Source: Thermoleophilia bacterium SCSIO 60948 (GTDB lineage: Bacteria; Actinomycetota; Thermoleophilia; Solirubrobacterales; 70-9). From it: 64,000 nucleotides of DNA. The translations under genes and the position numbers were made by a program. The DNA lies in NCBI GenBank assembly GCA_021496505.1, contig CP053031.1, positions 2,658,001-2,722,000 on the forward strand, in the 5' to 3' direction. Under the pieces are notes generated by a model. That model ran no database searches. It was not told the DNA's origin and saw only the letters and a list, made by a program, of their open reading frames with translations. Shown piece after piece: positions 1 through 64,000 of this stretch. The stretch's first letter is position 1, and each line of letters starts with the position of its first letter.

Positions 1-79
1 CGTCGAGTCCGGCCGGGCGCTGAGCCGCGAGAGCGCCGAGGACGGGCGCAGCGGACACCTGCTCTGCGCGCCGGCCTAG
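1..79 (+). CDS. C-terminal end of an upstream gene (partial)
   Basis: The first 79 bases read open in frame 2 and end with TAG at 77-79, giving a tail of about 25 residues that finishes LLCAPA. The next gene is on the other strand and ends five bases later, so a convergent gene end fits here. The fragment is too short to assign a family, and it could be chance. Confidence 0.4.
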   Translation, partial: VESGRALSRESAEDGRSGHLLCAPA

Positions 80-83
80 GAGC

Positions 84-1040
84 TCAGGGCACGACCACGG
101 CGGCGCCGGCGAAGCGGCCGTGGCGCAGGTCGTCGAGCGCGCCGGCGGCGTTCTCGAGCTCGTAGGTCGTCACGTGCGTGCGGACGGGGACCCGCGGCGC
201 CAACTCGAGGAACTCCTCGCCGTCTCGCCGGGTGAGGTTCGCCACCGACAGCAACGAGCGCTCGTGCCAGAGCAGCTCATAGGCGAACGACGGGATCTCG
301 CTCATGTGGATGCCGGCGCAGACGACCCTGCCGCCCGGAGCCGTCGCCGCGAGTGCAACCGGAACGAGGCCCCCGACCGGCGCGAAGATGATCGCGGCGT
401 CGAGCTCCTCCGGCGCCTTCTCGCCGGACCCTCCCGCCCACTCCGCGCCGAGCTCGAGGGCGAGCTTCTGCGCCTGCAGGTCGCCGTCGCGGGTGAAGGC
501 GAAGATTCGACGGCCCTCGAACGCCGCGACTTGGGCGATGACGTGGGCGGCGGCGCCGAAGCCGAAGAAGCCGACGCGCGTCGCATCGCCGCAGAAGCGC
601 AGCGCCCGGTACCCGATGAGCCCGGCGCAGAGGAGCGGCGCGACCTGCTCGGCGGGCTCGGAGTCCGGGACGGCGAAGCAGAAGCGCTCGTCGGCGACGG
701 TCCACTCGGCGAAACCGCCGTCGATGTCGCGGCCGGTGAAGCGCGCGATCGGGCACAGGTTCTCGCGGCCCGAGCGGCAGTACGCGCAGCTCCCGCAGGT
801 CCAGCCGAGCCACGGGATGCCGACGCGGCGCCCCGTCCCGTCGACGCGTCCGACGATCTGGTGGCCGAGGGTCCGCGGCGGCGCGTCGATCGCGACCTCG
901 CCGTCGAGCAGGTGGAGGTCGGTCCGGCACACGCCGCAGGCCTCGACGCGGACCGCGAGCTCGCCCGGGCGGGCCACCGGGCGCGCGACCTCCGCCGGCT
1001 CGAGCGGCCCGCCGACCCCGGTGAACCGCACCGCGCGCAT
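84..1040 (-). CDS. Zinc-dependent alcohol dehydrogenase family protein
   Basis: A 318-residue medium-chain dehydrogenase. The N-terminal GroES-like domain has the catalytic-zinc residues in ACGVCRTD (about residue 35) and LGHQ (about residue 58). A structural-zinc lobe follows with four cysteines spaced C-x2-C-x2-C-x7-C around residues 82-96. The NAD(P) Rossmann motif is GFGAAAH near residue 158. The sequence resembles the compact zinc alcohol dehydrogenases of the TIGR02822 group and is slightly short for the superfamily. The substrate is unknown. Its ATG lies three bases from the stop of the YdeI-like gene, which is read in the same direction, so the two are probably cotranscribed. Confidence 0.9.
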   Translation of the reverse strand: MRAVRFTGVGGPLEPAEVARPVARPGELAVRVEACGVCRTDLHLLDGEVAIDAPPRTLGHQIVGRVDGTGRRVGIPWLGWTCGSCAYCRSGRENLCPIARFTGRDIDGGFAEWTVADERFCFAVPDSEPAEQVAPLLCAGLIGYRALRFCGDATRVGFFGFGAAAHVIAQVAAFEGRRIFAFTRDGDLQAQKLALELGAEWAGGSGEKAPEELDAAIIFAPVGGLVPVALAATAPGGRVVCAGIHMSEIPSFAYELLWHERSLLSVANLTRRDGEEFLELAPRVPVRTHVTTYELENAAGALDDLRHGRFAGAAVVVP

Positions 1041-1043
1041 GAC

Positions 1044-1634
1044 TCAGGGGTGCGGCGTCTCGCCGCGAGCGCACATCTCGACGTACTTCGCGATCCGTCG
1101 CGCGCGAGTCTCGGGCCGCTTGGCCTCGTGGACGCGCCAGAGGACCGAGTAGCGATTCGTCTTCGAGAGGCCGGCGAAGAACTCGGCGGCACGCGGGTCG
1201 GAGTCGAGCGCTCGCTGCAGGTCGCCGGGGACCTCGATGGTCGACGGGGGCTCGTAGGCGGCCTCCCAGCGGCCGTCGGCCTTCGCTCGCTCGACCTCGG
1301 CGAGACCCATCGGGTGCATCTCCCCGGCCGCGATCAGCCGCTCGACGGAGTCGCGGTTGATCCGCGACCACTTGCTCCGCGGCCGCCGCGGGGTGAAGCG
1401 CTGGAGGTAGAAGCTCTCGTCGTAGCGGTTGACCTGCGAGTCGATCCAGCCGTAGCGCAGCGATGCCTCGACCATCTCGGCATAGGTCGCGGTCGTCTCG
1501 CCCGAGCCCTTCTTGGCGATCTTCGCCCAGACTCCGTCCGAGCTGGTGCCCTCGCGCTCGAGGAACTCGACGTAGTCGGTGCGCGAGCCGAAGCTGACGA
1601 CCGGGAGTCCGTCCTTGCCGGTCTCTTCCGCCAT
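1044..1634 (-). CDS. YdeI/OmpD-associated family protein
   Basis: A 196-residue protein. I chose the ATG at 1634 (MAEETGKDG) because the sequence further upstream in the frame is low-complexity and antisense to the VOC gene. The core reads VWAKIAKKGSG, then YGWIDSQ, then FTPRRPRSKWS, which are typical of the YdeI family. That family is annotated as bacteriocin-protection or OmpD-associated, with little known mechanism. The C-terminal part has the FFAGLSKTNRYS block and the usual helical R/K-rich tail. It is followed at once by the zinc dehydrogenase gene. Function beyond family membership is not known. Confidence 0.85.
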   Translation of the reverse strand: MAEETGKDGLPVVSFGSRTDYVEFLEREGTSSDGVWAKIAKKGSGETTATYAEMVEASLRYGWIDSQVNRYDESFYLQRFTPRRPRSKWSRINRDSVERLIAAGEMHPMGLAEVERAKADGRWEAAYEPPSTIEVPGDLQRALDSDPRAAEFFAGLSKTNRYSVLWRVHEAKRPETRARRIAKYVEMCARGETPHP

Positions 1635-1718
1635 CGCGAAGCAAGCTAACCGAGCGGTCTCGTTTGCGCCCACCGCCAGCGGACATTCGGCGCCGGCAAA
1701 CCGATTTCTGGAGGAACG

Positions 1719-2078
1719 ATGGTCAAGCGGATCGCCGCGGTCTGGATCCCCGTCAGCGACATGAGCCGAGCGGTCGGCTTCTATCGCGACAAGCTCAAGC
1801 TCGACGTCACCGAGCACGACGGAGACTGGTCGGAGGTCACGGCCGGCGATGTCACGATCGGCCTGAACGCGAACGAGAGCGAGGGCGCCGGCGTCGAGGG
1901 CGGACCCGTGATCGCCTTCCAGCCGGAGAGCGGCATCGAGGACGCGGTCGAGGACCTGCGCAGCTCGGGCGTTGAGATCGCGGGCGAGATCTCCAACCAT
2001 CCGTGGGGCCGGATCGCGACGTTCAAGGACTCCGAGGGCAACGACCTCCAGCTCTACGTCCCGCCGAACAGCGACTGA
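1719..2078 (+). CDS. VOC family (glyoxalase/bleomycin-resistance fold) protein
   Basis: A 119-residue single-domain VOC protein made of two beta-alpha-beta3 modules. It opens IAAVWIPVSDMSRAVGFY and ends with the usual FKDSEGNDLQLY block, where the acidic residue of the second metal site normally lies. GGAGG at 1710-1714 sits just before the ATG and supports this start. Family members bind a divalent metal and act as lyases, isomerases, dioxygenases or drug-binding proteins; the substrate cannot be read from sequence. It is transcribed away from the YdeI-like gene. Confidence 0.88.
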   Translation: MVKRIAAVWIPVSDMSRAVGFYRDKLKLDVTEHDGDWSEVTAGDVTIGLNANESEGAGVEGGPVIAFQPESGIEDAVEDLRSSGVEIAGEISNHPWGRIATFKDSEGNDLQLYVPPNSD

Positions 2079-2138
2079 GGCCGTGGCGGCGGCGCGGCGT
2101 CCCCACGGCGCCACGCCGCGTCGCCCCGGCGCCCGCAC

Positions 2139-3698
2139 CTACTCGTAGGCGACCTGGGCCATCGCCGGGTTGTGGCGGGCGATGACCGCGCGGAGCAGCT
2201 CCTTCGTCAGGCGCTCGTCCGGCTCGAGACCAAAGGCCGCGGAGTAGACGTCGCGGCTGTTGAACCCCGTCATCGACAGCACCGCGGGGTCGAGCTCGTT
2301 GTGGCACGAGGCGCCCCACATCCCCATGCGGTGCTCCCAGTAGAAGACGTCGCTGAGGTCGTAGCCGTGGGCGGCGATCGAGTCGTCCATGTTGGCGCGC
2401 GCGATCCAGGCCTCGAAGATCGCTGCCCCGCGACGCGCATGCTCGCGGCTCGGCGACTCGAGGCGCATGCTCGAGTCGTAGGCGCCGAGCAGCTCGGCGC
2501 CGTCGACGCGGTCGACGGCGATCTCGCGCCGGCCCTCGCGGCCGAGCCGCCTGCCGATCCTCGCGCGCAGGCTCGGACCGCCGCCCGAGCCGCTCGCGGT
2601 GCCGCCGGGGAGGTTGTAGAAGCCGCGAACGATCTCGGCTCCCCAGCCCCTGATGAACGCGGCTCGGGTCGACCCGTAGCGCTCGGCGAAGTGGGCGGTG
2701 ATCCGCGAGCGCGGCCCGAACCCGCCGGCGTTTCGCTTCGCGAGCGCGCCGAGCCCCCGGCCCGCGCCGAGCTTCTCGCCGACGTCGACGAACCGATGCT
2801 CGAAGCTGCCCGCGGCGACGATCGCGTCGATGATCTCGAGCTCGGAGTCATCGAGCCCGCCGCGGCGCATCCACGTCACGCCCTCGAGGCCGCCGGGCGT
2901 CTCGTCGTAGGTGGCGAGCAGCACCCGCGTGTCGATGCCCCCGGTAACGCCGATCAGCGGCAGGCGCTGCTCGACCCGGAGGTGGTCGGCGAGCGCGAGC
3001 AGATGACGGTCGAGCCGGCTCGCGAACTCCTCGAAGCCGTTTCGAACGCGGTCCTCGCGCGGCCAGAAGCGGCGCGTGCGCCCGGTCCGCAGGTCGAGCA
3101 GGTTGTTCGGCGCGAGGCCGAAGACGCCGTCGTGGATCGTCAGGTCACCGGGCAGGTACTTGACCGACCGGCTCGCGTACTCCTCGCTCGCGATGACCGT
3201 TTCGGTCTCGGCGCTCGGGCCGTGGCCGAAGGCGAGCGCGACGAGCTCGGCGTGCGACGCGACGCAGGCCTCGCTGCCGAGCCGGTAGTAGACCGCCCGC
3301 GAGCCGATCGGGTCGTGGAGCACCCAGCGCTCGTCGCCGCGCAGGACGATCAGCGCGAAGCGGCCGCTGAGAGAGTCGAGGGCGTCGAAGAAGCCGGCGT
3401 CGTCAGCGCTCGCGAGCAGGCGATCGAGCGCTGTCTCGAGGCGCTCGCCGGCGGCGAACGCCTCGCCGATCGCGACGACTCGGTCCGCGCCCCGGTCGCG
3501 CGAGGTCAGACGCGTCTCGGGATGGTGGTGGACGACGAGGTCGCCGACCTCGAGCCTCCCCCAGCCCTGCGCCTCCTCTGGGAGATAGCGCTGAGGTGAA
3601 GGCTCCGAGTCGAGGGCCGTGCAGAGAAAGCCGAACCGGAAGAGCCGGTTCTCGAGGCTGCCGCCACCAGACGCGGGACCGGTAGCCGCGAGACCCAT
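2139..3698 (-). CDS. Asparagine-synthase-like protein (ATP-PPi loop, no N-terminal Cys)
   Basis: A 519-residue protein with the two-domain layout of asparagine synthetase B. Residues ~45-200 resemble the Ntn-type glutaminase domain (SGRFALIVLRGDERWVLH, DPIGSRAVYY), but there is no Cys at position 2, so glutamine hydrolysis is unlikely. The synthetase domain has a PP-loop variant VTGGIDTRVL at 251-260 in place of the canonical SGG-x-DS. It probably adenylates a carboxylate and transfers an amine, or is a non-catalytic relative. No biosynthetic cluster surrounds it. The last residues ALIARHNP-like region (REVIARHNPAM) is intact, so the gene does not look truncated. Confidence 0.75.
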   Translation of the reverse strand: MGLAATGPASGGGSLENRLFRFGFLCTALDSEPSPQRYLPEEAQGWGRLEVGDLVVHHHPETRLTSRDRGADRVVAIGEAFAAGERLETALDRLLASADDAGFFDALDSLSGRFALIVLRGDERWVLHDPIGSRAVYYRLGSEACVASHAELVALAFGHGPSAETETVIASEEYASRSVKYLPGDLTIHDGVFGLAPNNLLDLRTGRTRRFWPREDRVRNGFEEFASRLDRHLLALADHLRVEQRLPLIGVTGGIDTRVLLATYDETPGGLEGVTWMRRGGLDDSELEIIDAIVAAGSFEHRFVDVGEKLGAGRGLGALAKRNAGGFGPRSRITAHFAERYGSTRAAFIRGWGAEIVRGFYNLPGGTASGSGGGPSLRARIGRRLGREGRREIAVDRVDGAELLGAYDSSMRLESPSREHARRGAAIFEAWIARANMDDSIAAHGYDLSDVFYWEHRMGMWGASCHNELDPAVLSMTGFNSRDVYSAAFGLEPDERLTKELLRAVIARHNPAMAQVAYE

Positions 3699-3766
3699 CG
3701 GGCGCGATGCTACTCAGCGCGATCGCGACATATCGGCGGCCGATCGGCCGTACAATCGCGCTCTCG

Positions 3767-3838
3767 GGACGCGTAGCTCAGCGGGAGAGCGCTCGCTTCA
3801 CACGCGAGAGGTCGCTGGTTCGAAACCAGCCGCGTCCA
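3767..3838 (+). tRNA. tRNA-Val (CAC)
   Basis: The cloverleaf folds fully. The acceptor GGACGCG (3767-3773) pairs with CGCGTCC (3831-3837), with A as discriminator at 3838. The anticodon stem CTCGC/GCGAG encloses loop TTCACAC, so the anticodon is CAC, reading the Val codon GUG. The T-arm is GCTGG-TTCGAAA-CCAGC. CCA is not encoded. Confidence 0.96.
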
Positions 3839-3903
3839 TGGCTCAGGCCGCGCTTCGGCGGCCCTCACGACTCGAACGGCTCTCACGGGGCAGTCGCCGA
3901 TCG

Positions 3904-4215
3904 ATGGGCGAGCGACGCGAGTTCCGCGACGAGGAGGGTCGACTCCACCGGCTCGACGGGCCGGCGCTGATCCACGCCAACGGCTCGGTCAAGTGGTACC
4001 GCCACGGTGTCCGCCACCGAGAGGGCGCGCCCGCGTGCGTCTACGTCAACGGGACTCGCAAGTGGTACCGCGACGGCCTGCGCCACCGCGACGACGGGCC
4101 CGCGGCGACCTACCCCGACGGCCGTCGCATCTGGTTCGACGAGGGCGAGCCCGTCCACGTCGAGCACGCCGAGCCGGGGCGCGAGGCCTCGATCCGCGAC
4201 GGCGAGCCGGCCTAG
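3904..4215 (+). CDS. Small protein of three 23-residue WY-G-HR-GPA repeats
   Basis: A 103-residue hypothetical protein. I chose ATG 3904; the in-frame ATG at 3838 overlaps the tRNA discriminator base. Three consecutive 23-residue units follow the pattern (R/D)-x-G-x-x-HR-x-(D/G)GPA-x-x-x-x-(N/D)G-x-x-x-W(Y/F), at about residues 9-31, 32-54 and 55-77. This resembles MORN/YwqK-like short repeats seen in scattered bacterial, phage and giant-virus proteins. No signal peptide or catalytic motif is visible. It lies directly downstream of tRNA-Val. The function is unknown. Confidence 0.72.
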   Translation: MGERREFRDEEGRLHRLDGPALIHANGSVKWYRHGVRHREGAPACVYVNGTRKWYRDGLRHRDDGPAATYPDGRRIWFDEGEPVHVEHAEPGREASIRDGEPA

Positions 4216-4251
4216 GGCCGACCGCGCGATTCCCATAGCCTCGGCGCCACC

Positions 4252-4662
4252 ATGGATCGCAAGCTCCGCACGGCCGTCCTCACGGCGCTCGCCGCGTTCT
4301 CGGTCATCCTCGCCGCGTGCGGTGGTGAGGACCCGGGCGACCCCGTCGACACCGTGGAGCGGATCTTCGCCGCGACGGTCAACGGCGATGGCGAGACCGC
4401 GTGCTCGGTCGCGACGGAGGAGGCGCAGCAGAACCTGATCGAGAGCTCGGGCCAGAAGGGCGCGAGCTGCGAGGAGGCCGTCGACGCGCTCGCCGAGACC
4501 TATCCGGAGGACTTCGCGATCAGCGACCCCGAGGTGCTCGAGTCCGACGACGAGTCCGCGACGGTCCGGGTGACGCTCTCCGGTGGCGGCTCCGAGCAGG
4601 AGGACGAGGTCGCGCTCGTCGTCGAGGACGGCGAGTGGAAGGTCTCGGGCGACGCCGAGTGA
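4252..4662 (+). CDS. Putative lipoprotein, paralogue 1
   Basis: A 136-residue exported protein. A basic start (MDRKLRT), a hydrophobic stretch and the lipobox LAAC at about residues 20-23 predict lipidation and anchoring outside the membrane. The mature part opens GGEDPGDPVDTVERIFAATVNGDGETAC and ends with a beta pattern (ATVRVTLS, VALVVEDGEWKVSG). This layout resembles the NTF2-like/DUF4878 lipoproteins of actinobacteria. The next gene, 4800-5201, has the same layout, so the two are tandem paralogues. Each has two conserved Cys residues that could form a disulfide. Function unknown. Confidence 0.8.
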   Translation: MDRKLRTAVLTALAAFSVILAACGGEDPGDPVDTVERIFAATVNGDGETACSVATEEAQQNLIESSGQKGASCEEAVDALAETYPEDFAISDPEVLESDDESATVRVTLSGGGSEQEDEVALVVEDGEWKVSGDAE

Positions 4663-4799
4663 CGCCCGCGGCGGACCGCCGCGCGGCTCGGAGTCATCCC
4701 CGCGGACTACCGACGTCCGTCCGTCAGGCCGATTTCCGGGCCGTCTGCCGCGCGTAGGTTCGCCCGGCATCTGCGAATCGGAAACCAAGGAGCACCCAA

Positions 4800-5201
4800 A
4801 TGCGCATCAAGTTCACTCTCGCGGCGATCCTCGTGGCGATGCTGGCGGCCTTCGCCGGCGCCTGCGGCGGCGGCGACGGCGATCCGGCGACGACCGTCGA
4901 GGACTTCTTCGGCGCCGTGACCGACGGCGACGGATCGGCCGCCTGCGAGCTGATCACCGAAGACGGCCTCGAGGTGATCGGCCAGGGCACCCCGTCGGGC
5001 GACTGCGAGGACACGATCGAGCAGGCCGCTCCGTTCCTCGAGCAGGCCCAGCTCGAGCTGACCGACGTCGAGACGACCGAGGAGGACGGTGACAACGCGA
5101 CCGTCGAGGCGACCGTCTCCGCGCTCGGTGAGGAGAGCACCTCCGAGGTCACCCTCGTCAACGAGGACGGCTGGAAGATCGAGGGCTCCGAGGAGCAGTA
5201 G
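4800..5201 (+). CDS. Putative lipoprotein, paralogue 2
   Basis: A 133-residue exported protein with signal MRIKFTLAAILVAML and lipobox AGAC at about residues 19-22. AAGGAG-type Shine-Dalgarno sequence lies just before the ATG. The mature part parallels the preceding gene: ATTVEDFFGAVTDGDGSAAC, a second Cys about 25 residues later, then NATVEATVSAL and a final beta hairpin ending LVNEDGWKIEGSEEQ. The domain looks NTF2-like/DUF4878. It is followed by a strong stem-loop. Role unknown; the pair may be redundant cell-envelope lipoproteins. Confidence 0.82.
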   Translation: MRIKFTLAAILVAMLAAFAGACGGGDGDPATTVEDFFGAVTDGDGSAACELITEDGLEVIGQGTPSGDCEDTIEQAAPFLEQAQLELTDVETTEEDGDNATVEATVSALGEESTSEVTLVNEDGWKIEGSEEQ

Positions 5202-5220
5202 GCCCCGCGGCCCAGGACCT

Positions 5221-5271
5221 GACGACCAGCTCCGCGTCGCGGCCTCCGGCCCGGCGCGGAGCTTTGTCGTC
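5221..5271 (+). terminator. Stem-loop terminator between convergent genes
   Basis: GACGAC (5221-5226) and AGCTCCGCG (5228-5236) pair with CGCGGAGCT (5255-5263) and GTCGTC (5266-5271). This gives a 15-bp stem with a small bulge and an 18-nt loop. It lies between the convergent lipoprotein and secreted-protein genes and could stop transcription from both sides. Confidence 0.7.
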
Positions 5272-5730
5272 CTAGCGGCGGACGGTCCAATCCGCCTCGC
5301 GGAAGCGACAGCGGTTGAAGACGTCGCCCTGGCGGTCTTTGATCGTCACTTTCGCTCCGAACGTCCCGCTCCAGACGCCGGCCGAGCGCCGGCGCCCCTT
5401 GACATCGACGCGGACTCGGGCGGTGGCCCCGTTGTCGTAGCGGAGCTTGTAGGAACCCTGGTCGCGGAAGCTCGAGTCCGTCAACGAGTCCATCGGCCTG
5501 ATGAAGCTCGTGGTCTCGCGGAAGGTCCCCCTGCCCGAACACGGCGCCCTCCACCGCTTGAACGTCACTCGCTCGAACGCGCCGCGCTTGTCGAGAATCA
5601 GGAGCGCGGCCTTGCCGCGCTCGAGTTTGCCTCGCAGGGTGTCGGCCTCAGCGGGAAGCGCGAGGACGAGCGACAGCAGCGTTGCCACGACCGCCGCGCC
5701 GAGCCCCCTGGTGAGTCGCCCCGCCCCCAT
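5272..5730 (-). CDS. Small secreted protein of unknown function
   Basis: A 152-residue protein with a clear Sec signal peptide (MGAGRLTRGLG then a hydrophobic core, likely cleavage after AEA near residue 29). The mature part is rich in beta strands and basic residues, with two Cys residues (APCSGRG and FNRCRF) that could form a disulfide. I do not recognise the family. It converges with the lipoprotein gene on its left and is followed upstream by the glycerophosphodiesterase gene on the same strand, about 40 bases away. Confidence 0.7.
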   Translation of the reverse strand: MGAGRLTRGLGAAVVATLLSLVLALPAEADTLRGKLERGKAALLILDKRGAFERVTFKRWRAPCSGRGTFRETTSFIRPMDSLTDSSFRDQGSYKLRYDNGATARVRVDVKGRRRSAGVWSGTFGAKVTIKDRQGDVFNRCRFREADWTVRR

Positions 5731-5771
5731 GCCGAGCCGAAGCTACAGAGCGCTCAGATTCTCTGCGCCGT

Positions 5772-6659
5772 TCAGCGCCGTAGCGCTCGCCGCGCGAGCG
5801 TCGGGTCGTTCGTGATCACCGCGTCGACCCCGAGCGCCGCCGCGGCGCGGATGCCCCGGCGCGCATCGATCGTGTACGGCACCACGAGCTGTCCGAGCGC
5901 GTGTGCCTCTTCGACCAGCGCCGCGTCGATCGGCCAGGCCGGCGAGAACCACTCCGCGCCGAGCGACTCGGCGATCGACGGGCCGGCGTCGTTGCTCTGC
6001 GACTGCGTGAGGTACGACTGGGCGACGTTCGGCAGCACCTCGCTCGCGGCCTGGAGGTTCGAGGGCCAGAAGCTCTGTAGGACCAGGCGCCGCGGCCGGA
6101 CGTCGCTCGCGGCGATCGTCTCGGCCATCGTCGCGGCCGGCGCTCCGCTCGCGTCGAAGCCCTCCTCGCCGGGATAGTTCGCGAGCTCGATGCTCGCTGA
6201 GGCGCGCGAGCGAGCGATGAAGCGAAGCGCTCCCGCGAGCGTCGGGACCGCCGCGCGGCGGCGATCGCGCGGACCCAGCCGCCGGAACTTCACCTCCGTG
6301 CCGAGGATGTCGATCCGGCACTCAGCGAGCTCCGCGCGCGTCGTCGCGTTGACGCGTCCCTCGCAGTCGGTCGTGCGGTCGAGCGTCGGGTCGTGCATCA
6401 CGACGGGCACGCCGTCGGACGTCAGGCGGACGTCGAACTCGAGCACGAACCCCTTCTTGGCCGAGGCGCGGAATCCCGGCATCGAGCTCTCGGGGTAGGT
6501 CGGCACGCCGTCGACCACGGGGCCGCCGCGGTGCGCCTGGATCTCGGGCGGTGCGGCGGAGGCGCTCGCGGGGCCGGCGAGTGCTGCTCCGGCGGCCAAC
6601 GCCAGCACCGAACGCCCAATGCGAGATCCCATCCGCCCGTCCGGCCCGCTCCAGCGCAT
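5772..6659 (-). CDS. Secreted glycerophosphodiester phosphodiesterase
   Basis: A 295-residue GDPD-family TIM barrel that cleaves glycerophosphodiesters to glycerol 3-phosphate and an alcohol. The start is ATG 6659 because GGGGGGAGAG lies just upstream; ATG 6632 is an alternative. A signal peptide ends near ASASAA. Catalytic and metal residues are visible: the first His in QAHRGG, the Glu/Asp pair in LEFDVRLTSDG, and the second His in VMHDPTLDRTT. The C-terminal IDARRGIRAAAALGVDAVITNDP block is the standard last strand. It probably acts outside the membrane on phospholipid or teichoic-type substrates. Confidence 0.9.
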   Translation of the reverse strand: MRWSGPDGRMGSRIGRSVLALAAGAALAGPASASAAPPEIQAHRGGPVVDGVPTYPESSMPGFRASAKKGFVLEFDVRLTSDGVPVVMHDPTLDRTTDCEGRVNATTRAELAECRIDILGTEVKFRRLGPRDRRRAAVPTLAGALRFIARSRASASIELANYPGEEGFDASGAPAATMAETIAASDVRPRRLVLQSFWPSNLQAASEVLPNVAQSYLTQSQSNDAGPSIAESLGAEWFSPAWPIDAALVEEAHALGQLVVPYTIDARRGIRAAAALGVDAVITNDPTLARRALRR

Positions 6660-6764
6660 CCTGCTCTCCCCCCGGCTCGCCCGGCGAGCCATCGACAACC
6701 CGGCGCGATTATGCACGGCGCGCGCGGCGGCGAGCACTCCGCCCGGCGCGGGTAGCCTCGGCGC

Positions 6765-8330
6765 GTGGCCGCCGAGCGCGACGACCTGAAGCGCCTCGCC
6801 GAGCGCCGCGCGAAGCTCGCCGACGGAGCGCGGCCCGACGCGGTCGAGCGCCGCCACGCCCGCGGCGGGCGCACGGCGCGCGAGAACGTCGCCGACCTCG
6901 TCGACCCCGGCAGCTTCGTCGAGTACGGCGGGCTCGCGGTGGCGGCGCAGCGCGGGCGGCGCTCGGTCGAGGAGCTCGAGGCCCGGACGCCCGGCGACGG
7001 GATCGTCTGCGGCACAGCCCGGGTGAACGGCGAGCTGTTCGGCGGCGACGCCGCGGAGGCAGCCGTGCTCGCCTACGACGCGACCGTGATCGCGGGGACC
7101 CAGGGAGCGGTCGGCCATCGCAAGAAGGACCGGCTTTTCGAGCTGATCGAACGGATGCGGCTTCCGACCGTCTTCTTCGCCGAGGGCGGGGGCGGCCGCC
7201 CCGGTGACACGGACTACGCCGTCGTCTCGGCGCTCGACACGCGTGCGTTCGCACTCTGGGCGCGGCTCTCGGGGGTGGTCCCGCGGATCGCCGTCGTCCA
7301 TGGCCGTTGCTTCGCCGGCAACGCCGTGATCGCGGGCTGCTCCGACCTGATCGTCGCGACCGAGAGCTCGTCGCTCGGCATGGGCGGCCCGGCGATGATC
7401 GCGGGCGGCGGCATGGGCGAGGTCGCCGCCGACGATGTCGGGCCGATCGCGATGCAGAGCCGAAACGGCGTCGTCGACATCGTCGCGGCCGACGAGGCCG
7501 AGGCGACCGCGGTCGCCAAGCGCCTGCTCGCCTTCTTCCAGGGGCCGGTCGAGGACTGGCGCGCGCCGGATCAGGGGTCGCTGCGCGATGCGGTGCCCGA
7601 GCGCCGCCGACGCGCCTACAGGGTCGCGCCGATCATCGAGACGCTCGCCGACGAGGACTCGGTCACGTTCCTGCGCGAAGCGTTCGCACCGGAGATGGTC
7701 GTCGCGCTGGCGCGGATCGAGGGCCGGCCCGTCGGCATCATCGCCAACGAGACGATGCACTCGGCGGGTGCGATCACGGCCGACGGCGCCGGCAAGGCAG
7801 CCCGGCTGCTGCAGCTCTGCGAGGCGTTCGGGCTGCCGGTGATATCGCTCGTCGATACGCCGGGGATGATGGTCGGACCCGACGCCGAGGCCACCGGTCT
7901 CGTCCGCCACTGCTCGCGGCTGCTCGTCGCGGGTGCGGCGCTCAGCGTCCCGGTCGTCGCGGTCGTGCTGCGCCGCGGCTACGGCCTCGGCGCGCAGGCG
8001 ATGGTCGGCGGCAGCCTCCACGAGCCGCTGCTGACGCTCGCCTGGCCCGGCGCCGAGCTCGGACCGATGGGACTCGAGGGCGCGGTCAGGCTCGGGATGC
8101 GCGCCGAGCTCGAGGCGATCGCCGACGAAGCCGAGCGCGAGCGCCGCGTCCGCGAGCTGACCGAGCTCGCCGAGGTCAACGCCCGGGCGACGAACGCCGC
8201 CTCGATCTTCGAGCTCGACGACGTGATCGACCCGGCCGAGACACGCGACCGGATCGCCCGGACGCTCAGCGCGGCGGCCCGCGCCGACCGCCCGCCGCAG
8301 GCGCGCGGTCGCTTCGTCGACACCTGGTGA
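6765..8330 (+). CDS. Acyl-CoA carboxylase carboxyltransferase (beta) subunit
   Basis: A 521-residue carboxyltransferase of the crotonase fold, with the N-terminal (about 20-260) and C-terminal (about 270-510) halves both present. Visible blocks are GGRTARENVADLVDPGSF, the first oxyanion Gly pair in AEGGGGRPGD, and the second in MHSAGAITADGAGKAARL plus LVDTPGMMVGPDAE. Family members move carboxyl from biotin to acetyl-, propionyl- or methylcrotonyl-CoA. The GTG start at 6765 is the first plausible one. No biotin carboxylase or biotin-carrier gene is nearby, so its partner must be encoded elsewhere. Confidence 0.88.
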   Translation: MAAERDDLKRLAERRAKLADGARPDAVERRHARGGRTARENVADLVDPGSFVEYGGLAVAAQRGRRSVEELEARTPGDGIVCGTARVNGELFGGDAAEAAVLAYDATVIAGTQGAVGHRKKDRLFELIERMRLPTVFFAEGGGGRPGDTDYAVVSALDTRAFALWARLSGVVPRIAVVHGRCFAGNAVIAGCSDLIVATESSSLGMGGPAMIAGGGMGEVAADDVGPIAMQSRNGVVDIVAADEAEATAVAKRLLAFFQGPVEDWRAPDQGSLRDAVPERRRRAYRVAPIIETLADEDSVTFLREAFAPEMVVALARIEGRPVGIIANETMHSAGAITADGAGKAARLLQLCEAFGLPVISLVDTPGMMVGPDAEATGLVRHCSRLLVAGAALSVPVVAVVLRRGYGLGAQAMVGGSLHEPLLTLAWPGAELGPMGLEGAVRLGMRAELEAIADEAERERRVRELTELAEVNARATNAASIFELDDVIDPAETRDRIARTLSAAARADRPPQARGRFVDTW

Positions 8331-8353
8331 CCCGGCGCTGTAGCGTCGGCGCG

Positions 8354-8659
8354 ATGGCTGAGCGGGTCGCGCGCTACGGACGGATGGAGGCCGCGGAGGG
8401 ACGCGGCGGCGAGCTCGCGGAGCTGATGCTCGCCGAGGCCGCGAAGCTCGAGGATCTCGACGGCTGCCTGATCTACCTCGTCAACCGCTCGCGATCCGAC
8501 CCGGACTCGGTGTGGATCACAGAGCTGTGGCGGAGCCAGGAGGATCTCGACGCGTCGATCGCCGACATCGACCCGGAATCGGTCGCCAAGGTCCGCGAGC
8601 TGGTCGTCGACGGCGGGATGATCGAGCTCGACCTGCTCGGCGGCAAGGGCCCCGCCTAG
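8354..8659 (+). CDS. Antibiotic biosynthesis monooxygenase (ABM) domain protein
   Basis: A 101-residue single ABM/dimeric alpha-beta barrel domain. It has the pattern VARYGRMEAAEGRGGELAEL, a middle GCLIYLVNRS strand, and W(I)TELWRSQEDLDAS. Such proteins are small cofactor-free monooxygenases or haem-degrading enzymes, or act as dimeric scaffolds. ATG 8354 is 23 bases after the carboxyltransferase stop on the same strand, so cotranscription is likely. The substrate is not readable. Confidence 0.85.
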   Translation: MAERVARYGRMEAAEGRGGELAELMLAEAAKLEDLDGCLIYLVNRSRSDPDSVWITELWRSQEDLDASIADIDPESVAKVRELVVDGGMIELDLLGGKGPA

Positions 8660-8663
8660 GGGC

Positions 8664-9308
8664 TCAGGACGGAGCCCGCGCGAGCCCGATCAGGTGCGGG
8701 ATCGGCGGGTTGAGGCGCATCGGCGCGAACCCGAAGCGCTCGGCCGACTCGATCTCGAACCCGGCCTCCGCGATCGCCCGCTCGGTGTCGCGAGCGAGGT
8801 GGCAGCCGCCGGCGAGCAGCGGCCAGATGCCGACGCCGTCGGCGGCCTTCGCAAGCAGGCGACCGGCGCCACGCCGCGGCACCACGTGCTCGTAGAAGCG
8901 CAGCTCCCCGCCCGGCCTCAGCACGCGACGGATCTCGGCCAGCGCCCGCGCCTGATCGCCGGCGGAGCAGAGCACGAGGCTCACGACCACCGCGTCGGCG
9001 CTCGCGTCGGCGAGCGGCAGCTCTTCGGCGGTGCCGGCGATCACCTCGACCGGGATCGGCGCGCTCGGGGCGGCCGCCTGCGCCTCGGCGCGCAGCGTCG
9101 GTTCGGGTTCGACGGCGACGAGGCCGGTGACCTGCGGCGGATAGAGCCCGAAGGTCAGCCCGGGGCCCGCACCGACCTCGACGACCTCGCCGGCGATCCC
9201 GTCGAGCAACCGGACTCGATGCTCGCGCGCGCCTCGCTCCTCGATCTCGCCCGCGACCCGCAGGTAGCTGCGGGCGAACCGCGGGCGCTCGATGTCGGCC
9301 GGCGCCAC
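8664..9308 (-). CDS. Class I SAM-dependent methyltransferase
   Basis: A 214-residue protein from a GTG start at 9308 (VAPADIERP), five bases past the stop of the DUF899 gene. Motif I VVEVGAGPGLTFG, the acidic end of strand 2 (VAVEPEPT), motif II (PLADASADAVVVSLVLCS) and the LRPGGELRFYEHV block are typical of Methyltransf_11/UbiE-like enzymes. It ends with a hydrophobic region containing GCHLARDTERAIAEAGF, as in small phospholipid or thiol methyltransferases. The acceptor is unknown. Confidence 0.88.
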   Translation of the reverse strand: MAPADIERPRFARSYLRVAGEIEERGAREHRVRLLDGIAGEVVEVGAGPGLTFGLYPPQVTGLVAVEPEPTLRAEAQAAAPSAPIPVEVIAGTAEELPLADASADAVVVSLVLCSAGDQARALAEIRRVLRPGGELRFYEHVVPRRGAGRLLAKAADGVGIWPLLAGGCHLARDTERAIAEAGFEIESAERFGFAPMRLNPPIPHLIGLARAPS

Positions 9309-9313
9309 GGCCG

Positions 9314-9991
9314 TCAGGCCGCCTCGGCCTCGTGGAGGTCGTGGTAGTTCCACCAGCCGTAGGGCGGCGTCTGCGGCCAGCCCTCCGGCGAGTCCTCCCA
9401 CTCCTCCTGGCGACCGTAGGGGGTCAGGTCGAGGTGGGTCCACAGCGAGCCGACCTCGTCGCCGCGATCGTTGACGAAGTAGGTCCGGTAGACGTCGTCG
9501 CCGTCGCGCAGGAACACGTTCGTGCCGTGCCACTCGTCGACCCCGTGGTCGGCGTCGAAGTCGTCGAGGATCGTGAACCACGGATGGTCCCAGCCCATCT
9601 GGCGCCGGCAGCGGTGCAGGGCCTCCTGGTCGCCGCGCGAGACCATCACGAAGTTCGTGTCGCGCGCCCGCAGGTGGGCGAGGTGGCCGATCTGGTCGGC
9701 CATCAGCGAGCAGCCGATGCAGCCACGCTCGGGGTAGTTCGACATCCCCGGGTCCATGAAGAAGCGATAGACGATGAGCTGCCGGCGTCCGTCGAACAGA
9801 TCGGCGAGTCCGACCCGGCCCTCGGGTCCCTCGAACTCGTAGTCGCGCTCGACCCGGACCATCGGCATGCGGCGCCGCTTCGCCGCGAGCGCGTCGCGGG
9901 CCCGGGTCAGCTCCTTCTCGGCGACGAGCAGCTCGGTCCGGGACCGCTCCCAGTCCGCGGGCGAGACGACTTCGGGCATCGGCTGGTCCAT
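9314..9991 (-). CDS. DUF899 thioredoxin-fold protein
   Basis: A 225-residue DUF899 protein. ATG 9991 is supported by GGAGGG just upstream. A helical N-terminal part (about 1-60: WERSRTELLVAEKELTRARD) leads into a thioredoxin-like domain with the family blocks DLFDGRRQLIVYRFFMDP, RGCIGCSLMADQIGHL and TNFVMVSRG. The CIGCS motif replaces the thioredoxin CxxC. A C-terminal WNYHDLHE tail is also characteristic. The biochemical role of the family is unproven; a redox role is inferred from fold. It is translationally close to the methyltransferase. Confidence 0.88.
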   Translation of the reverse strand: MDQPMPEVVSPADWERSRTELLVAEKELTRARDALAAKRRRMPMVRVERDYEFEGPEGRVGLADLFDGRRQLIVYRFFMDPGMSNYPERGCIGCSLMADQIGHLAHLRARDTNFVMVSRGDQEALHRCRRQMGWDHPWFTILDDFDADHGVDEWHGTNVFLRDGDDVYRTYFVNDRGDEVGSLWTHLDLTPYGRQEEWEDSPEGWPQTPPYGWWNYHDLHEAEAA

Positions 9992-10142
9992 CGGGCCCTC
10001 CAGACCTGACTCGATTCGAACTCCGGTCCGGTCCAGTCCATCACACACCTCGAGGCGCCGACGGGGCGCCCAGGGGAGCGAGCCGGGTCCGCTCAGGGTG
10101 TTTTTCGGTGGACGGCGCCGACCGGGACGCAAGGATGGGCGA

Positions 10143-10910
10143 ATGGAAGCAATCCGAAGCGAGAACGAGGCCGCGGCGGGCGGCACCGAGCCGATCGTCT
10201 CGGGCATCGACCTGCGCCGCGTCTACGGCGAGGGCGGCGCCGAGGTCCGTGCGCTCGACGGTGTCAGCGTCGACTTTCCCAAGGGTGGCTTCACCGCGGT
10301 CATGGGACCGTCGGGGTCGGGCAAGTCGACGCTCATGCACGTCCTCGCCGGGCTCGATCGCCCGACCTCGGGCGAGGTGCGGATCGACGGGGTCGATCTC
10401 TCGGGCCTCGACGACGCCGCGCTGACGCGGCTGCGGCGCGACAAGCTCGGGTTCGTCTTCCAGTTCTTCAACCTCCTGCCGGTCCTCAGCGCGCGCGAGA
10501 ACATCGAGCTTCCGCTGCGCCTCGCCGGACGCGAGGCCGACCCGGAGCGCGAGCGGGCGCTGGTCGACGCGATCGGCCTCGCCGACCGGCTCGGCCACCG
10601 CCCCTCCGAGTTGTCGGGGGGCCAGCAGCAGCGCGTCGCGATCGCCCGCGCGCTGCTCTCCGAGCCGGCGATCGTGTTCGCCGACGAGCCGACCGGCAAC
10701 CTCGACACGCAGGCGAGCGCCGAGGTGCTGGCGCTGCTGCGCCGCGCCGTCGACGACTTCGGCCAGACCGTCGCGATGGTGACCCATGACGCGCAGGCGG
10801 CGGCCGTCGCCGACCGCGTCCTCGTGATGGTCGACGGGCGGATCGTCGCCGACGAGCCCGTCGTCGATGCGGCGGGCGTCCTCGAGCTGATGGCGCGCGC
10901 CGCGAGCTGA
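10143..10910 (+). CDS. MacB/LolD-type ABC transporter ATP-binding protein
   Basis: A 255-residue ABC ATPase. Walker A GPSGSGKST (about 59-67), Q-loop FQFFNLLP, signature LSGGQQQR, Walker B IVFADEPTGNLD and H-loop VTHD are all present. The FQFFNLLP and EPTGNLD variants are typical of the LolD/MacB/YknY group, which drives FtsX-type permeases in export or lipoprotein extraction. ATG 10143 is used. Its stop TGA overlaps the ATG of the next gene in TGATG, so the two are translationally coupled. Confidence 0.95.
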   Translation: MEAIRSENEAAAGGTEPIVSGIDLRRVYGEGGAEVRALDGVSVDFPKGGFTAVMGPSGSGKSTLMHVLAGLDRPTSGEVRIDGVDLSGLDDAALTRLRRDKLGFVFQFFNLLPVLSARENIELPLRLAGREADPERERALVDAIGLADRLGHRPSELSGGQQQRVAIARALLSEPAIVFADEPTGNLDTQASAEVLALLRRAVDDFGQTVAMVTHDAQAAAVADRVLVMVDGRIVADEPVVDAAGVLELMARAAS

Positions 10911-13459
10911 TGGCCCGGATCGCGCTCCGAAACCTCGCGACGCGGAAGCTCCGCGCCGTCCTCACCGCGCTCGCGATCGCGCTCGGGGTGATGATGATCT
11001 CCGGGACCTACATCCTCACGGACACGATCGATCGGTCGTTCGAGCGCATCTTCACGCAGTCGAACGAGGGCATCGACGCGATCGTGACCAGCCGCGAGGC
11101 CGTCGAGACCCAGGACGGCTCCCAGCCGCCGGTCCCCGCCTCGCTGCTCGCTGACGTCGAGCGCGCGCCCGGGGTCGAGGCGGCCGAGGGGTCGATCGCC
11201 GACCCGGGCGTGCGGATCATCGGCTCCGACGGCGAGCCCGTGGGCGGCAACGGCGCGCCGACGTTCGCCTTCTCGGCCGGTGAGGAGCGCTTCGACCCAC
11301 TGACCTACGACGAGGGCGGCCCGCCGCGCTCCGACGATCAGGTCGCGCTGCTCAAGGCGACCGCCGACTCGGAGGGCTTCGAGATCGGAGACGAGGTCGA
11401 GCTCGCCGGGCAGGCAGAGACGCGCTGGTTCGAGCTCGCCGGGATCGCGACGCTCGGCGACACCGAGTCCTTCGGCGGCGCGACCGCCGCGGTGCTGACG
11501 CTGCCGGCCGCGCAGGAGCTGACGGGCAAGCAGGACCGCTTCGATCAGATCAGCGTCGCCGCCGAGCCGGGGGTCAACCCGAACCAGCTCGTCGGCACGC
11601 TCGAGCGTGAGCTGCCGCGCTCGGTCACGATCGAGACCGGGGCCGAGAACGCCGCGTCGGCTCAGCAGGACGTCGGCGAGTTCATCGGCTTCCTGCAGAC
11701 GGCGCTGCTGATATTCGCCGCGATCGCGCTGTTCGTGGCGGCGTTCCTGATCTTCAACACGTTCTCGATCACCGTCGCCCAGCGCACGCGGGAGTTCGCG
11801 ATGCTGCGAACGCTCGGCGCGTCGCGGCGCCAGATCGTCGCGTCGGTGGGCTTCGAGGCACTCGCGATCGGAGCGTTCGCGTCGGTCGTCGGACTGCTCG
11901 CCGGGCTCGCGTTCGCGCCAGCGATCACGGCGCTGTTCGAGGCCGCCGGCATCGATCTGCCGAGCGACGGCAACGTCGTCGAGGCGCGCACCGTCGTCGT
12001 ATCGCTCGCCGTCGGGCTGCTCGTCACGCTCGCCGCGGCGCTGATCCCCGCCCGCCGCGCCACGCGCATCCCACCGGTTCAGGGACTCCGCGAGGGCGCC
12101 GTGCTCGAGACCCGGCGCGACCGCGGCCGGCGAAACGCGCTCGGCCTGGTGCTCACCGCGCTCGGCATCGCGGCGATGGTCCTGGGACTGCTCGGCGTCC
12201 TCGACCCCGGTGAGCTCGGCGTCGGGATCGGCGCCGCGGGGGTCTTCCTCGGCATCGCCCTGCTGAGCCCGGTCCTCGTGGGCCCACTCGCCTCGGCGTT
12301 CGGCCGCCCGCTCGAGCGGCTGCGTGGGATGCCCGCTCGGCTCGCCCGCGAGAACGCGGTCCGCGTCCCGGGGCGGACCGCGATCACGGCGGCCGCGCTG
12401 ATGATCGGCGTCGCGCTCGTCGCGTTCGTCGCGATCTTCGCTGCCGGGATCCGTGCGTCGATCGACGACGCGATCGACTCGACCCTCCAGGGCGATCTCA
12501 TCGTCGCCAATACCGACGGCTTCTCCGACATCCCGGCCGCGGTGACCGACGAGATCGCGGCGATCGATGGCGTCGCAACGGCCTCGCCGCTGCGCTACAC
12601 GCAGGACGAGGTCGAGGGCGCCGGCGCCGGGTTCCTGACCCTGGTCGACCCGGCGACGGCCGCGGAGGTACTCACCCTCGACTGGGTCGACGGCTCGGCG
12701 GCGACGCTCGGCGAGCTCGGTCCCTCGGATGCCGTTGTCGACTCCGACTGGGCGAGTGAGAACGCGATCGCGGTCGGTGACGAGTTCACCGCGCTGACGC
12801 CGAGCGGGAAGGAGCTCCGGCTGACCGCGATCGGCAGCTTCCGCGACCAGACCGACTTCATCGGCGACTACGCCGCATCCGACGAGAACGCCGCGGCGTT
12901 CAACGAGGAGGCGACGATCTCGAACCTGTTCGTCGACCTCGAGCCCGGCGCCTCGGGCACCGAGGTCCGGTCGGCGATCGACTCGCTCGCCGCCGAGCGC
13001 TTCCCGACCGTCGAGGCACAGGACCAGGAGGAGCTCAAGGACTCGATCGGCGAGCAGCTGAACACGCTGCTCGGCGTCGTCTACGCGCTGCTCGGGCTGG
13101 CCGTCGTCGTCTCGCTGTTCGGGATCGTCAACACGCTGGCGCTGTCGATCCACGAGCGCACGCGCGAGCTCGGCCTGCTGCGCGCGGTCGGCACCTCGCG
13201 CAGCCAGGTGCGGCGGATGGTCCGCTACGAGTCGGTGATCACGGCGCTGATCGGGGCCGTCCTCGGGCTCGCGCTGGGCGTCGTGTTCGCCGCCCTCGTC
13301 AGCATCCCGCTCGCCGACGAGGGCTTCGTCCTGGCGATCCCGATCGGCACGCTCGCGGTCCTGCTCGTCGTCTCGATCGTTGCCGGCGTCCTCGCCGCGA
13401 TCGGCCCGGCCCGGCGCGCCTCGAGGATCGACGTCCTCGAGGCGCTCTCCTACGAGTAG
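10910..13459 (+). CDS. FtsX/MacB-family ABC transporter permease (two FtsX domains)
   Basis: An 849-residue permease. The first TM helix (about 18-38) leads to a long extracellular MacB periplasmic-core domain, then three helices (about 260-390) of the first FtsX domain. Another extracellular part follows, then a final three-helix FtsX domain ending in the RRASRIDVLEALSYE tail. This duplicated layout is that of the large FtsX-like exporters of Gram-positive bacteria. With the ATPase just upstream it should form a mechanotransmission ABC system exporting a peptide, lipid or antibiotic. No dedicated substrate gene is adjacent. Confidence 0.93.
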   Translation: MARIALRNLATRKLRAVLTALAIALGVMMISGTYILTDTIDRSFERIFTQSNEGIDAIVTSREAVETQDGSQPPVPASLLADVERAPGVEAAEGSIADPGVRIIGSDGEPVGGNGAPTFAFSAGEERFDPLTYDEGGPPRSDDQVALLKATADSEGFEIGDEVELAGQAETRWFELAGIATLGDTESFGGATAAVLTLPAAQELTGKQDRFDQISVAAEPGVNPNQLVGTLERELPRSVTIETGAENAASAQQDVGEFIGFLQTALLIFAAIALFVAAFLIFNTFSITVAQRTREFAMLRTLGASRRQIVASVGFEALAIGAFASVVGLLAGLAFAPAITALFEAAGIDLPSDGNVVEARTVVVSLAVGLLVTLAAALIPARRATRIPPVQGLREGAVLETRRDRGRRNALGLVLTALGIAAMVLGLLGVLDPGELGVGIGAAGVFLGIALLSPVLVGPLASAFGRPLERLRGMPARLARENAVRVPGRTAITAAALMIGVALVAFVAIFAAGIRASIDDAIDSTLQGDLIVANTDGFSDIPAAVTDEIAAIDGVATASPLRYTQDEVEGAGAGFLTLVDPATAAEVLTLDWVDGSAATLGELGPSDAVVDSDWASENAIAVGDEFTALTPSGKELRLTAIGSFRDQTDFIGDYAASDENAAAFNEEATISNLFVDLEPGASGTEVRSAIDSLAAERFPTVEAQDQEELKDSIGEQLNTLLGVVYALLGLAVVVSLFGIVNTLALSIHERTRELGLLRAVGTSRSQVRRMVRYESVITALIGAVLGLALGVVFAALVSIPLADEGFVLAIPIGTLAVLLVVSIVAGVLAAIGPARRASRIDVLEALSYE

Positions 13460-13486
13460 TTCTGCGGCCCTGGTAGAAACGCCGCG

Positions 13487-14179
13487 ATGAGCGCTGAGAC
13501 CAGATCGGGTCCGCGCCTGTCCGAGCGCCTCCACGCCGAGTTGCGCGGGCGGATCCTCGACGGCGAGCTCGCGCCCGGCGAGCGACTGCCGTCCGAGCGC
13601 GCGATCGCCGAGGAGCACGGGATCAATCGCCACGCCGTCCGGGAGGCACTGAAACGACTCGAGCAGGCCGGCCTGATCTCGATCTCGCAGGGCGGCGCGA
13701 CCCGGGTTCGCGACTGGCGCGACTCGGGCGGGCTCGAGGTGCTGCTCGACCTCGTGATGAGCTCGCAGGGGCCGCCACCGCTCGAGCTGATCCGCTCCGT
13801 GCTCGAGATGCGGGCGACGATCGGCATCGACGCGGCGAGGCTCTGCGCCGAGCGCGCCGACGCCGAGGAGCGCGAGCTCGTCAGCTCGGCGGCGGACTCC
13901 GTCGCCGTCGCGATCGAGGCGGGCGAGAGCAGCGTCGACGAGCTCCACGCCGAGCTCTGGCGGCGGATCGTCGCGGGCTCGCAGAACATCGCCTACCGGC
14001 TGGCGCTCAACTCGCTCGTCACCGCCGTCGACGCCTACGAGGAGATCGCCGCCGTGCTGCGACCGAGCGACGTCGACGGGATGCGTCGCCTCGGCTCGGC
14101 GGTGGCCGCCGGGGAGGCCGACCGGGCGGGCGCCGCGGCCGAGCGACTGCTCGCGCCTGACATCGGCGCGCTCGGGTGA
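13487..14179 (+). CDS. GntR family (FadR/FCD-type) transcriptional regulator
   Basis: A 230-residue regulator. The winged helix-turn-helix at about residues 10-75 has the GntR hallmarks LRGRILDGELAPGERLPSERAIAEEHGINRHAVREALKRLEQAGLI in outline. The C-terminal 140 residues are all-helical, as in the FadR/FCD effector-binding domains that sense acyl-CoA or organic acids. Two FadR-type operators lie upstream of the fatty acid hydroxylase gene about 550 bases away, a likely target. A degenerate half site (TGGTAGAAAC) lies just upstream of its own start, so weak autoregulation is possible. Confidence 0.88.
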   Translation: MSAETRSGPRLSERLHAELRGRILDGELAPGERLPSERAIAEEHGINRHAVREALKRLEQAGLISISQGGATRVRDWRDSGGLEVLLDLVMSSQGPPPLELIRSVLEMRATIGIDAARLCAERADAEERELVSSAADSVAVAIEAGESSVDELHAELWRRIVAGSQNIAYRLALNSLVTAVDAYEEIAAVLRPSDVDGMRRLGSAVAAGEADRAGAAAERLLAPDIGALG

Positions 14180-14216
14180 GCGCAGCGGCCGACGTGGCCG
14201 CGCTGAAGCCCCCTCC

Positions 14217-14600
14217 CTAGGGAGGCGTCGGTGCCTCGTCGATCGCGATCTCTCGCGATCTCGCCGACAGGCAGCGGCCCGAGCGGACACGCTTCGCGGC
14301 GGTCTTGGCATAGAACGTCTCGCCGGCCACCGCGCTGTCGGCGAACGCCGACCAGTGCCCCTCGACGTCCGTGCGATCGGTGCCGACGACCTCATCCGGC
14401 CCCCGGCGCTTTCGCATCAGCAGCACCTGTCGCCCGCGAATGCAGCTCGGCTTGCTCGACTTCGCCTCGCCCTCGAATCCAGCGGGCACGGGGTTCGTCC
14501 TGATGCCGAGCCGGGTCTTCGTGCCCTCGGCGGCGCTCGCCTCGCCGACGCAAGCCACCAGGGCGATCGCGGCGAGCACGGATGCGAGCTTGCGGTTCAA
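14217..14600 (-). CDS. Small exported protein, possible lipoprotein
   Basis: A 127-residue protein. I chose TTG 14600 because GGGGG lies five bases upstream and the product then begins with a good signal peptide (MNRKLASVLAAIAL). The processing site is ambiguous: LVAC fits a lipobox, and ASA|AE fits signal peptidase I. The mature part reads CIRGRQVLLMRKRRGPDEVVG, then TDVEGHWSAF, FYAKTA and RCLSARS. This beta-rich pattern with two Cys residues recurs in secreted repeat proteins of related actinobacteria, but no function is known. It is divergent from the hydroxylase gene and shares the operator-bearing intergenic region. Confidence 0.65.
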   Translation of the reverse strand: MNRKLASVLAAIALVACVGEASAAEGTKTRLGIRTNPVPAGFEGEAKSSKPSCIRGRQVLLMRKRRGPDEVVGTDRTDVEGHWSAFADSAVAGETFYAKTAAKRVRSGRCLSARSREIAIDEAPTPP

Positions 14601-14709
14601 GACAACCCCCAGGGTCGGCTGGACGAGTTCGTAGGTCGTGACGACCCTCGCCCAGCGAGCTCGTGAGGTCAAGCACCTCGCTGCGCAGGTTGCGCGCCGC
14701 CGGCCGAAG

Positions 14710-14741
14710 TGGTACAACCAGTCGGGTCACTGGTCCAACCA
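14710..14741 (+). promoter_or_regulatory. Two FadR-type GntR operators
   Basis: TGGTACAACCA (14710-14720) and TGGTCCAACCA (14731-14741) both fit the FadR-subfamily consensus TNGTNNNACNA. Their centres are 21 bp apart, which is two helical turns. They lie 18-49 bases upstream of the hydroxylase ATG, in the region shared with the divergent exported-protein gene. The GntR regulator at 13487-14179 is the obvious candidate ligand. Confidence 0.7.
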
Positions 14742-14758
14742 GCGGAGGCGAGCCGCGC

Positions 14759-15694
14759 ATGGGAGCGCTGAGCATGGAAACGCTGATCCTCAGCGCCATA
14801 CCTGTCTTCTTCATCACGATGGGGCTCGAGGCCCTGGCGCTGCGCCACGCGGCGAAGGAGAACGCCGAGGAGGCGGCGGCCGACCCGGGTTTCGTCGGCT
14901 ACGAGGCCAAGGACACCAGGACCAGCCTCGCGATGGGCACGGGACACCTCGCGATCGGCGCGGTCTGGAAGCTCGCGATGACCGCGATCTACGCGGCCAT
15001 CTACCTGATCAGCCCGTTCAAGCTCCCGATCGAGGCCTGGTGGACGTGGGTGATCCTGTTCTTCGCCGACGACTTCTTCTACTACTGGTATCACCGCGGC
15101 CACCACCGGGTGCGGATCTTCTGGGCGACCCACGTCGTCCACCACTCCTCGCAGCACTACAACCTCTCGACCGCGCTGCGCCAGGACTGGTCGCCGTTCA
15201 CCGCGACGCTCTTTTGGATGCCCTCGGCGCTGTTCTTCCCGCCGTGGATGATCCTGCTGGCGATCGCCTGGAACCTGCTCTACCAGTTCACCCTCCACAC
15301 CGAGGTGATCGACAAGTACCCGCGGCCGATCGAGTTCCTGTTCAACACGCCGAGCCACCACCGCGTCCACCACGGCTCGCAGGAGCAATACCTCGATCGA
15401 AACTACGGCGGCATCCTGATCATCTGGGACCGGATGTTCGGCACGTTCGAGCCCGAGGGCGAGCGCGTGCGCTACGGCCTGACGAAGAACATCGAGACGT
15501 TCAACCCGATCAAGGTCGCCTACGGTGAGTTCGCGGCGATCTGGCGCGACGTCCGCGCGGCCCGGAGCTTGCGCGACCGGCTCGGGTTCATGTTCAAGGG
15601 CCCCGGCTGGGAGCCGCGGCGCGGCACCCCACCCGAGCCCGAGGGTCGTGTGATCGAGGACGGCCGGCTGGCCGCCGTCACCCGCGAGAGCTGA
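14759..15694 (+). CDS. Fatty acid hydroxylase / sterol desaturase family membrane di-iron enzyme
   Basis: A 311-residue membrane protein with four or more helices. The di-iron His clusters are visible: FYYWYHRGHH near residue 112, HVVHHSSQHYN near 128, and HTEV...SHHRVHHGS near 186-206. Family members hydroxylate or desaturate lipids using O2 at the membrane. ATG 14759 follows GGAGG at a long spacing; ATG 14774 (MSMETLI-like) with GGGAG at 14761 is an alternative. Two FadR-like operators upstream suggest control by an acyl-CoA-responsive GntR regulator, which fits a lipid-modifying role. Confidence 0.9.
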   Translation: MGALSMETLILSAIPVFFITMGLEALALRHAAKENAEEAAADPGFVGYEAKDTRTSLAMGTGHLAIGAVWKLAMTAIYAAIYLISPFKLPIEAWWTWVILFFADDFFYYWYHRGHHRVRIFWATHVVHHSSQHYNLSTALRQDWSPFTATLFWMPSALFFPPWMILLAIAWNLLYQFTLHTEVIDKYPRPIEFLFNTPSHHRVHHGSQEQYLDRNYGGILIIWDRMFGTFEPEGERVRYGLTKNIETFNPIKVAYGEFAAIWRDVRAARSLRDRLGFMFKGPGWEPRRGTPPEPEGRVIEDGRLAAVTRES

Positions 15695-15726
15695 GCTCTC
15701 TCCGAGCCGGGTGACGAACGCCCCGA

Positions 15727-16287
15727 CTATCCGGGGTTTCGTCCCTCGGTGGGCCCGCGGCGGGAACCCTCGCGCCACTCGCGAGCGAGCACGGCGAAGT
15801 CGAGCTCGCTCGTCAGCTCTCCCTTGACGTGCTCGTTCTCGATCAGGTGCGCCTCGCGCCGGAACCCGAGCCGCTCGAAGAGCCGCGCCGAGGCGACGTT
15901 GCGGTCGTCGAGCCGCGCCGTCACCCGGCGCATCCCCAGTTCGCCGAACAGCATTCCGACGAGCGCACCGACCGCCTCCGTCGCGTAGCCGCGACCACCG
16001 TGGCGGGGGTCGAAGACGACCCCGACCTCGACCGTGGCCTCGGCCGGGTCGCGGTGGAACGCGACCACCTCGCCGATCAGGCGGTCGTCGCCGGCCATCG
16101 CGACCGCGAGGCTCATGACGGAATCCCGCTGTGGACCGAGCATCGCCTCACCGGTCTTGCCGCTCACGCTCTCACGCGCCTCGCTGCCGCGCCGCGGACC
16201 GAACGGCAGATATCGGGCGACGTCCTCGCGCGAGATGAAGCCCTCGTAGACCTCGAGATCGTCGTCGCGAAACGCCCGCAGTCGCAA
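15727..16287 (-). CDS. GNAT acetyltransferase, RimJ/RimL type
   Basis: A 186-residue GNAT protein. It has the RimJ-like opening LRAFRDDDLEVYEGFISREDVARYLP, the VEVGVVFDPRHGGRGYATEAV acetyl-CoA site (R-G-x-G-Y-A) and the SARLFERLGFRREA C-terminal motif. Such enzymes N-acetylate protein alpha-amines, amino sugars or small amines. No ATG or GTG is in frame upstream of the core, so I used TTG 16287. The sequence before it (LPVETARLRLRAF) also looks native, so the true start may be a rarer codon a little further upstream. Confidence 0.83.
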   Translation of the reverse strand: MRLRAFRDDDLEVYEGFISREDVARYLPFGPRRGSEARESVSGKTGEAMLGPQRDSVMSLAVAMAGDDRLIGEVVAFHRDPAEATVEVGVVFDPRHGGRGYATEAVGALVGMLFGELGMRRVTARLDDRNVASARLFERLGFRREAHLIENEHVKGELTSELDFAVLAREWREGSRRGPTEGRNPG

Positions 16288-16322
16288 CCGCGCGGTCTCG
16301 ACGGGGAGCGTCGGCCGCGGAC

Positions 16323-16571
16323 TCAGGCCTCGACAGCTCCGGCGCCGCCGTCGTCGCCCTCGGCGGCCGGCTTCTTGGCGTTCTCGACCGCCTTTCGCAT
16401 CGCCTCGGTCGCCTCGCCGCTCGTCATTCCGGCCTCGCGCGCCGCGACGGCGAGCTGGCGGACGCCGAGTTCGATCTGGCGATCGGAGAGGTCGTCGAGC
16501 GGGATGCCGAGCGATGCGTAGTGCTCGCGGATCTTCGCGACCACGGCGGCTCGCTTCTCGAGCGAGGTCAT
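16323..16571 (-). CDS. Small helical hypothetical protein
   Basis: An 82-residue protein from ATG 16571. It is mostly predicted helix (TSLEKRAAVVAKIREHYASLG, then DRQIELGVRQLAVAARE) and ends with a charged, Gly-rich tail. There are no signal peptide or Cys residues. I recognise no family. It is oriented with the acetyltransferase gene and could be cotranscribed with it. Confidence 0.6.
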   Translation of the reverse strand: MTSLEKRAAVVAKIREHYASLGIPLDDLSDRQIELGVRQLAVAAREAGMTSGEATEAMRKAVENAKKPAAEGDDGGAGAVEA

Positions 16572-16630
16572 GAGCGCGTCTCTAGCCGCCCGCGGCGCGC
16601 CGAAACCCGCCCTCCACCCGACTTTCGCCG

Positions 16631-17008
16631 CTAGAGCAGCGTCCAGAGCGCGAGCGCGGTGAGACCGAGGCTCGTCGCGGTGAAGGAAGCGACCGTCACG
16701 AGCTTGTAGACGGGGTTCTCCTTCGCGCCCGGGCCCCACGCCAGCGGGAGGAAGAGCAATGGGTTGACGATCAGCCCGAATGCGAGCGCGCCGGTGATCG
16801 CCGCCGGGCGCTCGGGGACCAGCAGCTCGACCGCGATCAGGATCAGGCCCATCATCACCCAGTCGAGGTGGAGCTGGAGGAAACGCCTCGGGGCCGGCAC
16901 GCCGCGGTCGCGAAACCACTCGGGCTTCTCGGTCGCGGCGAGGACGAGCCACCCGGACAGGCCGGCGAGCGCGAGCGAGATCAGACCGAGCGATCCGAGG
17001 ATTCCCAT
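16631..17008 (-). CDS. Four-helix membrane protein (possible HAB-mutase/SOI-like)
   Basis: A 125-residue integral membrane protein with four hydrophobic segments (about 2-22, 48-68, 72-92, 102-124). The second segment contains LHLDWVMMG, which resembles the His-containing helix of small four-helix proteins such as hydroxylaminobenzene mutase and styrene oxide isomerase, but the match is only by eye. ATG 17008 (MGILGSLG) is preferred over ATG 17026. Its role is unknown. Confidence 0.6.
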   Translation of the reverse strand: MGILGSLGLISLALAGLSGWLVLAATEKPEWFRDRGVPAPRRFLQLHLDWVMMGLILIAVELLVPERPAAITGALAFGLIVNPLLFLPLAWGPGAKENPVYKLVTVASFTATSLGLTALALWTLL

Positions 17009-17044
17009 GGCGCGTGATCCAACCACGCGCGCCGCCCGGAGAGC

Positions 17045-17314
17045 TCAGCCGCGACGGCGTCTGTCCCAGAACCGGTCGAGCTTGGTCGAGACGCCCGGGT
17101 CGGGCTCGCCCGTCGGCCCCGGCTGCCGGACGCTTCCGAGCCGGGGGCGTCGCGACGCGGGACGGCGCTCACGCGCTCGCTCGCTCAGGGCGTTGCGCCC
17201 GCGCGGTCCCCAGAGCGCGAAATAGCAAGGGCCGCAGAGGATCTCCTCGCTCGGCGTCTCGTAGCCGAGCCGGTCCCCGACCGGGGCCAGGCACTGTGCG
17301 CAGTGCATCCGCAT
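17045..17314 (-). CDS. Small zinc-ribbon protein
   Basis: An 89-residue protein. Two CxxC knuckles, MHCAQCLAP at the start and ILCGPCYFA near residue 27, should bind one zinc ion. The remainder is a basic, disordered-looking tail. Such proteins are common in actinobacteria as uncharacterised nucleic-acid- or protein-binding ribbons. It lies between the membrane-protein and siderophore-reductase genes on the same strand. Function is unknown. Confidence 0.65.
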   Translation of the reverse strand: MRMHCAQCLAPVGDRLGYETPSEEILCGPCYFALWGPRGRNALSERARERRPASRRPRLGSVRQPGPTGEPDPGVSTKLDRFWDRRRRG

Positions 17315-17355
17315 GCCCCCTCATCGGCACGCGGCGCCGAACGGATTACCCCTGA

Positions 17356-18165
17356 CTACTCCCAGTCGTCGGTGGTCCGGTGCTTCCAGTAGCCGAGGAC
17401 CTTCGTCCGGTCGGCCGGTAGCCCCCACGCGTCGCGCGCGTGGCGCCGGATCGCGGTCATCGCCGCGGCCTCCCCGCCGCCCCAGACGATTCCCGCGCCG
17501 CTGGGCCGGCCGAGCGCGAGGAACGCGTCGGCGAGCACGTTCGTCGTCCCGGGCTCGCCGCCGTCGCGCTCGAGCCAGCGCAGGGTCTGAGCCTCGCGGC
17601 TGGCGATCTCGAAGCGGTCGGCCCGCGTCCCGACCTCGATCAGCGCCGTGGCGGGGACCGAATCCGGGAGCGACTCGAGGATCGCCGCGAGCGCCGGCGC
17701 GCCGGTCTCGTCGCCGACGAGCACCGCCCACTCGATCTCGAAGCTCGGTTCCCAGTGCGTGCGCGGACCCGCCCAGCCGAGCCAGTCGCCGGGCCCGGCG
17801 CGCAGCGCCCAGCGCGAGGCTCGGCCGTGATCGCCATGGAGGAAGAAGTCGACCTCGACGCTCGCGCGCTCGGGGTCGTGCGAGCGGACGGTGTAGTTGC
17901 GGGCGTGCTGGTCGCCGGCTTCCGGCGGAAAGCGCCAGCCGCCGGACGGCAGGATCAATTCGCGGCCCTCGGCCGGCCACAGCAACGTGATGATCTCGCC
18001 CGGCTGCTCGACGGGGAGTCCGGCGAAGCCGGCGCAGACGAGCGTCAGCCGCGCCATCGTCGGCGAGAGCTCGCGCCGCTCGACGACGGTCGCGATCCCG
18101 GTCGCATGCGGGAACCGGCCGCGCTCGACCGGCTTCACCGCGGGCGGTCTGAGAGAAACTGCCAT
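17356..18165 (-). CDS. Siderophore-interacting protein (ferric-siderophore reductase)
   Basis: A 269-residue SIP-family flavoprotein (ViuB-like). The FAD-binding domain has ARNYTVRSHD (about 96-105), matching the family R-x-Y-T-(V/L)-R motif, and FFLHGDHGRASRWA. The NAD(P)H domain has the AVLVGDETGAPALAAIL block and ends IVWGGGEAAAMTAIRRH...KVLGYWKH. It releases iron by reducing ferric siderophores in the cytoplasm. An inverted repeat fitting a DtxR/IdeR iron box lies 6-19 bases upstream of its ATG, which points to iron repression. Confidence 0.93.
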   Translation of the reverse strand: MAVSLRPPAVKPVERGRFPHATGIATVVERRELSPTMARLTLVCAGFAGLPVEQPGEIITLLWPAEGRELILPSGGWRFPPEAGDQHARNYTVRSHDPERASVEVDFFLHGDHGRASRWALRAGPGDWLGWAGPRTHWEPSFEIEWAVLVGDETGAPALAAILESLPDSVPATALIEVGTRADRFEIASREAQTLRWLERDGGEPGTTNVLADAFLALGRPSGAGIVWGGGEAAAMTAIRRHARDAWGLPADRTKVLGYWKHRTTDDWE

Positions 18166-18170
18166 CCGAG

Positions 18171-18184
18171 TTAGGCAACCCTAA
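18171..18184 (-). promoter_or_regulatory. Iron box (DtxR/IdeR-like operator)
   Basis: TTAGG-CAAC-CCTAA is a perfect inverted repeat with a four-base centre. It matches 12 of 14 bases of the right part of the IdeR consensus (TTAGGCTAACCTAA). It begins six bases from the siderophore reductase ATG, so a bound repressor would cover the start of a short-leader or leaderless transcript. Confidence 0.65.
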
Positions 18185-18225
18185 TACGGCCGCGGTGTCG
18201 CCGGCGCTCCGCCGGTCGCGCGTGC

Positions 18226-19167
18226 TCAGACCGTCAGGACGAGCTTGCCGCGCGTGCGGCCGGATTCGATCGCGCGATGGGCGTCGGCCGCCTCGTCGAG
18301 CGGGTAGACGTCCTCGACCTCGACCCGCAACCGGCCCGTCTCGACGAGAGCGCACAAGCCCTCGAGCGCGGCGCGATCGGGCTCGACGAGTATCCCGGTG
18401 ACGCGCTTGCCCTGTTCCGGGCCGCGATCGAGCACGGCCTGGCTCGCGCCGGAGGGCACGGAGATCAGGAGCCCTCCCTCGCGCAGGCACTCGAGCGAGC
18501 GCAGGCCGTAGTCCTCCGTGCCGATCAGGTCGACGACGACGTCGACGTCGCCGACGACGTCTTCGAAGCGCTCGTTCTCGTAGTCGATCGAGCGGCTGGC
18601 GCCGAGTCCGGCGAGGAAATCGTGCTTGCTCTCGCGCGCCGTCGTGATGACCTCGGCGCCGAGCGAGGAGGCGATCTGGACCGCGATGTGGCCGACCCCG
18701 CCGCCACCGGCGTGGATCAGGACCCGGTCGCCGCTCGAGACGCCGGCCGTCTCGACGAGCGACTGCCAGGCGGTCAGGCCCGCGAGCGGGAGCGCCGCCG
18801 CCTCGGCCGCGCTCAGAGCCTCGGGACGCCGGGCGAAGTGGCGCGAGGGCGCGGTGACGTACTCGGAGTAGCCGCCGGCCTGACGCGGGAACCACGGCAT
18901 GCCGAGCACCGCATCGCCGGTCCGAAAGCGCGTCACGCCGGCACCGACCTCCTCGACGACCCCGGTCACGTCCCAGCCGACTACGAACGGCGGATCGCCG
19001 AGCACCGCGGCCATGCCCTTCCCGGCGCGCGTCTTGACGTCGACCGGGTTGACCCCCGCCGCCTCGACTCGGACCAGGATCTCGGTCGGCAGCGGCGAGG
19101 GGCGCTCGGCCTCACGCTCGACCAGTACCTCGGGGCCCCCGAACTCGCTGACGACGATCGATCTCAC
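18226..19167 (-). CDS. NADP-dependent quinone-oxidoreductase-like protein (MDR family)
   Basis: A 313-residue zinc-free medium-chain reductase/dehydrogenase. The GroES-like domain opens MRSIVVSEFGGPEVL and has the usual AAGVNPVDVKTRAG; the GHEx zinc motif is absent. The NADP Rossmann site is IHAGGGGVGHIAVQIA (about 150-165). It ends with ADAHRAIESGRTRGKLVLTV, the family's standard C-terminus. Members reduce quinones or enones. No substrate can be named. The next gene on the same strand starts about 40 bases beyond its ATG side. Confidence 0.9.
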   Translation of the reverse strand: MRSIVVSEFGGPEVLVEREAERPSPLPTEILVRVEAAGVNPVDVKTRAGKGMAAVLGDPPFVVGWDVTGVVEEVGAGVTRFRTGDAVLGMPWFPRQAGGYSEYVTAPSRHFARRPEALSAAEAAALPLAGLTAWQSLVETAGVSSGDRVLIHAGGGGVGHIAVQIASSLGAEVITTARESKHDFLAGLGASRSIDYENERFEDVVGDVDVVVDLIGTEDYGLRSLECLREGGLLISVPSGASQAVLDRGPEQGKRVTGILVEPDRAALEGLCALVETGRLRVEVEDVYPLDEAADAHRAIESGRTRGKLVLTV

Positions 19168-19207
19168 GCCGCTCGGGTTCCCCCGAGCCGCTCGCGGTAA
19201 CCAGGGT

Positions 19208-20383
19208 CTAGTCGCGCTCGCGCAGCAGCCGCAGCGCCTGGCCGAGCTTGAGCGGCGCCCCGACCCGCAGGATCGTGCGCTCGTAGATCCGCGTCGCGAG
19301 CCAGATCGCGGCCAGGATCGCGACCGCGAGCAGGACGAGCGAGGCGATGACCTCGCTCGGCGGCATCGCGTCCGTCGCGATCCGGGTCGGCGCGACGATC
19401 GGCGAGGTGAGCGGGAACAGGCTGGTGAAGACCGCGAGCCCCGAGTCCGGGTTCTCGGCGGTCTGGAAGGAGACGATGTAGCCGATCACGAGGATGATCG
19501 TGAGCGGCGTCGTAGCCGAGCCGATGTCCTCCTGACGCGAGACGAGCGCGCCGCCGCTCGCGAACAGGCACGAGTAGAGGCCATAGCCGAGGATGAAGTA
19601 GGCCACGACGAGCGCCAGCGTCGGCAGCGTCGTGTCGGGCAACTCGACCTGGCCGAGCGCAAGCGCGACGCCGACGGCGATCCCGGCGATCAGCAGCAGC
19701 TGAGCCAGCCCGAGCAGCCCGATGCCGATCACCTTGCCGGCGAGCAACCGGCTCGCGCGCACCGCGGTCAGGACCATCTCGATGACCCGCGAGCTCTTCT
19801 CCTCGACGACTCCCGTGGCGACGACGAGCCCGAACGAGAGGATCGCGATGTAGAGGAAGAGCGCCGCGATGAAACCGATCGCGCTATCGGTCTCACCCTC
19901 CCCGACCGTGTCCTGCGCGAGCGGTGGCGGGTTGAGCGCGCGCTCGGCGGCCGAGCGCTCGACGCCCTCGCGCTCGAGAGCTGCGACCCCGTTCACGTTG
20001 CGGGCCGCGCCCTGGAGGGCGGCTACGAGTCCGGCGGGTGGGGACTGGCCGGTCGTCAGCGCGTCATCGGTGACGAGGGCGTCGAGGTCGTCGGCCGCGA
20101 CCGCCTCGCGTGCCTCGCTCGCCTCGCCCGGCTGCGATCCGTCGATCTCGACGCCGAGCCCCTCCGAAATGCGCGAGGCCTCGTCGACGATCTCGACCGC
20201 CCGATCTCCGACCGCCCCGACCCTGTAGGTCTCCGTGTCGTCGTCCGCGGTCAGGCCGGACACGACGATCACGCCGAGGACCACGATCAACTGGATCACG
20301 GTCGAGGCGAGGAATGCACGACTGCGACCGCGCTCGAGGATCTCGCGCCGTGCGGCGAGGAAGATCTGGCGCCGGCCGCTCAC
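19208..20383 (-). CDS. ABC-2/NatB-type ABC transporter permease
   Basis: A 391-residue permease. One TM helix near the N-terminus (about 22-42) is followed by an extracellular segment to about 170, then five or six helices, as in NatB and other ABC-2 type permeases with a DUF3667/ABC2_membrane_3 layout. The cytoplasmic end contains the LLRERD tail. Its start overlaps the stop of the ATPase gene by four bases (ATGA), so the pair is one coupled operon exporting Na+, lipids or a drug. Confidence 0.9.
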   Translation of the reverse strand: MSGRRQIFLAARREILERGRSRAFLASTVIQLIVVLGVIVVSGLTADDDTETYRVGAVGDRAVEIVDEASRISEGLGVEIDGSQPGEASEAREAVAADDLDALVTDDALTTGQSPPAGLVAALQGAARNVNGVAALEREGVERSAAERALNPPPLAQDTVGEGETDSAIGFIAALFLYIAILSFGLVVATGVVEEKSSRVIEMVLTAVRASRLLAGKVIGIGLLGLAQLLLIAGIAVGVALALGQVELPDTTLPTLALVVAYFILGYGLYSCLFASGGALVSRQEDIGSATTPLTIILVIGYIVSFQTAENPDSGLAVFTSLFPLTSPIVAPTRIATDAMPPSEVIASLVLLAVAILAAIWLATRIYERTILRVGAPLKLGQALRLLRERD

Positions 20384-21309
20384 GCCGCCGCCCCGTCCTG
20401 CCGGCGCGCGGCCTCGCGCTCCGCGTCCTCGCCGACGACGTCACGAAACAGCTCGGCGAGGGTCGGCTCGATCTGGCCGAAACGAGCCACCGCTCCCTCG
20501 CGGCGTGCGGCGTCGAGCAGCGCCTGCGGGTCAGCGTCGGGCGCGAGCTCGAAGACCCCGCCGCCCAGCGGCTCGACACCCGCCAGTCCCCGCGCCCAGC
20601 CGTCGTCGCTCGCCGCCTCGAGCTCAGCCCGCCAGCGGCGGCCACCACGCGATCGACGCAGCTCGGACACCCCGCCGGAGGCGACGAGGCGCCCGTCCTT
20701 GATGATCGCGATGCCCTCGCAGAGGCGCTCGACGAGCTCGAGCTGGTGCGAGGAGAAGACGACCGGAACCCCGCGGCCACGGACCTCGTCGACCAGGATC
20801 TCGCTCATCAGGTCGACGCCGACCGGGTCGAGACCCGAGAACGGCTCGTCGAGGACCAGCAGCTCGGGCTCGTGAACGAGTGCCGCGGCGAGCTGGACTC
20901 GCTGCTGGTTTCCGAGCGACAGCTGCTCGACCTTGTCGGAGGCGCGATCCGCGAGCCCGAAGCGCTCGAGCCAGCTCTCGACCGACCTCGCGGCCTTCGC
21001 GCGCTCGACTCCACGCAGCTCGGCGAAGTAGACGAGCTGCTCGGCGACGCTCATCTTCGCGTAGAGGCCGCGCTCCTCCGGCATGTAGCCGATCCGCGCC
21101 CGTGTGGCGCGGTCGATCGGCGAGCCGCGCCACAGGACCTCGCCCGAGTCGGCTTCGAGGACGCCGATCGCGATCCGCATCGCCGTCGTCTTGCCGGCGC
21201 CGTTGGGGCCGACGAAGCCGAACATCCGCCCCTCCTCGACCGTGAAGCCGAAGTCGTCGAGCGCGACGGCTTCGCCGTAGCGCTTCGTCAGTCCGCGCAG
21301 CTCGAGCAA
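20380..21309 (-). CDS. NatA-type ABC transporter ATP-binding protein
   Basis: A 309-residue ATPase. Walker A GPNGAGKTTAMRI (about 36), signature LSLGNQQRVQLAAAL, Walker B LLVLDEPFSGLDPVG and H-loop FSSHQLELVERLC are present. The LSLGNQQ signature is typical of the DrrA/NatA group. After about 220 residues a C-terminal DUF4162-like extension follows, as in NatA. It is the first gene of a two-gene operon with the NatB-like permease. Confidence 0.93.
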   Translation of the reverse strand: MLELRGLTKRYGEAVALDDFGFTVEEGRMFGFVGPNGAGKTTAMRIAIGVLEADSGEVLWRGSPIDRATRARIGYMPEERGLYAKMSVAEQLVYFAELRGVERAKAARSVESWLERFGLADRASDKVEQLSLGNQQRVQLAAALVHEPELLVLDEPFSGLDPVGVDLMSEILVDEVRGRGVPVVFSSHQLELVERLCEGIAIIKDGRLVASGGVSELRRSRGGRRWRAELEAASDDGWARGLAGVEPLGGGVFELAPDADPQALLDAARREGAVARFGQIEPTLAELFRDVVGEDAEREAARRQDGAAA

Positions 21310-21409
21310 TCTGGGTTCCGGTCGGGAAGGGTCATGCGCTCACCTGTCCCCCCGGAGCCTCGCGGCCCCGCGAAGCGTCGCACAGTCGCCCGCCCGGGGC
21401 GACCACGGG

Positions 21410-21802
21410 TCAGGCGGGCTGGGGGTCGACGTCGCGGGTGCAGGCCGAACAGGCCGTCGCGGCGACCGGGATCGCGGTCAGGCAATGCGGGCAGGCGCGC
21501 GTCGTCGCCTCGCCCGGCGGCATCGCACGATTGGCGAGCCTGACGATCGCGAACAGCGCGAACGCGATGATCAGGAACGAGACGAGCGCGGTCAGGAAGG
21601 CTCCGTAGCGGATCTCCGCGTCGCCGATCGCGAGCGTCAGATCCGAGAAGTCCGGGCTGCCGAAGATCGCGGCGATCAGGTTCATGATCACGTCGTCGAC
21701 CAGCGAGGTGACGACCGCCGAGAACGCGACGCCGAGGACGAACGCGACGGCTAGCTCGAGCAGGTTCCCCTTGAGCGCGAAGTCGCGGAACTCCTTGATC
21801 AC
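21410..21802 (-). CDS. mscL: Large-conductance mechanosensitive channel MscL with zinc-ribbon tail
   Basis: A 130-residue MscL. The N-terminal MIKEFRDFALKGNLLELAVAFVLGVAF, then TM1, an extracellular loop and TM2 (LVSFLIIAFALFAIVRLANR), define the family. The channel opens under membrane tension to release solutes. Residues ~103-125 replace the usual C-terminal helical bundle with two CxxC knuckles (CPHC and CSAC), which form a zinc ribbon. I have the impression this form is common in related actinobacteria, but did not verify it. An ATG with an upstream GGGGAGGAG-type site supports the start. Confidence 0.93.
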   Translation of the reverse strand: MIKEFRDFALKGNLLELAVAFVLGVAFSAVVTSLVDDVIMNLIAAIFGSPDFSDLTLAIGDAEIRYGAFLTALVSFLIIAFALFAIVRLANRAMPPGEATTRACPHCLTAIPVAATACSACTRDVDPQPA

Positions 21803-21890
21803 GGCGTCTCCTCCCCTACCGACAGTGGTGCGACCGGGAAGCTAGGTGAGCGGCCCGACGGCATCGAGGACCTCAAGCACGGGCGCCACG

Positions 21891-22151
21891 ATGCCGATGG
21901 CGTGGGCCGTGGAGCAGCGCACGGAGCGGATCGTGATCGAGACCGGACGCCATCGGATCGTCGGCGACCTCGCGCTGCCTCGCGACGGGCACCGCTCGCG
22001 CCTGTCGGACTTCCTCAACTCCGGGACACCCGACTTCATCTCCTTGACCGATGCCGAGATCCGGACCGGCGACGGCGAGCCCGAGCGGCTGGCCTACGTG
22101 GCCGTCGCGGTCGGTCAGATCCTGATCGCGCACCCGCTCGGCGACGGCTGA
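21891..22151 (+). CDS. DUF6812-like small protein
   Basis: An 86-residue protein from ATG 21891; ATG 21897 is equally possible. It reads RIVIETGRHRIVGDLALPRDG, then RSRLSDFLN, DFISLTDAEI and a closing VAVAVGQILIAHP. This pattern resembles the small DUF6812 proteins of actinobacteria, whose function is unknown. No signal or catalytic motif is visible. It lies between the divergent mscL gene and the SpoIIE phosphatase gene. Confidence 0.7.
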   Translation: MPMAWAVEQRTERIVIETGRHRIVGDLALPRDGHRSRLSDFLNSGTPDFISLTDAEIRTGDGEPERLAYVAVAVGQILIAHPLGDG

Positions 22152-22257
22152 CGGGAAACTCCAGCTCGCTGGGTTGGGCGCCGCCGCTACTGTGGCGCGG
22201 GAGGAGCCTTCTGGTTTGAACCCCGAGTCAGCCCACGCGAGCGCGAATCCGTCCCCG

Positions 22258-23400
22258 ATGGCCACCGACCTGCAGGCGGCGCTCGAGCTCGAGCGCGCCG
22301 TGCTGCGCCGCGTCGTCGAGCGGGTGCCGGCCGGTATCTGTCTGCTGTGGGGGGCCGAGCTCGAGATCAGGCTCGTCAACCAGTCCTTCTACGACCTCGT
22401 CCCCGATCGCGGAGGAGCGGTCGGCCGGACCCTCGACGAATACTTCCCGGAGTTGAGTGCCGGGCCGGCCCGCTACGTCGCGCGGACCTTCGAGCGCCGC
22501 GGGCTCGTCGAGCTCTCCGAGGAGGCGATCAAGTTCGACGGCGAGGCGTCCGAGCGCTACTACGACGCGACGCTGATGCCGATCGACGACGCCCCGGGCC
22601 ACGTCGGCGGCGTCCTCGTCACCTTCCGCGAGGTCACCGAGCAGGTGGCGGCGAGGCGAGCCCTCGAGCAGGAGCTGACCGAGGAGCACCACATCGCCGA
22701 CACGCTCCAGCGCAGCCTGATGCCCGACGCTCTGCCACAGGTCGACGGGGTCGAGCTCGCGGCGATCTACCAGCCCGCGGGCGAGCGTCACCGGGTCGGC
22801 GGCGACTTCTACGAGGTGTTCCGCGCCGGCGATTCGCTCGTCATCATCCTCGGCGACGTCGTCGGCAAGGGACCCGCGGCGGCGGCCGTCACGGCCCGCG
22901 TCCGCCACACGGCCAAGGCGCTGGCCCTGTATGAGCGCCGCGCGTCCGACTTCCTCGCCCGCCTCGACCAGATCCTGCGCGACAGCCCCGATGCGAGCTC
23001 GATCTGCACCGCCGTCTGCGCGGTGATCGAGGACCTCGGCGACCGCAGCCGGGCGCTCGTCGCCTCGGCCGGGCACCCGCGCCCGCTGCTCGCCCGGGGC
23101 CGCGACGTCCACGAGGTCGGCGCGAGCAACCCGGCGCTGGGGCTCGCCCGAGAGCCCGGGTTCTCCGAGCGCGAGATCGACCTCGAGGTCGGCGACCGGC
23201 TCCTGCTCTACTCGGACGGCCTCACCGACGCCAACGCGCCGGCTCGCGTCATCCCGGTGGCCGAGCTTCGCGCACAGATGACCGCTCGGCGCGACGACCC
23301 GCTGAACCGGCTCGTCGACGAGATCGTCGAGTGGAGCTGCGGTGACGTCGACTCGGCCCGCGACGACATCGCGGTCCTCGCGGTCGAACGCACGGCCTGA
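22258..23400 (+). CDS. PAS-domain SpoIIE/RsbU-type PP2C phosphatase
   Basis: A 380-residue protein from ATG 22258; GTG/TTG starts up to 28 codons upstream are possible. A PAS sensor domain covers about 18-130 (RLVNQSFYDLVP...DATLMPIDD...LVTFREVTEQ). A short coiled link leads into a SpoIIE/PP2C domain (about 155-380) with metal-binding motifs RVGGDFYEVF, LGDVVGKGPAAAAV, YSDGLTDAN and DDIAVLAVE. It should dephosphorylate an anti-anti-sigma factor, controlling an alternative sigma factor. No sigma or anti-sigma gene is adjacent. Confidence 0.9.
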   Translation: MATDLQAALELERAVLRRVVERVPAGICLLWGAELEIRLVNQSFYDLVPDRGGAVGRTLDEYFPELSAGPARYVARTFERRGLVELSEEAIKFDGEASERYYDATLMPIDDAPGHVGGVLVTFREVTEQVAARRALEQELTEEHHIADTLQRSLMPDALPQVDGVELAAIYQPAGERHRVGGDFYEVFRAGDSLVIILGDVVGKGPAAAAVTARVRHTAKALALYERRASDFLARLDQILRDSPDASSICTAVCAVIEDLGDRSRALVASAGHPRPLLARGRDVHEVGASNPALGLAREPGFSEREIDLEVGDRLLLYSDGLTDANAPARVIPVAELRAQMTARRDDPLNRLVDEIVEWSCGDVDSARDDIAVLAVERTA

Positions 23401-23403
23401 GCC

Positions 23404-23745
23404 TCAGCCGATGCGGTCGCCGAGGGCGACCTCGCCGTCGGGGGCGAGCAGCACGATCCCGCGCTCATCGTCGTAGGCGCCGAGCACGAGGACCTCGCTT
23501 CGCACCGGGCCGATCTGCTTCGGCGGGAAGTTGACGACGCCGACGACGAGCCGCCCGAGCAGCTCGTCGCGCGAGTAGTTCGTGATCTGCGCCGACGAGC
23601 GCTTCTCGCCGATCTCGGACCCGAAGTCGACCCGCAGCTTCCACGCCGGCCGCCGCGCCTCGGGGAAGTCCTCGACCTCGACGATCCGCCCGATCCGCAT
23701 GTCGACGGCATCGAACTGCTCCCAGGTGAGTGCTTCGGCGGGCAT
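23404..23745 (-). CDS. csaA: CsaA-like tRNA-binding chaperone domain protein
   Basis: A 113-residue single OB-fold EMAP/ARC-type tRNA-binding domain. It has WEQFDAVDMRIGRIVEVEDFPEARRPAWKLRVDFG, then KRSSAQITNYSRDELLGRLVVGVVNFPPKQIGPVRSEVLVLG, which match the CsaA family closely. CsaA is a dimeric, export-related chaperone that can bind tRNA. ATG 23745 gives the usual length. It ends four bases from the end of the phosphatase gene (convergent). Confidence 0.92.
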   Translation of the reverse strand: MPAEALTWEQFDAVDMRIGRIVEVEDFPEARRPAWKLRVDFGSEIGEKRSSAQITNYSRDELLGRLVVGVVNFPPKQIGPVRSEVLVLGAYDDERGIVLLAPDGEVALGDRIG

Positions 23746-24207
23746 GTGGTGGAGCGTATGGGCGTGGGCGTCCCGTTCGAGGCGTCGCCGGTGGGTGCGG
23801 CACGTGGTCTGGTTTCACCTAGGGGTTGACCCTGGGTGCGCCGGCGTGGGTTCGGGCGTTATGCGGGGAGCAAAGGCGGATTGGTGCCCCTGTGGGGCAC
23901 CGGGGTGACTTTGCTCCCTTCCCGAGGCGCCGTTCGGGGGCGTTGGCCGGATCTGGTTGCTCTGCAACCACGAAGTGCCAACGGTCGCCTTCGTCGGAAG
24001 GCATTTGCCGTTTGAGCCGCTCTACGCGGTCGAACCGGCCAGCGCTTCCCCACCACCGCCCCGAACCGGCGCGGAACACGCGCAAAGACCCGCGGGAGTC
24101 AGATCAGCTCCCGACGAAAGCCAGCTCCTGTCCTCCTACGTGACTTGGCCACCCCGCGGCGGACGCCCGCCGCGAAGCCGAGCCATCCCCTCCCGTAGCC
24201 TCTCCCG
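23746..24207. other. Intergenic region with a nested hairpin
   Basis: This 462-base gap lies between divergent csaA and photolyase genes. I see no convincing coding sequence; the 88-codon frame on the minus strand lacks family resemblance. It holds the nested inverted repeat at 23866-23918. Its function is open: promoter region, RNA gene or a decayed repeat are all possible. Confidence 0.5.
23866..23918. repeat. Nested hairpin, 10-bp outer and 8-bp inner stem
   Basis: GGGAGCAAAG (23866-23875) pairs perfectly with CTTTGCTCCC (23909-23918). Inside, GGTGCCCC (23883-23890) pairs with GGGGCACC (23894-23901) around a TGT loop. Two 7-nt segments separate the stems. The inner stem is nearly the same as the hairpins at 56414-56430 and 57318-57336. 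Confidence 0.75.
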
Positions 24208-25692
24208 ATGCCCGGCCGCACCGCGTGGATCCTCGGCGACCAGCTCTCGCACGACCACCCCGCGCTCGCCGGCGCGGACCGCGTCCTGCTCGTCGAGTCG
24301 CGGGCGAAGCTGGCGTCGGGGCGCTTCCATCGCCAGAAGCTGCATCTGATCCTGTCGGCGATGCGCCACTTCGCCGCCGAACTCCGCGAACGCGGCTTCG
24401 AGGTCGACCATCGGCGCGCGCAGAGCCTGCCGAGCGGCCTTCGCTCGCACGTCCGCGAGCATCGGCCGGAGACCGTGGCGATGATCCGGCCGCACCGCGT
24501 CGAGGCCGAGCGCACGCTCGGTGCGCTCGACCGCGTCGAGGTCGTCGCCGGCGGGCTGTTCCTGACCGACCCGGACGAGTTCGCCGCCTGGGCCGGCGAG
24601 CGCAAGCGGCTCGTGATGGAGGACTTCTACCGCTCCCAGCGACGGCGCTTCGATCTGTTGATCGACGCCGGCGAGCCGTGTGGCGGCAACTGGAACTTCG
24701 ACGCCGAGAACCGCGAGCCGCCGCCGTCCGACGAGCGCCCGCCCGCGCCGTATCGCCCGCGCGAGGACGAGATCGACGCCGAGGTCCGCGCCGACCTCGA
24801 CGCGATGGGGCTCGACACGAGCGGCGTCGATGCGCCGCGTCGCTTCCCGGCCTCGCGGGCCGAGGCCAAGCGCGCGCTACGCAGCTTCGTCGGCGACCGG
24901 CTGCCGCTCTTCGGCCCCTACCAGGACGCGATCCTCGAGTCCGAGCCGTTCATGTGGCACGCGATGATCGGCGCCGCCCTCAACCTCGGCCTGCTCTCGC
25001 CGCTCGAGTGCGCCCGCGCGGCCGAGAAGGCCTACCGCGACGGCGACGCCCCACTGGCATCCGTCGAGGGCTTCATCCGCCAGGTCGTCGGCTGGCGCGA
25101 GTACGTCTGGGGGACCTACCGGCTCCGCGGCCGCGAGTGGGGCCGAATGAACGCGCTGCGCGCGCGCGGCTCCCTGCCGGAGTCCTTCTGGGACGGCGAG
25201 ACCGAGATCCGCTGCCTGGCGAGCGTCGCCGGCAAGGTCCGCGAGACCGCCTACGCGCACCACATCGAGCGCCTGATGATCGCCGGCAACCTGATGCTGC
25301 TGCTCGGCGTCGCGCCGCGCGAGGCCCACGACTGGTTCCACCGCAGCTTCGCCGACGGTTACGAGTGGGTGATGGCCCCGAACGTGCTCGGGATGGCGAT
25401 CTGGGCCGACGGCGGCCGGATGATGACCAAGCCCTACGCGGCGAGCGGCCGCTACGTCGATCGGATGTCCGACCACTGCGGCGAGTGCAGGTTCCGTCCC
25501 GGCGAGCGGACGGGCGAGGACGCCTGCCCGATCACGACCCTCTACTGGGACTTCCTCGATCGCAATCGCGAGCGTTTGCAGGACAATCGCCGGATGCGGA
25601 TGCAGTACCGCAACCTCGACCGCTTCGACGCCGACGAGCTCGAAGCGATCCGCTCTCGGGCCCGTGGCCTGAAGAAAGCTCAGCGGCTTTAG
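24208..25692 (+). CDS. FeS-BCP type cryptochrome/photolyase ((6-4) photolyase-like)
   Basis: A 494-residue protein of the prokaryotic iron-sulfur photolyase group (PhrB-like), formerly DUF523-like photolyase-related proteins. The N-terminal alpha/beta domain opens with AWILGDQLSHDHPAL. The FAD-binding helical domain includes GWREYVWG and APNVLGMAIWADGG. Four Cys ligands of a [4Fe-4S] cluster fit: one in IRCLASVAGK, two in HCGEC and one in EDACPITTLYWDF. Members repair (6-4) photoproducts using light. It is preceded by a long intergenic gap and followed by the transporter operon. Confidence 0.93.
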   Translation: MPGRTAWILGDQLSHDHPALAGADRVLLVESRAKLASGRFHRQKLHLILSAMRHFAAELRERGFEVDHRRAQSLPSGLRSHVREHRPETVAMIRPHRVEAERTLGALDRVEVVAGGLFLTDPDEFAAWAGERKRLVMEDFYRSQRRRFDLLIDAGEPCGGNWNFDAENREPPPSDERPPAPYRPREDEIDAEVRADLDAMGLDTSGVDAPRRFPASRAEAKRALRSFVGDRLPLFGPYQDAILESEPFMWHAMIGAALNLGLLSPLECARAAEKAYRDGDAPLASVEGFIRQVVGWREYVWGTYRLRGREWGRMNALRARGSLPESFWDGETEIRCLASVAGKVRETAYAHHIERLMIAGNLMLLLGVAPREAHDWFHRSFADGYEWVMAPNVLGMAIWADGGRMMTKPYAASGRYVDRMSDHCGECRFRPGERTGEDACPITTLYWDFLDRNRERLQDNRRMRMQYRNLDRFDADELEAIRSRARGLKKAQRL

Positions 25693-25729
25693 GAACCGGA
25701 GCTACTATTCCGCGAGTTTCGTTTAGAGA

Positions 25730-25751
25730 CCGTTGAAATTTGCGTCAACGG
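25730..25751 (+). promoter_or_regulatory. Hairpin upstream of the peptide-transporter operon
   Basis: CCGTTGA (25730-25736) pairs with TCAACGG (25745-25751) across an 8-nt AT-rich loop. It lies about 55 bases upstream of the substrate-binding protein start, in the only AT-rich stretch of the gap. It may be an operator or a 5' leader stem. Confidence 0.45.
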
Positions 25752-25804
25752 ATGTCGTCTCGGGGGCAGGGAAAAGACCATTGGGTCACGGAGGTTGGAG
25801 CAAC

Positions 25805-27514
25805 GTGTCTAGGAAATTCTCGGGAGTCAGGTCTCGCCTGCTCGCCGTATTCGGGGTGCTTGCACTCGCGGGTGGAGCCGCGGCGTGCGGCAGCGATTCG
25901 GAGTCGGGCTCGTCCGACGCCGCAGAGGGCGGCGAGATCACGCTCGCGCAGACCTCTCAGCCCGACTACCTCGACCCCGCGCTCTCCTACACCGTCAACG
26001 GCTGGGAGCCGATGTGGCTCGTCTACACGCCGCTGCTCACCTACGCCCACGAGGACGGCGAGGCAGGCGCCGAGCTGATCCCCGGCCTGGCGGAGGATCT
26101 GCCCGAGGTCTCCGAGGACGGCAAGACCTACACCTTCCAGCTCCGTGACGGGCTCAAGTACTCCGACGGCAGCGACGTCGTCGCCTCGGACTTCGAGCAC
26201 ACGATCAAGCGCGTGCTGGCGCTCGAGTCGGGCGGCGCGCCGTTCTACCAGTCGATCGAGGGCGCGACCGAGTACCTCGAGGGCAACAACGACGACGCCG
26301 ACATCTCCGGCATCGAGGCGGACGACAAGACCGGCGAGATCGAGATCACGCTGACCGAGCCGCGCGCGGACTTCCAGAACATCATCGCGATGAACTTCGC
26401 CGGCCTCGTGCCCGGCGACACGCCGTTCAAGAACCTGACCGAGGAGCCGCCCCCCGGTGTCGGCCCCTACACGATCACCGAGTCCGTCCCGAACCGTGAG
26501 TTCGTGATGGAGCGCAACCCCGAGTTCGAGGCGCTCGAGATCCCGGACATCCCGCTCGGCAACGTCGACAAGATGACCACCTCGATCGTGAAGAACCAGG
26601 CCCAGCAGGCCCAGGACGTGCTCTCCAACGAGCTCGACTACATGCAGGACCCGCCGCCGGCGGACATCAAGCCCGAGGTGCTTCAGACCGTCGGTCCCGA
26701 CGGCTCGGAGGAGCAGCGCTACGAGGAGCACGTCACCTCCTCGACGTACTACTTCTTCATGAACACCCAGGTCGCCCCGTTCGACGACCCGCTCGTCCGT
26801 GAGGCCGTTAACTACGGCATCGACAAGCCCGCTCTGGCGAACCTGTTCGCGGGTGAGCTGCAGCCCGGTTGCTCGTTCCTGCCGCCCGGCATGCCCGGTT
26901 ACGACGAGGAGTTCGACACGACCGGTTGCCCGTACGGCGATCCGTCGGAGCCGCCGGACATCGAGAAGGCGCAGGAGCTGATCCAGGAAGCCGGTGTCGA
27001 GGGCGAGTCGGTCACCGTCTACGGCAACAACGACGACCCGACCGACAAGGTCACCGAGGCGTACGCCGACATGCTCAACGACATCGGCCTGAACGCCGAG
27101 GTCGAGATCCTCGATGGCGGCGTCTACTTCCAGACGATCGGGAAGCAGTCGGAGGAGGCCCAGACCGGTTTCGCGAACTGGTTCCAGGACTTCCCGCACC
27201 CGCTCAACTTCTATTTCCTGGTTGACGGGGACACGATCCAGCCGACGAACAACCAGAACTTCGGCAACGTCGATGATCCTGAGATCAACGACGAGCTCGA
27301 TGCTCTGGCTCTGGAGACCGACCTCGAGTCGGTCGCCGACCGCTGGGCCGCCCTGGACGAGCTGCTGATCGCCCCGCCGAACAGCTACATCGCCCCGTAC
27401 GGGCATCGCAAGCTGGCGACGTTCTTCTCCGACCGGATGGACTTCGAAAGCGCCGTGTTCAGCCCCGTCTACAACAACGACTACTCGACCTTCGCACTCA
27501 AGGAGGGCGAGTAA
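25805..27514 (+). CDS. Oligopeptide-type ABC transporter substrate-binding lipoprotein
   Basis: A 569-residue SBP_bac_5 protein. GTG 25805 follows GGAG at five-base spacing and gives a clean signal (SRKFSGVRSRLLAVFGVLAL) with lipobox GGAAAC. The mature protein has the DppA/OppA layout: SQPDYLDPALSYTVNGWEP, then DGLKYSDGSDVVASDFEHTIKR. The C-terminal part FANWFQDFPHPLNFYFLVDG is also typical. It captures peptides or nickel-type solutes outside the membrane. It begins a five-gene operon with two permeases and two ATPases. Confidence 0.94.
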   Translation: MSRKFSGVRSRLLAVFGVLALAGGAAACGSDSESGSSDAAEGGEITLAQTSQPDYLDPALSYTVNGWEPMWLVYTPLLTYAHEDGEAGAELIPGLAEDLPEVSEDGKTYTFQLRDGLKYSDGSDVVASDFEHTIKRVLALESGGAPFYQSIEGATEYLEGNNDDADISGIEADDKTGEIEITLTEPRADFQNIIAMNFAGLVPGDTPFKNLTEEPPPGVGPYTITESVPNREFVMERNPEFEALEIPDIPLGNVDKMTTSIVKNQAQQAQDVLSNELDYMQDPPPADIKPEVLQTVGPDGSEEQRYEEHVTSSTYYFFMNTQVAPFDDPLVREAVNYGIDKPALANLFAGELQPGCSFLPPGMPGYDEEFDTTGCPYGDPSEPPDIEKAQELIQEAGVEGESVTVYGNNDDPTDKVTEAYADMLNDIGLNAEVEILDGGVYFQTIGKQSEEAQTGFANWFQDFPHPLNFYFLVDGDTIQPTNNQNFGNVDDPEINDELDALALETDLESVADRWAALDELLIAPPNSYIAPYGHRKLATFFSDRMDFESAVFSPVYNNDYSTFALKEGE

Positions 27515-27532
27515 GTCGAGGTCTCCGCGGAT

Positions 27533-27562
27533 CGAGAGGGGCGCCGAGAGGCGCCCCTCTCG
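27533..27562 (+). terminator. 13-bp intercistronic stem-loop after the binding-protein gene
   Basis: CGAGAGGGGCGCC (27533-27545) pairs perfectly with GGCGCCCCTCTCG (27550-27562) across a GAGA tetraloop. There is no U-tract. Stems in this position in binding-protein operons act as partial terminators or protect the 3' end, giving more binding protein than permease. Confidence 0.75.
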
Positions 27563-27619
27563 GGTCTGCGATCATCCGACATCTGATTCCGACCAGGTCA
27601 CCAGGGAGTCAACGATTCG

Positions 27620-28705
27620 ATGGCAGCTAGCCACGACGTAACGACCTCCCCGCAGACCGGCGGTTCCGGCGTGAGCCTCGACCCGACCGCTGAGGTCGCG
27701 GCGGCAGAGGGCGCGTCCGCCGCCGGTCTCGGGCCATGGAAGCTCGCCTGGCGCAGGCTCAGGCGCGACAAGGCGGCGCTGTTCTTCGGCGGCGTGTTCC
27801 TGGCGCTCGTACTCGCCTGCGTGGTGCTCGCGCCGATCTGGTCGAACTCGATCGCCGAGCGCACCCCGAACGAGCAACCGAGCTCGTCGGACACCGTCAC
27901 GGTCGACGGCGAGGAGGTCGGGATCATCGGCGCGTTCGACAGCGCCAACCCCGGGGTCCCGATCGGCCCGACCTGGGGCTCGGAGTACTTCCTCGGCGCC
28001 GACTCGGGCGGCCGCGACGTGATGGTGCGGCTGCTCTACGGCGGCCGGAACTCGCTCATCATCGGGATCCTCGCCGCGTTCTTCACGACGATCGTCGGCG
28101 TCCTGCTGGGCATCGCCGCCGGCTTCATGCGCGGCAAGGTCGACACGATCATCTCGCGCCTGCTCGACGTCATCTGGGCGTTCCCGGTGATCCTGCTCGG
28201 CGTCGCGTTAGGTACGGCGCTGGCGTCCGACGGGCTCCAGATCGGGCCGCTCGTCCTCGCCTCGGGCTCGCTCGCGATCCCGATCTTCATCATCGCGATC
28301 GTCTACGTGCCGTATCTGGCGCGGCCGATCCGCGGTCAGGTGCTCTCCCTGCGCGAGTCCGAGTTCGTCGAGGCCGCGCGAGCCCAGGGGATGGGTTCGG
28401 GCCGGATCATGCTCCGCGAGGTGCTTCCGAACGTCCTCTCGACGATCCTCGTCTTCTTCCCGCTGCTGATCGCCAACGCGATCCTGCTCGAGGCCGCGCT
28501 GTCCTTCCTCGGCGCCGGGATCCAGCCGCCCGACCCGTCCTGGGGCTCGATGATCGACGACGGCGTCGACCGCGTCGCTACCGCGCCGTACCTGGCGATC
28601 GTCCCGGGCGCGATGCTCGTCCTCACCGTGCTGTCGCTCAACATCTTCGGTGACGGAGTCCGCGACGCCCTCGACCCCCGGGCCAAGGTCCGGCTCGACC
28701 ACTAG
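27620..28705 (+). CDS. Oligopeptide ABC transporter permease, DppC type
   Basis: A 361-residue permease. About 45 mostly disordered residues precede the WKLAWRRLRRDKAALFFGGVFLAL block, which is the DppC/OppC N-terminus. Six TM helices follow, with the EAA loop EFVEAARAQGMGSGRIMLREVLPNVLSTILV. It ends with the NIFGDGVRDALDPR block. A non-canonical order places this C-type permease before the B-type one. The start ATG 27620 follows TTCG at no clear Shine-Dalgarno site; the hairpin at 27533 is upstream. Confidence 0.92.
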   Translation: MAASHDVTTSPQTGGSGVSLDPTAEVAAAEGASAAGLGPWKLAWRRLRRDKAALFFGGVFLALVLACVVLAPIWSNSIAERTPNEQPSSSDTVTVDGEEVGIIGAFDSANPGVPIGPTWGSEYFLGADSGGRDVMVRLLYGGRNSLIIGILAAFFTTIVGVLLGIAAGFMRGKVDTIISRLLDVIWAFPVILLGVALGTALASDGLQIGPLVLASGSLAIPIFIIAIVYVPYLARPIRGQVLSLRESEFVEAARAQGMGSGRIMLREVLPNVLSTILVFFPLLIANAILLEAALSFLGAGIQPPDPSWGSMIDDGVDRVATAPYLAIVPGAMLVLTVLSLNIFGDGVRDALDPRAKVRLDH

Positions 28706-28717
28706 GAGGGGCGCTCG

Positions 28718-29677
28718 ATGGCCCGGTTCGTAGTCCGCCGCCTGCTCGCGATGATCTTCGTGCTGTTCGCGGTGTCGGTGCTGACGTTCACGATCTTCAA
28801 CGTGATCCCGAACGGCGACCCGGCCGTCCGAATGGCCGGCAAGCAGCCGACCGAGGAGCAGATCGAGCAGATCCGCCAGACGTGGTCTTTCGACGAGCCG
28901 GTCACGACGCAATACGTCGTGACGATGAAGAAGCTCTTCTCAGGCGACATGATCAGCTACACGACGCAGACCGACGTCGTCGAGGAGATCGTCAAGGGCC
29001 TGCCGCGGACGCTGTCGCTGTCGATCGGCGCGGCGATCCTGTGGATGGCCTTCGGCGTCGGATTCGGGCTGTTGTCGGCGATGAAGGCCGGCGGCGTGCG
29101 CGACAAGTTGTTGACCGTGATCGCGCTGATCGGCGTCTCGATGCCGGTCTTCTGGATCGGCGCGCTGTTCAACTACTACCTCGGCTTCAAGCTCGGGATA
29201 TTCCCCAACGGCGGCTACGTGCCGTTCACGGAGAACCCGATCGACTGGGCCTACCACCTGATCCTGCCCTGGTTCGCGCTCTCGATCCTGTTCATCGGCG
29301 TCTACTCGCGCGTCCTGCGCGGCAACATCCTCGACACGATCAACGAGGACTACGTGCGCACCGCCCGCGCCAAGGGACTGTCTGAGCGCACGGTCCTGCT
29401 CAAGCACGTGCTGCGAAACAGCCTGATCCCGATCGTCACCCTCTGGGGCCTCGACTTCGCGGTCGTGATCGGCGGCGGCGCGATCCTCACCGAGACGGTC
29501 TTCGACCTCCAGGGCGTCGGTCAGTACGCGGCCGACTCGATCGGCCAGCTCGACCAGCCGCCGATCATCGCCGTGACGATGTTCGGCGCGTTCTTCGTGG
29601 TCATCGTCAACGCGATCGTCGACATCGGCTACGCCGCGCTCGACCCGCGTGTCCGGCTCGGGGAGTCGGCGGGCTGA
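28718..29677 (+). CDS. Oligopeptide ABC transporter permease, DppB type
   Basis: A 319-residue permease. It opens MARFVVRRLLAMIFVLFAVSVLTFTIFNVIPNGDPA, the standard DppB/OppB start, and has the EAA loop DYVRTARAKGLSERTVLLKHVLRNSLIPIVT. Six TM helices are expected. AGGAGG lies ten bases before the ATG. Its TGA overlaps the ATG of the next gene as TGATG. It pairs with the DppC-type permease to form the channel. Confidence 0.94.
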   Translation: MARFVVRRLLAMIFVLFAVSVLTFTIFNVIPNGDPAVRMAGKQPTEEQIEQIRQTWSFDEPVTTQYVVTMKKLFSGDMISYTTQTDVVEEIVKGLPRTLSLSIGAAILWMAFGVGFGLLSAMKAGGVRDKLLTVIALIGVSMPVFWIGALFNYYLGFKLGIFPNGGYVPFTENPIDWAYHLILPWFALSILFIGVYSRVLRGNILDTINEDYVRTARAKGLSERTVLLKHVLRNSLIPIVTLWGLDFAVVIGGGAILTETVFDLQGVGQYAADSIGQLDQPPIIAVTMFGAFFVVIVNAIVDIGYAALDPRVRLGESAG

Positions 29678-30747
29678 TGGCCGCCCCGCTGCTTTCGGTC
29701 AAGGACCTGCGGGTCTCGTTCCGGACCGAGGACGGGATCGTCCAGGCGGTCGACGATGTCTCTTTCGACCTCGCGCCCGGGGAGGTGCTCGCGGTCGTCG
29801 GCGAGTCGGGCTCGGGCAAGTCGGTGACCGCGATGTCGATGCTCGGACTGACCCGCTCTCGCAACGCGAAGATCGAGGGCAGCGCGGAGTTCGGCGATCT
29901 CGACCTGATCAACGCCTCCGATGAGGAGCTGCGCTCGCTGCGCGGCAACGACGTCTCGATGATCTTCCAGGACCCGATGACGTCGATGAACCCCGTCTAC
30001 AAGGTCGGCGATCAGATCGTCGAGGCGATCCGGGCTCATCGCGACATGGGCAAGAAGGAGGCCTGGGAGCGCGCGGTCGAGCTGCTCGAGACGGTCGGCA
30101 TCCCGGCCGCCCGCGAGCGCGCCGACGCCTTCCCGCATCAGTTCTCGGGCGGCATGCGCCAGCGGGCGATGATCGCGATGGCGCTCTCACTCGAGCCCAA
30201 GCTGCTGATCGCCGACGAGCCGACGACCGCGCTCGACGTGACGATCCAGGCCCAGATCCTCAAGCTGCTCAAACAGCTGAACGAGGAGCGCGGCCTCGCC
30301 GTCATCCTGATCACGCACGACCTCGGCGTCGTCGCCGACATCGCCGACCGCGTGATGGTGATGTACGCGGGCCAGGTCGTCGAGCAGGGCACGCTCGACC
30401 AGATCTTCTACGACCCCCAGCACCCCTACACCTGGGGACTGCTCGGCTCGATCACGCGGCTCGACCGCGACCGCTCCGACCGCCTCGCGCAGATCTCGGG
30501 CCAGCCGCCGTCGCTGCTCGCGCCGCCCGAGGGCTGCCACTTCCGACCGCGCTGCCCGCACGCCTTCGGGCGCTGCACGGAGAAGCCGCAACTCGAGGCG
30601 AGGACCGGAGACTCGGGACAGCTCGACCGCTGCTGGCTGGGCGCCGACCAGAAGCGCACCCTGCGCGTCGTCCAGAACGGTGACATCGGCCTCGAGGCGC
30701 CGGTCGCGGGCGTCAGCCAGGCCTCGACACGAGGCGAGGGATCGTGA
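29677..30747 (+). CDS. Oligopeptide ABC transporter ATP-binding protein, DppD type
   Basis: A 356-residue ATPase. Walker [11 protein letters not shown]-loop [11 protein letters not shown], signature [15 protein letters not shown], Walker [21 protein letters not shown] and H-loop [14 protein letters not shown] are all typical of DppD/OppD. The C-terminal oligopeptide-transporter region carries four cysteines ([15 protein letters not shown]...RCWL) that match the family's Fe-S or zinc-binding block. Its end overlaps the next gene's start by four bases (GTGA). Confidence 0.95.
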
Positions 30748-31805
30748 CCGCCGGCGAAACGACGACGGAGGCCGCGGCGACGAGCACCGGCAACGGCCAC
30801 CTGCTCGAGGTCACCGACCTCAAGAAGCACTTCCCGATCCGCTCCGGGATCCTGGTCGACCGCCAGATCGGCGCTGTCAAGGCCGTCGACGGGGTCTCGT
30901 TCAACGTCGCCGAGGGCGAGACCCTCGGCCTCGTCGGCGAGTCGGGCTGCGGCAAGTCGACGCTCAGCCGGACGATCCTCCAGCTGCTCAAGCCGACCTC
31001 GGGCTCGGTCCGCTTCCGTGGCGACGAGCTGAACGGCGCCGGCTCGAAGCAGATGCGCGGGCTGCGCCGCGAGATGCAGATGATCTTCCAGGACCCCTAC
31101 GCCTCGCTCAACCCGCGAAAGCGGGTCGGGCAGATCGTCGGCGATCAGCTCAAGTTCCACAAGGTCGCCGAGGGCGACGAGCTCAAGCGGCGCGTCCAGA
31201 GCCTGCTCGAGCGAGTCGGGCTCAACCCCGAGCACATCAACCGCTTTCCGCACGAGTTCTCCGGCGGCCAGCGCCAGCGGATCGGCGTTGCCCGGGCGCT
31301 CGCGCTCGAGCCGAAGCTGATCATCTGCGACGAGCCGGTCTCCGCCCTCGACGTATCGATCCAGGCCCAGATCGTCAACCTGCTCGAGGACATCCAGGAC
31401 GAGTTCGGGCTCACCTACCTGTTCGTCGCCCACGACCTCGGGGTCGTCCGCCACGTCTCCGACCGGATCGCCGTGATGTACCTCGGCAAGATCGTCGAGA
31501 TCGGACCGGCCGACGAGGTCTACAAGGACCCCATCCACCCCTATACGCAGGCGCTTCTGTCGGCGGTCCCGATCCCCGATCCGCGCGAGAACGCCGCCCG
31601 GACGCAGATCGAGCTCGAGGGCGACGTCCCGAGCCCGGCGAACCCGCCGTCGGCGTGCCGCTTCCACACCCGCTGCGCGCACGCGACCGAGGTCTGCTCG
31701 CGGATCGAGCCGCAGCTGATCGACTACGGCCGCGGCCACTGGGCCGCCTGCCACCACCCCATCGGCCGTCCCGACCAGACGCCGGCCGACGCGCCCGCGA
31801 GCTGA
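30744..31805 (+). CDS. Oligopeptide ABC transporter ATP-binding protein, DppF type
   Basis: A 353-residue ATPase from GTG 30744. It has Walker [22 protein letters not shown], signature [16 protein letters not shown], Walker [22 protein letters not shown]-loop [10 protein letters not shown] and a C-terminal Cys block ([15 protein letters not shown]). It completes a DppD/DppF heterodimer for the transporter and is the last gene of the operon. A gap of about 100 bases separates it from the transketolase gene. Confidence 0.95.
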
Positions 31806-31902
31806 TCGCCGCACACTGCGGGATTCCCGCCCGGTTCCCGCCGGGTACGCGGGTTACGCTGGCGCCCGGCGAGCCCAACGCGACCTGGAGAGGATTCGCA
31901 CC

Positions 31903-33936
31903 GTGACAAAGTCGGACGCCGTCGACGAGCTCTGCATCAACACGATCAGGACGCTTTCGATCGACGCGATCGAGAAGGCCAACTCCGGTCACCCGGGTGC
32001 CCCGATGGCGCTCGCGCCGATCTCCCACCGGCTGTTCTCGTCGCGGATGCGCCACAACCCGGCGAACCCGCGCTGGTTCGATCGCGATCGTTTCGTGCTC
32101 TCCAACGGTCACGCCTCGATGCTGCTCTACGCGACGCTCCACGTCGGCGGCTACGACCTCAGCCTCGACGACATCAAGGCGTTCCGCGAGCTCGGCAGCC
32201 CGACCGCCGGCCACCCCGAGTTCGAGGCCGCAGCCTCCTCGGGCGTCGAGGTGACGACGGGCCCACTCGGCCAGGGCTTCGCCCATTCGGTCGGGTTCGC
32301 GCTCGCCGAGCGGATGCTCGCCGCGCGCTTCAACGTCGGCGGCCACGAGCCGATCGACCACCGGACCTTCGTGATCGCCAGCGACGGCGACCTCCAGGAG
32401 GGCGTCGCCTCGGAGGCCGCCTCGCTCGCCGGCCACCTCGGCCTCGGCCGGCTCTGCGTCATCTACGACGCCAACGACATCCAGCTCGCCGGACCGACGT
32501 CGATGTCGTTCTCCGAGGACACCGCGATGCGCTTTCGCTCCTACGGATGGCACGTCGGCGACATCGGCGAGGACCTGTCGGCAGGCTCGCTCGACTCGGC
32601 GCTCGACGAGGCCGCGGCGGAGACCGAGCGGCCGTCGCTGATCATCGCCCGCACCCACATCGGCTTCGGCGCGCCGAACAAGCAGGACTCGGCGACCGCG
32701 CACGGATCGCCGCTCGGCGCGCACGAGACCCGGCTGGCCAAGCAGGCCTACGGCTGGGACCCCGACGCCCACTTCCTCGTCCCCGGCGAGGTCGACGAGC
32801 ACCGTCGCGCCGCGCGTGAGCGCGGCGAGCAGGCTGAGGCCGAGTGGGGCGAGCGCCTCGACGCCTACCGCGCCGAGCATCCCGAGCACGCGGCCGAGCT
32901 CGAGCGGATCATCGCGGGGCGGCTCCCGGAGGGCTGGCGCCTCGAACCGCCGCGCTTCGACCCGAAGGACGGCAAGGTCGCCACCCGCAAGGCCTCGCAG
33001 CGCGCGATCCAGTGGGCGGCGGGCGCGATCCCCGAGCTCGTCAGCGGGTCGGCCGACCTCGAGCCGTCGACGAACACCGAGATCGACGGCGGCGGATCCG
33101 TCGCGGCGGGATCGTATGACGGCCGCAACGTCCACTACGGCGTCCGCGAGCACGCGATGGCGGCGGCGGTCAACGGTCTGCGCCTGCACGGCCTGCGCGC
33201 GTTCGGCTCGACGTTCTTCAACTTCATCGACTACCAGAAGCCCTCGCTACGCCTCGCGGCCCTGATGGGGGTTCCGTCGATCGCCGTGTTCACGCACGAC
33301 TCGATCGGGCTCGGCGAGGACGGCCCGACCCACCAGCCGGTCGAGCAGCTCGCGATGCTGCGCGCGATGCCACACACCGAGGCGATCCGCCCGGCCGACG
33401 CCAACGAGACGGCGCTCGCCTGGGAGTACGCGCTGGCCCGCGAGGGCGGGCCGACGGCACTCGTGCTGACCCGCCAGGGACTGCCCGTGATCGACCCGGC
33501 GCTGATCCCCAGCGACGCGATCGAGCGCGGCGCCTACGTCCTGCTCGAGGAGGCCGCCGACGAGCCCGACGCGATCCTGATCGCGACCGGCTCGGAGGTC
33601 TCGCTCTGCCTCGAGGCCGCGGAGCTGCTCGAGGCGGCCGGCCTCGCGACCCGTGTGGTCAGCATGCCCTGCGCCGAGCGCTTCCTCGCCCAGGACCGCG
33701 ACTACCGCGACGACGTCCTGCCGCCGGGGTGCCGCGCCAGGGTCTCCGTCGAGGCGGGCTCGACGCTCGGCTGGGAGCGCTTCGTGACCGAGGACGGGGC
33801 GAGCATCGGGATGGACGAGTTCGGCGCCTCGGCTCCCGCCGCCGTGCTGTTCGAGCACTTCGGGTTCACGCCGGAGAAGGTTGCCGAGCGCGCGCGAGCG
33901 GTCGCCGACCGCCTCGCCGGCGTCGCGGCCGAGTAG
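31903..33936 (+). CDS. tkt: Transketolase
   Basis: A 677-residue transketolase. The TPP-binding GDG motif is ASDGDLQEGVASEA (about 165). Other blocks are NSGHPGAPMALAPI near the start, RFVLSNGHASMLLY, GPLGQGFAHSVG, the pyrimidine-domain MGVPSIAVFTHDSIGLGEDGPTH and VLTRQGLPV. It moves two-carbon units between sugar phosphates in the pentose phosphate pathway. The start is GTG 31903 with GGAGAGGATT upstream. The transaldolase gene is convergent and adjacent, so the non-oxidative branch is clustered here. Confidence 0.97.
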   Translation: MTKSDAVDELCINTIRTLSIDAIEKANSGHPGAPMALAPISHRLFSSRMRHNPANPRWFDRDRFVLSNGHASMLLYATLHVGGYDLSLDDIKAFRELGSPTAGHPEFEAAASSGVEVTTGPLGQGFAHSVGFALAERMLAARFNVGGHEPIDHRTFVIASDGDLQEGVASEAASLAGHLGLGRLCVIYDANDIQLAGPTSMSFSEDTAMRFRSYGWHVGDIGEDLSAGSLDSALDEAAAETERPSLIIARTHIGFGAPNKQDSATAHGSPLGAHETRLAKQAYGWDPDAHFLVPGEVDEHRRAARERGEQAEAEWGERLDAYRAEHPEHAAELERIIAGRLPEGWRLEPPRFDPKDGKVATRKASQRAIQWAAGAIPELVSGSADLEPSTNTEIDGGGSVAAGSYDGRNVHYGVREHAMAAAVNGLRLHGLRAFGSTFFNFIDYQKPSLRLAALMGVPSIAVFTHDSIGLGEDGPTHQPVEQLAMLRAMPHTEAIRPADANETALAWEYALAREGGPTALVLTRQGLPVIDPALIPSDAIERGAYVLLEEAADEPDAILIATGSEVSLCLEAAELLEAAGLATRVVSMPCAERFLAQDRDYRDDVLPPGCRARVSVEAGSTLGWERFVTEDGASIGMDEFGASAPAAVLFEHFGFTPEKVAERARAVADRLAGVAAE

Positions 33937-34073
33937 CCGCCGCGGCCGAAGGGGCGCCCGCTTCGGATGGCGTCCCGCTCGCCGCCCTGCGACGGATGCG
34001 AAACAGGGCCCTGGTTGCACCGAGGGAGCGGGTCAGAAGGCTCCGAGGGATCCGATCTGGTCTCGCGCCGACA

Positions 34074-34120
34074 CCGCCGTCGGGGTTGGCGGTCGTATTG
34101 CCTGCAAACCCCGACGGCGG
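34074..34120. repeat. Hairpin repeat copy 1 (14-bp stem, 19-nt loop)
   Basis: CCGCCGTCGGGGTT (34074-34087) pairs exactly with AACCCCGACGGCGG (34107-34120). The loop contains GTCGTATTGCCTGCA, shared with copy 2. Confidence 0.8.
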
Positions 34121-34141
34121 CGGCTGGCCTGGTCCTCGCCA

Positions 34142-34176
34142 TCGGGGTTGGCTGTCGTATTGCCTGCAAACCCCGA
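34142..34176. repeat. Hairpin repeat copy 2 (8-bp stem, same loop)
   Basis: TCGGGGTT (34142-34149) pairs with AACCCCGA (34169-34176). Its 19-nt loop differs from copy 1 at one base. The two copies start about 62-68 bases apart. Confidence 0.8.
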
Positions 34177-34331
34177 CCGCGGTTCGAGGTCCGGGGTCCG
34201 AAGGCGCGCTTCGGCCCCCACCCTTTGCGGCCTGTCGGCCTCGGCCGCCGGCGCATGGGTTGCATCGTGCTGCGGACCCCGACCGTCGCCCGCCAGAGCC
34301 CACTGACGGCGAGGCAAAGGAGCGTTGAGAG

Positions 34332-35435
34332 TTAAGCCGGCGCGAGCGCGCTGCGCTTGACGTCGAGCTGGGCGAGCAGGTCGTCCATCGACGCCTCGAA
34401 CTTCGCCACGCCGTCGCGCTCGAGGTGCTCGGCGACATCGGCGAGGTCGACTCCGGCGGCCGCGATCTCCTCGACGTCGCGCCGCGCCCCTTCCGGGTCG
34501 GCATCGAGCGTCCGCGCGACCTCGCCGTGGTCGGCGAACGCGCGCAGCGTCTCGAGCGGCATCGTGTTGACGGTGTTCGGCCCGATCAGCTGCTCGACGT
34601 AGAGGACGTCGCTGTAGGCGGGGTCCTTGGTCGAGGTCGACGCCCACAGACAGCGCTGCGGGGTCGCGCCGCGGGCCGCCAGCGCCTCCCAGCGCGGACC
34701 GGAGAAGAGCTCGCGATAGGCGTCGTAGGCCAGCCGCGCGTTGGCGATCGCGAGCCGGCCCCGCAGGTCGTCGCGGCCCAGCTCCGCCAGGCGCCGGTCG
34801 CCCTCGGTGTCGACACGAGAGATGAAGAAGGAAGCCACCGAGGCGACGGAGGCGAGCTCCTCGCCGCGCTCCGCCCGTTGCTCGAGCCCGCGGACGTAGG
34901 CCTCGGCGACCTCGCGGTAGCGCTCGACACCGAAGATGAGCGTCACGTTGACCGGGATCCCGGCCGCGATCGAGCGCTCGACCGCCGGCAGGCCCTCACG
35001 CGTCGCGGGGATCTTGATCAGCAGGTTCGGCCGCCCGACCCACTCGTGCAGCCGCTGCGCCTCCTCGCCGGTCGCCTCCGTGTCGTGCGCGAACCGCGGG
35101 TCGACCTCCCAGGAGACATAGCCGTCGAGGCCGCCACCGTCGTCGTGGACGCGGCGCATCAGATCGCAGGCGGCGACGATGTCGCGCTGCGCGAGCTCGT
35201 AGAAGACCTCCTTGACGTCGTCGGTCCGCGCCGCGACGTCGCGCAGCTGCTCGTCGTAGGAGTGGCCCTCGGCCATCGCCTTCTGGAAGATCGTCGGGTT
35301 CGAGGTCACGCCGACGACGGCGTCGCGCTCGACCATCCCCTCGAGCTCGCCGGACTCGATCATCTCGCGCGAGAGCAGGTCGATCCAGACGCTCTGCCCG
35401 GCGGCGGACAACGAGTGCAGGCGGCTTTCGGGCAT
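34332..35435 (-). CDS. tal: Transaldolase
   Basis: A 367-residue transaldolase of the longer, TIM-barrel actinobacterial/cyanobacterial type. AAGGAGT lies just upstream of ATG 35435 (MPESRLHSL), which decides the start over the longer frame. Blocks are GQSVWIDLLSREMIESGELE near the start, VGVTSNPTIFQKAM, and PNLLIKIPATREGLPAV, which contains the Schiff-base Lys. It moves dihydroxyacetone units between fructose 6-phosphate and erythrose 4-phosphate. It converges with transketolase. Confidence 0.95.
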   Translation of the reverse strand: MPESRLHSLSAAGQSVWIDLLSREMIESGELEGMVERDAVVGVTSNPTIFQKAMAEGHSYDEQLRDVAARTDDVKEVFYELAQRDIVAACDLMRRVHDDGGGLDGYVSWEVDPRFAHDTEATGEEAQRLHEWVGRPNLLIKIPATREGLPAVERSIAAGIPVNVTLIFGVERYREVAEAYVRGLEQRAERGEELASVASVASFFISRVDTEGDRRLAELGRDDLRGRLAIANARLAYDAYRELFSGPRWEALAARGATPQRCLWASTSTKDPAYSDVLYVEQLIGPNTVNTMPLETLRAFADHGEVARTLDADPEGARRDVEEIAAAGVDLADVAEHLERDGVAKFEASMDDLLAQLDVKRSALAPA

Positions 35436-35615
35436 CGGTACTCCTTCGCGGATCGCGGTCTCGGTGAGCCGGGTCGGTCGCAACCGACTCTGAACAGACG
35501 GCCCGCCCGGCGTCAACCCTCACGATGCCGGATACCCCGGATGTTGCGAGCCCCACGTCCGCCGACGCCGGGCCCGTCGAGTTTTCTGCCTCCCGCCGCG
35601 GTTAGTTGCGCGTCC

Positions 35616-36197
35616 ATGACCAGCCCGCTCAAGTGGACGCCCAGCTCCGACACCGCGTCGATGATCGGTCGCGCCGCGCACAACCTCGGCGCCGCCGCGA
35701 TCGTCGGCGGCGACCTGTTCGCGCGCCACTCGATGCACCCGTCGCTCGCCGAGATCGCCTCACCGACCGAGCGCGGCAAGGTCCTCAACACGAGCTGGCG
35801 CCGCCAGGGCAACGTCAACTCGGCATCGCTGCTCGCGATCGTCGGCGGATGGGCGGCGGCGCGCCGTCTCGAGGCCGCTCCGGACCGGCTCTCTGCGCGT
35901 GAGCGATCGCTGGCGTCGGCCAAGGACTTGGCCGTCGGATCGGTGGCGCTCAGCGGCATCGCCGCGGGTCTCGCCGGCATCCGGCTCGCGCGGATGGAGC
36001 CCGGCGGAGCGGTCCCGCTCGCCGACGGCGATCGAACGGCTCCCTCCGCCGGCCCGGCCGAGCGCCGGACCAAGGACCTGATCCGGCGCCTGTCCAACGT
36101 CAACCTCGCGAGCGCCGTCGCACTGGTCGCGATCGACGCCGCGCTCGCCCAGGCCGGGCATCGCCACCCGCCCGTGCGGCGCCTGCTTCTCCGCTAG
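35616..36197 (+). CDS. Small membrane protein, DUF4149/DoxX-like layout unclear
   Basis: A 193-residue protein. It has hydrophobic segments around 18-36 (AAHNLGAAAIVGGDLFA), 70-86 (LLAIVGGWAAARR), 103-121 (DLAVGSVALSGIAAGLAGI) and 165-182. The arrangement suggests four helices, but each is weakly hydrophobic. I do not recognise the family. It is convergent with the VOC gene, overlapping its end by four bases. Confidence 0.65.
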   Translation: MTSPLKWTPSSDTASMIGRAAHNLGAAAIVGGDLFARHSMHPSLAEIASPTERGKVLNTSWRRQGNVNSASLLAIVGGWAAARRLEAAPDRLSARERSLASAKDLAVGSVALSGIAAGLAGIRLARMEPGGAVPLADGDRTAPSAGPAERRTKDLIRRLSNVNLASAVALVAIDAALAQAGHRHPPVRRLLLR

Positions 36198-36577
36198 CCC
36201 TCGGTGACGGCCTGCTGGACGCTCCAGCGGTTGCCATCGGGGTCGGCGAAGAAGACGAACCGGCCCCACGGGAAATCCTGGACGTCCGACACCGCGATCC
36301 CTCGCCCGCTCAGGTCGTTGCGAACCGCCTCGGCGTCGTCGACCACGAGCTGCAGTCCCTCGAGAGACCCGGGCTCCATCGATGTCATCCCGGTGCCGAT
36401 CGCGATCGAGCTCGCCGAGCCGGGAGGCGTCAGCTGGACGAAGCGGAGCTCATCGCTCACCTGATGGTCGTGGTCGAGATCGAAGCCGACCCGCTCGTAG
36501 AAGTCCTTGGCCCTGTCGACGTCCGACACCGGCACCTGGATCAGCTCCAGCTTCATCTCGATCGTCCGCTCACCCAT
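36194..36577 (-). CDS. VOC family protein divergent from a MarR regulator
   Basis: A 127-residue VOC protein. It opens MKLELIQVPVSDVDRAKDFYERVGFD and closes VFFADPDGNRWSVQQA, standard for VOC dimers. GGAAGGGG before the ATG supports 36577. It is divergent from the MarR gene and shares the AT-rich operator region, so MarR control is likely. The substrate is unknown; drug or reactive-carbonyl binding is plausible. Confidence 0.88.
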   Translation of the reverse strand: MGERTIEMKLELIQVPVSDVDRAKDFYERVGFDLDHDHQVSDELRFVQLTPPGSASSIAIGTGMTSMEPGSLEGLQLVVDDAEAVRNDLSGRGIAVSDVQDFPWGRFVFFADPDGNRWSVQQAVTEG

Positions 36578-36613
36578 CTCGAGCCCCTTCCGGCCTTGAG
36601 TTACTCTCTTTGC

Positions 36614-36639
36614 GATACAAAGTATCTTAGTTACTAAGA
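36614..36639. promoter_or_regulatory. Two overlapping palindromes, probable MarR operators
   Basis: GATAC-AAA-GTATC (36614-36626) and TCTTAG-TTA-CTAAGA (36625-36639) are perfect inverted repeats with three-base centres. They lie in an unusually AT-rich patch between the divergent VOC and MarR starts (36577 and 36647). Confidence 0.72.
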
Positions 36640-36646
36640 GACTTAG

Positions 36647-37132
36647 ATGTCAAGCGATTTGTCGAAGAAGAAACGGGCGGCGATCTCCTCCGCCATCGAC
36701 GCCTTCCGTGCGGCGACGAGCCAGGACGGCGCGTTCGATGCCCTGGCCGCCGAGACGCTCGGGATCAGCGCGACCGACCTGCGCTGCCTCGACCTCGTCC
36801 AGGCGGCCGGCGGCATGACCGCCGGCGAGCTCGCGACCGCCTCCGAGCTGACGACCGGGGCGGTGACGGCCGTCGCCGATCGACTCGAGGCCGCGGGCTA
36901 CGTGCGGCGGGTCCGCTCCGACACGGACCGGCGCAAGGTCCGCATCGAGGTGACCGACCACCACTTCGAGCGCGCTGACGAGGTCTGGGCCCCCCTGTTC
37001 GCCGACTGGCAACGTCGGCTGGGACGCGAGTTCACGGTCGCCGAGCTCGAGACGGTCGCCCGCTTCCTCGCGCTCACGACCGTGCTCGGCGCCGAGCACG
37101 CCGCTCGGCTGCGCGGCCGCGACGACGCTTAG
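36647..37132 (+). CDS. MarR family transcriptional regulator
   Basis: A 161-residue winged-helix regulator. The DNA-binding region reads LRCLDLVQAAGGMTAGELATASELTTGAVTAVADRLEAAGYVRR in outline, followed by the wing SDTDRRKVRIEVT. Dimerisation helices flank this. It probably represses the divergent VOC gene and itself through the two palindromes upstream, released by a phenolic, oxidant or metal ligand. The last four bases overlap the end of the convergent CDF gene. Confidence 0.9.
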   Translation: MSSDLSKKKRAAISSAIDAFRAATSQDGAFDALAAETLGISATDLRCLDLVQAAGGMTAGELATASELTTGAVTAVADRLEAAGYVRRVRSDTDRRKVRIEVTDHHFERADEVWAPLFADWQRRLGREFTVAELETVARFLALTTVLGAEHAARLRGRDDA

Positions 37133-38076
37133 GGCTCGCCCACTCCCTCGACCTGAAGCAGCTCGGGCCCCTCGTGGTCGACCTGGAGGGTCGTGTGGTC
37201 GATTCCGAAGCGCTCGTGGAGCAGGTGCTCGACCTCACGCCGCTTGGCGTGGCAGTCGTCGTCGCGGCCGACGACTACGTGCGCCGAGAGCGCCGGGAAC
37301 CCGGAGGTGATCGTCCAGACGTGGAGGTCGTGGACCTCCTCGACACCCGGCGTCGAGGCCATCGCGCGACCGACCTCGGAGACCGATAGCCCGCGCGGCG
37401 AGCCCTCGAGGAGGATCCGCAGCGAGTCGCGAAGCACCGGCAGCGCGCTGCCGAGGATCAGGAGTCCGATGACGATCGAGACGATCGGGTCGGCGGCCTC
37501 GAACCCCGTGGTGAGGATGATCGCCGCGGCGATCAGGACACCGACCGACCCCAGCATGTCGGCGACGACGTGGCGGACGGCGGCGGACATGTTGAGGTCG
37601 TCCTCGCCGGCCCCCGCGTGGAGGATCCGAAAAGCGGCGACGTTGACCACCAGGCCGACCAGCGCCACGACCAGCATCGGCCCGCCGATCACCTCCGGGG
37701 GGTCGGAGAGGCGATCGACGGCCTCGACGAAGATGAACACGGAGACCGCGACGAGCGTGACGCCGTTGAACAGCGCCGCCAGGATCTCGGCGCGGCCGAG
37801 GCCGAAGGTGCGCTCCGGTGTCGGCGGGCGGGTCGCGAGGCGCACCGCGAACAGCGCGACGCCGAGCGACAGCGCGTCGGAGAGCATGTGGCCGGCGTCG
37901 GCGAGCAGCGCCAGGCTGCCGGTCAGCAGGCCACCGACCACCTCGGCGAGCATGAAGCCGGCCGTGAGGGCCAGCGCGAGGGTCAGGGCACGGCGCCGGC
38001 GCGATGACCCCGCGACCACACGTGGGTCGGGCGCGTGCGAGTGGGAGTGCCCGTGCGAGTGCCCTGAATGGCCCAT
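37129..38076 (-). CDS. Cation diffusion facilitator (CzcD-like) metal exporter
   Basis: A 315-residue CDF transporter. A His-rich N-terminal stretch (MGHSGHSHGHSHSHAPD) precedes six TM helices. Metal-site motifs HxxxD occur in TM2 (LLADAGHMLSDALSLG) and TM5 (AVRHVVADMLGS). A cytoplasmic domain (about 220-310) carries the metal-binding His residues of the HVVVGRDDDCH region. It exports Zn2+, Co2+ or Cd2+ by H+ antiport. Lack of an adjacent ArsR/CzrA gene leaves regulation open. Confidence 0.94.
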   Translation of the reverse strand: MGHSGHSHGHSHSHAPDPRVVAGSSRRRRALTLALALTAGFMLAEVVGGLLTGSLALLADAGHMLSDALSLGVALFAVRLATRPPTPERTFGLGRAEILAALFNGVTLVAVSVFIFVEAVDRLSDPPEVIGGPMLVVALVGLVVNVAAFRILHAGAGEDDLNMSAAVRHVVADMLGSVGVLIAAAIILTTGFEAADPIVSIVIGLLILGSALPVLRDSLRILLEGSPRGLSVSEVGRAMASTPGVEEVHDLHVWTITSGFPALSAHVVVGRDDDCHAKRREVEHLLHERFGIDHTTLQVDHEGPELLQVEGVGEP

Positions 38077-38143
38077 CGCCGCCTAGTTCAGCACGAAGCG
38101 GCGTCGAACCCCGGAGCGTGGAGGTTCGCGCCGATCGCGCTGG

Positions 38144-38158
38144 GTACACGTCGTGTAC
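38144..38158. promoter_or_regulatory. 15-bp perfect palindrome upstream of the SRPBCC gene
   Basis: GTACACG-T-CGTGTAC (38144-38158) ends 35 bases before the SRPBCC ATG and lies between it and the divergent CDF gene. The size and symmetry fit a TetR-type operator, but no TetR gene is in the window. Confidence 0.6.
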
Positions 38159-38193
38159 AAGTTTTCTCTACACGAGCTACCGAAAGGACGAGC

Positions 38194-38673
38194 ATGGGAG
38201 CCGTCAGCAAGTACATCCGGATCGAGGCACCGCCGCGGCGCGTCTACGAGTTGTGGCGCGATCCGACACATTTCGCCGAGTTCATGGCCGACGTCGAGGC
38301 GGTCGAGAACCGCGGCGATCACTGGCACTGGGAGGTCAGCGGACCGGTCGGGCGCAGCGTGCAGTGGGAGTCGGAGATCGTCGAGGACGTCCCCGGCGAG
38401 AAGCTCGCCTGGAAGTCGATCTCGGGCGACGTGCCCAACAGCGGCGTCGTTCGCTTCGATGACCGCGACGGAGCCACCGACCTCGAGTACGCGATCGAGT
38501 TCAGCCCCCCGGGCGGCAAGCTCGGAGACGTCGTAGCGAAGATCTTCGACGACCCCGAGGACAAGGTGCAGCGCTCGCTCGAGGCGTTCAAGCAGCTCGT
38601 GGAGCACGACGCCGAGCCGCGCCCCGACGGGCGCGCGAAGGTCGACGCCGTGGAGGCGCGCCCCCCGGCCTGA
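38194..38673 (+). CDS. SRPBCC-fold (polyketide-cyclase/coenzyme-Q-binding-like) protein
   Basis: A 159-residue START-like protein. It opens SKYIRIEAPPRRVYELWRDPTHFAEFM, then DHWHWEVSGPVGRSVQWESEIVEDVPGEKLAWKSISGDVPNSG in outline, which is typical of the SRPBCC proteins that bind hydrophobic ligands. GAAAGGA lies before ATG 38194. A C-terminal charged tail is probably disordered. The palindrome upstream suggests regulation. Its ligand is unknown. Confidence 0.88.
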   Translation: MGAVSKYIRIEAPPRRVYELWRDPTHFAEFMADVEAVENRGDHWHWEVSGPVGRSVQWESEIVEDVPGEKLAWKSISGDVPNSGVVRFDDRDGATDLEYAIEFSPPGGKLGDVVAKIFDDPEDKVQRSLEAFKQLVEHDAEPRPDGRAKVDAVEARPPA

Positions 38674-38749
38674 GCCGCCCCGGGAGCGTCCGCGCGCCGG
38701 GGTCGCCCGAGGACTCGACCCCGGCGCTCACATTGGCTACGGTCGGCCG

Positions 38750-39019
38750 ATGTGCAGAAACATCCGCACCCTCCACAACTTCGAGCCGCCGGCGACCGAT
38801 GACGAGGTCCGCGCCGCAGCGCTTCAGTACGTCCGCAAGGTCAGCGGCTCGACCAAGCCCTCGCAGGCGAACGTCGAGCCGTTCGAGCGCGCGGTCGAGC
38901 AGATCGCCGCGATCACGAGCGAGCTGCTCGACGAGCTGACGACGAACGCGCCGCCGAAGGATCGCGAGATCGAGGCCGCCAAGCGCCGCGCCCGCGCCCA
39001 GGCGCGCTACGCCGCCTGA
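38750..39019 (+). CDS. DUF2277 protein
   Basis: An 89-residue protein with the DUF2277 pattern MCRNIRTLHNFEPPATDDEVRAAALQYVRKVSG, then SKPSQANVEPFERAVEQI and a basic tail. The family is small, single-domain, cytoplasmic and uncharacterised. The ATG is the only plausible start. Confidence 0.9.
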   Translation: MCRNIRTLHNFEPPATDDEVRAAALQYVRKVSGSTKPSQANVEPFERAVEQIAAITSELLDELTTNAPPKDREIEAAKRRARAQARYAA

Positions 39020-39047
39020 CGATCGCGCACGTCCAGACGCGTCGGCC

Positions 39048-39917
39048 TCAGCAGGCGCGGTAGACGTAGTCCCGACCGCTCGGGCGCGAGACGTTGCGGT
39101 CGCGTAGCACGACCGAGATCTCGTCACCGACCGTCCGGCACGTCTTCCTGAAGTCCTCACGCCGGTACTCGATCGCGATCACGTCGTCGCCGTGGACGCG
39201 GCGGTAGCGCCCGCACTCGCCGTAGCGCCCGCACTCCTCGGCCACGGCGAAGTCGAACCCGACCTCGGCCGACTGCTCGCGGCTGATGTCGGCGGTGTTC
39301 TTCTGACCCGACGCCATCCCGAGCTCGTGGGTGATCATGGCCAGCCGCTTCGCGTAATCGAGCGCCTCGCGCTTGCCGAACGGGACCCTGCCCGCGAGCG
39401 GCGTCCCGTTGAAGCGCGTCCACGAGTCGAGGTTGTCGAACTCGACCCCCTCGTAGCCCTTCTTCGCGCAGCCCTCGATCATCTGCCGGACCCACTCGGT
39501 CGCCTGCGCGCGCTTCTCGGCGCTGCGGATGTCGATCAGGTACTCCCCGCCCCACTTCGGGTCGTCGCCGAGCCTGCTCAGCACGAGTCGTCGCGGCCAG
39601 TTGCTCCGCTCGTCGGGACGGTCGGTGCCGCGCTCGTTGGCCTGGGTCTGGAACGCGTTGACGTAACAGACGGAGTAGGCCGGTGCGGGCAGCGGGTCGC
39701 CGGAGAACCAGTCGCGCGAGACGACCTCGACCCCGCGCGGAGGCTTGTAGTCGCCGCCGATCTGGTAATCGAACTTGGCATCGGCGGGCGGTGGCTCCGG
39801 CGCGGGCACGCCTCCGCTCGCGCCGCCGGCGAACGCGCCGAGCAGCGTCGCGACGAGCGCGGCCGTCGCGAGCGAGACGAGTGCGGAGGCGGCGAGGCGA
39901 CGGGCCGGAGGGCTCAT
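39048..39917 (-). CDS. Secreted GH114-family glycosidase-like protein
   Basis: A 289-residue exported protein (signal at ~1-30 ending near GGASG). The (beta/alpha)8 pattern of GH114 (endo-alpha-1,4-polygalactosaminidase) is seen in FDYQIGGDYKPPRGVEVVSRDWF, VCYVNAFQ, WGGEYLIDIRS, GCAKKGYEGVEFDNLDSW and NTADIS. Catalytic acids are probably in EFDNLD. ATG 39917 overlaps the upstream lipoprotein stop (ATGA), so I rejected the TTG at 39926. It may hydrolyse an alpha-linked aminosugar polymer outside the cell. Confidence 0.85.
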   Translation of the reverse strand: MSPPARRLAASALVSLATAALVATLLGAFAGGASGGVPAPEPPPADAKFDYQIGGDYKPPRGVEVVSRDWFSGDPLPAPAYSVCYVNAFQTQANERGTDRPDERSNWPRRLVLSRLGDDPKWGGEYLIDIRSAEKRAQATEWVRQMIEGCAKKGYEGVEFDNLDSWTRFNGTPLAGRVPFGKREALDYAKRLAMITHELGMASGQKNTADISREQSAEVGFDFAVAEECGRYGECGRYRRVHGDDVIAIEYRREDFRKTCRTVGDEISVVLRDRNVSRPSGRDYVYRAC

Positions 39918-40450
39918 GCGCCGCAATCTTGAAGCCCGACCCGGTTGAACCCCTTCGCGATCACCTCGAGCTCGGCCGTCATCGCGCCGAGCGAGCGCGG
40001 GTTCGCGCCGAAGGGTCGCCCTGGATTCTCCTCCGCCTCGACGACCAGGGCGTCGAGGCGGTCGAGCGCCGGCAGCAACTCGGGCGGCGGGTCCAGCGCC
40101 CGCAGCTCGGTGGCGAACGGTCCGAGCACCTCGACGAACGGGTCCGAGAGATCGGTCGCGCCGGCGGGCATCGAGCGCAGCTCACGATCGAGATCGTCGC
40201 CGACGTCATGGCAGAGCTCGGTTGCGGCGGCCCTGAATCCCGCCCGCGTGGCCCCCTCGGGCGGCCCGCCGGGGACCGGGCCGTCCGGTCCGGTCGCACC
40301 TTCCGCCGGCGCCGCGACGATCGGCTCGCCGGGTCGTTCGGGGCGCTCCTGGAGGTTGCCGCATCCGGCCAGCGCCGCGGCGACCACGACGGGCAGGGCC
40401 GCGGTGCGGAGCGCGAGCGAGCGACGCGATCGGTTCGGTCCCCGCCCCAT
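39914..40450 (-). CDS. Putative lipoprotein of unknown function
   Basis: A 178-residue exported protein with a long basic start (MGRGPNRSRRSLALRTAALP) and the lipobox LAGC near residue 30. A Pro/Gly/Ala-rich linker (about 35-65) leads to a helical domain with DLSDPFVEVLGPFATELRAL. Cys residues near 79 and at the C-terminal DCGA could form a disulfide. It is translationally coupled with the GH114 gene, suggesting a joint envelope role. Confidence 0.75.
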   Translation of the reverse strand: MGRGPNRSRRSLALRTAALPVVVAAALAGCGNLQERPERPGEPIVAAPAEGATGPDGPVPGGPPEGATRAGFRAAATELCHDVGDDLDRELRSMPAGATDLSDPFVEVLGPFATELRALDPPPELLPALDRLDALVVEAEENPGRPFGANPRSLGAMTAELEVIAKGFNRVGLQDCGA

Positions 40451-40544
40451 CGCGGCACCACGCTAAGCGCCGACCGCCGCCTCCGACTCGAGTCCTGACG
40501 AGATCCTTAGGGTCCGGCCGCGCCCGACGGGTACCTCCGGGCCC

Positions 40545-41729
40545 ATGGAGGAAAACGGGACGCTGCTCACGGGAGCCACGGGCTTCCTCGGCGGCGAGCT
40601 GCTGGCAAGGATGCTGGAGCGCCCCGACGAGACCGTCTACGCGCTCGTCCGGGCCGAGAACGATGCGAAGGCGCAGGAGCGCCTCGACGCGGTGGTCGCC
40701 GCCCTGCTCGGGGGTGAGACCGCCGGCCGAGCGCGCGCGGTCGCCGTCGCCGGGGATGTCACCGAGCCCGGCCTCGGGATCGACTCCGGGCGACGTGCCG
40801 AGCTCGCGGCGCGGATCGGATCGATCGTCCACTGCGCGGCGTCGATCTCGTTCACGCTCGGCCTCGAGCCCTCGCGCGCGATCAACGTCGAGGGCACTCG
40901 CCGGGTGCTCGAGTTCGGCGAGCTCTGCGCCGAGCGCGGAGGACTCGACCATCTCGTCCACGTCTCGACCGCCTACGTCGCGGGCACGCACCGCGGTCGC
41001 TTCGGCGAGGACGACCTCGACCGCGGTCAGGGCTTTCGCAACGGCTACGAGCAATCGAAGTTCGAGGCCGAGTGCCTCGTCTCGGAGTTCGGCGATCGCG
41101 GACTGCCGGTGCAGGTCGTCCGGCCAAGCATCGTCGTCGGCGACTCGCGCTCGGGCTGGACGTCGAACTTCAACGTCCTCTACTCGCCGATGCGCGCCTT
41201 CTCGCTCGGCGCGTTCCCGTTCGTACCGGCGCGACGGCGCTCGCCCGTCGACGTCGTCCCGGTCGACTACGTCGCCGACGCGGTCCTCGAGCTCCGCGGC
41301 CGACCCGGTACGACCTACAACCTCACGGCGGGAGACCAGGCGAGCGACGTCGCCGAGCTGATCGAGCTCGCGACGCGCTACACGGGGCGCCGCGCGCCGC
41401 GGCTGCTGCCGCCGCTCCTCTACCGGCGCGTCATGCACCCGGTCCTGATGCGCACTCACGGCAAGCGCAAGCGGCGCAGCCTGCGACGAAACGAGGCGCT
41501 GTTCTCCTACTTCGCGATGCGCGTTCGCTTCGACGACTCGCAGGCGCGGCGCGCGCTCGCGCCGGCCGGGGTCGAGATGCCGCCGCTGCGGACCTATTTC
41601 GACCGCCTGATGGACTTCGCCGAGAGTGCCGGCTGGGGTCGCGACATACCGCCGCGCTTCGAATCGGCGCGGGCCTCGGAGGCGGGCGCTCCGGTGGGAC
41701 CGATCGCGCCGCGCTCGCGTCCGGCCTAG
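40545..41729 (+). CDS. NAD(P)-dependent thioester/acyl reductase-like SDR
   Basis: A 394-residue extended SDR of the male-sterility/NAD_binding_4 group. Rossmann motif LLTGATGFLGGEL (about 7-19) and the active-site YEQSK (Y and K of YxxxK) are present; VHVSTAYVAG and RPSIVVGDS are typical. Related enzymes reduce acyl-CoA or carrier-bound thioesters to aldehydes or alcohols. The C-terminal 100 residues are basic, helical and less conserved. It might act with the adjacent aldo-keto reductase gene. Confidence 0.87.
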   Translation: MEENGTLLTGATGFLGGELLARMLERPDETVYALVRAENDAKAQERLDAVVAALLGGETAGRARAVAVAGDVTEPGLGIDSGRRAELAARIGSIVHCAASISFTLGLEPSRAINVEGTRRVLEFGELCAERGGLDHLVHVSTAYVAGTHRGRFGEDDLDRGQGFRNGYEQSKFEAECLVSEFGDRGLPVQVVRPSIVVGDSRSGWTSNFNVLYSPMRAFSLGAFPFVPARRRSPVDVVPVDYVADAVLELRGRPGTTYNLTAGDQASDVAELIELATRYTGRRAPRLLPPLLYRRVMHPVLMRTHGKRKRRSLRRNEALFSYFAMRVRFDDSQARRALAPAGVEMPPLRTYFDRLMDFAESAGWGRDIPPRFESARASEAGAPVGPIAPRSRPA

Positions 41730-41762
41730 CCGCCGGCGGTCGGGCCTGCCTAGGCTCGGGCG

Positions 41763-42812
41763 ATGGACTTCCGAAACCTCGGCCGCAGCGGCCTTCGCGT
41801 CTCGCCCCTCACCCTCGGAACGATGGGCTTCGGAGGCCAGGGCATGTTCGAGTCCGTCGGCGATCTCGGCGCCGATGACCTCAGGCGCCAGCTCGATGTC
41901 TGCCTCGACGCCGGGATGAACCTGATCGACACGGCGAACATGTACTCGCAGGGGGTCTCGGAGGAGATCGTCGGCGAGGCGCTCGAGGGACGGCGCGACC
42001 GGCTGATGGTCGCGACGAAGGTCCGCTTCTCGATGGGCGACGGAGCCAACGATGCCGGGCTCTCGCGCCACCACATCATCGCCCAGTGCGAGGCCTCGCT
42101 GCGGCGCCTGCGAGCCGATCACATCGACCTGCTCCAGCTCCACGAGTGGGACGGACAGACGCCGCCCGAGGAGTACCTCGAGGCCCTCGACACGCTCGTT
42201 CGAAGCGGCAAGGTGCGCTACATCGGAGCGTCGAACTTCACCGCCTGGCAGCTGATGAAGACGCTCGCCACGTCGGACGCGCGGGGATACCAGCGCTTCG
42301 TCTCGCATCAGATCCACTACACGCCGCAGGCGCGCGAGGCCGAGTTCGAGCTGATCCCGGCGGGGGTCGATCAGGGCGTCGGCACGATGGTCTGGAGCCC
42401 GCTCGCCGGTGGCCTTCTGTCGGGAAAGTACCGCCGCGACTCAGAGCCGGAGAAGGGCCGCCACGTCGGCCAATGGGGCGAGCCGCCGGTCTACGACGAG
42501 GGGAAGCTCTACGACATCGTCGATGCGCTCGTCGAGATCGCCGAGGCCCACGACGCGAGTGCCGCTCAAGTGACGCTCGCTTGGCTGCTGACCCGCCCGA
42601 CCGTCTCGACGCTCGTCATCGCCGCGCGGACCGAGGAGCAGCTCGCCGACAACCTCGCCGCCGCGAACCTGCGACTCACGCAGGCCGAGATCGCGCGGAT
42701 CGAGGAGGCGAGCCGGCCCGACCTGCCGTACCCCCTCTGGCACCAGGCATCGAACGCGTCGGACCGGCTGTCGGAGGCCGACCGCACCGTGCTCGGTCCC
42801 TGGCTCGACTGA
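41763..42812 (+). CDS. Aldo/keto reductase
   Basis: A 349-residue AKR TIM barrel. The catalytic tetrad is visible: Asp and Tyr in LIDTANMYSQGVSEEIVG, Lys in VATKVRFS, and His in LLQLHEWDGQTP. The C-terminal NADP-binding block is TLVIAARTEEQLADNLAA. It has the length and features of the YghZ/AKR11-13-like group. The substrate is unknown. Confidence 0.94.
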   Translation: MDFRNLGRSGLRVSPLTLGTMGFGGQGMFESVGDLGADDLRRQLDVCLDAGMNLIDTANMYSQGVSEEIVGEALEGRRDRLMVATKVRFSMGDGANDAGLSRHHIIAQCEASLRRLRADHIDLLQLHEWDGQTPPEEYLEALDTLVRSGKVRYIGASNFTAWQLMKTLATSDARGYQRFVSHQIHYTPQAREAEFELIPAGVDQGVGTMVWSPLAGGLLSGKYRRDSEPEKGRHVGQWGEPPVYDEGKLYDIVDALVEIAEAHDASAAQVTLAWLLTRPTVSTLVIAARTEEQLADNLAAANLRLTQAEIARIEEASRPDLPYPLWHQASNASDRLSEADRTVLGPWLD

Positions 42813-42823
42813 GCGGCCTCGCG

Positions 42824-43375
42824 ATGCGAAGGCTCCGCTTCTCGATCAACGTCACGCTCGACGGCTGCTGCGATCACCGCGCGGGGCTGACCGACCCGGA
42901 GCTCCACCTGCACTCGGCCGAGACGCTCGCGCGGGCCGACGCGCTGCTGTTCGGCCGCGTGATCTACGAGATGATGGAGGCGGCCTGGCGCGGGCCGGAC
43001 CCGTCCGGGCACCGGCCCGAGTGGATGGAGCCGTTCGCGCAGACGATCGACGCGGCGAACAAGTACGTCGTCTCCGACACGCTCGAGGCGGTCGACTGGA
43101 ACGCGGAGCTGATCCGCGGTGACGAGCTGGAGGAGGCGGTGCGGCGGCTCAAGGAGGAGCCCGGCGGCGAGCTCTATACCGGCGGCGTCACGTTGCCGCG
43201 CGCGCTCGCGGAGCTCGACCTGATCGACGAGTACGAGTTCATCGTCCACCCGCGGATCGCGGGTCACGGCCCGACGCCGTTCGCGGGTCTCGGGCGGCAC
43301 CTCGACCTGGAGCCCGTGGGCCGCCGCGACTTCGACTCCGGCGCGATGGCGCTGCGCTACGAGCCGCGCCGGTAG
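42824..43375 (+). CDS. Dihydrofolate-reductase-family (RibD C-terminal-like) protein
   Basis: A 183-residue DHFR-fold protein of the COG0262 type. It opens RRLRFSINVTLDGCCDH and has ALLFGRVIYEMMEAAW and YTGGVTLPRALAELDLIDEYEFIVHPRIAGHGPTPF, as in the many actinobacterial reductases of this group. These bind NADPH; the natural substrate is usually unknown. It starts 11 bases after the aldo-keto reductase stop, so the two are probably cotranscribed. The chromosomal island begins about 40 bases past its stop. Confidence 0.9.
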   Translation: MRRLRFSINVTLDGCCDHRAGLTDPELHLHSAETLARADALLFGRVIYEMMEAAWRGPDPSGHRPEWMEPFAQTIDAANKYVVSDTLEAVDWNAELIRGDELEEAVRRLKEEPGGELYTGGVTLPRALAELDLIDEYEFIVHPRIAGHGPTPFAGLGRHLDLEPVGRRDFDSGAMALRYEPRR

Positions 43376-43416
43376 TCGCGTCGTCGGCTTCGGCCGCACG
43401 GGCCGGACCGACCGGG

Positions 43417-43465
43417 AGCGGAGGGGGAGGGATTCGAACCCTCGATGGACGAGAAAACGCCCATA
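43417..43465 (-). repeat. Left attachment repeat (copy of tRNA-Ser 3' half)
   Basis: A 49-bp exact copy of 51787-51835. Similarity continues weakly to about 43476 (CGGT and TTCGAG), then ends before the anticodon stem could close, so this copy is not a functional tRNA. Confidence 0.88.
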
Positions 43466-43479
43466 TCGGTTTCGAGGCG

Positions 43480-43972
43480 TCAACGCCGAGGCCCGTTCTC
43501 GACTAGGTAGCTGTCGAGCAGCCAGCGCGCCACATCCTGCGACCGGAGGAATTGGGGTGACCCATCGGACGGCCGCTACTTGCCGGCCCGCTGGATCAAC
43601 TCCTTCAACGCACTCGACTGATCGCGGAGCGGCGGCGGGATGAGGAGCTTGGGCAAGCTGAACAGTGCGATCGTCCAGAAGAGCGCGAGAGAAGCGACCG
43701 TCGCCCAGCCGAGCAGATCGACGACGCCGGAGGGAAGGCGCAGCTCCCGAGTCAGCAGTAAGAGGCTTCCAAGTGCGAACACGACGCCTACAAAAGGCAT
43801 GTTCGTCGAAACCTCTCCAGAGCGAACTTCCAAACGGCCAGTATCCCGGTGGGGTGTCCGGGTCGAACAAGGGAAACTCACCTCTCCAGAAAGCTCGCCA
43901 CGGAACCAGGAACCCGAGAGCGAACGCGCCACCGACAATGGCGTTCGCGACGGTGCCAGCGTCGACCCCCAC
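43480..43972 (-). pseudogene. Broken small membrane-protein gene (frameshift and internal stop)
   Basis: Two overlapping frames look like parts of one gene. The first, from GTG 43972, gives MGVDAGTVANAIVGGAFALG and runs to GFDEHAF; the second continues as VGVVFALGSLLLLTRELR from about 43800 to the TAG at 43576. One extra T in a TTTT run near 43792-43795 would explain the shift. After that TAG the same frame stays open for about 30 codons (RPSDGSPQFLRSQDVARWLL) to the TGA at 43480. The inner part alone, ATG 43800 to 43576 (74 residues, two helices), could still be made. No family is recognised. Confidence 0.5.
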
Positions 43973-44067
43973 TCGCGAAGTAGGTATCAGGTAACTTCTC
44001 TGCGCGTCGCGCTAACGGATGCGTCCGGGCGGATCTATTGAAGCGGCTGACGAGCTAGCTTGAGACT

Positions 44068-44418
44068 GTGGCCGGCTCGTCTGAGACCACTGCTCTCGTG
44101 GACGCGGCGAGGACCGTCCAGGAGTACGCCGCGCTGATCCGCGTATTCGGCCTCAAGCTCCCTACCGGCTGGTTCGGGCGGCCCTACGACAATCTCCACG
44201 AGCTGACACTCGTAGAGCCCCGGAGACACCGGCTCCTCATCGAACTGGACCACCGGCTCTTGCTGAGCTTCGCAGGCCGACCCCTAGTTGCCGCAGAGGG
44301 CAAGGAGGCGTCGATCACAGCGTTCGACCAGCTCGTCTTCGACTGGTCTGAATATGGAGAGCCGACACCCCACTGCAAGGTCTTCTCCGAGGGTGGCGAA
44401 GTGCGTCTTATCGGCTAG
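44068..44418 (+). CDS. Hypothetical island protein
   Basis: A 116-residue protein from GTG 44068. It starts with a helical region (LVDAARTVQEYAALIRVFG) and has LHELTLVEPRRHRLLIELDHRLLLSFAG, then a C-terminal VFDWSEYGEPTPHCKVFSEGGEVRLIG. No signal peptide or TM helix. I do not recognise it. About 20 bases before its start are similar to those before the 44491 pseudogene (shared AGCTAGCTT). Confidence 0.55.
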   Translation: MAGSSETTALVDAARTVQEYAALIRVFGLKLPTGWFGRPYDNLHELTLVEPRRHRLLIELDHRLLLSFAGRPLVAAEGKEASITAFDQLVFDWSEYGEPTPHCKVFSEGGEVRLIG

Positions 44419-44490
44419 CCGCACGTCCGAGCGGGGTCTTGAAAGGCGGCACTAGGTGACCCCGGAGCGAGTTCAGCTAGCTTCGAAGAT

Positions 44491-44695
44491 GTGAGCGAGC
44501 CTCCGAGTCTTGAGGTTCGCCGGGGTCCGCAACCTGCAGATCACGCAGCCCGCCGACTGGGCACCGCAGGAAGCAGGTCAGATCGAGCACCTTCAGATCC
44601 GCCCCGAGGGGCAGAGTCCTCGAATCCGCTTTCTCGCGGGGGCCTTACCGTCGAGTTCGGCGCAAGACGAACTGCAGGGTGTGGTCCAGCGCTGA
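44491..44695 (+). pseudogene. Deleted, frameshifted inverted copy of the 45207-45614 gene
   Basis: From GTG 44491 the frame reads MSEPPS, like the start of the gene at 45207-45614 (MSEVPT). A second frame then gives FAGVRNLQITQPADWAPQEA, IEHLQIRPEGQSPRIRFLAG, matching the paralogue's FAAVRNLKVCQPSDW and HIRPEGQSPRIRFLAG. The middle ~70 codons are missing. A missing G in a G-run after FLAG moves LTVEF into another frame. It is on the opposite strand to its paralogue. Confidence 0.7.
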
Positions 44696-44762
44696 CCCAC
44701 ACCTCCAGCCTTAACGATCTGCAGCTACGCCCCACCGCTTCCGCTGCCATCGCCGGCGTGGG

Positions 44763-45065
44763 CTACGTCTCGGTTCCCCATGGGTCCGGTTCGTGGCGGG
44801 TTTCGAGGTGGACTTCCGGATCATCGTGGAGGTTCGAATGTTCGTCGTAGTGCCAGTGTCCACCCGGCTGGTCAGCCAGCTTGAGAAGCTGCGCTGCGAA
44901 CATCAGGAGGCCGTCGCGATTGCCGACGATGGCGACCGTTCCGTCCTGCGTGCCGGTCAGTCGCCTAGTGCTGAGATACCTATGCGAGATCCGGGCTCCT
45001 GACTTCATCCCCGCTAGCTCGAACAGTCGGTCTGCCATCTCCTGGATCTCATCGCGTTCAGCCAT
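44763..45065 (-). CDS. Imm32-like (immunity protein 32 family) protein
   Basis: A 100-residue protein from ATG 45065. The core TVAIVGNRDGLLMFAAQLLKLAD, then GGHWHYDEHSNLHDDPEVHLETR, resembles the Imm32 pattern (hydrophobic strand, GN-x-x-GL helix, then H-x-H/D). Imm32 proteins occur as immunity partners in polymorphic toxin loci and also alone. No toxin gene is adjacent. Its assignment is by eye only. Confidence 0.6.
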   Translation of the reverse strand: MAERDEIQEMADRLFELAGMKSGARISHRYLSTRRLTGTQDGTVAIVGNRDGLLMFAAQLLKLADQPGGHWHYDEHSNLHDDPEVHLETRHEPDPWGTET

Positions 45066-45075
45066 AGCCAACATC

Positions 45076-45210
45076 GTGCCCGAACCGCGCGGTCGGCGGC
45101 TCGACAAGCTCTCGAAGGAGGCGCAGATCGACGCCGTTGTGGCGCTCGCGGTGGCGGTCGAGCGGGCCGGGGTGAGGACGGAGCCGGTGCGGCTCGTGGG
45201 GTGGGTCTAG
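45076..45210 (+). pseudogene. Remnant of phage terminase large subunit C-terminus
   Basis: About 44 codons from GTG 45076 to TAG 45210 read EPRGRRLDKLSKEAQIDAVVALAVAVERAG and end VRLVGWV. The pattern R(L)-x-K-x-x-K-x-x-x-IDAVVALAMA is the usual tail of large-terminase nuclease domains. No upstream part of the gene remains. The piece is on the opposite strand to the genes on both sides and marks a phage origin for part of the island. Confidence 0.6.
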
Positions 45211-45614
45211 GCCCGGGCCGCCCCTTCGACCCGACCCGCATCAAACTCATAGGTCAGCCCTCCAGCGAGGAAGCGAATTCGCGGGCTCTGACCTTCTGGA
45301 CGGATGTGCAGGTGGTCGATTTGACCGGCTTCCCGCGCGTCCCAGTCGGACGGCTGGCAGACCTTCAGGTTTCGAACCGCGGCGAACTTCAGGAGGAACT
45401 CGCAAGGGACCTTCGCGGGGGCCCCATCTGGCTCCCAGTATTCCGTGATCTGGAACGTGAACGTCAAGGCGCCTCGCCCGAACGTGACCGGCTGCAACCA
45501 GCCCCAGTTGTAGAGGTCGAATCGTCGCCCATCGAGCGTTTGCAGCTCGATCAGCGGCTCGTCGAACGCCGGGACGACGAGGCCTGTGAATGAGATGGTC
45601 GGGACCTCGCTCAC
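45207..45614 (-). CDS. Hypothetical island protein with a degraded inverted paralogue
   Basis: A 135-residue protein (MSEVPTISFTGLVVPAFDEP). Beta-rich N-terminal half (LYNWGWLQPVTFGRGALTFTFQI, YWEPDGAPAKVPCEFLLKF) and a C-terminal block ending HLHIRPEGQSPRIRFLAGG. No signal peptide, TM helix or known motif. A partly deleted copy lies at 44491-44695 on the other strand, so the gene was duplicated inside the island. Function unknown. Confidence 0.6.
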   Translation of the reverse strand: MSEVPTISFTGLVVPAFDEPLIELQTLDGRRFDLYNWGWLQPVTFGRGALTFTFQITEYWEPDGAPAKVPCEFLLKFAAVRNLKVCQPSDWDAREAGQIDHLHIRPEGQSPRIRFLAGGLTYEFDAGRVEGAARA

Positions 45615-45705
45615 CCCGCAAAGCTATAGGTGAAGAGGCGCTACGCGGCATGGCTCCCCCCCGTTTTTGCGCGGAGCACTCGGACGCATCCCTCTAATGC
45701 GACGC

Positions 45706-46281
45706 TCAAAGAACGCGGCCAAGCTCCTCCAGCTCGGCACGGACGGCTACCGCGAAACCGTCAATCCGATCCTCGGTCGCGACCATCCTTCGAGCGAGAT
45801 CGTCAACGGTCTCGGTCTCGATCGGGACCTCTACGTCCTCGAGCGCGGAAAGGTGGGCAACACCAGCACCGAGAGCCAGGCGATAGGCCAGCACTGGCGG
45901 ATGATGCACCGGGAATCGCAGGGTCAGGATCCGGCTCGATTCCGCCGCTTCGCGCACCGCCGCGTTCGCGGCCGCGACGCGCTCCTCGACGCGGTTGTAG
46001 GTCTCGGCCGAAACCGATGGACCGTTGACCGCCTTAACCGTCTCGGTCGCTCGCTGGAGAGAGAGTGCGAGGGCGGCAAGGTAGGCGCTCACCTCGTCCA
46101 AGGTCCCGCGCAGCTCGCTTCGGTCGTCCATGCGCCGAGCATGGTCTAGCTGTCGATCGAGCCGCACGGCCTCGGCATCAAGCTGAGCCTGGTGGCGGTC
46201 GGCGGACTCTTGGAGTTGCTCCCGTTGTCGCCTCTGGGCGAAATAGGCCGTGAGAAGCGCCGCGCCGGTCGCCGCGATCAC
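45706..46281 (-). CDS. Membrane-anchored coiled-coil protein
   Basis: A 191-residue protein from GTG 46281 with one N-terminal TM helix (IAATGAALLTAYFA), then a long charged helix (QRRQREQLQESADRHQAQLDAE) and a helical cytoplasmic domain. In-frame sequence upstream (AAGFPWREVLVAIGAV) extends the helix but has no ATG/GTG/TTG before a stop at about 46365. The true start may be a rare codon there. It resembles no family I know; single-TM plus coiled-coil proteins are often membrane effectors or phage accessory proteins. Confidence 0.55.
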   Translation of the reverse strand: MIAATGAALLTAYFAQRRQREQLQESADRHQAQLDAEAVRLDRQLDHARRMDDRSELRGTLDEVSAYLAALALSLQRATETVKAVNGPSVSAETYNRVEERVAAANAAVREAAESSRILTLRFPVHHPPVLAYRLALGAGVAHLSALEDVEVPIETETVDDLARRMVATEDRIDGFAVAVRAELEELGRVL

Positions 46282-46380
46282 AGCCCCGATCGCTACGAGG
46301 ACTTCCCGCCACGGGAATCCGGCCGCGTTGTTGATCGCGATGGTCGGCTCGATCGGCCGACACTAGGAGACCGGTCGGCG

Positions 46381-46669
46381 CTACCCGCGCATCGTGTTAA
46401 GCCTCGCCTCCACGACCCGATGGCAGGGGCCGCAGAGCGCGATCCCGTTCGAGTGCGGGTCGTTCGACCCCCCGTCCCGGAGGGCGACCACGTGATGGGC
46501 TTCTAGGGCGCGACCCCCGCGTCCGCACCGCTGGCAGACCCCCCGCGTTCCGGATCACGACGGCGCGGAGGTGGGTCGATCCGGCGCGCCCCGGGGTCTG
46601 TTGCGGCTTGGCCCGGCAGAGCGGGCAGCGGTGGATCACGACGCCGCACCCGAGATAGGTGCGCTTCAT
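46381..46669 (-). pseudogene. Phage-type HNH endonuclease with a frameshift
   Basis: From ATG 46669 the frame reads MKRTYLGCGVVIHRCPLCRA and continues LRAVVIRN. The rest is in another frame: VCQRCGRGGRALEAHHVVAL, then DPHSNGIALCGPCHRVVEAR, ending at the TAG at 46381. Together they form a small HNH nuclease with two CxxC knuckles and the HH..N..H catalytic site, as found near phage terminase genes. The shift maps to a run of six C at about 46539-46544. It could be real decay or a sequencing error. Confidence 0.72.
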
Positions 46670-46770
46670 CGCCGCGCCAGGATGATCGTCTCGGTCCCCT
46701 CGCGCGACTAGCCGGAGGTGCCGGCCCCCGAGCGCGACCTCACAGGCGAGCGCCTCCGGCTCTCATGACC

Positions 46771-46810
46771 GCGATTCAGTAAAGAACCGTTCGGTCGTTT
46801 ACGCGATTCA
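46771..46810. repeat. Imperfect palindrome between two GCGATTCA repeats
   Basis: GCGATTCA occurs at 46771-46778 and 46803-46810. Between them, 46779-46802 is an interrupted palindrome: GTAAA and ACCG on the left mirror CGGT and TTTAC on the right. It could be an operator or a recombination core. Confidence 0.6.
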
Positions 46811-46965
46811 CTGGAGGCGCGCCGAAGGGTGAAGCGACGGCATGGCGCAGGAATCGACGACCCAGGGGAGACGACTGGCGCGCTGCGCTTAGACGGCCGC
46901 GTCGTGAGCCCGTGCCCGTGGCGTCCGCTTGAGTCGTATAGAACTCCGGCCGTCAAGCAGCGTTA

Positions 46966-47011
46966 GGCGGCCCGCCCGGTCTCGGACTAGTCATCCGAGT
47001 GGCGGGCCGCC
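46966..47011 (+). terminator. Strong nested hairpin before the NTase operon
   Basis: GGCGGCCCGCC (46966-46976) pairs perfectly with GGCGGGCCGCC (47001-47011). Inside, CTCGGA (46981-46986) pairs with TCCGAG (46994-46999). It ends about 107 bases before the NTase ATG and is followed by AATCTTTCTCC. It may insulate the operon from upstream transcription. Confidence 0.6.
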
Positions 47012-47118
47012 AATCTTTCTCCGGCGGCTCGGAGCCGTCCGACCCCGGTGCTTCCATTGAGTTTGGGCCTGACTAGCCCAGACGTACTGCTGCTCTGACA
47101 CGGAAGGACCTATCTCAA

Positions 47119-48204
47119 ATGACTTCGTTCGCTGGCGCCGAGAGAGCGCCCGCCGAAAACGTGATCGAGGAAATCCTCGACGAGATCCGAGTGCCGAAGC
47201 CGGTACTGGATGAAGCAAGGAGCCGCCGAGAGTTGGTTCTAGAAATCGCCCACTCCCACAGGGCTGGACGAGAGAAGTTCCGCTCGGGCTCGGTCGCGCA
47301 CGGCACCGAGAACCGCCCGCTCGAGGATGCGGACTGCGGCGAGATGATCAACCGGCGCTACGAGACGTTTCGCGCCTATGGACCCGACGGGAAGGGCGAG
47401 GGGCCGGCTCGGTTCGTTGAAACATTCCGCGAGATGATCGGCGCAGGTGTTCGCGATAGCTACCCAGAGGCGACCGCGACCACGGGCGGCCAGAAGCGCT
47501 CGATCAAGGTCGAGTTCAACGCTCCGGTCGCCTTCGATGACGAAGGTCCGGTCGACCCTTACGTCGATTTCATCGTCGGTCTCGCCATGACCGAGGACAG
47601 CACAGGTATCTGGATCCCGAATCTGCTCAGTAACTCGTGGGATCCGGGCGATCCGAAGCGGCACACGGATCTCATGACCAAGACGGGTCCTTCCGGCCTG
47701 AGCCCATTCCGTGCCAAGGTGCTGCGACTAGCGAAGAGGGCGGTGAAGCGAGACGGAGCTAACGGTGGCGTGGCTGTGATGTGCTCGTGGAACCTGAGCG
47801 CGCTGGCGCTGGAATGCATCGACGAGGTGTCGACCTTGGGCCGAGGGCTGGAGCGCTTCTTTCGCTACGCCTCCTCCGCGATCGCGATGAACCTGACCCA
47901 AGACCCGTCAGACGCGATCACACAGCCGATCAAGCTGCCCCGTGGGGTCAGCCAGGCTCAGGCGTCCGAGAGACTCGGAGAAATGGCTACAGCCGTCTCG
48001 AGGGCGAACCGCGCCTACACGCCGCAAGCGGCGCGGAACGAACTTCGCCCGCTGTTCGGACCCGAGATCGAGACCATCGACGCACGCGCGGCCGATCGCC
48101 TCGGCGGCTCCCTCCGCCGTGAAGACTCAGCACGCGTGGCCAGCGCGATCGGGTCGAGCTATCCCCAATCCGGGAGTTCGTGGCGTGATGAGCACGGCGC
48201 TTGA
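47119..48204 (+). CDS. CD-NTase-like nucleotidyltransferase (candidate CBASS cyclase)
   Basis: A 361-residue pol-beta-superfamily nucleotidyltransferase. The GS motif is SGSVAHGT (56-63), the two metal Asp residues are D70 and D72 (PLEDADCGEMI), and a third carboxylate fits D150 (PYVDFIVG). The IWIPNLLSNSWDPGDPKRH block near 164-182 resembles the W..x-P..H region of CD-NTases, followed by a helical spine (FRAKVLRLAKRAVKR). Length is usual for the family. Such enzymes make cyclic oligonucleotides after phage infection. The E2-like gene overlaps its end by 17 bases. The specific clade and product cannot be read. Confidence 0.72.
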   Translation: MTSFAGAERAPAENVIEEILDEIRVPKPVLDEARSRRELVLEIAHSHRAGREKFRSGSVAHGTENRPLEDADCGEMINRRYETFRAYGPDGKGEGPARFVETFREMIGAGVRDSYPEATATTGGQKRSIKVEFNAPVAFDDEGPVDPYVDFIVGLAMTEDSTGIWIPNLLSNSWDPGDPKRHTDLMTKTGPSGLSPFRAKVLRLAKRAVKRDGANGGVAVMCSWNLSALALECIDEVSTLGRGLERFFRYASSAIAMNLTQDPSDAITQPIKLPRGVSQAQASERLGEMATAVSRANRAYTPQAARNELRPLFGPEIETIDARAADRLGGSLRREDSARVASAIGSSYPQSGSSWRDEHGA

Positions 48205-48643
48205 AGACCACGACGCACTACGAATTCGGTTCGAGTCCCAGGCGATAGAGGCTGGCCTCGTCTTCGCAAGAAGAGATCGCGGCCTCAGCGGCTACCGCTA
48301 CGACTTCACAGTCGAGGTAGTCGGCTCGGACTTAGTCCGGCGCATCTTCGTCTACTGGTCACCTGACCAGCCTCACGACCCGATCAGTCGGATGTCTGGG
48401 ATCGCGTGCCGGCTCCATCGGAACAGGTCGGCGAGCTCGGCGATCCACGACCTCTCCCTCTGCCTTTGGTCGCCGTACGATCCGCCGGAGGATCGGTGGA
48501 GCCTCGATGGCGGGCTACGGCAGTTGCGCGATCTCGCCGCCACGCATGCGTACTGCGAGTGGCGCTGCCAGCTCGGAGAGGCTTGGCCTAAGCGCGAAGC
48601 TGGGGTTCACGCTCGACCGAAGGACTGTCGCGGATGCGCCTAG
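48188..48643 (+). CDS. Prokaryotic E2-like (Cap2 short-type) protein
   Basis: A 151-residue protein from ATG 48188, inside the end of the NTase gene. Layout follows bacterial E2-like folds: strands YRYDFTVEVVG and RRIFVYWSPD, then HDLSLCLWSPYDP with candidate catalytic Cys at C92, a helix (GGLRQLRDLAATHAYCEWRCQLGEAWP) and a trailing H141. The LCL and W-x-x-x-x-x-x-x-WP signatures are those of the E2 domains in short type II CBASS, where an E2 acts without E1 to attach the cyclase C-terminus to targets. The canonical HPN motif is absent. No E1/JAB gene is nearby. Confidence 0.66.
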   Translation: MSTALEDHDALRIRFESQAIEAGLVFARRDRGLSGYRYDFTVEVVGSDLVRRIFVYWSPDQPHDPISRMSGIACRLHRNRSASSAIHDLSLCLWSPYDPPEDRWSLDGGLRQLRDLAATHAYCEWRCQLGEAWPKREAGVHARPKDCRGCA

Positions 48644-49182
48644 CAATCGCGATGTCTCAGGACCTGACTCCGATCGTTCCATTGGTCGCGGCGAGCGTCG
48701 GACTACTCGGCGCGTTCGTGACGCTCTGGGTAAATGGTGATCGCGCTGAGCGCAAGCGACGCCGAGAGCTCCGAGCGCGGGCGCTGGAGTCCGTCCTTGC
48801 CTATCGAGAGATGCCCTTCATGGTCCGACGTCGGCGATGCGAGCCGGAGGAACGTAGTGCGGAGCGGGTTCGGCTCTCGTCCCGCCTGTCGGCGATACAG
48901 GCCGAGCTCGCTACCTGCGAGCAACTGATCGCCGCAGACGGAAACCCGCGAGTCGTGAACGAATACTCGAGGCTGGTAGCTACGGCGCGCTCGACAGCGG
49001 GAGGGGAGACCCACGAAGCCTGGAAGGTCGAACCGATCAGCGCGGATTCGGAGGTCAACATGCCGGAGCTGTACGGGCGTCTCGACCCGTTGAACGAAGC
49101 CATTGAAGACTTCCGTGCGCGAATCGAATGGGCGAATCGCTCGCGTCGCTCGAAAGTTCGAAACTGGCGTCAGCGTCCGTAG
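48634..49182 (+). CDS. Single-TM protein with helical cytoplasmic domain, candidate effector
   Basis: A 182-residue protein. ATG 48634 overlaps the E2-like gene by 10 bases and has AAGGA upstream; ATG 48652 is an alternative. One TM helix (IVPLVAASVGLLGAFVTLWV, about 14-33) is followed by a basic juxtamembrane stretch (RAERKRRRELRARALES) and a soluble helical region to the end. The position third after NTase and E2, and the membrane anchor, fit a pore- or membrane-damaging effector. No known nucleotide-sensing domain is recognised, so this is inference. Confidence 0.6.
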   Translation: MRLAIAMSQDLTPIVPLVAASVGLLGAFVTLWVNGDRAERKRRRELRARALESVLAYREMPFMVRRRRCEPEERSAERVRLSSRLSAIQAELATCEQLIAADGNPRVVNEYSRLVATARSTAGGETHEAWKVEPISADSEVNMPELYGRLDPLNEAIEDFRARIEWANRSRRSKVRNWRQRP

Positions 49183-49275
49183 AGGAATCAACGAAGCGAG
49201 GTGGCTCGGTCGCTGTAACCGAGCCTGCCTGACGAGGTGATCTCGAAGCTCCCGCACCGGAGCAGCGACTCGACG

Positions 49276-49320
49276 CCGAGGATCCCTAGGAGTGCCTATG
49301 GGAACCCGCGACAGGAGTCC
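49276..49320. repeat. Repeat R1 (cassette-type)
   Basis: First copy of the repeat CCGAGGATCCCTAGGAGT-...-GGGAACCCGCGA...GGAGTCC. It lies between the ends of the single-TM gene and the 49352-49768 gene and differs from R2 at three positions over about 45 bases. Confidence 0.8.
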
Positions 49321-49351
49321 GAGGGAAGCGCCGCCGTCGGCCCTTACACCG

Positions 49352-49768
49352 TCAATAGCGGTCAGGTTCGACGTCGGTCTCCGCCGTCTCAAAGCCGCCC
49401 TCGGCGGACTGCTTCCCGCCGTAGCGGAAGGCGTAGACGGTCATCCCGATCGGCCCTGCGAGGAGCGACAGGTTCCAGGGCACGCGGTGTTTCGCCAGCT
49501 CTTCGTTCTTCTGCATGTGATCGAAGAGCCCCCAAGCAGCTGGCATGGCGAGAAGCACACTTGCCCCAAAAATGAGCATGAAATAGACCGCGTCGCGACC
49601 CCTTCCCGACGCGTCGGGTTCCCCGAAGACGAGGTACAGCACCCCGAAGGTGATGAGCGGCAACCAAAGTGTCACCGCCCATCGCCGGAGCGGTGCTGGC
49701 CTTGGCGGCTTTGGGTCGGGATCCTCCTGAACGACCGGGATCGTCCCTGGCTCTTCGCCCCCGATCAT
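49352..49768 (-). CDS. Small two-TM membrane protein of unknown function
   Basis: A 138-residue protein. ATG 49768 overlaps the stop of the next gene upstream (ATGA), so I rejected the longer frame from 49876. Two TM helices (AVTLWLPLITFGVLYLVFG and VYFMLIFGASVLLAMPAAWG) are followed by a basic region and a hydrophobic SLLAGPIGMTVYAFRYGG. It is coupled with the 49765-50139 gene. No family is recognised. Confidence 0.6.
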   Translation of the reverse strand: MIGGEEPGTIPVVQEDPDPKPPRPAPLRRWAVTLWLPLITFGVLYLVFGEPDASGRGRDAVYFMLIFGASVLLAMPAAWGLFDHMQKNEELAKHRVPWNLSLLAGPIGMTVYAFRYGGKQSAEGGFETAETDVEPDRY

Positions 49769-50139
49769 GGCGCGCTCCCCGCAGTCGCGGCCTCTTGTCG
49801 AGGCAGCTCGCGAATCAGGTTGCTCCACACCAGCGGCAGCGCGATTGGGAAGAAGAGCAAAGTGCCGGCCAGCCACCGGGACCTTGACTGAGAGGTGATG
49901 TCCTCGCGGCGGGAGACATGGGTGATCGCCCAGATCATTCCGATGAGCCAGAGGACCAGCGCCACTGCGACCATCGCGACGACACCTGGCGGGCTCTGGG
50001 CCCCCTGTTCGCGTACCAGGGCATCTACAACCATCGCGCCGCCAAAGACGACAACCGGTGCGAACGCTACGAACTGAAACAGCCGCTTCTTGCCATTCGA
50101 GTACGCGGGCGCCGCAGTGAAGTCAGCCACGATCTGCAT
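49765..50139 (-). CDS. Small membrane protein of unknown function, cassette gene
   Basis: A 124-residue protein with three hydrophobic segments: FQFVAFAPVVVFGGAMVVDAL, GVVAMVAVALVLWLIGMIWAI and GTLLFFPIALPLVWSNLI. It forms an ATGA-coupled pair with the 49352-49768 gene. Repeat R2 lies 47 bases upstream of its ATG. Not recognised. Confidence 0.6.
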   Translation of the reverse strand: MQIVADFTAAPAYSNGKKRLFQFVAFAPVVVFGGAMVVDALVREQGAQSPPGVVAMVAVALVLWLIGMIWAITHVSRREDITSQSRSRWLAGTLLFFPIALPLVWSNLIRELPRQEAATAGSAP

Positions 50140-50185
50140 TCTGGCAAGCAGCGAAGCACGCGCTGGCCAGCCCGTCCAAAGGTGA

Positions 50186-50258
50186 CCGAGGATCCCTAGG
50201 AGTCCCTATGGGAACCCGCGATAGGAGTCCCAGGTAGATCGTTCCATCTGCCTCGCAG
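50186..50258. repeat. Repeat R2 (cassette-type)
   Basis: About 73 bases, beginning CCGAGGATCCCTAGGAGTCC and ending GCCTCGCAG. It carries the core GGGAACCCGCGATAGGAGTC and the tail AGGTAGATCGTTCCAT. Upstream of the 49765-50139 gene. Confidence 0.85.
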
Positions 50259-50342
50259 TCCGGTCGAGGCCCGTACCTAGTCGAGAACGAACTGCCTAAA
50301 TGCGGTGAGTTGGATGCACCCCGACGTGCGGCGGCGAACCGG

Positions 50343-50756
50343 CTACGGGTGTCCTCGCTCGCCCTCAAGACCCTCGGCGTTCCAGATGTCGCGCCTCACA
50401 GACCGACCGTTGATGAGAAACCCGACACCACAGGCGGCGAGCAGTACTCCGTACGCGAGGGAGCCCTGGCCCAGGTCGATCACGCCCGGCACGAGAAGCG
50501 CACCGACGAGAAGCGCAGCGACCCCCGAGAGGTAGCTCACGCGAGCGACCGCTCTCAGATGCGACGTCCTTCCATCGAAGCTCTGCACCCAGGCCAGCTC
50601 GAAGAGAAAGCTGATGATCGAGCTCGCTGCGAGTCCGGCTAGCGCCAGAACCGTTCGATCGGTAATCGCGCCAATCAGGAATGCCGCGATCCCTCCAAGC
50701 ACGCTCAGAACGACAAGGACCTGCTTGCGTCCTTCGACCCGGATCACACTGAGCAA
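50343..50756 (-). CDS. Small four-TM membrane protein, cassette gene
   Basis: A 137-residue protein with four hydrophobic segments (VLVVLSVLGGIAAFLIGAI, VLALAGLAASSIISFLFEL, VSYLSGVAALLVGALLVPG, AYGVLLAACGVGFLING). A short basic N-terminus and C-terminal cytoplasmic tail are seen. Repeat R3 lies 77 bases upstream. No family is recognised. Confidence 0.6.
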   Translation of the reverse strand: MLSVIRVEGRKQVLVVLSVLGGIAAFLIGAITDRTVLALAGLAASSIISFLFELAWVQSFDGRTSHLRAVARVSYLSGVAALLVGALLVPGVIDLGQGSLAYGVLLAACGVGFLINGRSVRRDIWNAEGLEGERGHP

Positions 50757-50832
50757 GCTACCTCAACACTCCGCGCTCGAGGCGGAGCGATTCACGGAGG
50801 CGACCAAGGCGAACGCAGCCCTGCCCGAAAGC

Positions 50833-50930
50833 CCGAGGATCTCTAGGAGTCCCTATGGGAACCCGCGATAGGAGTTCCTATGGGAACCCGCGATAGGAGT
50901 CCCAGGTGGATCGCTCCATATGCCTCGCAG
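50833..50930. repeat. Repeat R3 (cassette-type, with an internal 25-bp tandem duplication)
   Basis: About 98 bases. The 25-base unit starting AGGAGT and containing CCTATGGGAACCCGCGAT occurs twice in tandem, followed by a partial third unit. The flanks match R2 (GGATCT/CCTAGG-type start; tail CTCCATATGCCTCGCAG). Confidence 0.85.
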
Positions 50931-50973
50931 CGGACCTCCGGGCACTCGTGGCAACTCCAGCCTCGCCCGCCAG

Positions 50974-51438
50974 TCAGGGGAGGTTCGGGAAGGTCACGTA
51001 GGCCAGCGCGAGGGTTGCCCCGAAGAGCACTCCGGCGGTAGCAACACCGACCCATGCTCCGACTCGGAAATCCCTTGGCCTTCCCGTCTGTCGCCAGCGA
51101 AGCAGTCCGAGCAGCGCTACGGCCAGCGGCAAGAACGCAAGTCCCAGCTTGAAGGCCAGGGAGGCCAGCGCCCCCGGCTCCCCACTCAGGCTTGCTAGAT
51201 CACATAGCGCGCTTGGGTCACGCTCGATCGGACCTCCGGATCCGCTGTAGGCGATATCGCCGGTCGGACTCTCGGCCGAGCACCTCACATCAGTGACGAA
51301 GAAGGCTGTGAAGCATCCGAAAGCAAGGAGCGCGAGCAGGACCGCCGCGACCGTGCCCTTCGAGATACCTACCGAGCTCCGCCTGGACGACTGAGAAGGA
51401 CCCAGGCCCGGAATGGATGGGCGCCCTCGTTGGTCCAC
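50974..51438 (-). CDS. Small membrane protein with extracellular loop, cassette gene
   Basis: A 154-residue protein with TM helices at about 27-47 (TVAAVLLALLAFGCFTAFFV), 93-112 (LAFKLGLAFLPLAVALLGLL) and 128-148 (VGVATAGVLFGATLALAYV). The loop after the first helix has two Cys residues (VRCSAES and ALCDLAS), likely extracellular. Repeat R4 lies 65 bases upstream. Not recognised. Confidence 0.6.
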   Translation of the reverse strand: MDQRGRPSIPGLGPSQSSRRSSVGISKGTVAAVLLALLAFGCFTAFFVTDVRCSAESPTGDIAYSGSGGPIERDPSALCDLASLSGEPGALASLAFKLGLAFLPLAVALLGLLRWRQTGRPRDFRVGAWVGVATAGVLFGATLALAYVTFPNLP

Positions 51439-51502
51439 TGACCGAATCTAGACCAGACCAAAGCCAACGTGGGCACTAGGGGCTGCATCACAGAGTCTGC
51501 GC

Positions 51503-51552
51503 AGGTCCCGATGCGAACCCGCGATGGGAGTCCCTCATGGATCGTTCCATGC
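51503..51552. repeat. Repeat R4 (cassette-type, diverged)
   Basis: A degenerate copy sharing GCGAACCCGCGATGGGAGTC and TGGATCGTTCCAT with R2/R3. It is 65 bases upstream of the 50974-51438 gene. Confidence 0.65.
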
Positions 51553-51768
51553 GCCCGGACTGACCGAACCCCTCTCGTCTGCCGAGTCCCCTGTGCCTAG
51601 CTTCCCAGCTGGTGTGTCATTCCGCCTGCCCCGAGGAGGACCTCGATCGTCCTCCCGTGGGGAAGTCTTGGGGAAGTGATCGCCCTACGGGTGCCTCTCA
51701 GAGCGGTTCTGGCGGGCCAGCCCGTTGGCAGCCCGTATTGCCAACAAGGTGGCAGCTAACCCATTACA

Positions 51769-51786
51769 GAGCCAAATCTGGCTCTA
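51769..51786. terminator. Hairpin next to tRNA-Ser 3' end
   Basis: AGAGCCA and TGGCTCT form a 7-bp stem with a four-base loop, directly at the 3' side of tRNA-Ser(CGA). It may end the tRNA transcript. Confidence 0.55.
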
Positions 51787-51788
51787 AG

Positions 51789-51879
51789 CGGAGGGGGAGG
51801 GATTCGAACCCTCGATGGACGAGAAAACGCCCATAACGGTTTTCGAGACCGCCGCATTCAACCGCTCTGCCACCCCTCC
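51789..51879 (-). tRNA. tRNA-Ser (CGA), island integration site
   Basis: A 91-base class II tRNA. Acceptor GGAGGGG pairs with CCCCTCC, with G as discriminator. Anticodon loop CTCGAAA gives anticodon CGA (codon UCG). A long variable arm and T-arm GAGGG-TTCGAAT-CCCTC complete it. Its 3' half is the att core of the island. Confidence 0.96.
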
Positions 51880-51898
51880 GTGGCGCGGGCGGGAAAGG

Positions 51899-52801
51899 CT
51901 AGCGCGAGGCGTCGGACCCCTCGGTCTCGGCGAGCTCGACGGCCAACCTGACGAGCTCGGCCACGTAGGGGCTCGTCTCCTCGGCGCGGTGGCAGATCGC
52001 TGCGACGGCCGGCTCCAGCCCATCGACCGCCCGGATCGCGAGGTCGCTGTAGGGCAGGCCGCCGACGATCGAGGCCGGCGACGCCGCGACGGCGCGGCCC
52101 GCGCGGACCGCGGTGAAAAGATCCTCGAACCCCGTTATCTGCGCCCCGACGCGCGGTGGCCTGCCACCACGGTGCTCGGCGAGCGTCCAGAAGTCGCGCG
52201 CGACCGGATCCATGTCCTCGATCCAGACGACGGGCTCGACGGCAAGCTCGGCGACCTCGATCCGATCGAGCGAGGCCAGCGGATGATCGGCGGCCAGAAC
52301 GGCGACGCGCTCGTCCTCGAGCAGAGGCCGGCAGACGATGCCCTCGCTCGAGAACGGCAGCCATGTCAGCGACACGTCAGCCTCGCCGCTTCGCAGGCCG
52401 GCCGACGGATCATCGAAGCCCGTGTTGTGGATCGACACCTCGACCTCCGGATGCGCGGCGGCGAAGGCCCGCAGGAGCCTCGGTGTCAGCGCGAGCGGCG
52501 CCGTCGCCGAGAGTCCGAGGCTGATCCGACCCGAGCCGACCGAGCGCGCGACCGCGCCGAGGCCGGCGTCGAGCGCCTCCACCGCGGGACGGATCCTCGC
52601 GACGAGAAGCTCGCCTGCGGGCGTCAGCTCCACCCTTCTGGTCGTCCGGACCAGCAGCCGCGCCCCGAGCATCGCCTCGAGCTGGGCGACATGGCCGCTC
52701 AGCGCCTGCTGGGTCAGGTGGATCCGCTCGGCCGCGCGGGTGAAGTTGAGCTCGTCGGCGACGGCGAGGAACGAGCGCAGGTGCCGGAGCTCGACAGCCA
52801 C
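51899..52801 (-). CDS. LysR family transcriptional regulator
   Basis: A 300-residue LysR protein. GTG 52801 (VAVELRHLRSFLAVADELNF) gives the standard start, so I rejected the longer frame. The helix-turn-helix covers about 18-38 (FTRAAERIHLTQQALSGHVAQLE). The periplasmic-binding-like co-inducer domain (about 88-300) has two lobes. The divergent cupin gene, about 95 bases away, is its probable target. Confidence 0.92.
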   Translation of the reverse strand: MAVELRHLRSFLAVADELNFTRAAERIHLTQQALSGHVAQLEAMLGARLLVRTTRRVELTPAGELLVARIRPAVEALDAGLGAVARSVGSGRISLGLSATAPLALTPRLLRAFAAAHPEVEVSIHNTGFDDPSAGLRSGEADVSLTWLPFSSEGIVCRPLLEDERVAVLAADHPLASLDRIEVAELAVEPVVWIEDMDPVARDFWTLAEHRGGRPPRVGAQITGFEDLFTAVRAGRAVAASPASIVGGLPYSDLAIRAVDGLEPAVAAICHRAEETSPYVAELVRLAVELAETEGSDASR

Positions 52802-52894
52802 AACGGGCCATTGTAGATCGACCTCGGATCCCTGTTTCACAAGCCGCGCGGCCGGATCTAGCTTCGGTCCCGCAAACGACACGGGGGGCTCGAG

Positions 52895-53398
52895 ATGAGT
52901 TCGATCGGTACACAGGAGAAGACGGCGAGCGCGACGGGCGAGTGGTTCATGGGCTCGCTGCTGCGCTGGCCACTGACGTCGGGTGACAGCGACGGAGTCC
53001 TGGCGCTCGGCGAGGCGACCGTCGCGCCGGGCGGCGAACCGCCACTCCACGTCCACGCTCGCGAGGACGAGACGTTCTACGTCCTCGAGGGGGAGATGCT
53101 CTTCCAGCGCGGCACGGAGCGAATCGAGGCGCGGGCCGGGACGGCGGTCTTCATGCCGCGGGGTGTCGAGCACGGGTTCGCGGTGCTGAGCTCTCAGGCG
53201 CGCTTCGCGCAGCTCTTTACGCCGGGCGGCCTCGAGGAGGCGTTCCGCGCGCTGAGCGAACCGGCCGAGTACGCGGGCATGCCTCCGGCTCCCGACGGGC
53301 CGCCGGACGAGGCGGTCATCGCCCGCCAGACCGCGACCTTCGGCTCCTACGGGGTCGAGTTCACGGGACCGCCGCTGCCGGTGATCCTCGGGTCCTAG
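52895..53398 (+). CDS. Cupin-domain protein (quercetin-dioxygenase-like)
   Basis: A 167-residue single cupin. Motif 1 is PPLHVHAREDETFYVLEGEM, containing the HxH...E metal ligands, and motif 2 is GTAVFMPRGVEHGFAVL with the final His. It should bind Fe2+, Mn2+ or Ni2+. The ligand is unknown; many act on phenolics or flavonoids. It is divergent from the LysR gene, which suggests LysR control. Confidence 0.9.
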   Translation: MSSIGTQEKTASATGEWFMGSLLRWPLTSGDSDGVLALGEATVAPGGEPPLHVHAREDETFYVLEGEMLFQRGTERIEARAGTAVFMPRGVEHGFAVLSSQARFAQLFTPGGLEEAFRALSEPAEYAGMPPAPDGPPDEAVIARQTATFGSYGVEFTGPPLPVILGS

Positions 53399-53440
53399 CC
53401 GGAGCCGCCGCCGGTGCGCGCCTCGCGCGCCGGCGGCGCC

Positions 53441-54625
53441 TCAGGCGGCGGCGACCCGGTCGCGGCCCGAGTGCTTGGCCGAGTAGAGCGCGCGGTCGGC
53501 GCGGTCGACCAGCGCCCGCGGATCCTCACTGCCGTTCCACTCCGCGACCCCGGCCGAGCAGGTCTGCCCGCCGGGCATCGCGGCGCGCAGACGCTCGAGA
53601 AGATGCCCGGCGTCCTCGAGCGTGCAGTCGGGGAGAGCGACCGCGAACTCCTCGCCCCCGAAGCGGATCAGGAAGTCCGAGTCGCGCAGATGTCCCCGCC
53701 ACGCCGGGGCGAGCGAGCGCAGCAGTTCGTCGCCGGCCAGATGCCCGTAGCGGTCGTTGAAGTCCTTGAAGCGATCGATGTCGAGCAGCGCGACGCAGAG
53801 CGGCTCACCGGTTCGGTCGGCGCGCGCGATCTCACGCGCGAGACCCTCGTCCCAGCCGCGGCGGTTCGGGAGCCCGGTCAGCTCGTCGGTCCGCGCCATC
53901 CGCTCGAGGCGCCGAGCGAGTTGCGTGCGCTCGACGGCGAGCTCGCGGAGCTCGGCCGTGGTGCGCTTGCCTCGCGCCACGAGCGTGTAGACGAGCCCGC
54001 CCGTCACCGCGAGCGTGGTCATCATCGCGATCCAGCGCCCGATCCAGAACTCCTGGGCCAGCGGCAGCGAGATCAGGAGAACCGCGTAGGCGACACCGAT
54101 CGCCGCGAGCTGGAGCGACGCCGTCCGAGGTGGGAGGAAGTAGAACGAGTAGACGGCGACCCATACGTAGAAGAGGGCGAACCAGCCACCGACGCCTCCG
54201 GCCGAATAGGCGGCGAACGTGACCATCAGGGTCGAGGCGAGCACCGCTGGGGCGAGCAGCGCGCGGCCGAGCCTCGGAGCGGCCGCGAAGCTGGCGGCTC
54301 CGCCCGCGAAGGCGATGCCGATCGCGATGAAGATCTCCGTCTCCGAGTAACCGGTCGGATGCGGTGTGAGCATCGTCAGCGACCCGACGACCGCCCCCAT
54401 CGTCATCAGGAAGCCGAGCAGGCGCCAGCTCAGGACCGCGTCGTCGGTCGGGTCCTCGTCGGAGCGGGCGCTGCTTACCGCCGCCCGGTCGCTCGCGGGC
54501 TCGACGTCCTCGCCGAGGGGCGGGACGATCCTCAGGCCGCGTTCGTGGCCTGGTCGGTACGCGGCGTCTCGAGCGGCACCTGACGTGTCGTCTGCGCTGC
54601 CCCCGATGGCTTCAGGATGCTGCAC
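53441..54625 (-). CDS. Membrane-bound diguanylate cyclase (GGEEF)
   Basis: A 394-residue protein from GTG 54625; GTG 54712 would add 29 residues. Six or seven TM helices (about 62-230) form a MASE-like sensor, followed by a coiled link (TTAELRELAVERTQLARRLERM) and a GGDEF domain. The active site reads IRFGGEEF, with the product-inhibition I-site RDSD five residues upstream. The DIDRFKDFNDRYGHLAGDELL block is complete. It should make c-di-GMP in response to a membrane or extracellular signal. Confidence 0.92.
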   Translation of the reverse strand: MQHPEAIGGSADDTSGAARDAAYRPGHERGLRIVPPLGEDVEPASDRAAVSSARSDEDPTDDAVLSWRLLGFLMTMGAVVGSLTMLTPHPTGYSETEIFIAIGIAFAGGAASFAAAPRLGRALLAPAVLASTLMVTFAAYSAGGVGGWFALFYVWVAVYSFYFLPPRTASLQLAAIGVAYAVLLISLPLAQEFWIGRWIAMMTTLAVTGGLVYTLVARGKRTTAELRELAVERTQLARRLERMARTDELTGLPNRRGWDEGLAREIARADRTGEPLCVALLDIDRFKDFNDRYGHLAGDELLRSLAPAWRGHLRDSDFLIRFGGEEFAVALPDCTLEDAGHLLERLRAAMPGGQTCSAGVAEWNGSEDPRALVDRADRALYSAKHSGRDRVAAA

Positions 54626-54802
54626 GGTGCCCGTCGACCGCCCCCGGGTTGTGGGGAGGAGTTCGGTCAAAGCTGCACACCCTGTGTATCCGTTTTCGGC
54701 GGCCCGTAACACGGTGTTGACACGCGTTCACCGCCGCCTGCGGACATCGCGCAACCTGCGGATTTAGTATCGCCGGGCGTCGTCGGCCAAGGAGAGAGAA
54801 CG

Positions 54803-56164
54803 ATGAGCGACCAGGTCCGCTTCAACCTGCCCGAATCCGAGATCCCGCGCACCTGGATCAACATCGCCGCCGACATGGCGGACCCGCCTCCCCCGCCCCT
54901 CAGCCCCGCGACGGGTGAGCCGGCCGGACCGGACGATCTCAGTGCGATCTTCCCGATGGACCTGATCATGCAGGAGGTCTCGACCGACCCCGAGATCGAG
55001 ATCCCCGAGGAGGTCCGCGAGGCCTACAAGCTCTGGCGCCCGACGCCGCTGATCCGCGCGACCCGGCTCGAGCGCGAGCTGGGTACGCCGGCGAAGATCT
55101 TCTACAAGTACGAGGGCGTCTCCCCCGCCGGCTCGCACAAGCCGAACTCGGCGATCCCGCAGGCCTACTACAACGCCAAGGCCGGGATCCGCAAGCTCGT
55201 CACCGAGACCGGCGCCGGGCAGTGGGGCTCCTCGCTGGCGCTGGCGACGCAGATGTTCGGGCTCGATTGCGAGGTCTTCATGGTCGGCGTCTCCTACGAC
55301 CAGAAGCCCTACCGCCGGGCGATGATGGAGACCTGGGGGGCGACGGTGCACCGCAGCCCGTCGAACCTGACCGAGGCGGGTCGCTCGCAGGCCGAGCACG
55401 AGTCCGGCTCGCTCGGGATCGCGATCTCCGAGGCGGTCGAGATCGCGGCCCAGAACGAGGACATGAACTACTCGCTCGGGTCGGTGCTCAACCACGTCTG
55501 CCTGCACCAGACCGTTATCGGGACCGAGGCGATCGCGCAGCTTGAGATGGCCGGCGCCTACCCCGACGTCGTCGTCGGCTGCGTCGGAGGAGGGTCGAAC
55601 TTCGCCGGCATCGCGTTCCCATTCCTGCGCCACTCGATCCGCGAGGGTCGCGACACGCGCTTCATCGGCGCCGAGCCCGCCGCCTGTCCCACGCTCACTC
55701 AGGGCACCTACGCCTACGACTTCGGCGACACGGTCGGGATGACGCCGCTGATGCCGATGTACACGCTCGGCCACGACTTCGTGCCGCCCGCGGTCCACTC
55801 GGGCGGGTTGCGCTACCACGGCGACTCGCCGCTCGTCTCGGCGCTCGTCCATCAGGGGCTGGTCGAGCCCCGGGCGATCCGGCAGCGCTCGGCGTTCGAG
55901 GCCGCGGTGCGGTTCGCGGGTTGCGAGGGGATCGTCCCCGCGCCCGAGCCCTCGCACGCGCTGCGCGTCGTCATCGACGAGGCCGAGGCGGCGCGCGAGG
56001 CCGGCGAGGAGCGGACGATCCTCGTCAACCTCTGCGGCCACGGCCACCTCGACATGGCGGCCTACGACGCCTACCACGCCGGCACTCTCGAGGACCTCGA
56101 GTTCTCCGAGGCCGACATGGAGGCCGCGCTCGACCGGCTGCCGGAGGCGCCGTCGATCGCCTGA
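54803..56164 (+). CDS. trpB: TrpB2-type tryptophan synthase beta-like protein
   Basis: A 453-residue PLP enzyme of the TrpB2 group. PLP Lys is in YEGVSPAGSHKPNSAIPQAYYN, the glycine-rich phosphate loop is VGCVGGGSNFAGI. Other blocks are WRPTPLIRATRLE and VGMTPLMPMYTLGHDFVPPA. TrpB2 enzymes make tryptophan from indole and serine, often without a TrpA partner, and may salvage indole. GGAGAGAG lies just before the ATG. No other trp gene is close. Confidence 0.94.
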   Translation: MSDQVRFNLPESEIPRTWINIAADMADPPPPPLSPATGEPAGPDDLSAIFPMDLIMQEVSTDPEIEIPEEVREAYKLWRPTPLIRATRLERELGTPAKIFYKYEGVSPAGSHKPNSAIPQAYYNAKAGIRKLVTETGAGQWGSSLALATQMFGLDCEVFMVGVSYDQKPYRRAMMETWGATVHRSPSNLTEAGRSQAEHESGSLGIAISEAVEIAAQNEDMNYSLGSVLNHVCLHQTVIGTEAIAQLEMAGAYPDVVVGCVGGGSNFAGIAFPFLRHSIREGRDTRFIGAEPAACPTLTQGTYAYDFGDTVGMTPLMPMYTLGHDFVPPAVHSGGLRYHGDSPLVSALVHQGLVEPRAIRQRSAFEAAVRFAGCEGIVPAPEPSHALRVVIDEAEAAREAGEERTILVNLCGHGHLDMAAYDAYHAGTLEDLEFSEADMEAALDRLPEAPSIA

Positions 56165-56271
56165 GCCGGCAGCGTCGCCGGGCGTCCGCGGCGCGGGCGC
56201 TCGCCGACGTCGCGGAGAGCGGCTCGAAGCCCCGAATCCGGCGCGCCGCCGGGTAGCATCGGCGCTCGCCC

Positions 56272-56360
56272 GGAGAGGTGACCGAGTGGCTTAAGGTGCG
56301 CGATTGGAAATCGCGTGGGCGGTTCACGCCGCCTCGTGGGTTCGAATCCCATCCTCTCCG
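56272..56360 (+). tRNA. tRNA-Ser (GGA)
   Basis: An 89-base class II tRNA. Acceptor GGAGAGG pairs with CCTCTCC, discriminator G at 56360. Anticodon loop TTGGAAA gives anticodon GGA (codon UCC). The T-arm is GTGGG-TTCGAAT-CCCAT. No att-like duplication of it is seen within the window. Confidence 0.96.
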
Positions 56361-56396
56361 CTGACGCGGGCGCGGGCGACCCGGGGGGCGAGGTCA

Positions 56397-56445
56397 GAAG
56401 CAACGTCGCCTAAGTGCCCTTGTGGGGCACCAATCCGACAATGCC
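56397..56445. repeat. Repeat before the AbiEi/DUF559-like gene (left copy)
   Basis: About 49 bases similar to 57301-57350. It includes GAAG-CAACGTCGCC-TAA, then the hairpin GTGCCC/GGGCAC and ACAATGCC. It looks like the final codons, stop and terminator of a lost gene of the same family. Confidence 0.75.
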
Positions 56446-57318
56446 GACGCGATCATCGCCAAGATCGCCGAGCGTCAGCTCGGGCTCGTCACCCTCCGCG
56501 AGCTACTGAAGGAGGGCGTCTCGAAGAAGGCGATTCGAGTCCGCCTGGCGCGGGGTTCGCTCATGCGCTGCTATCCGGGCGTCTACTCCGTCGGCGCGCC
56601 CCCCACAACCACCGCAGCGAAGTACCTCGCGACTGTCCTCGCATGCGGCAAATCATCTCGCGTCAGCGGTCTTGCGGCGGCCTGGCTGCTGTCTCTCGTC
56701 AGTCGGGCGCCGCCCGCGCCGGAGATCACGGCACCAAGGCTGAGACGGCTCGACGGGGTCGCCACGCACCGATCGCGCCTCACCGGCTCGCGTCACACCA
56801 CGCTGGTCGACGGCGTCCCCACGTCTCGGCCGGCGGTAGCGCTGGTCGAGTGCGCGGACCGCCTCGAAGAGGTGGAGCTGTCGCGGGCGGTTCACAAAGC
56901 CCTCGTCAAGAAGGTCAACGAGGAGAGCTTTCGCGCCGCTCTGGCCGATCGCCCGAACTCCCGAGGCCGTGCGCGTCTGGAAGCAGTCTTCCGCGGCGAC
57001 CAGCCCATGGTTCTCAGCGAGCTCGAGCGTCGGTTCGTCGAGCTGGTCGGAGAGGCAGGCCTGCCGTTGCCGGTCGCTAATCGAAAGCTTGAGGGTCGCT
57101 TCGTCGACTGCCGCTGGCCCGCCCATCGATTGACCGTCGAGCTACTCGGCTTCCAGTTCCATAACTCGCGGCAGGCGTGGGAGGGCGACCACGCGCGGCG
57201 GCGCGAGGCGCGGGCGCGAGGAGATCGTTTTCGGACCCTCACGCACGACGACGTGATGGTGCATTCCGACGCGACGATCTCCGAGATCAGCGAACTGCTT
57301 GAAGGCAACGTCGCTTAG
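56422..57318 (+). CDS. AbiEi/DUF559-like protein (HTH plus PD-(D/E)XK nuclease-like fold)
   Basis: A 298-residue protein. The N-terminal part (about 8-60: IIAKIAERQLGLVTLRELLKEG, then LARGSLMRCYPGVYSVGAPP) matches the AbiEi-type antitoxin winged-helix region. The C-terminal ~100 residues are DUF559/Vsr-like: FVDCRWPAHRLTVELLGFQFH, then DHARRREARARGDRFRTLTHDD. The Asp and Glu of the nuclease core appear present. No AbiEii nucleotidyltransferase toxin follows. The GTG 56422 start lies inside the left repeat's hairpin. The gene is bounded by two ~50-bp repeats, which suggests duplication or mobility. Confidence 0.8.
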   Translation: MGHQSDNADAIIAKIAERQLGLVTLRELLKEGVSKKAIRVRLARGSLMRCYPGVYSVGAPPTTTAAKYLATVLACGKSSRVSGLAAAWLLSLVSRAPPAPEITAPRLRRLDGVATHRSRLTGSRHTTLVDGVPTSRPAVALVECADRLEEVELSRAVHKALVKKVNEESFRAALADRPNSRGRARLEAVFRGDQPMVLSELERRFVELVGEAGLPLPVANRKLEGRFVDCRWPAHRLTVELLGFQFHNSRQAWEGDHARRREARARGDRFRTLTHDDVMVHSDATISEISELLEGNVA

Positions 57319-57350
57319 GTGCCCTCTGAGGGCACCTCGATGACAATGCC
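57301..57350. repeat. Repeat after the AbiEi/DUF559-like gene (right copy) with terminator hairpin
   Basis: Includes the gene's last codons GAAGGCAACGTCGCT and stop, then a perfect 8-bp hairpin GGTGCCCT-CTG-AGGGCACC (57318-57336) and ACAATGCC. The hairpin begins at the last base of the stop and is probably this gene's terminator. Confidence 0.78.
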
Positions 57351-57400
57351 TACCGGTGCCCCCCGGATCGCTCCCACGCCGCCTGGGTAGGCGACCCGCC

Positions 57401-58777
57401 ATGGCCGATCCGAGCGATCCGGGGCTGCTGACGGCGGCTGAGACGTCGCTGCTGGTCGATCAGTACGAGCTCGCGATGTGTGCGAGCTACTTTCGCCGTG
57501 GGCGCACGGAGGAGGCGACGTTCGAGCTGTTCACGCGCAAGCTCCCGCCGCGGCGCGACTGGCTGCTGGCCGCGGGCCTGGGGCCGACGCTCGAGCTGCT
57601 CCGCGCGCTGCGCTTCGACGAGGCCCAGCTCGACTACCTCTCCGGCCTCGGGTTCCGCGACGACTTCCTCGCCCATCTCGGGGACTTCCGGTTCTCCGGC
57701 GACGTCGATGCGATGCCGGAGGGCACGCTGTTCTTCCCGGACGAGCCGGTCCTGCGCGTCACCGCGCCTCGGATCGAGGCGCAGCTCGTCGAGACGCTGC
57801 TGCTCAACCAGATCAACTTCCAGTCGATGGTCGCGACGAAGGCGGCGCGGGTGGTCCTCGCCGCGGGCGGTGGCGAGCCGGGTGCCGGCGAGTGCGTCGT
57901 CGACTTCTCGCCGCGCCGCGACCACGGGATCGACGCGGCGATGAAGGTCGCGCGCTCGGCGGCCGTCGCCGGCGTCCGCGGCACCTCGAACGTCGCCGCG
58001 GCGATGCGCTACGGCCTCGCCCCCGTCGGGACGATGGCGCACTCCTACGTGCTCTCGTTCCCGACCGAGCTCGAGGCGTTCTGCGCGTTCCTCGAGGACT
58101 TCCCGCAGAACACGACCCTGCTCGTCGACACCTACGACACGCTCGAGGGCGTTCGCAACGCGATCCGCGCGTCGGAGCGAACGGGCGTCGCGCTGCTCGG
58201 TGTGCGCCTCGACTCCGGCGACCTGCTCGACCTCTCGCGCGCGAGCCGTGACCTGCTCGATCAGGCCGGCATGCCGGACGCCGGGATCACCGTCTCCGGC
58301 GACCTCGAGGAGGACCGGATCGCCGCGCTCGTGACCGCGAACGCGCCGATCTCGAGCTGGGGCGTCGGGACCGAGCTCGGGACGAGCCGCGATGCCCCGG
58401 TCGTCAACGGCGTCTACAAGCTCGTCGCCGACCGGACCGGACCCGGGGGCGAGTGGCGCGGGGTGCGCAAACGATCGGAGGGCAAGGGCACCGTCCCCGG
58501 CGCGAAGCAGGTCTGGCGCCGTCGCGACCGGAGCGGGGTCATGTCGGGAGACACGATCGCCGGCCTCGACGAGGGCGGTCCACCCGGCGCCGAGCCGCTG
58601 CTGGTCCCCGCGATGCGCGGCGGCGAGCCGTGCCACCACGAATCGCTCGAGCGGATCCGCGCGAGATCCGAGCGCTCGCTCGCCTCGCTGCCCCACCGGC
58701 TGCGAATCCCGGCGGTCCAGGGCGAGCCCTACGGCGTCGCCCTCTCAGAGCGCCTCGAGGCCGCGCTTCGCGACTGA
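57401..58777 (+). CDS. pncB: Nicotinate phosphoribosyltransferase
   Basis: A 458-residue NAPRTase. I used ATG 57401 ([10 protein letters not shown]) rather than the longer frame. Blocks are [18 protein letters not shown] near the start, [42 protein letters not shown] with the catalytic His region, and [12 protein letters not shown]. It makes nicotinate mononucleotide from nicotinate and PRPP in NAD salvage. A gap of about 85 bases separates it from adenosylhomocysteinase. Confidence 0.95.
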
Positions 58778-58862
58778 CCTACGAGCCGCGATGGCGCTGC
58801 GCCTATCGTTGTCGGAGCGCACAACCCAGACTTCACCCCTAGCCAGCCACCCCAGGAGACAG

Positions 58863-60296
<1,434 letters not shown>

Positions 60297-60304
60297 GCCC
60301 ATCG

Positions 60305-60379
60305 GGCCGCGGATCCGCGGGGCCCTAGGAAACGACCCGCATCCAGCCGTGCACAGTGCATGGCTGGATGCGGGTCGTT
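60305..60379 (+). terminator. Two hairpins after ahcY, one of 23 bp
   Basis: The first is built around CCGCGGATCCGCGG (60307-60320). The second has left arm 60331-60353 and right arm 60357-60379 around a CAG loop: 23 consecutive pairs including one G-T. Arms begin AACGACCCGCATCCAGCC. No U-tract follows. It is the strongest hairpin found in the window. Confidence 0.8.
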
Positions 60380-60438
60380 CGGCGCCGGCGGGGAGCCGAC
60401 CCGGCGCGCCACGGCGCTCGCTCTCATAACCTCGCCGC

Positions 60439-62853
60439 GTGGAGGCGATGCGTGAGCGACTTCCGGCGCTCGTCGCGGCAGCCCTCGTCGCCGCCCTCTG
60501 CTGCCTGTCGCTCGCCCCGGCGCGCGGCGACGCCGAGACCCTGCGCGCGAAGTCGGTCCTGCCGCCCGGCCAGAGCGGCTACGTGTCGATCCCGGGACTC
60601 GCCGACGGCACCGGGTCGCCGCACCTGACCGACCAGGTGGGCCTGTTCGAGGACTTCAGGTACAAGCCGGCCGGCTTCGGCGTTCCCGGTACCTCGACCG
60701 AACCGATGCCCGGAGTCGAGATCGTCCGCGACCCCTACGGCGTCCCGCAGATCACCGGCGAGACCGACTACGACGCGTGGTGGGGGGTCGGCTACGCCGT
60801 CGCCCAGGACCGGCTATTCCAGCTCGAGCTGTTTCGCCGCGCCACCAGCGGACGCCTCGCCGAACTGCTCGGCGGCTCGTACCTCGACGACGACATCGTC
60901 GCGCGCCGCGACTACTACACCGACGCCGAGATCGACCGCTTCTACGCCCGCCTGCCGCGTGACCTGCGAGAGCGCAGCATCGCCTATCGCGACGGGATCA
61001 ACGCCTGGATCGACTACGTGCGGACCCACCCGACCGAGCTGCCGGGCGAGTTCGTCGCGCTCGGGACCGCGCCTGAGGACTGGACGATCCGCGACTCGAT
61101 GCGGATCGGGGTCTTTCTCGCCAGGACGGTCCCGTCCGGCGACGGCAACGAGATCCCCAACGCCGCGGCGCTGCGAAAGCTCGGCTCGCGCGGGTTCAAC
61201 ACCCTGCACCCGGTCCACTCCTCGAATCCGCGGATCACGATCCCGCGCTCGGAGGCGAAGTTCCCCTCCCAGCCCGGGCGGACCCGGCGCGACGAGCGAA
61301 TCGGGTTCCGGCGCTCGAAGCGGTTCGTCTCGAAGCTGCCGCTGGGCTCGATCGAGGACACCGCGACCGACCAGGCGCCGAGCGAGGGCGCCGACGCCGG
61401 GGCCCAGCTGAGCTCGCTCCTGCAGACCCCCGGCGGGTCGTTCATGTGGGCGATCCGCGACCCCGAGCGCGATCGCGCCTACCTCTACAACGGCCCGCAG
61501 CTCGGCTTCTCGATCCCGGAGCTGTTCGTCGAGTTCGAGGTCCACTCACCGTCGACGCCGAACCTCCGTGGCGTCAGCGCCGCGGGCGTCCCGGTCGTCG
61601 GCATCGGTCACAACGATCACGTCGCGTGGGGCTTCACCTCCGGCCTCTCCGACGAGGACGACCTCTACGTCGAGCGGCTGACCGGCGAGGAGACCTACCG
61701 CTTCCGCGGCGAGGAGCGCCCGATGAGCTGCCGCGACGAGCGGTTCGTCTACCGCGAGGCGCCGACCGGCCTGCCCGGGCTCGTCGAGAACCCCGGCGCG
61801 CCCGCCGGGGCCCACGTCGAGCGGATCTGCCGGACCGTCCACGGCCCGGTCCAGGCCCGCGGCGAGGGGATCGCGCTCGCGCGCCGCTACGCGATCTGGA
61901 AGCGCGACCTAGAGACGTTCGTCGGGATCGACATGCTGAACGAGGCGCGCAACATCGGCGACGTCGACGACGCGATGCGCGAGGTGACCTGGAACGAGAA
62001 CGTGGTCGCGGCCGACAGCAACGGCTCGATCGGTTACTGGCACCCGGGGCTGCACCCGCTCCGCCCCGAGCGCTGGGACGAGCGCCTGCCCTACCCCGGC
62101 GGCGGGGGTGCCGAATGGCGCGGGCTGCTGCCGCGCGCGAAGACCCCGCACGTGATCAACCCGGCCAGGGGCTGGGTCGCGAACTGGAACAACCTGCCGG
62201 CGGCGGGCTGGACGAACGGCGACGGCCCGGCGCGCGAGCGCCTGTCGGGGCGCCTGCACCGCGTCGGGCTGCTCGAGGAACTCGTCGGCCGCGTCGCGCG
62301 CAGCCCGAGCTACGCGCGCTCGACCCGGATCGTGAGGACGTCGGGGACGACCGCCCAGCAGCGACCGCTCGTCTCGGATCGCAGGCTCGCCCTCGCTCGC
62401 GACCGCGCGACGGGCCGGGCGCGTGCGACCCTCGCGGCGCTTATCCGCTGGGACGGCGACTACGCGCGCACCCGATCGGACGGGACCGTCGATCCCGGCG
62501 TCGCGATCTGGGAGCGCTTCAAGGCGGACATGCAGGCGATCCTCGTCCGGCGCCTCGGGGGTGCCGGCGGGAACCTCCTGGCCGGCGAGACCGGGAGCTC
62601 GCACGTCTTCGACGCCACCAACGGCGAGGCGCAGGCGCTGATCAGGCTCGGCCCGGGCGCGTATGCGAAGGCGGCGCGGCGTACGACGGATGCCCTGCGC
62701 AGACGCTTCGGCACGGCGAGCGTCGGCGGGTGGCGCGAGCCGCGACGCCGCTACGAGGTGAGCGCCCAGGGCGCCGCCCAGGCGCCAGACCTTCCGTTCT
62801 TCGACCGCGGGACCTGGGAGCAGTCGGTCGAGATCGGCCGCGGCGGTCGCTGA
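60439..62853 (+). CDS. Secreted penicillin-acylase-family enzyme
   Basis: An 804-residue Ntn-hydrolase precursor. The N-terminal signal (RLPALVAAALVAALCCL) exports it. The alpha domain begins VEIVRDPYGVPQITGETDYDAWWGVGYAVAQDRLFQLELF. The beta chain should begin at Ser334 in TPGGSFMW, freed by autoproteolysis between G333 and S334. GIGHNDHVAWGFT carries the oxyanion Asn. Such enzymes cleave amide bonds of beta-lactams or N-acyl-homoserine lactones; the substrate here is unknown. The start is GTG 60439. Confidence 0.92.
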   Translation: MEAMRERLPALVAAALVAALCCLSLAPARGDAETLRAKSVLPPGQSGYVSIPGLADGTGSPHLTDQVGLFEDFRYKPAGFGVPGTSTEPMPGVEIVRDPYGVPQITGETDYDAWWGVGYAVAQDRLFQLELFRRATSGRLAELLGGSYLDDDIVARRDYYTDAEIDRFYARLPRDLRERSIAYRDGINAWIDYVRTHPTELPGEFVALGTAPEDWTIRDSMRIGVFLARTVPSGDGNEIPNAAALRKLGSRGFNTLHPVHSSNPRITIPRSEAKFPSQPGRTRRDERIGFRRSKRFVSKLPLGSIEDTATDQAPSEGADAGAQLSSLLQTPGGSFMWAIRDPERDRAYLYNGPQLGFSIPELFVEFEVHSPSTPNLRGVSAAGVPVVGIGHNDHVAWGFTSGLSDEDDLYVERLTGEETYRFRGEERPMSCRDERFVYREAPTGLPGLVENPGAPAGAHVERICRTVHGPVQARGEGIALARRYAIWKRDLETFVGIDMLNEARNIGDVDDAMREVTWNENVVAADSNGSIGYWHPGLHPLRPERWDERLPYPGGGGAEWRGLLPRAKTPHVINPARGWVANWNNLPAAGWTNGDGPARERLSGRLHRVGLLEELVGRVARSPSYARSTRIVRTSGTTAQQRPLVSDRRLALARDRATGRARATLAALIRWDGDYARTRSDGTVDPGVAIWERFKADMQAILVRRLGGAGGNLLAGETGSSHVFDATNGEAQALIRLGPGAYAKAARRTTDALRRRFGTASVGGWREPRRRYEVSAQGAAQAPDLPFFDRGTWEQSVEIGRGGR

Positions 62854-62909
62854 GCGCCAGCCGTCCGCACCGCTCGTCAGGCCGTCGTCGCCGGCGGTGG
62901 CGGCACCGG

Positions 62910-63389
62910 TCAGCCGCTCGCCGCGCCGCCCCCACCCCGTCGCGCGGCAAAGAAGGCGCGCAGGAGCGCACCGCACTCCTCGCCGAGCACACCGCCGGTC
63001 ACGTCCGGACGGTGGTTGAGTCGCGCGTCCGAGAGCACCTCGAGGACGCTGCCGGCGGCGCCCGCCTTCGGGTCGAAGGCGCCGAACACGACGCGCGGCA
63101 CGCGCGCCAGGACGATCGCGCCGGCGCACATCGCGCACGGTTCGAGCGTCACGTAGAGGGTCGTATCGGGCAGGCGCCAGCCGCCGAGCCGCTCGGCGGC
63201 GGCGCGCAGCGCGAGGACCTCGGCGTGGGCGGTCGGGTCGGGACGCGCCTCGCGCTCGTTGCCGGCCGCGGCGATCAGCTCGTCGCCACGCGCGACGACC
63301 GCGCCGATCGGAGTCTCGCCCCGCCCCCCCGCGGCCTCGGCCTCGGCGAGCGCCGCGCGCATCAGGCGCTCGTCCGAGGCGGCGTCCAC
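62910..63389 (-). CDS. tadA: tRNA adenosine(34) deaminase TadA
   Basis: A 159-residue zinc deaminase from GTG 63389 (VDAASDERLMRAALAEA), two bases past the stop of the stress-protein gene. The motif HAEVLALRAAAE gives the zinc His and catalytic Glu, and LEPCAMCAGAI the two zinc Cys residues. PIGAVVARGDELIAAAGNERE and NHRPDVTGGVLGEECGALL are also standard. It converts A34 to inosine in tRNA-Arg(ACG). Confidence 0.93.
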   Translation of the reverse strand: MDAASDERLMRAALAEAEAAGGRGETPIGAVVARGDELIAAAGNEREARPDPTAHAEVLALRAAAERLGGWRLPDTTLYVTLEPCAMCAGAIVLARVPRVVFGAFDPKAGAAGSVLEVLSDARLNHRPDVTGGVLGEECGALLRAFFAARRGGGGAASG

Positions 63390-63391
63390 GC

Positions 63392-63835
63392 TCAGTCGGT
63401 GCGTACGACGAGCACGTCGCATGAGGCGTGGTGGGAGACGCGGTTCGGCACGCTGCCGAGCAGGAAGCGGCGCGCGCCGGTCATCCCGACGCTGCCGACG
63501 ACGATCAGCTCCGCGCCGGTCTCCTCGGCGACGTCGATCAGCGCCGCCGCGGCGTCGCCCTCGCGCGCGTGGGTGCGGATCTCGACGTTCTCCTTCGCCG
63601 CCTCACGCGAGGCCGCGTCGAGGAAGACGTCGACGTCCTGGCGCGGGCCGATCGCGTGACGGACGTCGTTCGGGACGTCACGCTCAGCCTCGCGGAGCTC
63701 GGACTTCGGCACCGGCTGGTAGGCCGAGACGAGCTCGAGCGTGGCGCCGGTCAGCGAGGCGAGTCGGATCGCACGGCGGACCGCTTCGGTGGCGGTCGGC
63801 GAGCCATCGGTTCCGGCGACGATGCGGGTGAACAT
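63392..63835 (-). CDS. Universal stress protein (UspA family)
   Basis: A 147-residue single Usp domain. It opens FTRIVAGTDGSPTATEAVRRAI, and the ATP-binding G-x2-G-x9-G(S/T) motif is visible as VVGSVGMTGARRFLLGSVPN, with a closing HHASCDVLVVRTD. Family members bind ATP/AMP and help cells survive stress. It is followed by tadA on the same strand. Confidence 0.93.
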   Translation of the reverse strand: MFTRIVAGTDGSPTATEAVRRAIRLASLTGATLELVSAYQPVPKSELREAERDVPNDVRHAIGPRQDVDVFLDAASREAAKENVEIRTHAREGDAAAALIDVAEETGAELIVVGSVGMTGARRFLLGSVPNRVSHHASCDVLVVRTD

Positions 63836-63891
63836 CCGGTCCTCCTGAGGTCGGTGGGCGGCGGAGAGCGAGCCCTAGGCTAAGGGCCGGA

Positions 63892-63984
63892 TGCCCCGCA
63901 GCTGGCTCATCTCGATGGCGATCCTGATCGTCTGCCTGATCGCGTCGATCGTGATCGGCGTCGTCAAGCTCGCGGGCGTCTAGC
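63892..63984 (+). CDS. 30-residue membrane peptide
   Basis: ATG 63892 to TAG 63984 encodes MPRSWLISMAILIVCLIASI followed by VIGVVKLAGV. It is a single TM helix with a basic start, preceded by AAGGG. It is divergent from the stress-protein gene. Small TM peptides of this type are easily missed and have no known family here. Confidence 0.45.
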
Positions 63985-64000
63985 CGCGGCGCGGCCGCTT

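Follow-up and report, generated by a model that had tools for sequence, protein, structure and literature searches.

Two similar hairpins between the transketolase (tkt) and transaldolase (tal) genes of Thermoleophilia bacterium SCSIO 60948 are scattered copies of a DNA palindrome. By our reading, the same palindrome carries the start codon of a predicted DNA-cutting gene elsewhere in this genome. Relatives of this gene, which encodes an AbiEi-like domain joined to a DUF559 domain, repeatedly have palindromes of their own at their ends. These results point to an apparently undescribed kind of bacterial repeat-plus-nuclease system. The association between gene and palindrome is strong, whereas the roles of the palindrome as operator or target, and its mobility, are inferred from sequence.

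Results

Two palindromic units lie between tkt and tal

The window (the whole stretch of 64,000 nt that was analysed) contains two palindromic units at 34074-34120 and 34136-34182, both with the canonical orientation on the - strand. The core of unit 1 is TCGGGGTT-GGCGGTCGTATTGCCTGCA-AACCCCGA (35 nt, 34080-34114) and that of unit 2 is TCGGGGTT-GGCTGTCGTATTGCCTGCA-AACCCCGA (35 nt, 34142-34176). An earlier note on this DNA had described two hairpins with stems of different length and 19-nt loops that are identical except for one base, and this observation was confirmed. The 19-nt inner parts differ at one base, and the outer stem of unit 1 is longer than that of unit 2 (arms 34074-34090 and 34104-34120, 94% complementary). 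However, the direct repeat is longer: it covers 46 nt (34075-34120 and 34137-34182) with 93% identity and a start-to-start distance of 62 nt. Moreover, the loop is itself partly palindromic. The cores are separated by a 27-nt spacer (34115-34141). Pfam searches assigned the flanking convergent genes to transketolase (31903-33936, + strand) and transaldolase (34332-35516, - strand; its start codon is uncertain).

We tested whether the repeat could arise by chance. The exact 15-mer occurs twice in the window, against 0.71 expected for matches with up to 3 mismatches. The region folds better than dinucleotide shuffles on both strands (z -3.8 and -4.6). No terminator-like site (a stem-loop followed by a T run) and no sigma-70-like site was found in 33900-34400. 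In a search of 33500-34800 against Rfam, the best match over the units scored 19.2 bits against a gathering score of 80, and thus no Rfam family fits.

The genome contains exactly 12 units

The assembly is one contig of 3.42 Mb (97.65% complete). A DNA search and a covariance model of the unit (R1) gave exactly 12 units in 6 loci: 420575 and 420637; 507469 (single); 594222 and 594284; 2313383 and 2313445; 2643565, 2643628 and 2643690; and 2692080 and 2692142 (the window; 73.6 bits for unit 1 and 68.5 bits for unit 2). The 12 units score 55-74 bits and the next candidate scores 19 bits. Therefore, the outcome that the note had named as fatal to its idea, the absence of other copies, did not occur: there are 10 further copies in 5 other intergenic loci. 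Neighbouring units start 62, 62, 62, 63, 62 and 62 nt apart, where the 63 is caused by a unit with one extra base. The spacers differ in sequence, and the two units of a pair may be direct or inverted. The 12 units all lie between predicted genes by our reading, although one locus (2313383) has an uncertain neighbour start. The flanking genes are DUF559/rpoB, gnd-like/cyclase, carboxyl transferase/BKACE, an unassigned ORF/sulphur transporter, GH3/PadR and tkt/tal. Across the 12 units the arms are nearly invariant and there is no excess of compensatory change, so within this genome conservation is of sequence and not only of pairing. A shared CACCGAGGGAG in the left flanks of two loci looked like an outer inverted repeat, but it is absent from the other four loci. 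A CRISPR array was excluded because there are only 1-3 units per locus at 6 separate loci, the units are diverged and their orientation is direct or inverted.

The earlier note had proposed a REP/BIME-like element, and had suggested a search for a RAYT/REP-type transposase. We searched for the Y1 transposase (PF01797). There was no match in this genome (hereafter G000) or in G028, G055 and G059, three relatives that carry hairpins of the same kind, whereas the same search gave matches in 6 of 14 named control genomes. Furthermore, neither a GTAG nor a CGTC tag is constant at the foot of the 12 aligned units by eye. Thus, the interpretation in the note was partly supported. It was right that this is a dispersed repeat whose inner part is conserved for a reason other than termination, and a protein-binding site or a mobile hairpin, both of which the note had listed, remains the best class of explanation. 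The REP/RAYT reading fails on its defining enzyme, at least for a gene encoded in this assembly.

Relatives carry hairpins with other arms

In 60 relatives, the exact arms are absent as a family. When R1 was run over 399 genomes of the class, it drew in G028 and G055, whose hairpins have different arms but a similar inner core. We then built two models with artificial random outer stems (R2 and R3), so that any complementary arms can score and only pairing and the inner core count. R3 was made from cores that include ones next to DUF559 genes (G000 and G028). R2 found only two weak hits outside G000 in 38 near relatives, but nine places in G028 and six in G055. R3 gave hits at E<=0.003 in 20 of 399 genomes; by eye, some of these lie in coding sequence and may be chance. 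In G055, at least six near-identical copies (contig:position C2:333693, C20:59823, C20:85093, C22:26984, C25:113603 and C25:59463) have a constant C.C mismatch and repeated flanking sequence, and no matching DUF559 gene was found.

A pattern scan of public genomes gave 5 records with the same arm sequence. Two of them, in Pseudomonas citronellolis (NZ_JARJLT010000356.1, locus L066, about 1163-1263) and Stutzerimonas stutzeri (NZ_JAMOIE010000008.1, locus L067, about 2662-2763), contain tandem hairpins with the TCGGGGTT/AACCCCGA arms that start 64-65 nt apart. In L067 these lie just upstream of a ParA-like ORF, near ParA/ParB-like ORFs, by eye. Because the inner parts differ from those in the window, we treat them as unrelated. 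The same scan of viral contigs found nothing. In an uncultured Nocardioides (NZ_CANLDB010000007.1, locus L064, about 6100-6320) there is a cluster of GGGGTTTC.../...GAAACCCC palindromes with no DUF559 gene within the 8 kb examined.

One pair stands in front of a DUF559 gene

The pair at 420575/420637 stands in front of a gene that lies in antisense between rplL and rpoB (G000:C1:419573-420592, - strand). Its product has the DUF559 and MTES_1575 (Vsr-type) nuclease domains: DUF559 is over its curated cut-off and MTES_1575 is not. By our in-frame reading, the ATG of this gene falls in the loop of the unit at 420575. The gene has the unit only on its 5' side; the hairpin at its stop is a different sequence. 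In 19 relatives where rplL is in view, rplL and the matched rpoB start lie 220-1402 nt apart (12 of them 322 or less), against 1463 nt here. None of the 29 relatives' loci examined holds a DUF559 gene, so the gene is an addition at this place. In five of the 19 (G003, G010, G037, G046 and G049) the gap is enlarged to 733-1402 nt without DUF559, against 220-433 nt in the other 14; these are other insertions at this place.

DUF559 genes are associated with palindromes

DUF559 occurs in 22 of 26 genomes searched. We chose 80 of these genes and analysed stretches of up to 10 kb around them (742 kb in total). It should be mentioned that the sample is weighted: 75 of the 80 come from genomes with an R3 hairpin hit and 5 from two genomes without (G002 and G003). 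R3 gave 13 distinct places at E<=1, of which 12 lie at an end of the DUF559 gene (within about 190 nt of the start, or at the stop) and one lies elsewhere. When genomes used in making R3 were left out, this was 8 of 9.

We then used tests that do not depend on any model. As controls, we used any open frames of similar length in the same stretches, which are not curated genes. The same repeat was present at both ends in 24 of 76 DUF559 genes, against 7 of 412 control ORFs (p 1.5e-15). With different flank limits and at score 16, the both-end test gave 13 of 72 against 1 of 268 for direct repeats and 10 of 72 against 1 of 268 for inverted repeats. Of the 24 end repeats, 14 are palindromes at p<=0.01 although symmetry was not asked for. 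A start codon was at the centre of a hairpin in 20 of 80 genes, against 5 of 443 (p 1.5e-13). Together, 43 of the 80 genes show at least one of the three signs and 37 show none. A relative on a Tsukamurella plasmid has no end palindromes.

Relatives with palindromes at both ends include the genes in the loci L211 and L283. In L211, the palindrome 3' of the DUF559 gene sits inside a longer perfect stem (score 35), as if it had entered the tip of an existing hairpin. Upstream of the DUF559 genes in L211, L212, L214, L221 and L226 (one genus, g10) there is a shared stretch like GTTGCACAA-TGTCACACCT-GAGCCAC-TGTGAGCA, possibly a conserved promoter between the palindrome and the gene. Three DUF559 genes in different genera, in L205 (G000), L228 (G029) and L240 (G035), lie beside the same neighbour gene end, so these are either old insertions or a favoured site. 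Similarity of the proteins gave only a weak correlation with similarity of the end sequences (rho 0.18 over 946 pairs). Because this value is inflated by shared neighbour genes, we do not use it.

Dispersed hairpins match a DUF559 gene of their own genome

We tested whether solo (gene-free) hairpins resemble the ends of a DUF559 gene of the same genome. A chosen set of 29 dispersed hairpins from 14 genomes was used (7 of the 12 G000 units, 7 from G028 and the rest one or two per genome). In 20 of 29 cases the best match was a DUF559 gene of the same genome (1.94 expected from the numbers of loci); counted by genome, this was 8 of 14. All 7 G000 units tested point to the rplL-rpoB gene. For the other 9 hairpins the best-matching gene end is in another genome, and for G055, G059 and G049 no cognate gene was found. 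The solo loci hold no DUF559 remnants, so they are not obviously vacated sites.

The protein joins an AbiEi-like domain to a predicted nuclease domain

Twenty-nine proteins align over about 310 positions, and L33, A75, E217, P232, D244, E255, D257 and H261 are invariant in 29 of 29. Every member matches DUF559, 21 match Pfam AbiEi_4 and all 29 match PADLOC AbiEi models. The family profile finds PDB 3hrl 'endonuclease-like protein' (1.6e-10) and 3r3p 'mobile intron protein' (0.0072). The latter structure is I-Bth0305I. I-Bth0305I is an EDxHD homing endonuclease, which dimerises on a target of nearly 60 bp (PMC3943268). AbiEi of Streptococcus agalactiae binds 11-bp inverted repeats, TGTTGCTTTTA-N27-TAAAAGCAACA, and represses its own promoter (PMC3985639), and the M. 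tuberculosis homologue also binds inverted repeats (PMC7319586). The protein was not found on phages and was found only once on plasmids in our searches.

Discussion

We propose that the two hairpins in the window are solo copies of a double-stranded DNA palindrome, which is the cognate site for binding or cutting by the AbiEi-DUF559 protein encoded between rplL and rpoB. We give this reading a probability of about 0.6. In this view, the AbiEi-like part, as a dimer, probably reads the arms, which differ between DUF559 genes but are shared by a gene and its solo copies. The DUF559 part, a Vsr/EDxHD-type nuclease by its sequence, probably acts at the shared TATR-like centre, or this centre may be the place where the start codon must lie. 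At its own gene the palindrome covers or adjoins the start codon, so binding would shut the gene off. At many relatives a second copy covers or follows the stop codon, so the gene is a discrete unit of about 1 kb bounded by its own site, which could move or be lost between its repeats. Copies would spread to intergenic places, in this genome nearly always as pairs 62 bp apart. This spacing is about six helical turns and suits two bound dimers on one face of the helix. The 12 units and their spacing, the association of gene and palindrome, the match of solo copies to their own genome, the presence of the gene in an intergenic space that lacks it in relatives and the invariant nuclease-like residues are shown by our analysis. 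In contrast, binding, autoregulation, cutting and movement are inferred.

A further, tentative possibility is a new class of selfish element, whose gene starts inside its own palindromic target and ends at a second copy. The protein would repress itself through the palindrome and cut gene-free copies at the TATR-like centre, so that the gene or the palindrome is copied into the break. Solo palindromes such as the pair in the window would then be unoccupied or vacated target sites. Such an element would be the equivalent of REP/RAYT with a PD-(D/E)XK-type nuclease in place of the HUH transposase.

Of the alternatives, the one that survives best, although we consider it unlikely, is that the palindromes are only operators. 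In this case, they would be repressor sites of the AbiEi-like domain, the dispersed pairs would form a small regulon (rpoB, tkt/tal, carboxylase/BKACE, gnd, PadR and transporter genes) and the nuclease domain would have another job such as mismatch repair or defence. The repression by AbiEi homologues through inverted repeats, and the constant 62-nt spacing, which suits cooperative binding, are consistent with this idea. Moreover, a DUF559 protein of Caulobacter, VsrA, is linked to a DNA damage response and predicted mismatch repair (PMC12907096). The idea explains the start-side copy and the spacing. However, the pair in the window lies between the 3' ends of two genes, where a promoter operator is not expected, and the scan found no promoter-like site there. 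The idea also does not explain a second copy at the stop codon or the several identical solo copies with shared flanks in G055.

It is less likely that the palindromes are independent mobile hairpins or fragile sites and that DUF559 genes are passengers, which insert at or near them. Solo copies outnumber gene copies in G000, G028 and G055, and the solo loci have no DUF559 remnants. However, the arms are specific to each DUF559 gene and match the solo copies of the same genome, and a passenger would not be placed with its start codon at the palindrome centre, as in 20 of 80 genes. Bidirectional terminators or RNA-stabilising hairpins that happen to share a loop are very unlikely. Although these are strong hairpins after gene ends, and the pair in the window is between convergent genes, no terminator-like site was found in 33900-34400 and compensatory change is not in excess among the 12 units. 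The nearly identical inner sequence, the fixed spacing and a pair in front of DUF559 and rpoB are not needed for termination, and by our reading one such hairpin in G028 is followed by a separate terminator-like hairpin with a T run. Least likely is a REP/BIME element mobilised by a RAYT: the palindromes are dispersed, intergenic and paired, with a cognate gene flanked by copies, but no PF01797 match is encoded in this assembly, there are 12 copies rather than the >100 per genome usual for REPs (PMC2817692) and the partner gene belongs to a different family.

DUF559 and AbiEi-DUF559 genes are common in this bacterial class, and DUF559 is still named 'protein of unknown function' in Pfam. If many of these genes are bounded by their own palindromes and have dispersed cognate sites, they gain a testable function (site-specific nuclease or self-regulator), an easy way to predict the DNA target of each protein from its own flanks and possibly a place as a new family of mobile elements. 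Many gene-arm pairs could also serve to read out how an AbiEi-type domain specifies DNA. We found no paper that links DUF559 genes to palindromic repeats among the open-access literature searched, which is not proof of absence. The Caulobacter paper on VsrA names a DUF559 domain but does not mention palindromes, hairpins or inverted repeats (PMC12907096).

Comparison with known systems

The AbiE type IV toxin-antitoxin system shares with the present proteins the AbiEi-like N-terminal domain. AbiEi has an inverted-repeat operator, and the G000 gene has a palindromic site at its start, for which binding is inferred. However, the present proteins have a C-terminal nuclease domain instead of the antitoxin domain, there is no AbiEii toxin (nucleotidyltransferase) gene beside the G000 gene, whose neighbours are rplL and rpoB, and there are dispersed extra sites. 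The EDxHD (Vsr-like) homing endonucleases of the I-Bth0305I type share the nuclease domain, including the invariant E, D, E-x-D and H residues. In contrast to these enzymes, there is no intron, an AbiEi-like N-terminal part replaces the DNA-binding modules of the homing endonuclease and the gene is bounded by palindromes; homing would be an inference. The REPtrons and TIRtrons, in which RAYT or TIRYT genes are flanked by palindromic or inverted repeats, have the same plan: gene-specific repeats at one or both ends of a single gene, sometimes overlapping its start or stop, and dispersed solo copies, often as pairs, in intergenic DNA (PMC3733652). Here, the enzyme is an AbiEi-DUF559 nuclease by prediction and not a Y1 HUH tyrosine transposase, the copy number is low (12 units in G000) and there is a central TATR-like core rather than a GTAG/CGTC tag. 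Because the partner enzyme excludes membership of REP/RAYT and no other family fits, we regard the system as new in kind, although a cautious reader may call it a REPtron-like variant built on an unrelated enzyme.

Follow-up and report, generated by a model that had tools for sequence, protein, structure and literature searches.

In the window (the whole 64,000-nucleotide stretch of DNA analysed here), small membrane-protein genes, one or two per unit, are bracketed by related ~75-bp repeats, with n+1 repeats for n units. An 8.4-kb island of low GC lies at tRNA-Ser(CGA) (window 43417-51835), and the array makes up its tRNA-proximal end, a setting beside a CBASS operon that the first-pass annotation of the array had missed. 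Locally, the arrangement is real and unusual, in a defence island that is ordinary in other respects; being known from a single genome, it counts as a lead and not yet as a class.

The repeat family comprises four copies holding five 25-nt cores, all in a single orientation: R1 (49274..49346, plus strand) has the left arm and the core with a diverged right arm; R2 (50185..50259, plus) is a full copy of left arm, core and right arm; R3 (50830..50931, plus) is a full copy whose 25-nt core is duplicated in tandem as two overlapping 25-nt units; and R4 (51488..51561, plus) has the core and the right arm with a diverged left arm. The left edge CCGAGGATC is common to R1, R2 and R3, and the right edge CCTCGCAG to R2 and R3, while the best-conserved part is the core. 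With up to three mismatches, the core matched the window five times, against 0.00 expected from 100 dinucleotide shuffles. A mechanical repeat search returned a 62-nt family in five copies, and a profile made from the copies retrieved R1-R4 as the only notable matches in the window. Both searches upheld the positions listed earlier (R1 49276, R2 50186, R3 50833, R4 51503). All four repeats are related, as the first-pass annotation had stated, with two qualifications to its picture of repeats that separate units: over the aligned part, R1 is 74% and R4 61% identical to R2, which makes these two the weaker members, and R1 precedes no gene. The tandem duplication inside R3 shows that recombination or slippage takes place in the repeat itself.

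By profile boundaries, R2, R3 and R4 lie 46, 74 and 50 nt upstream of the unit starts; the 47-77 bases given earlier hold, with slightly different edges (47, 77 and 65 against 46, 74 and 50). R1 lies 6 nt past the stop codon of P1, the last gene, and no same-strand gene follows it.

The repeat was found in no searched genome other than its own. At up to three mismatches, it had no copy in 40 near relatives, in a further 398 genomes of the class or in another 231 of the order, and no further copy of the repeat occurs elsewhere in its own 3.4-Mb genome. An exact scan for a relaxed core, over one genome per species from 84,980 species and over viral contigs (both of which sets may leave out the records nearest the window), gave six single matches among the species and one among the viral contigs, which is the number expected by chance. 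All seven, considered as repeat copies, were single and in or beside long open frames and were put down to chance; the viral one was a lone ribosome-binding site and start, not a repeated motif. Neither of the two outcomes that the first-pass annotation had named as speaking against its reading was seen: the search for the R2 core that it proposed found no spread of the repeat without associated genes, and no relative searched has the same gene order. The mobile-cassette reading that it presumed is not shown by a single genome, since the array is known from one genome and offers no variation to compare.

The units consist of four genes for orphan membrane proteins on the minus strand: P1 (49352..49768, 138 aa), whose start overlaps the stop of P2 (49765..50139, 124 aa; weak sub-threshold CopD match); P3 (50343..50756, 137 aa; TTG or GTG start); and P4 (50974..51438, 154 aa; weak sub-threshold DUF998 match). 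Each has two to four hydrophobic segments, and the minus-strand frames had higher codon scores than the plus-strand frames overlapping them, in agreement with the earlier description of small membrane genes all on the minus strand. A plus-strand coding reading of the core, with an AGGAG Shine-Dalgarno-like motif and an ATG (MGTRDRSPR), was rejected: its frames either diverge or run straight into a stop, and plus-strand codon scores are worse. Family searches with P1-P4 yielded sub-threshold matches only, and no convincing homologue appeared in the 398 class genomes, where the matches were weak and the three examined overlap other long frames. Moreover, no homologue was found in viral contigs for P1 and P2, in plasmids for P3 or in phages for P4. 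The proteins had been called unrelated to each other; this stands for all pairs but P1 and P2, which share one unit and may be distantly related (windowed-shuffle p = 0.05), the other pairs having no similarity.

The island is delimited by its ends and its composition. The distal att copy (43417..43465, plus) repeats 49 bp of the 3' part of tRNA-Ser(CGA) without a mismatch, and the proximal copy (51787..51835, plus) lies inside the tRNA-Ser(CGA) gene (51788-51879, minus), so that both ends of the island have the same 49 bp from the tRNA 3' end, in direct orientation. GC is 63-67% in most 1-kb steps of the island (69% in one) and about 68-74% in the flanks. The 49-bp att duplication and the drop in GC define the island limits. 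No integrase was found in the island; the six PF00589 tyrosine recombinase matches in the genome all lie outside it. The cargo includes a short type II-like CBASS operon (47119-49182) that brings together a CD-NTase (cyclase; 47119..48204, plus; PDLC00777, E 9e-64), an E2-like protein (48188..48643, plus; PDLC00867, E 7e-11) and a 1TM membrane effector (48634..49182, plus; PDLC00666, E 4e-26). The accessory character of the array follows from its place in this integrated tRNA-Ser island with CBASS. Also present are an Imm32-like immunity gene (44763-45107; E 1e-8, above the Pfam cut-off), near which no toxin gene was noticed; a frame-broken HNH gene (searched as two frames read through by hand); and an orphan 135-aa gene (45207-45614), of which a truncated copy, 57% identical, lies on the opposite strand (44507-44689). 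A frame at 45100-45210 resembles by eye the C-terminus of a phage terminase, as a 38-residue piece without a Pfam match. Adjoining the distal att site is a small, apparently frameshifted membrane-protein gene (43576-43972) without a repeat. The whole is a tRNA genomic island with CBASS that lacks its integrase. It shares with such islands the directly repeated 3' end of the tRNA, the low GC, the defence operon, the orphan cargo and a phage scrap, and it differs from them in having no integrase inside and in that one end is a repeat-bracketed array of small membrane genes.

In the family, tRNA-Ser is an integration hotspot, where att copies are stacked in tandem around small cargo. Three same-orientation att copies surround cargo in each of two relatives: at 2511, 5895 and 11511 of contig L078 in G012, and at 177, 4287 and 5206 of contig L079 in G019. 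The att copies of relatives retain 28-64 nt of near-identity. AATCTGGCTCTA, the inner arm beside the tRNA of the window, recurs at the att copies of G012, so that the tRNA-Ser site has repeatedly served one integration system. When relatives were examined for an empty site, the order from tRNA-Ser to TrpB was seen to be kept in three of them (G004, G005 and G024), in which the left flank is non-syntenic.

Two sequence links connect the repeats with the att region: i) the core of R4, the repeat nearest the tRNA, is 16/18 identical to the tRNA-Ser T-loop att sequence; ii) a 16-mer CGTTCTCGACTAGGTA to the right of R2 (50274..50289, minus) recurs exactly, in inverted orientation, at 43494-43509 within the inner arm of the distal att site, with GAGGCCCG preceding each of the two inverted copies. 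Ranked against segments of the genome, each link has an uncorrected p of about 0.003; with all 24 comparisons taken into account, both are suggestive but marginal. A 16-mer that differs at one position from that of the att arm occurs in a coding frame 6 kb from an integrase and was judged a chance match.

We favour, tentatively and with a little less than even confidence, that cargo units accreted stepwise at repeat boundaries inside the tRNA-Ser island. Orphan small membrane-protein genes would have been added unit by unit, each bounded by a ~75-bp repeat; units would enter and be lost by recombination at the repeat, either through homologous recombination between direct repeats or through an att-type recombinase supplied from elsewhere; and such recombination would leave n+1 repeats around n units. 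The cargo, consisting of membrane proteins beside CBASS, an Imm32-like gene and phage scraps, would probably be related to defence, exclusion or immunity. Stepwise entry, recombination route and cargo function are the parts that we infer; what is observed are the unique repeats in their n+1 layout, both ends of the island, the CBASS operon and the lack of an integrase inside. Several points argue for accretion: i) none of the four boundaries lacks a repeat, not even the one behind the last gene, where a leader would be purposeless; ii) the unit genes are largely unrelated and without convincing homologues in the 398 class genomes; iii) the core of R3 is duplicated in tandem; iv) the att duplication of 49 bp and the fall in GC mark out an island; v) att copies are stacked in tandem around small cargo at this tRNA in relatives; vi) the two weak links join repeats and att sequence. 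On the other hand, the island has no integrase and no recombinase is known for the repeat; the repeat is in one genome only, so that no gain or loss of a unit is observed; the att links are marginal after correction; and the 46-74 nt spacing upstream of every unit start fits a leader equally well.

A shared regulatory leader is the rival that survives best, and we regard it as a real, if rather doubtful, possibility. The repeat would be an operator, a promoter-proximal or a 5'-UTR element that co-controls the three units and was spread by duplication, R1 being the leftover of a lost or replaced unit. The same-strand position of R2, R3 and R4 before all three unit starts and the superior conservation of the 25-nt core are consistent with this, as is a -10-like TAGATT seen by eye 6 nt before the GTG of P4. 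However, R1 precedes no gene, the distance from repeat to start varies by 28 nt, neither a sigma-70 promoter nor an intrinsic terminator was found, and the RNA fold z-scores of -0.3 to -2.1 on both strands are not significant. Rfam gave no family other than tRNA and no known cis-regulatory RNA leader. Repeat-bounded accretion fits the n+1 layout slightly better than a pure shared leader does.

The repeats might instead have decayed from attachment sites used by the tRNA-Ser integration system, with an att core as the origin of each repeat, in the manner of the tandem att arrays of relatives. The R4 match to the T-loop att core, in the repeat nearest the tRNA, and the 16-mer that the flank of R2 shares with the distal att arm speak for such an origin; the cores of R1-R3 match the att core less well, the real att copies of relatives retain the near-identity given above, and the significance is marginal after correction, all of which makes it improbable. 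Insertion of a MITE- or REP-like non-autonomous mobile repeat into intergenic gaps, to which the restriction of copies to gaps and the short inverted ends CGAGG...CCTCG of R2 and R3 would point, was already disfavoured and is unlikely, given that the 3.4-Mb genome has no dispersed copies, all four copies share one orientation and no target duplication was seen.

A bolder version of accretion, which we consider a long shot, is that a tRNA-directed recombinase acting in trans stacks membrane units of one or two genes at the ~75-bp repeats, whose core would mimic the tRNA-Ser T-loop, giving integrase-poor cassettes and a growing rack of phage-exclusion or immunity proteins beside CBASS.

The array was compared with three further known systems. 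Like an integron cassette array, it has small same-strand genes separated by related repeats; unlike in integrons, the conserved feature is the sequence of the repeat and not its fold. Within 49201-51700 there is no RYYYAAC ... GTTRRRY pair within 40-150 nt, and the genome encodes no IntI over the TIGR02249 cut-off; the earlier view that the repeats do not match integron attC sites is therefore confirmed. Phage morons are small accessory genes that carry their own flanking control DNA and are inserted between other genes. The array shares with them small accessory genes with flanking DNA, but here no promoter or terminator was found and the flanks are repeats of one another. In cluster K mycobacteriophages, SAS/ESAS is a repeated sequence near the starts of unrelated small genes, the SAS being a 13-bp GGGATAGGAGCCC with at most two deviations, 3-7 bp before the start and on the strand of the gene (PMC3203893). 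The sequence GCGATAGGAGTCC in R2 and R3 is 11/13 identical to GGGATAGGAGCCC, within two deviations, and likewise stands close to where unrelated small genes start; its direction, however, is away from these genes, and it lies 46-74 nt off and within a ~75-bp repeat, and a cluster K SAS was rejected on the opposite strand and the wrong distance.

If the repeats are recombination boundaries, the array would be a cassette-like way for bacteria to collect cargo without integrons, here within a defence island, and its orphan membrane proteins would be candidate phage-exclusion or immunity factors. As leaders, the repeats would mark a small co-regulated set of uncharacterised membrane proteins tied to the CBASS island.

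Other repeated features were seen in passing. In G012 (L078, 6000-11450), about ten SnoaL-like paralogues lie beside the same tRNA-Ser at intervals of ~405 nt; both their starts (MSQENVEIV) and their ends are conserved, and one of the starts is fused in frame to a metallophosphoesterase. In G019 (L079, 1-5300), tandem att-like blocks, each the tRNA 3' end with an arm of ~130 bp, are 4.1 and 0.92 kb apart, and the shorter interval (0.92 kb) contains a single SnoaL-like gene. In the window itself, 34075-34182 holds two 46-nt hairpin-like repeats, 93% identical and 62 nt apart.
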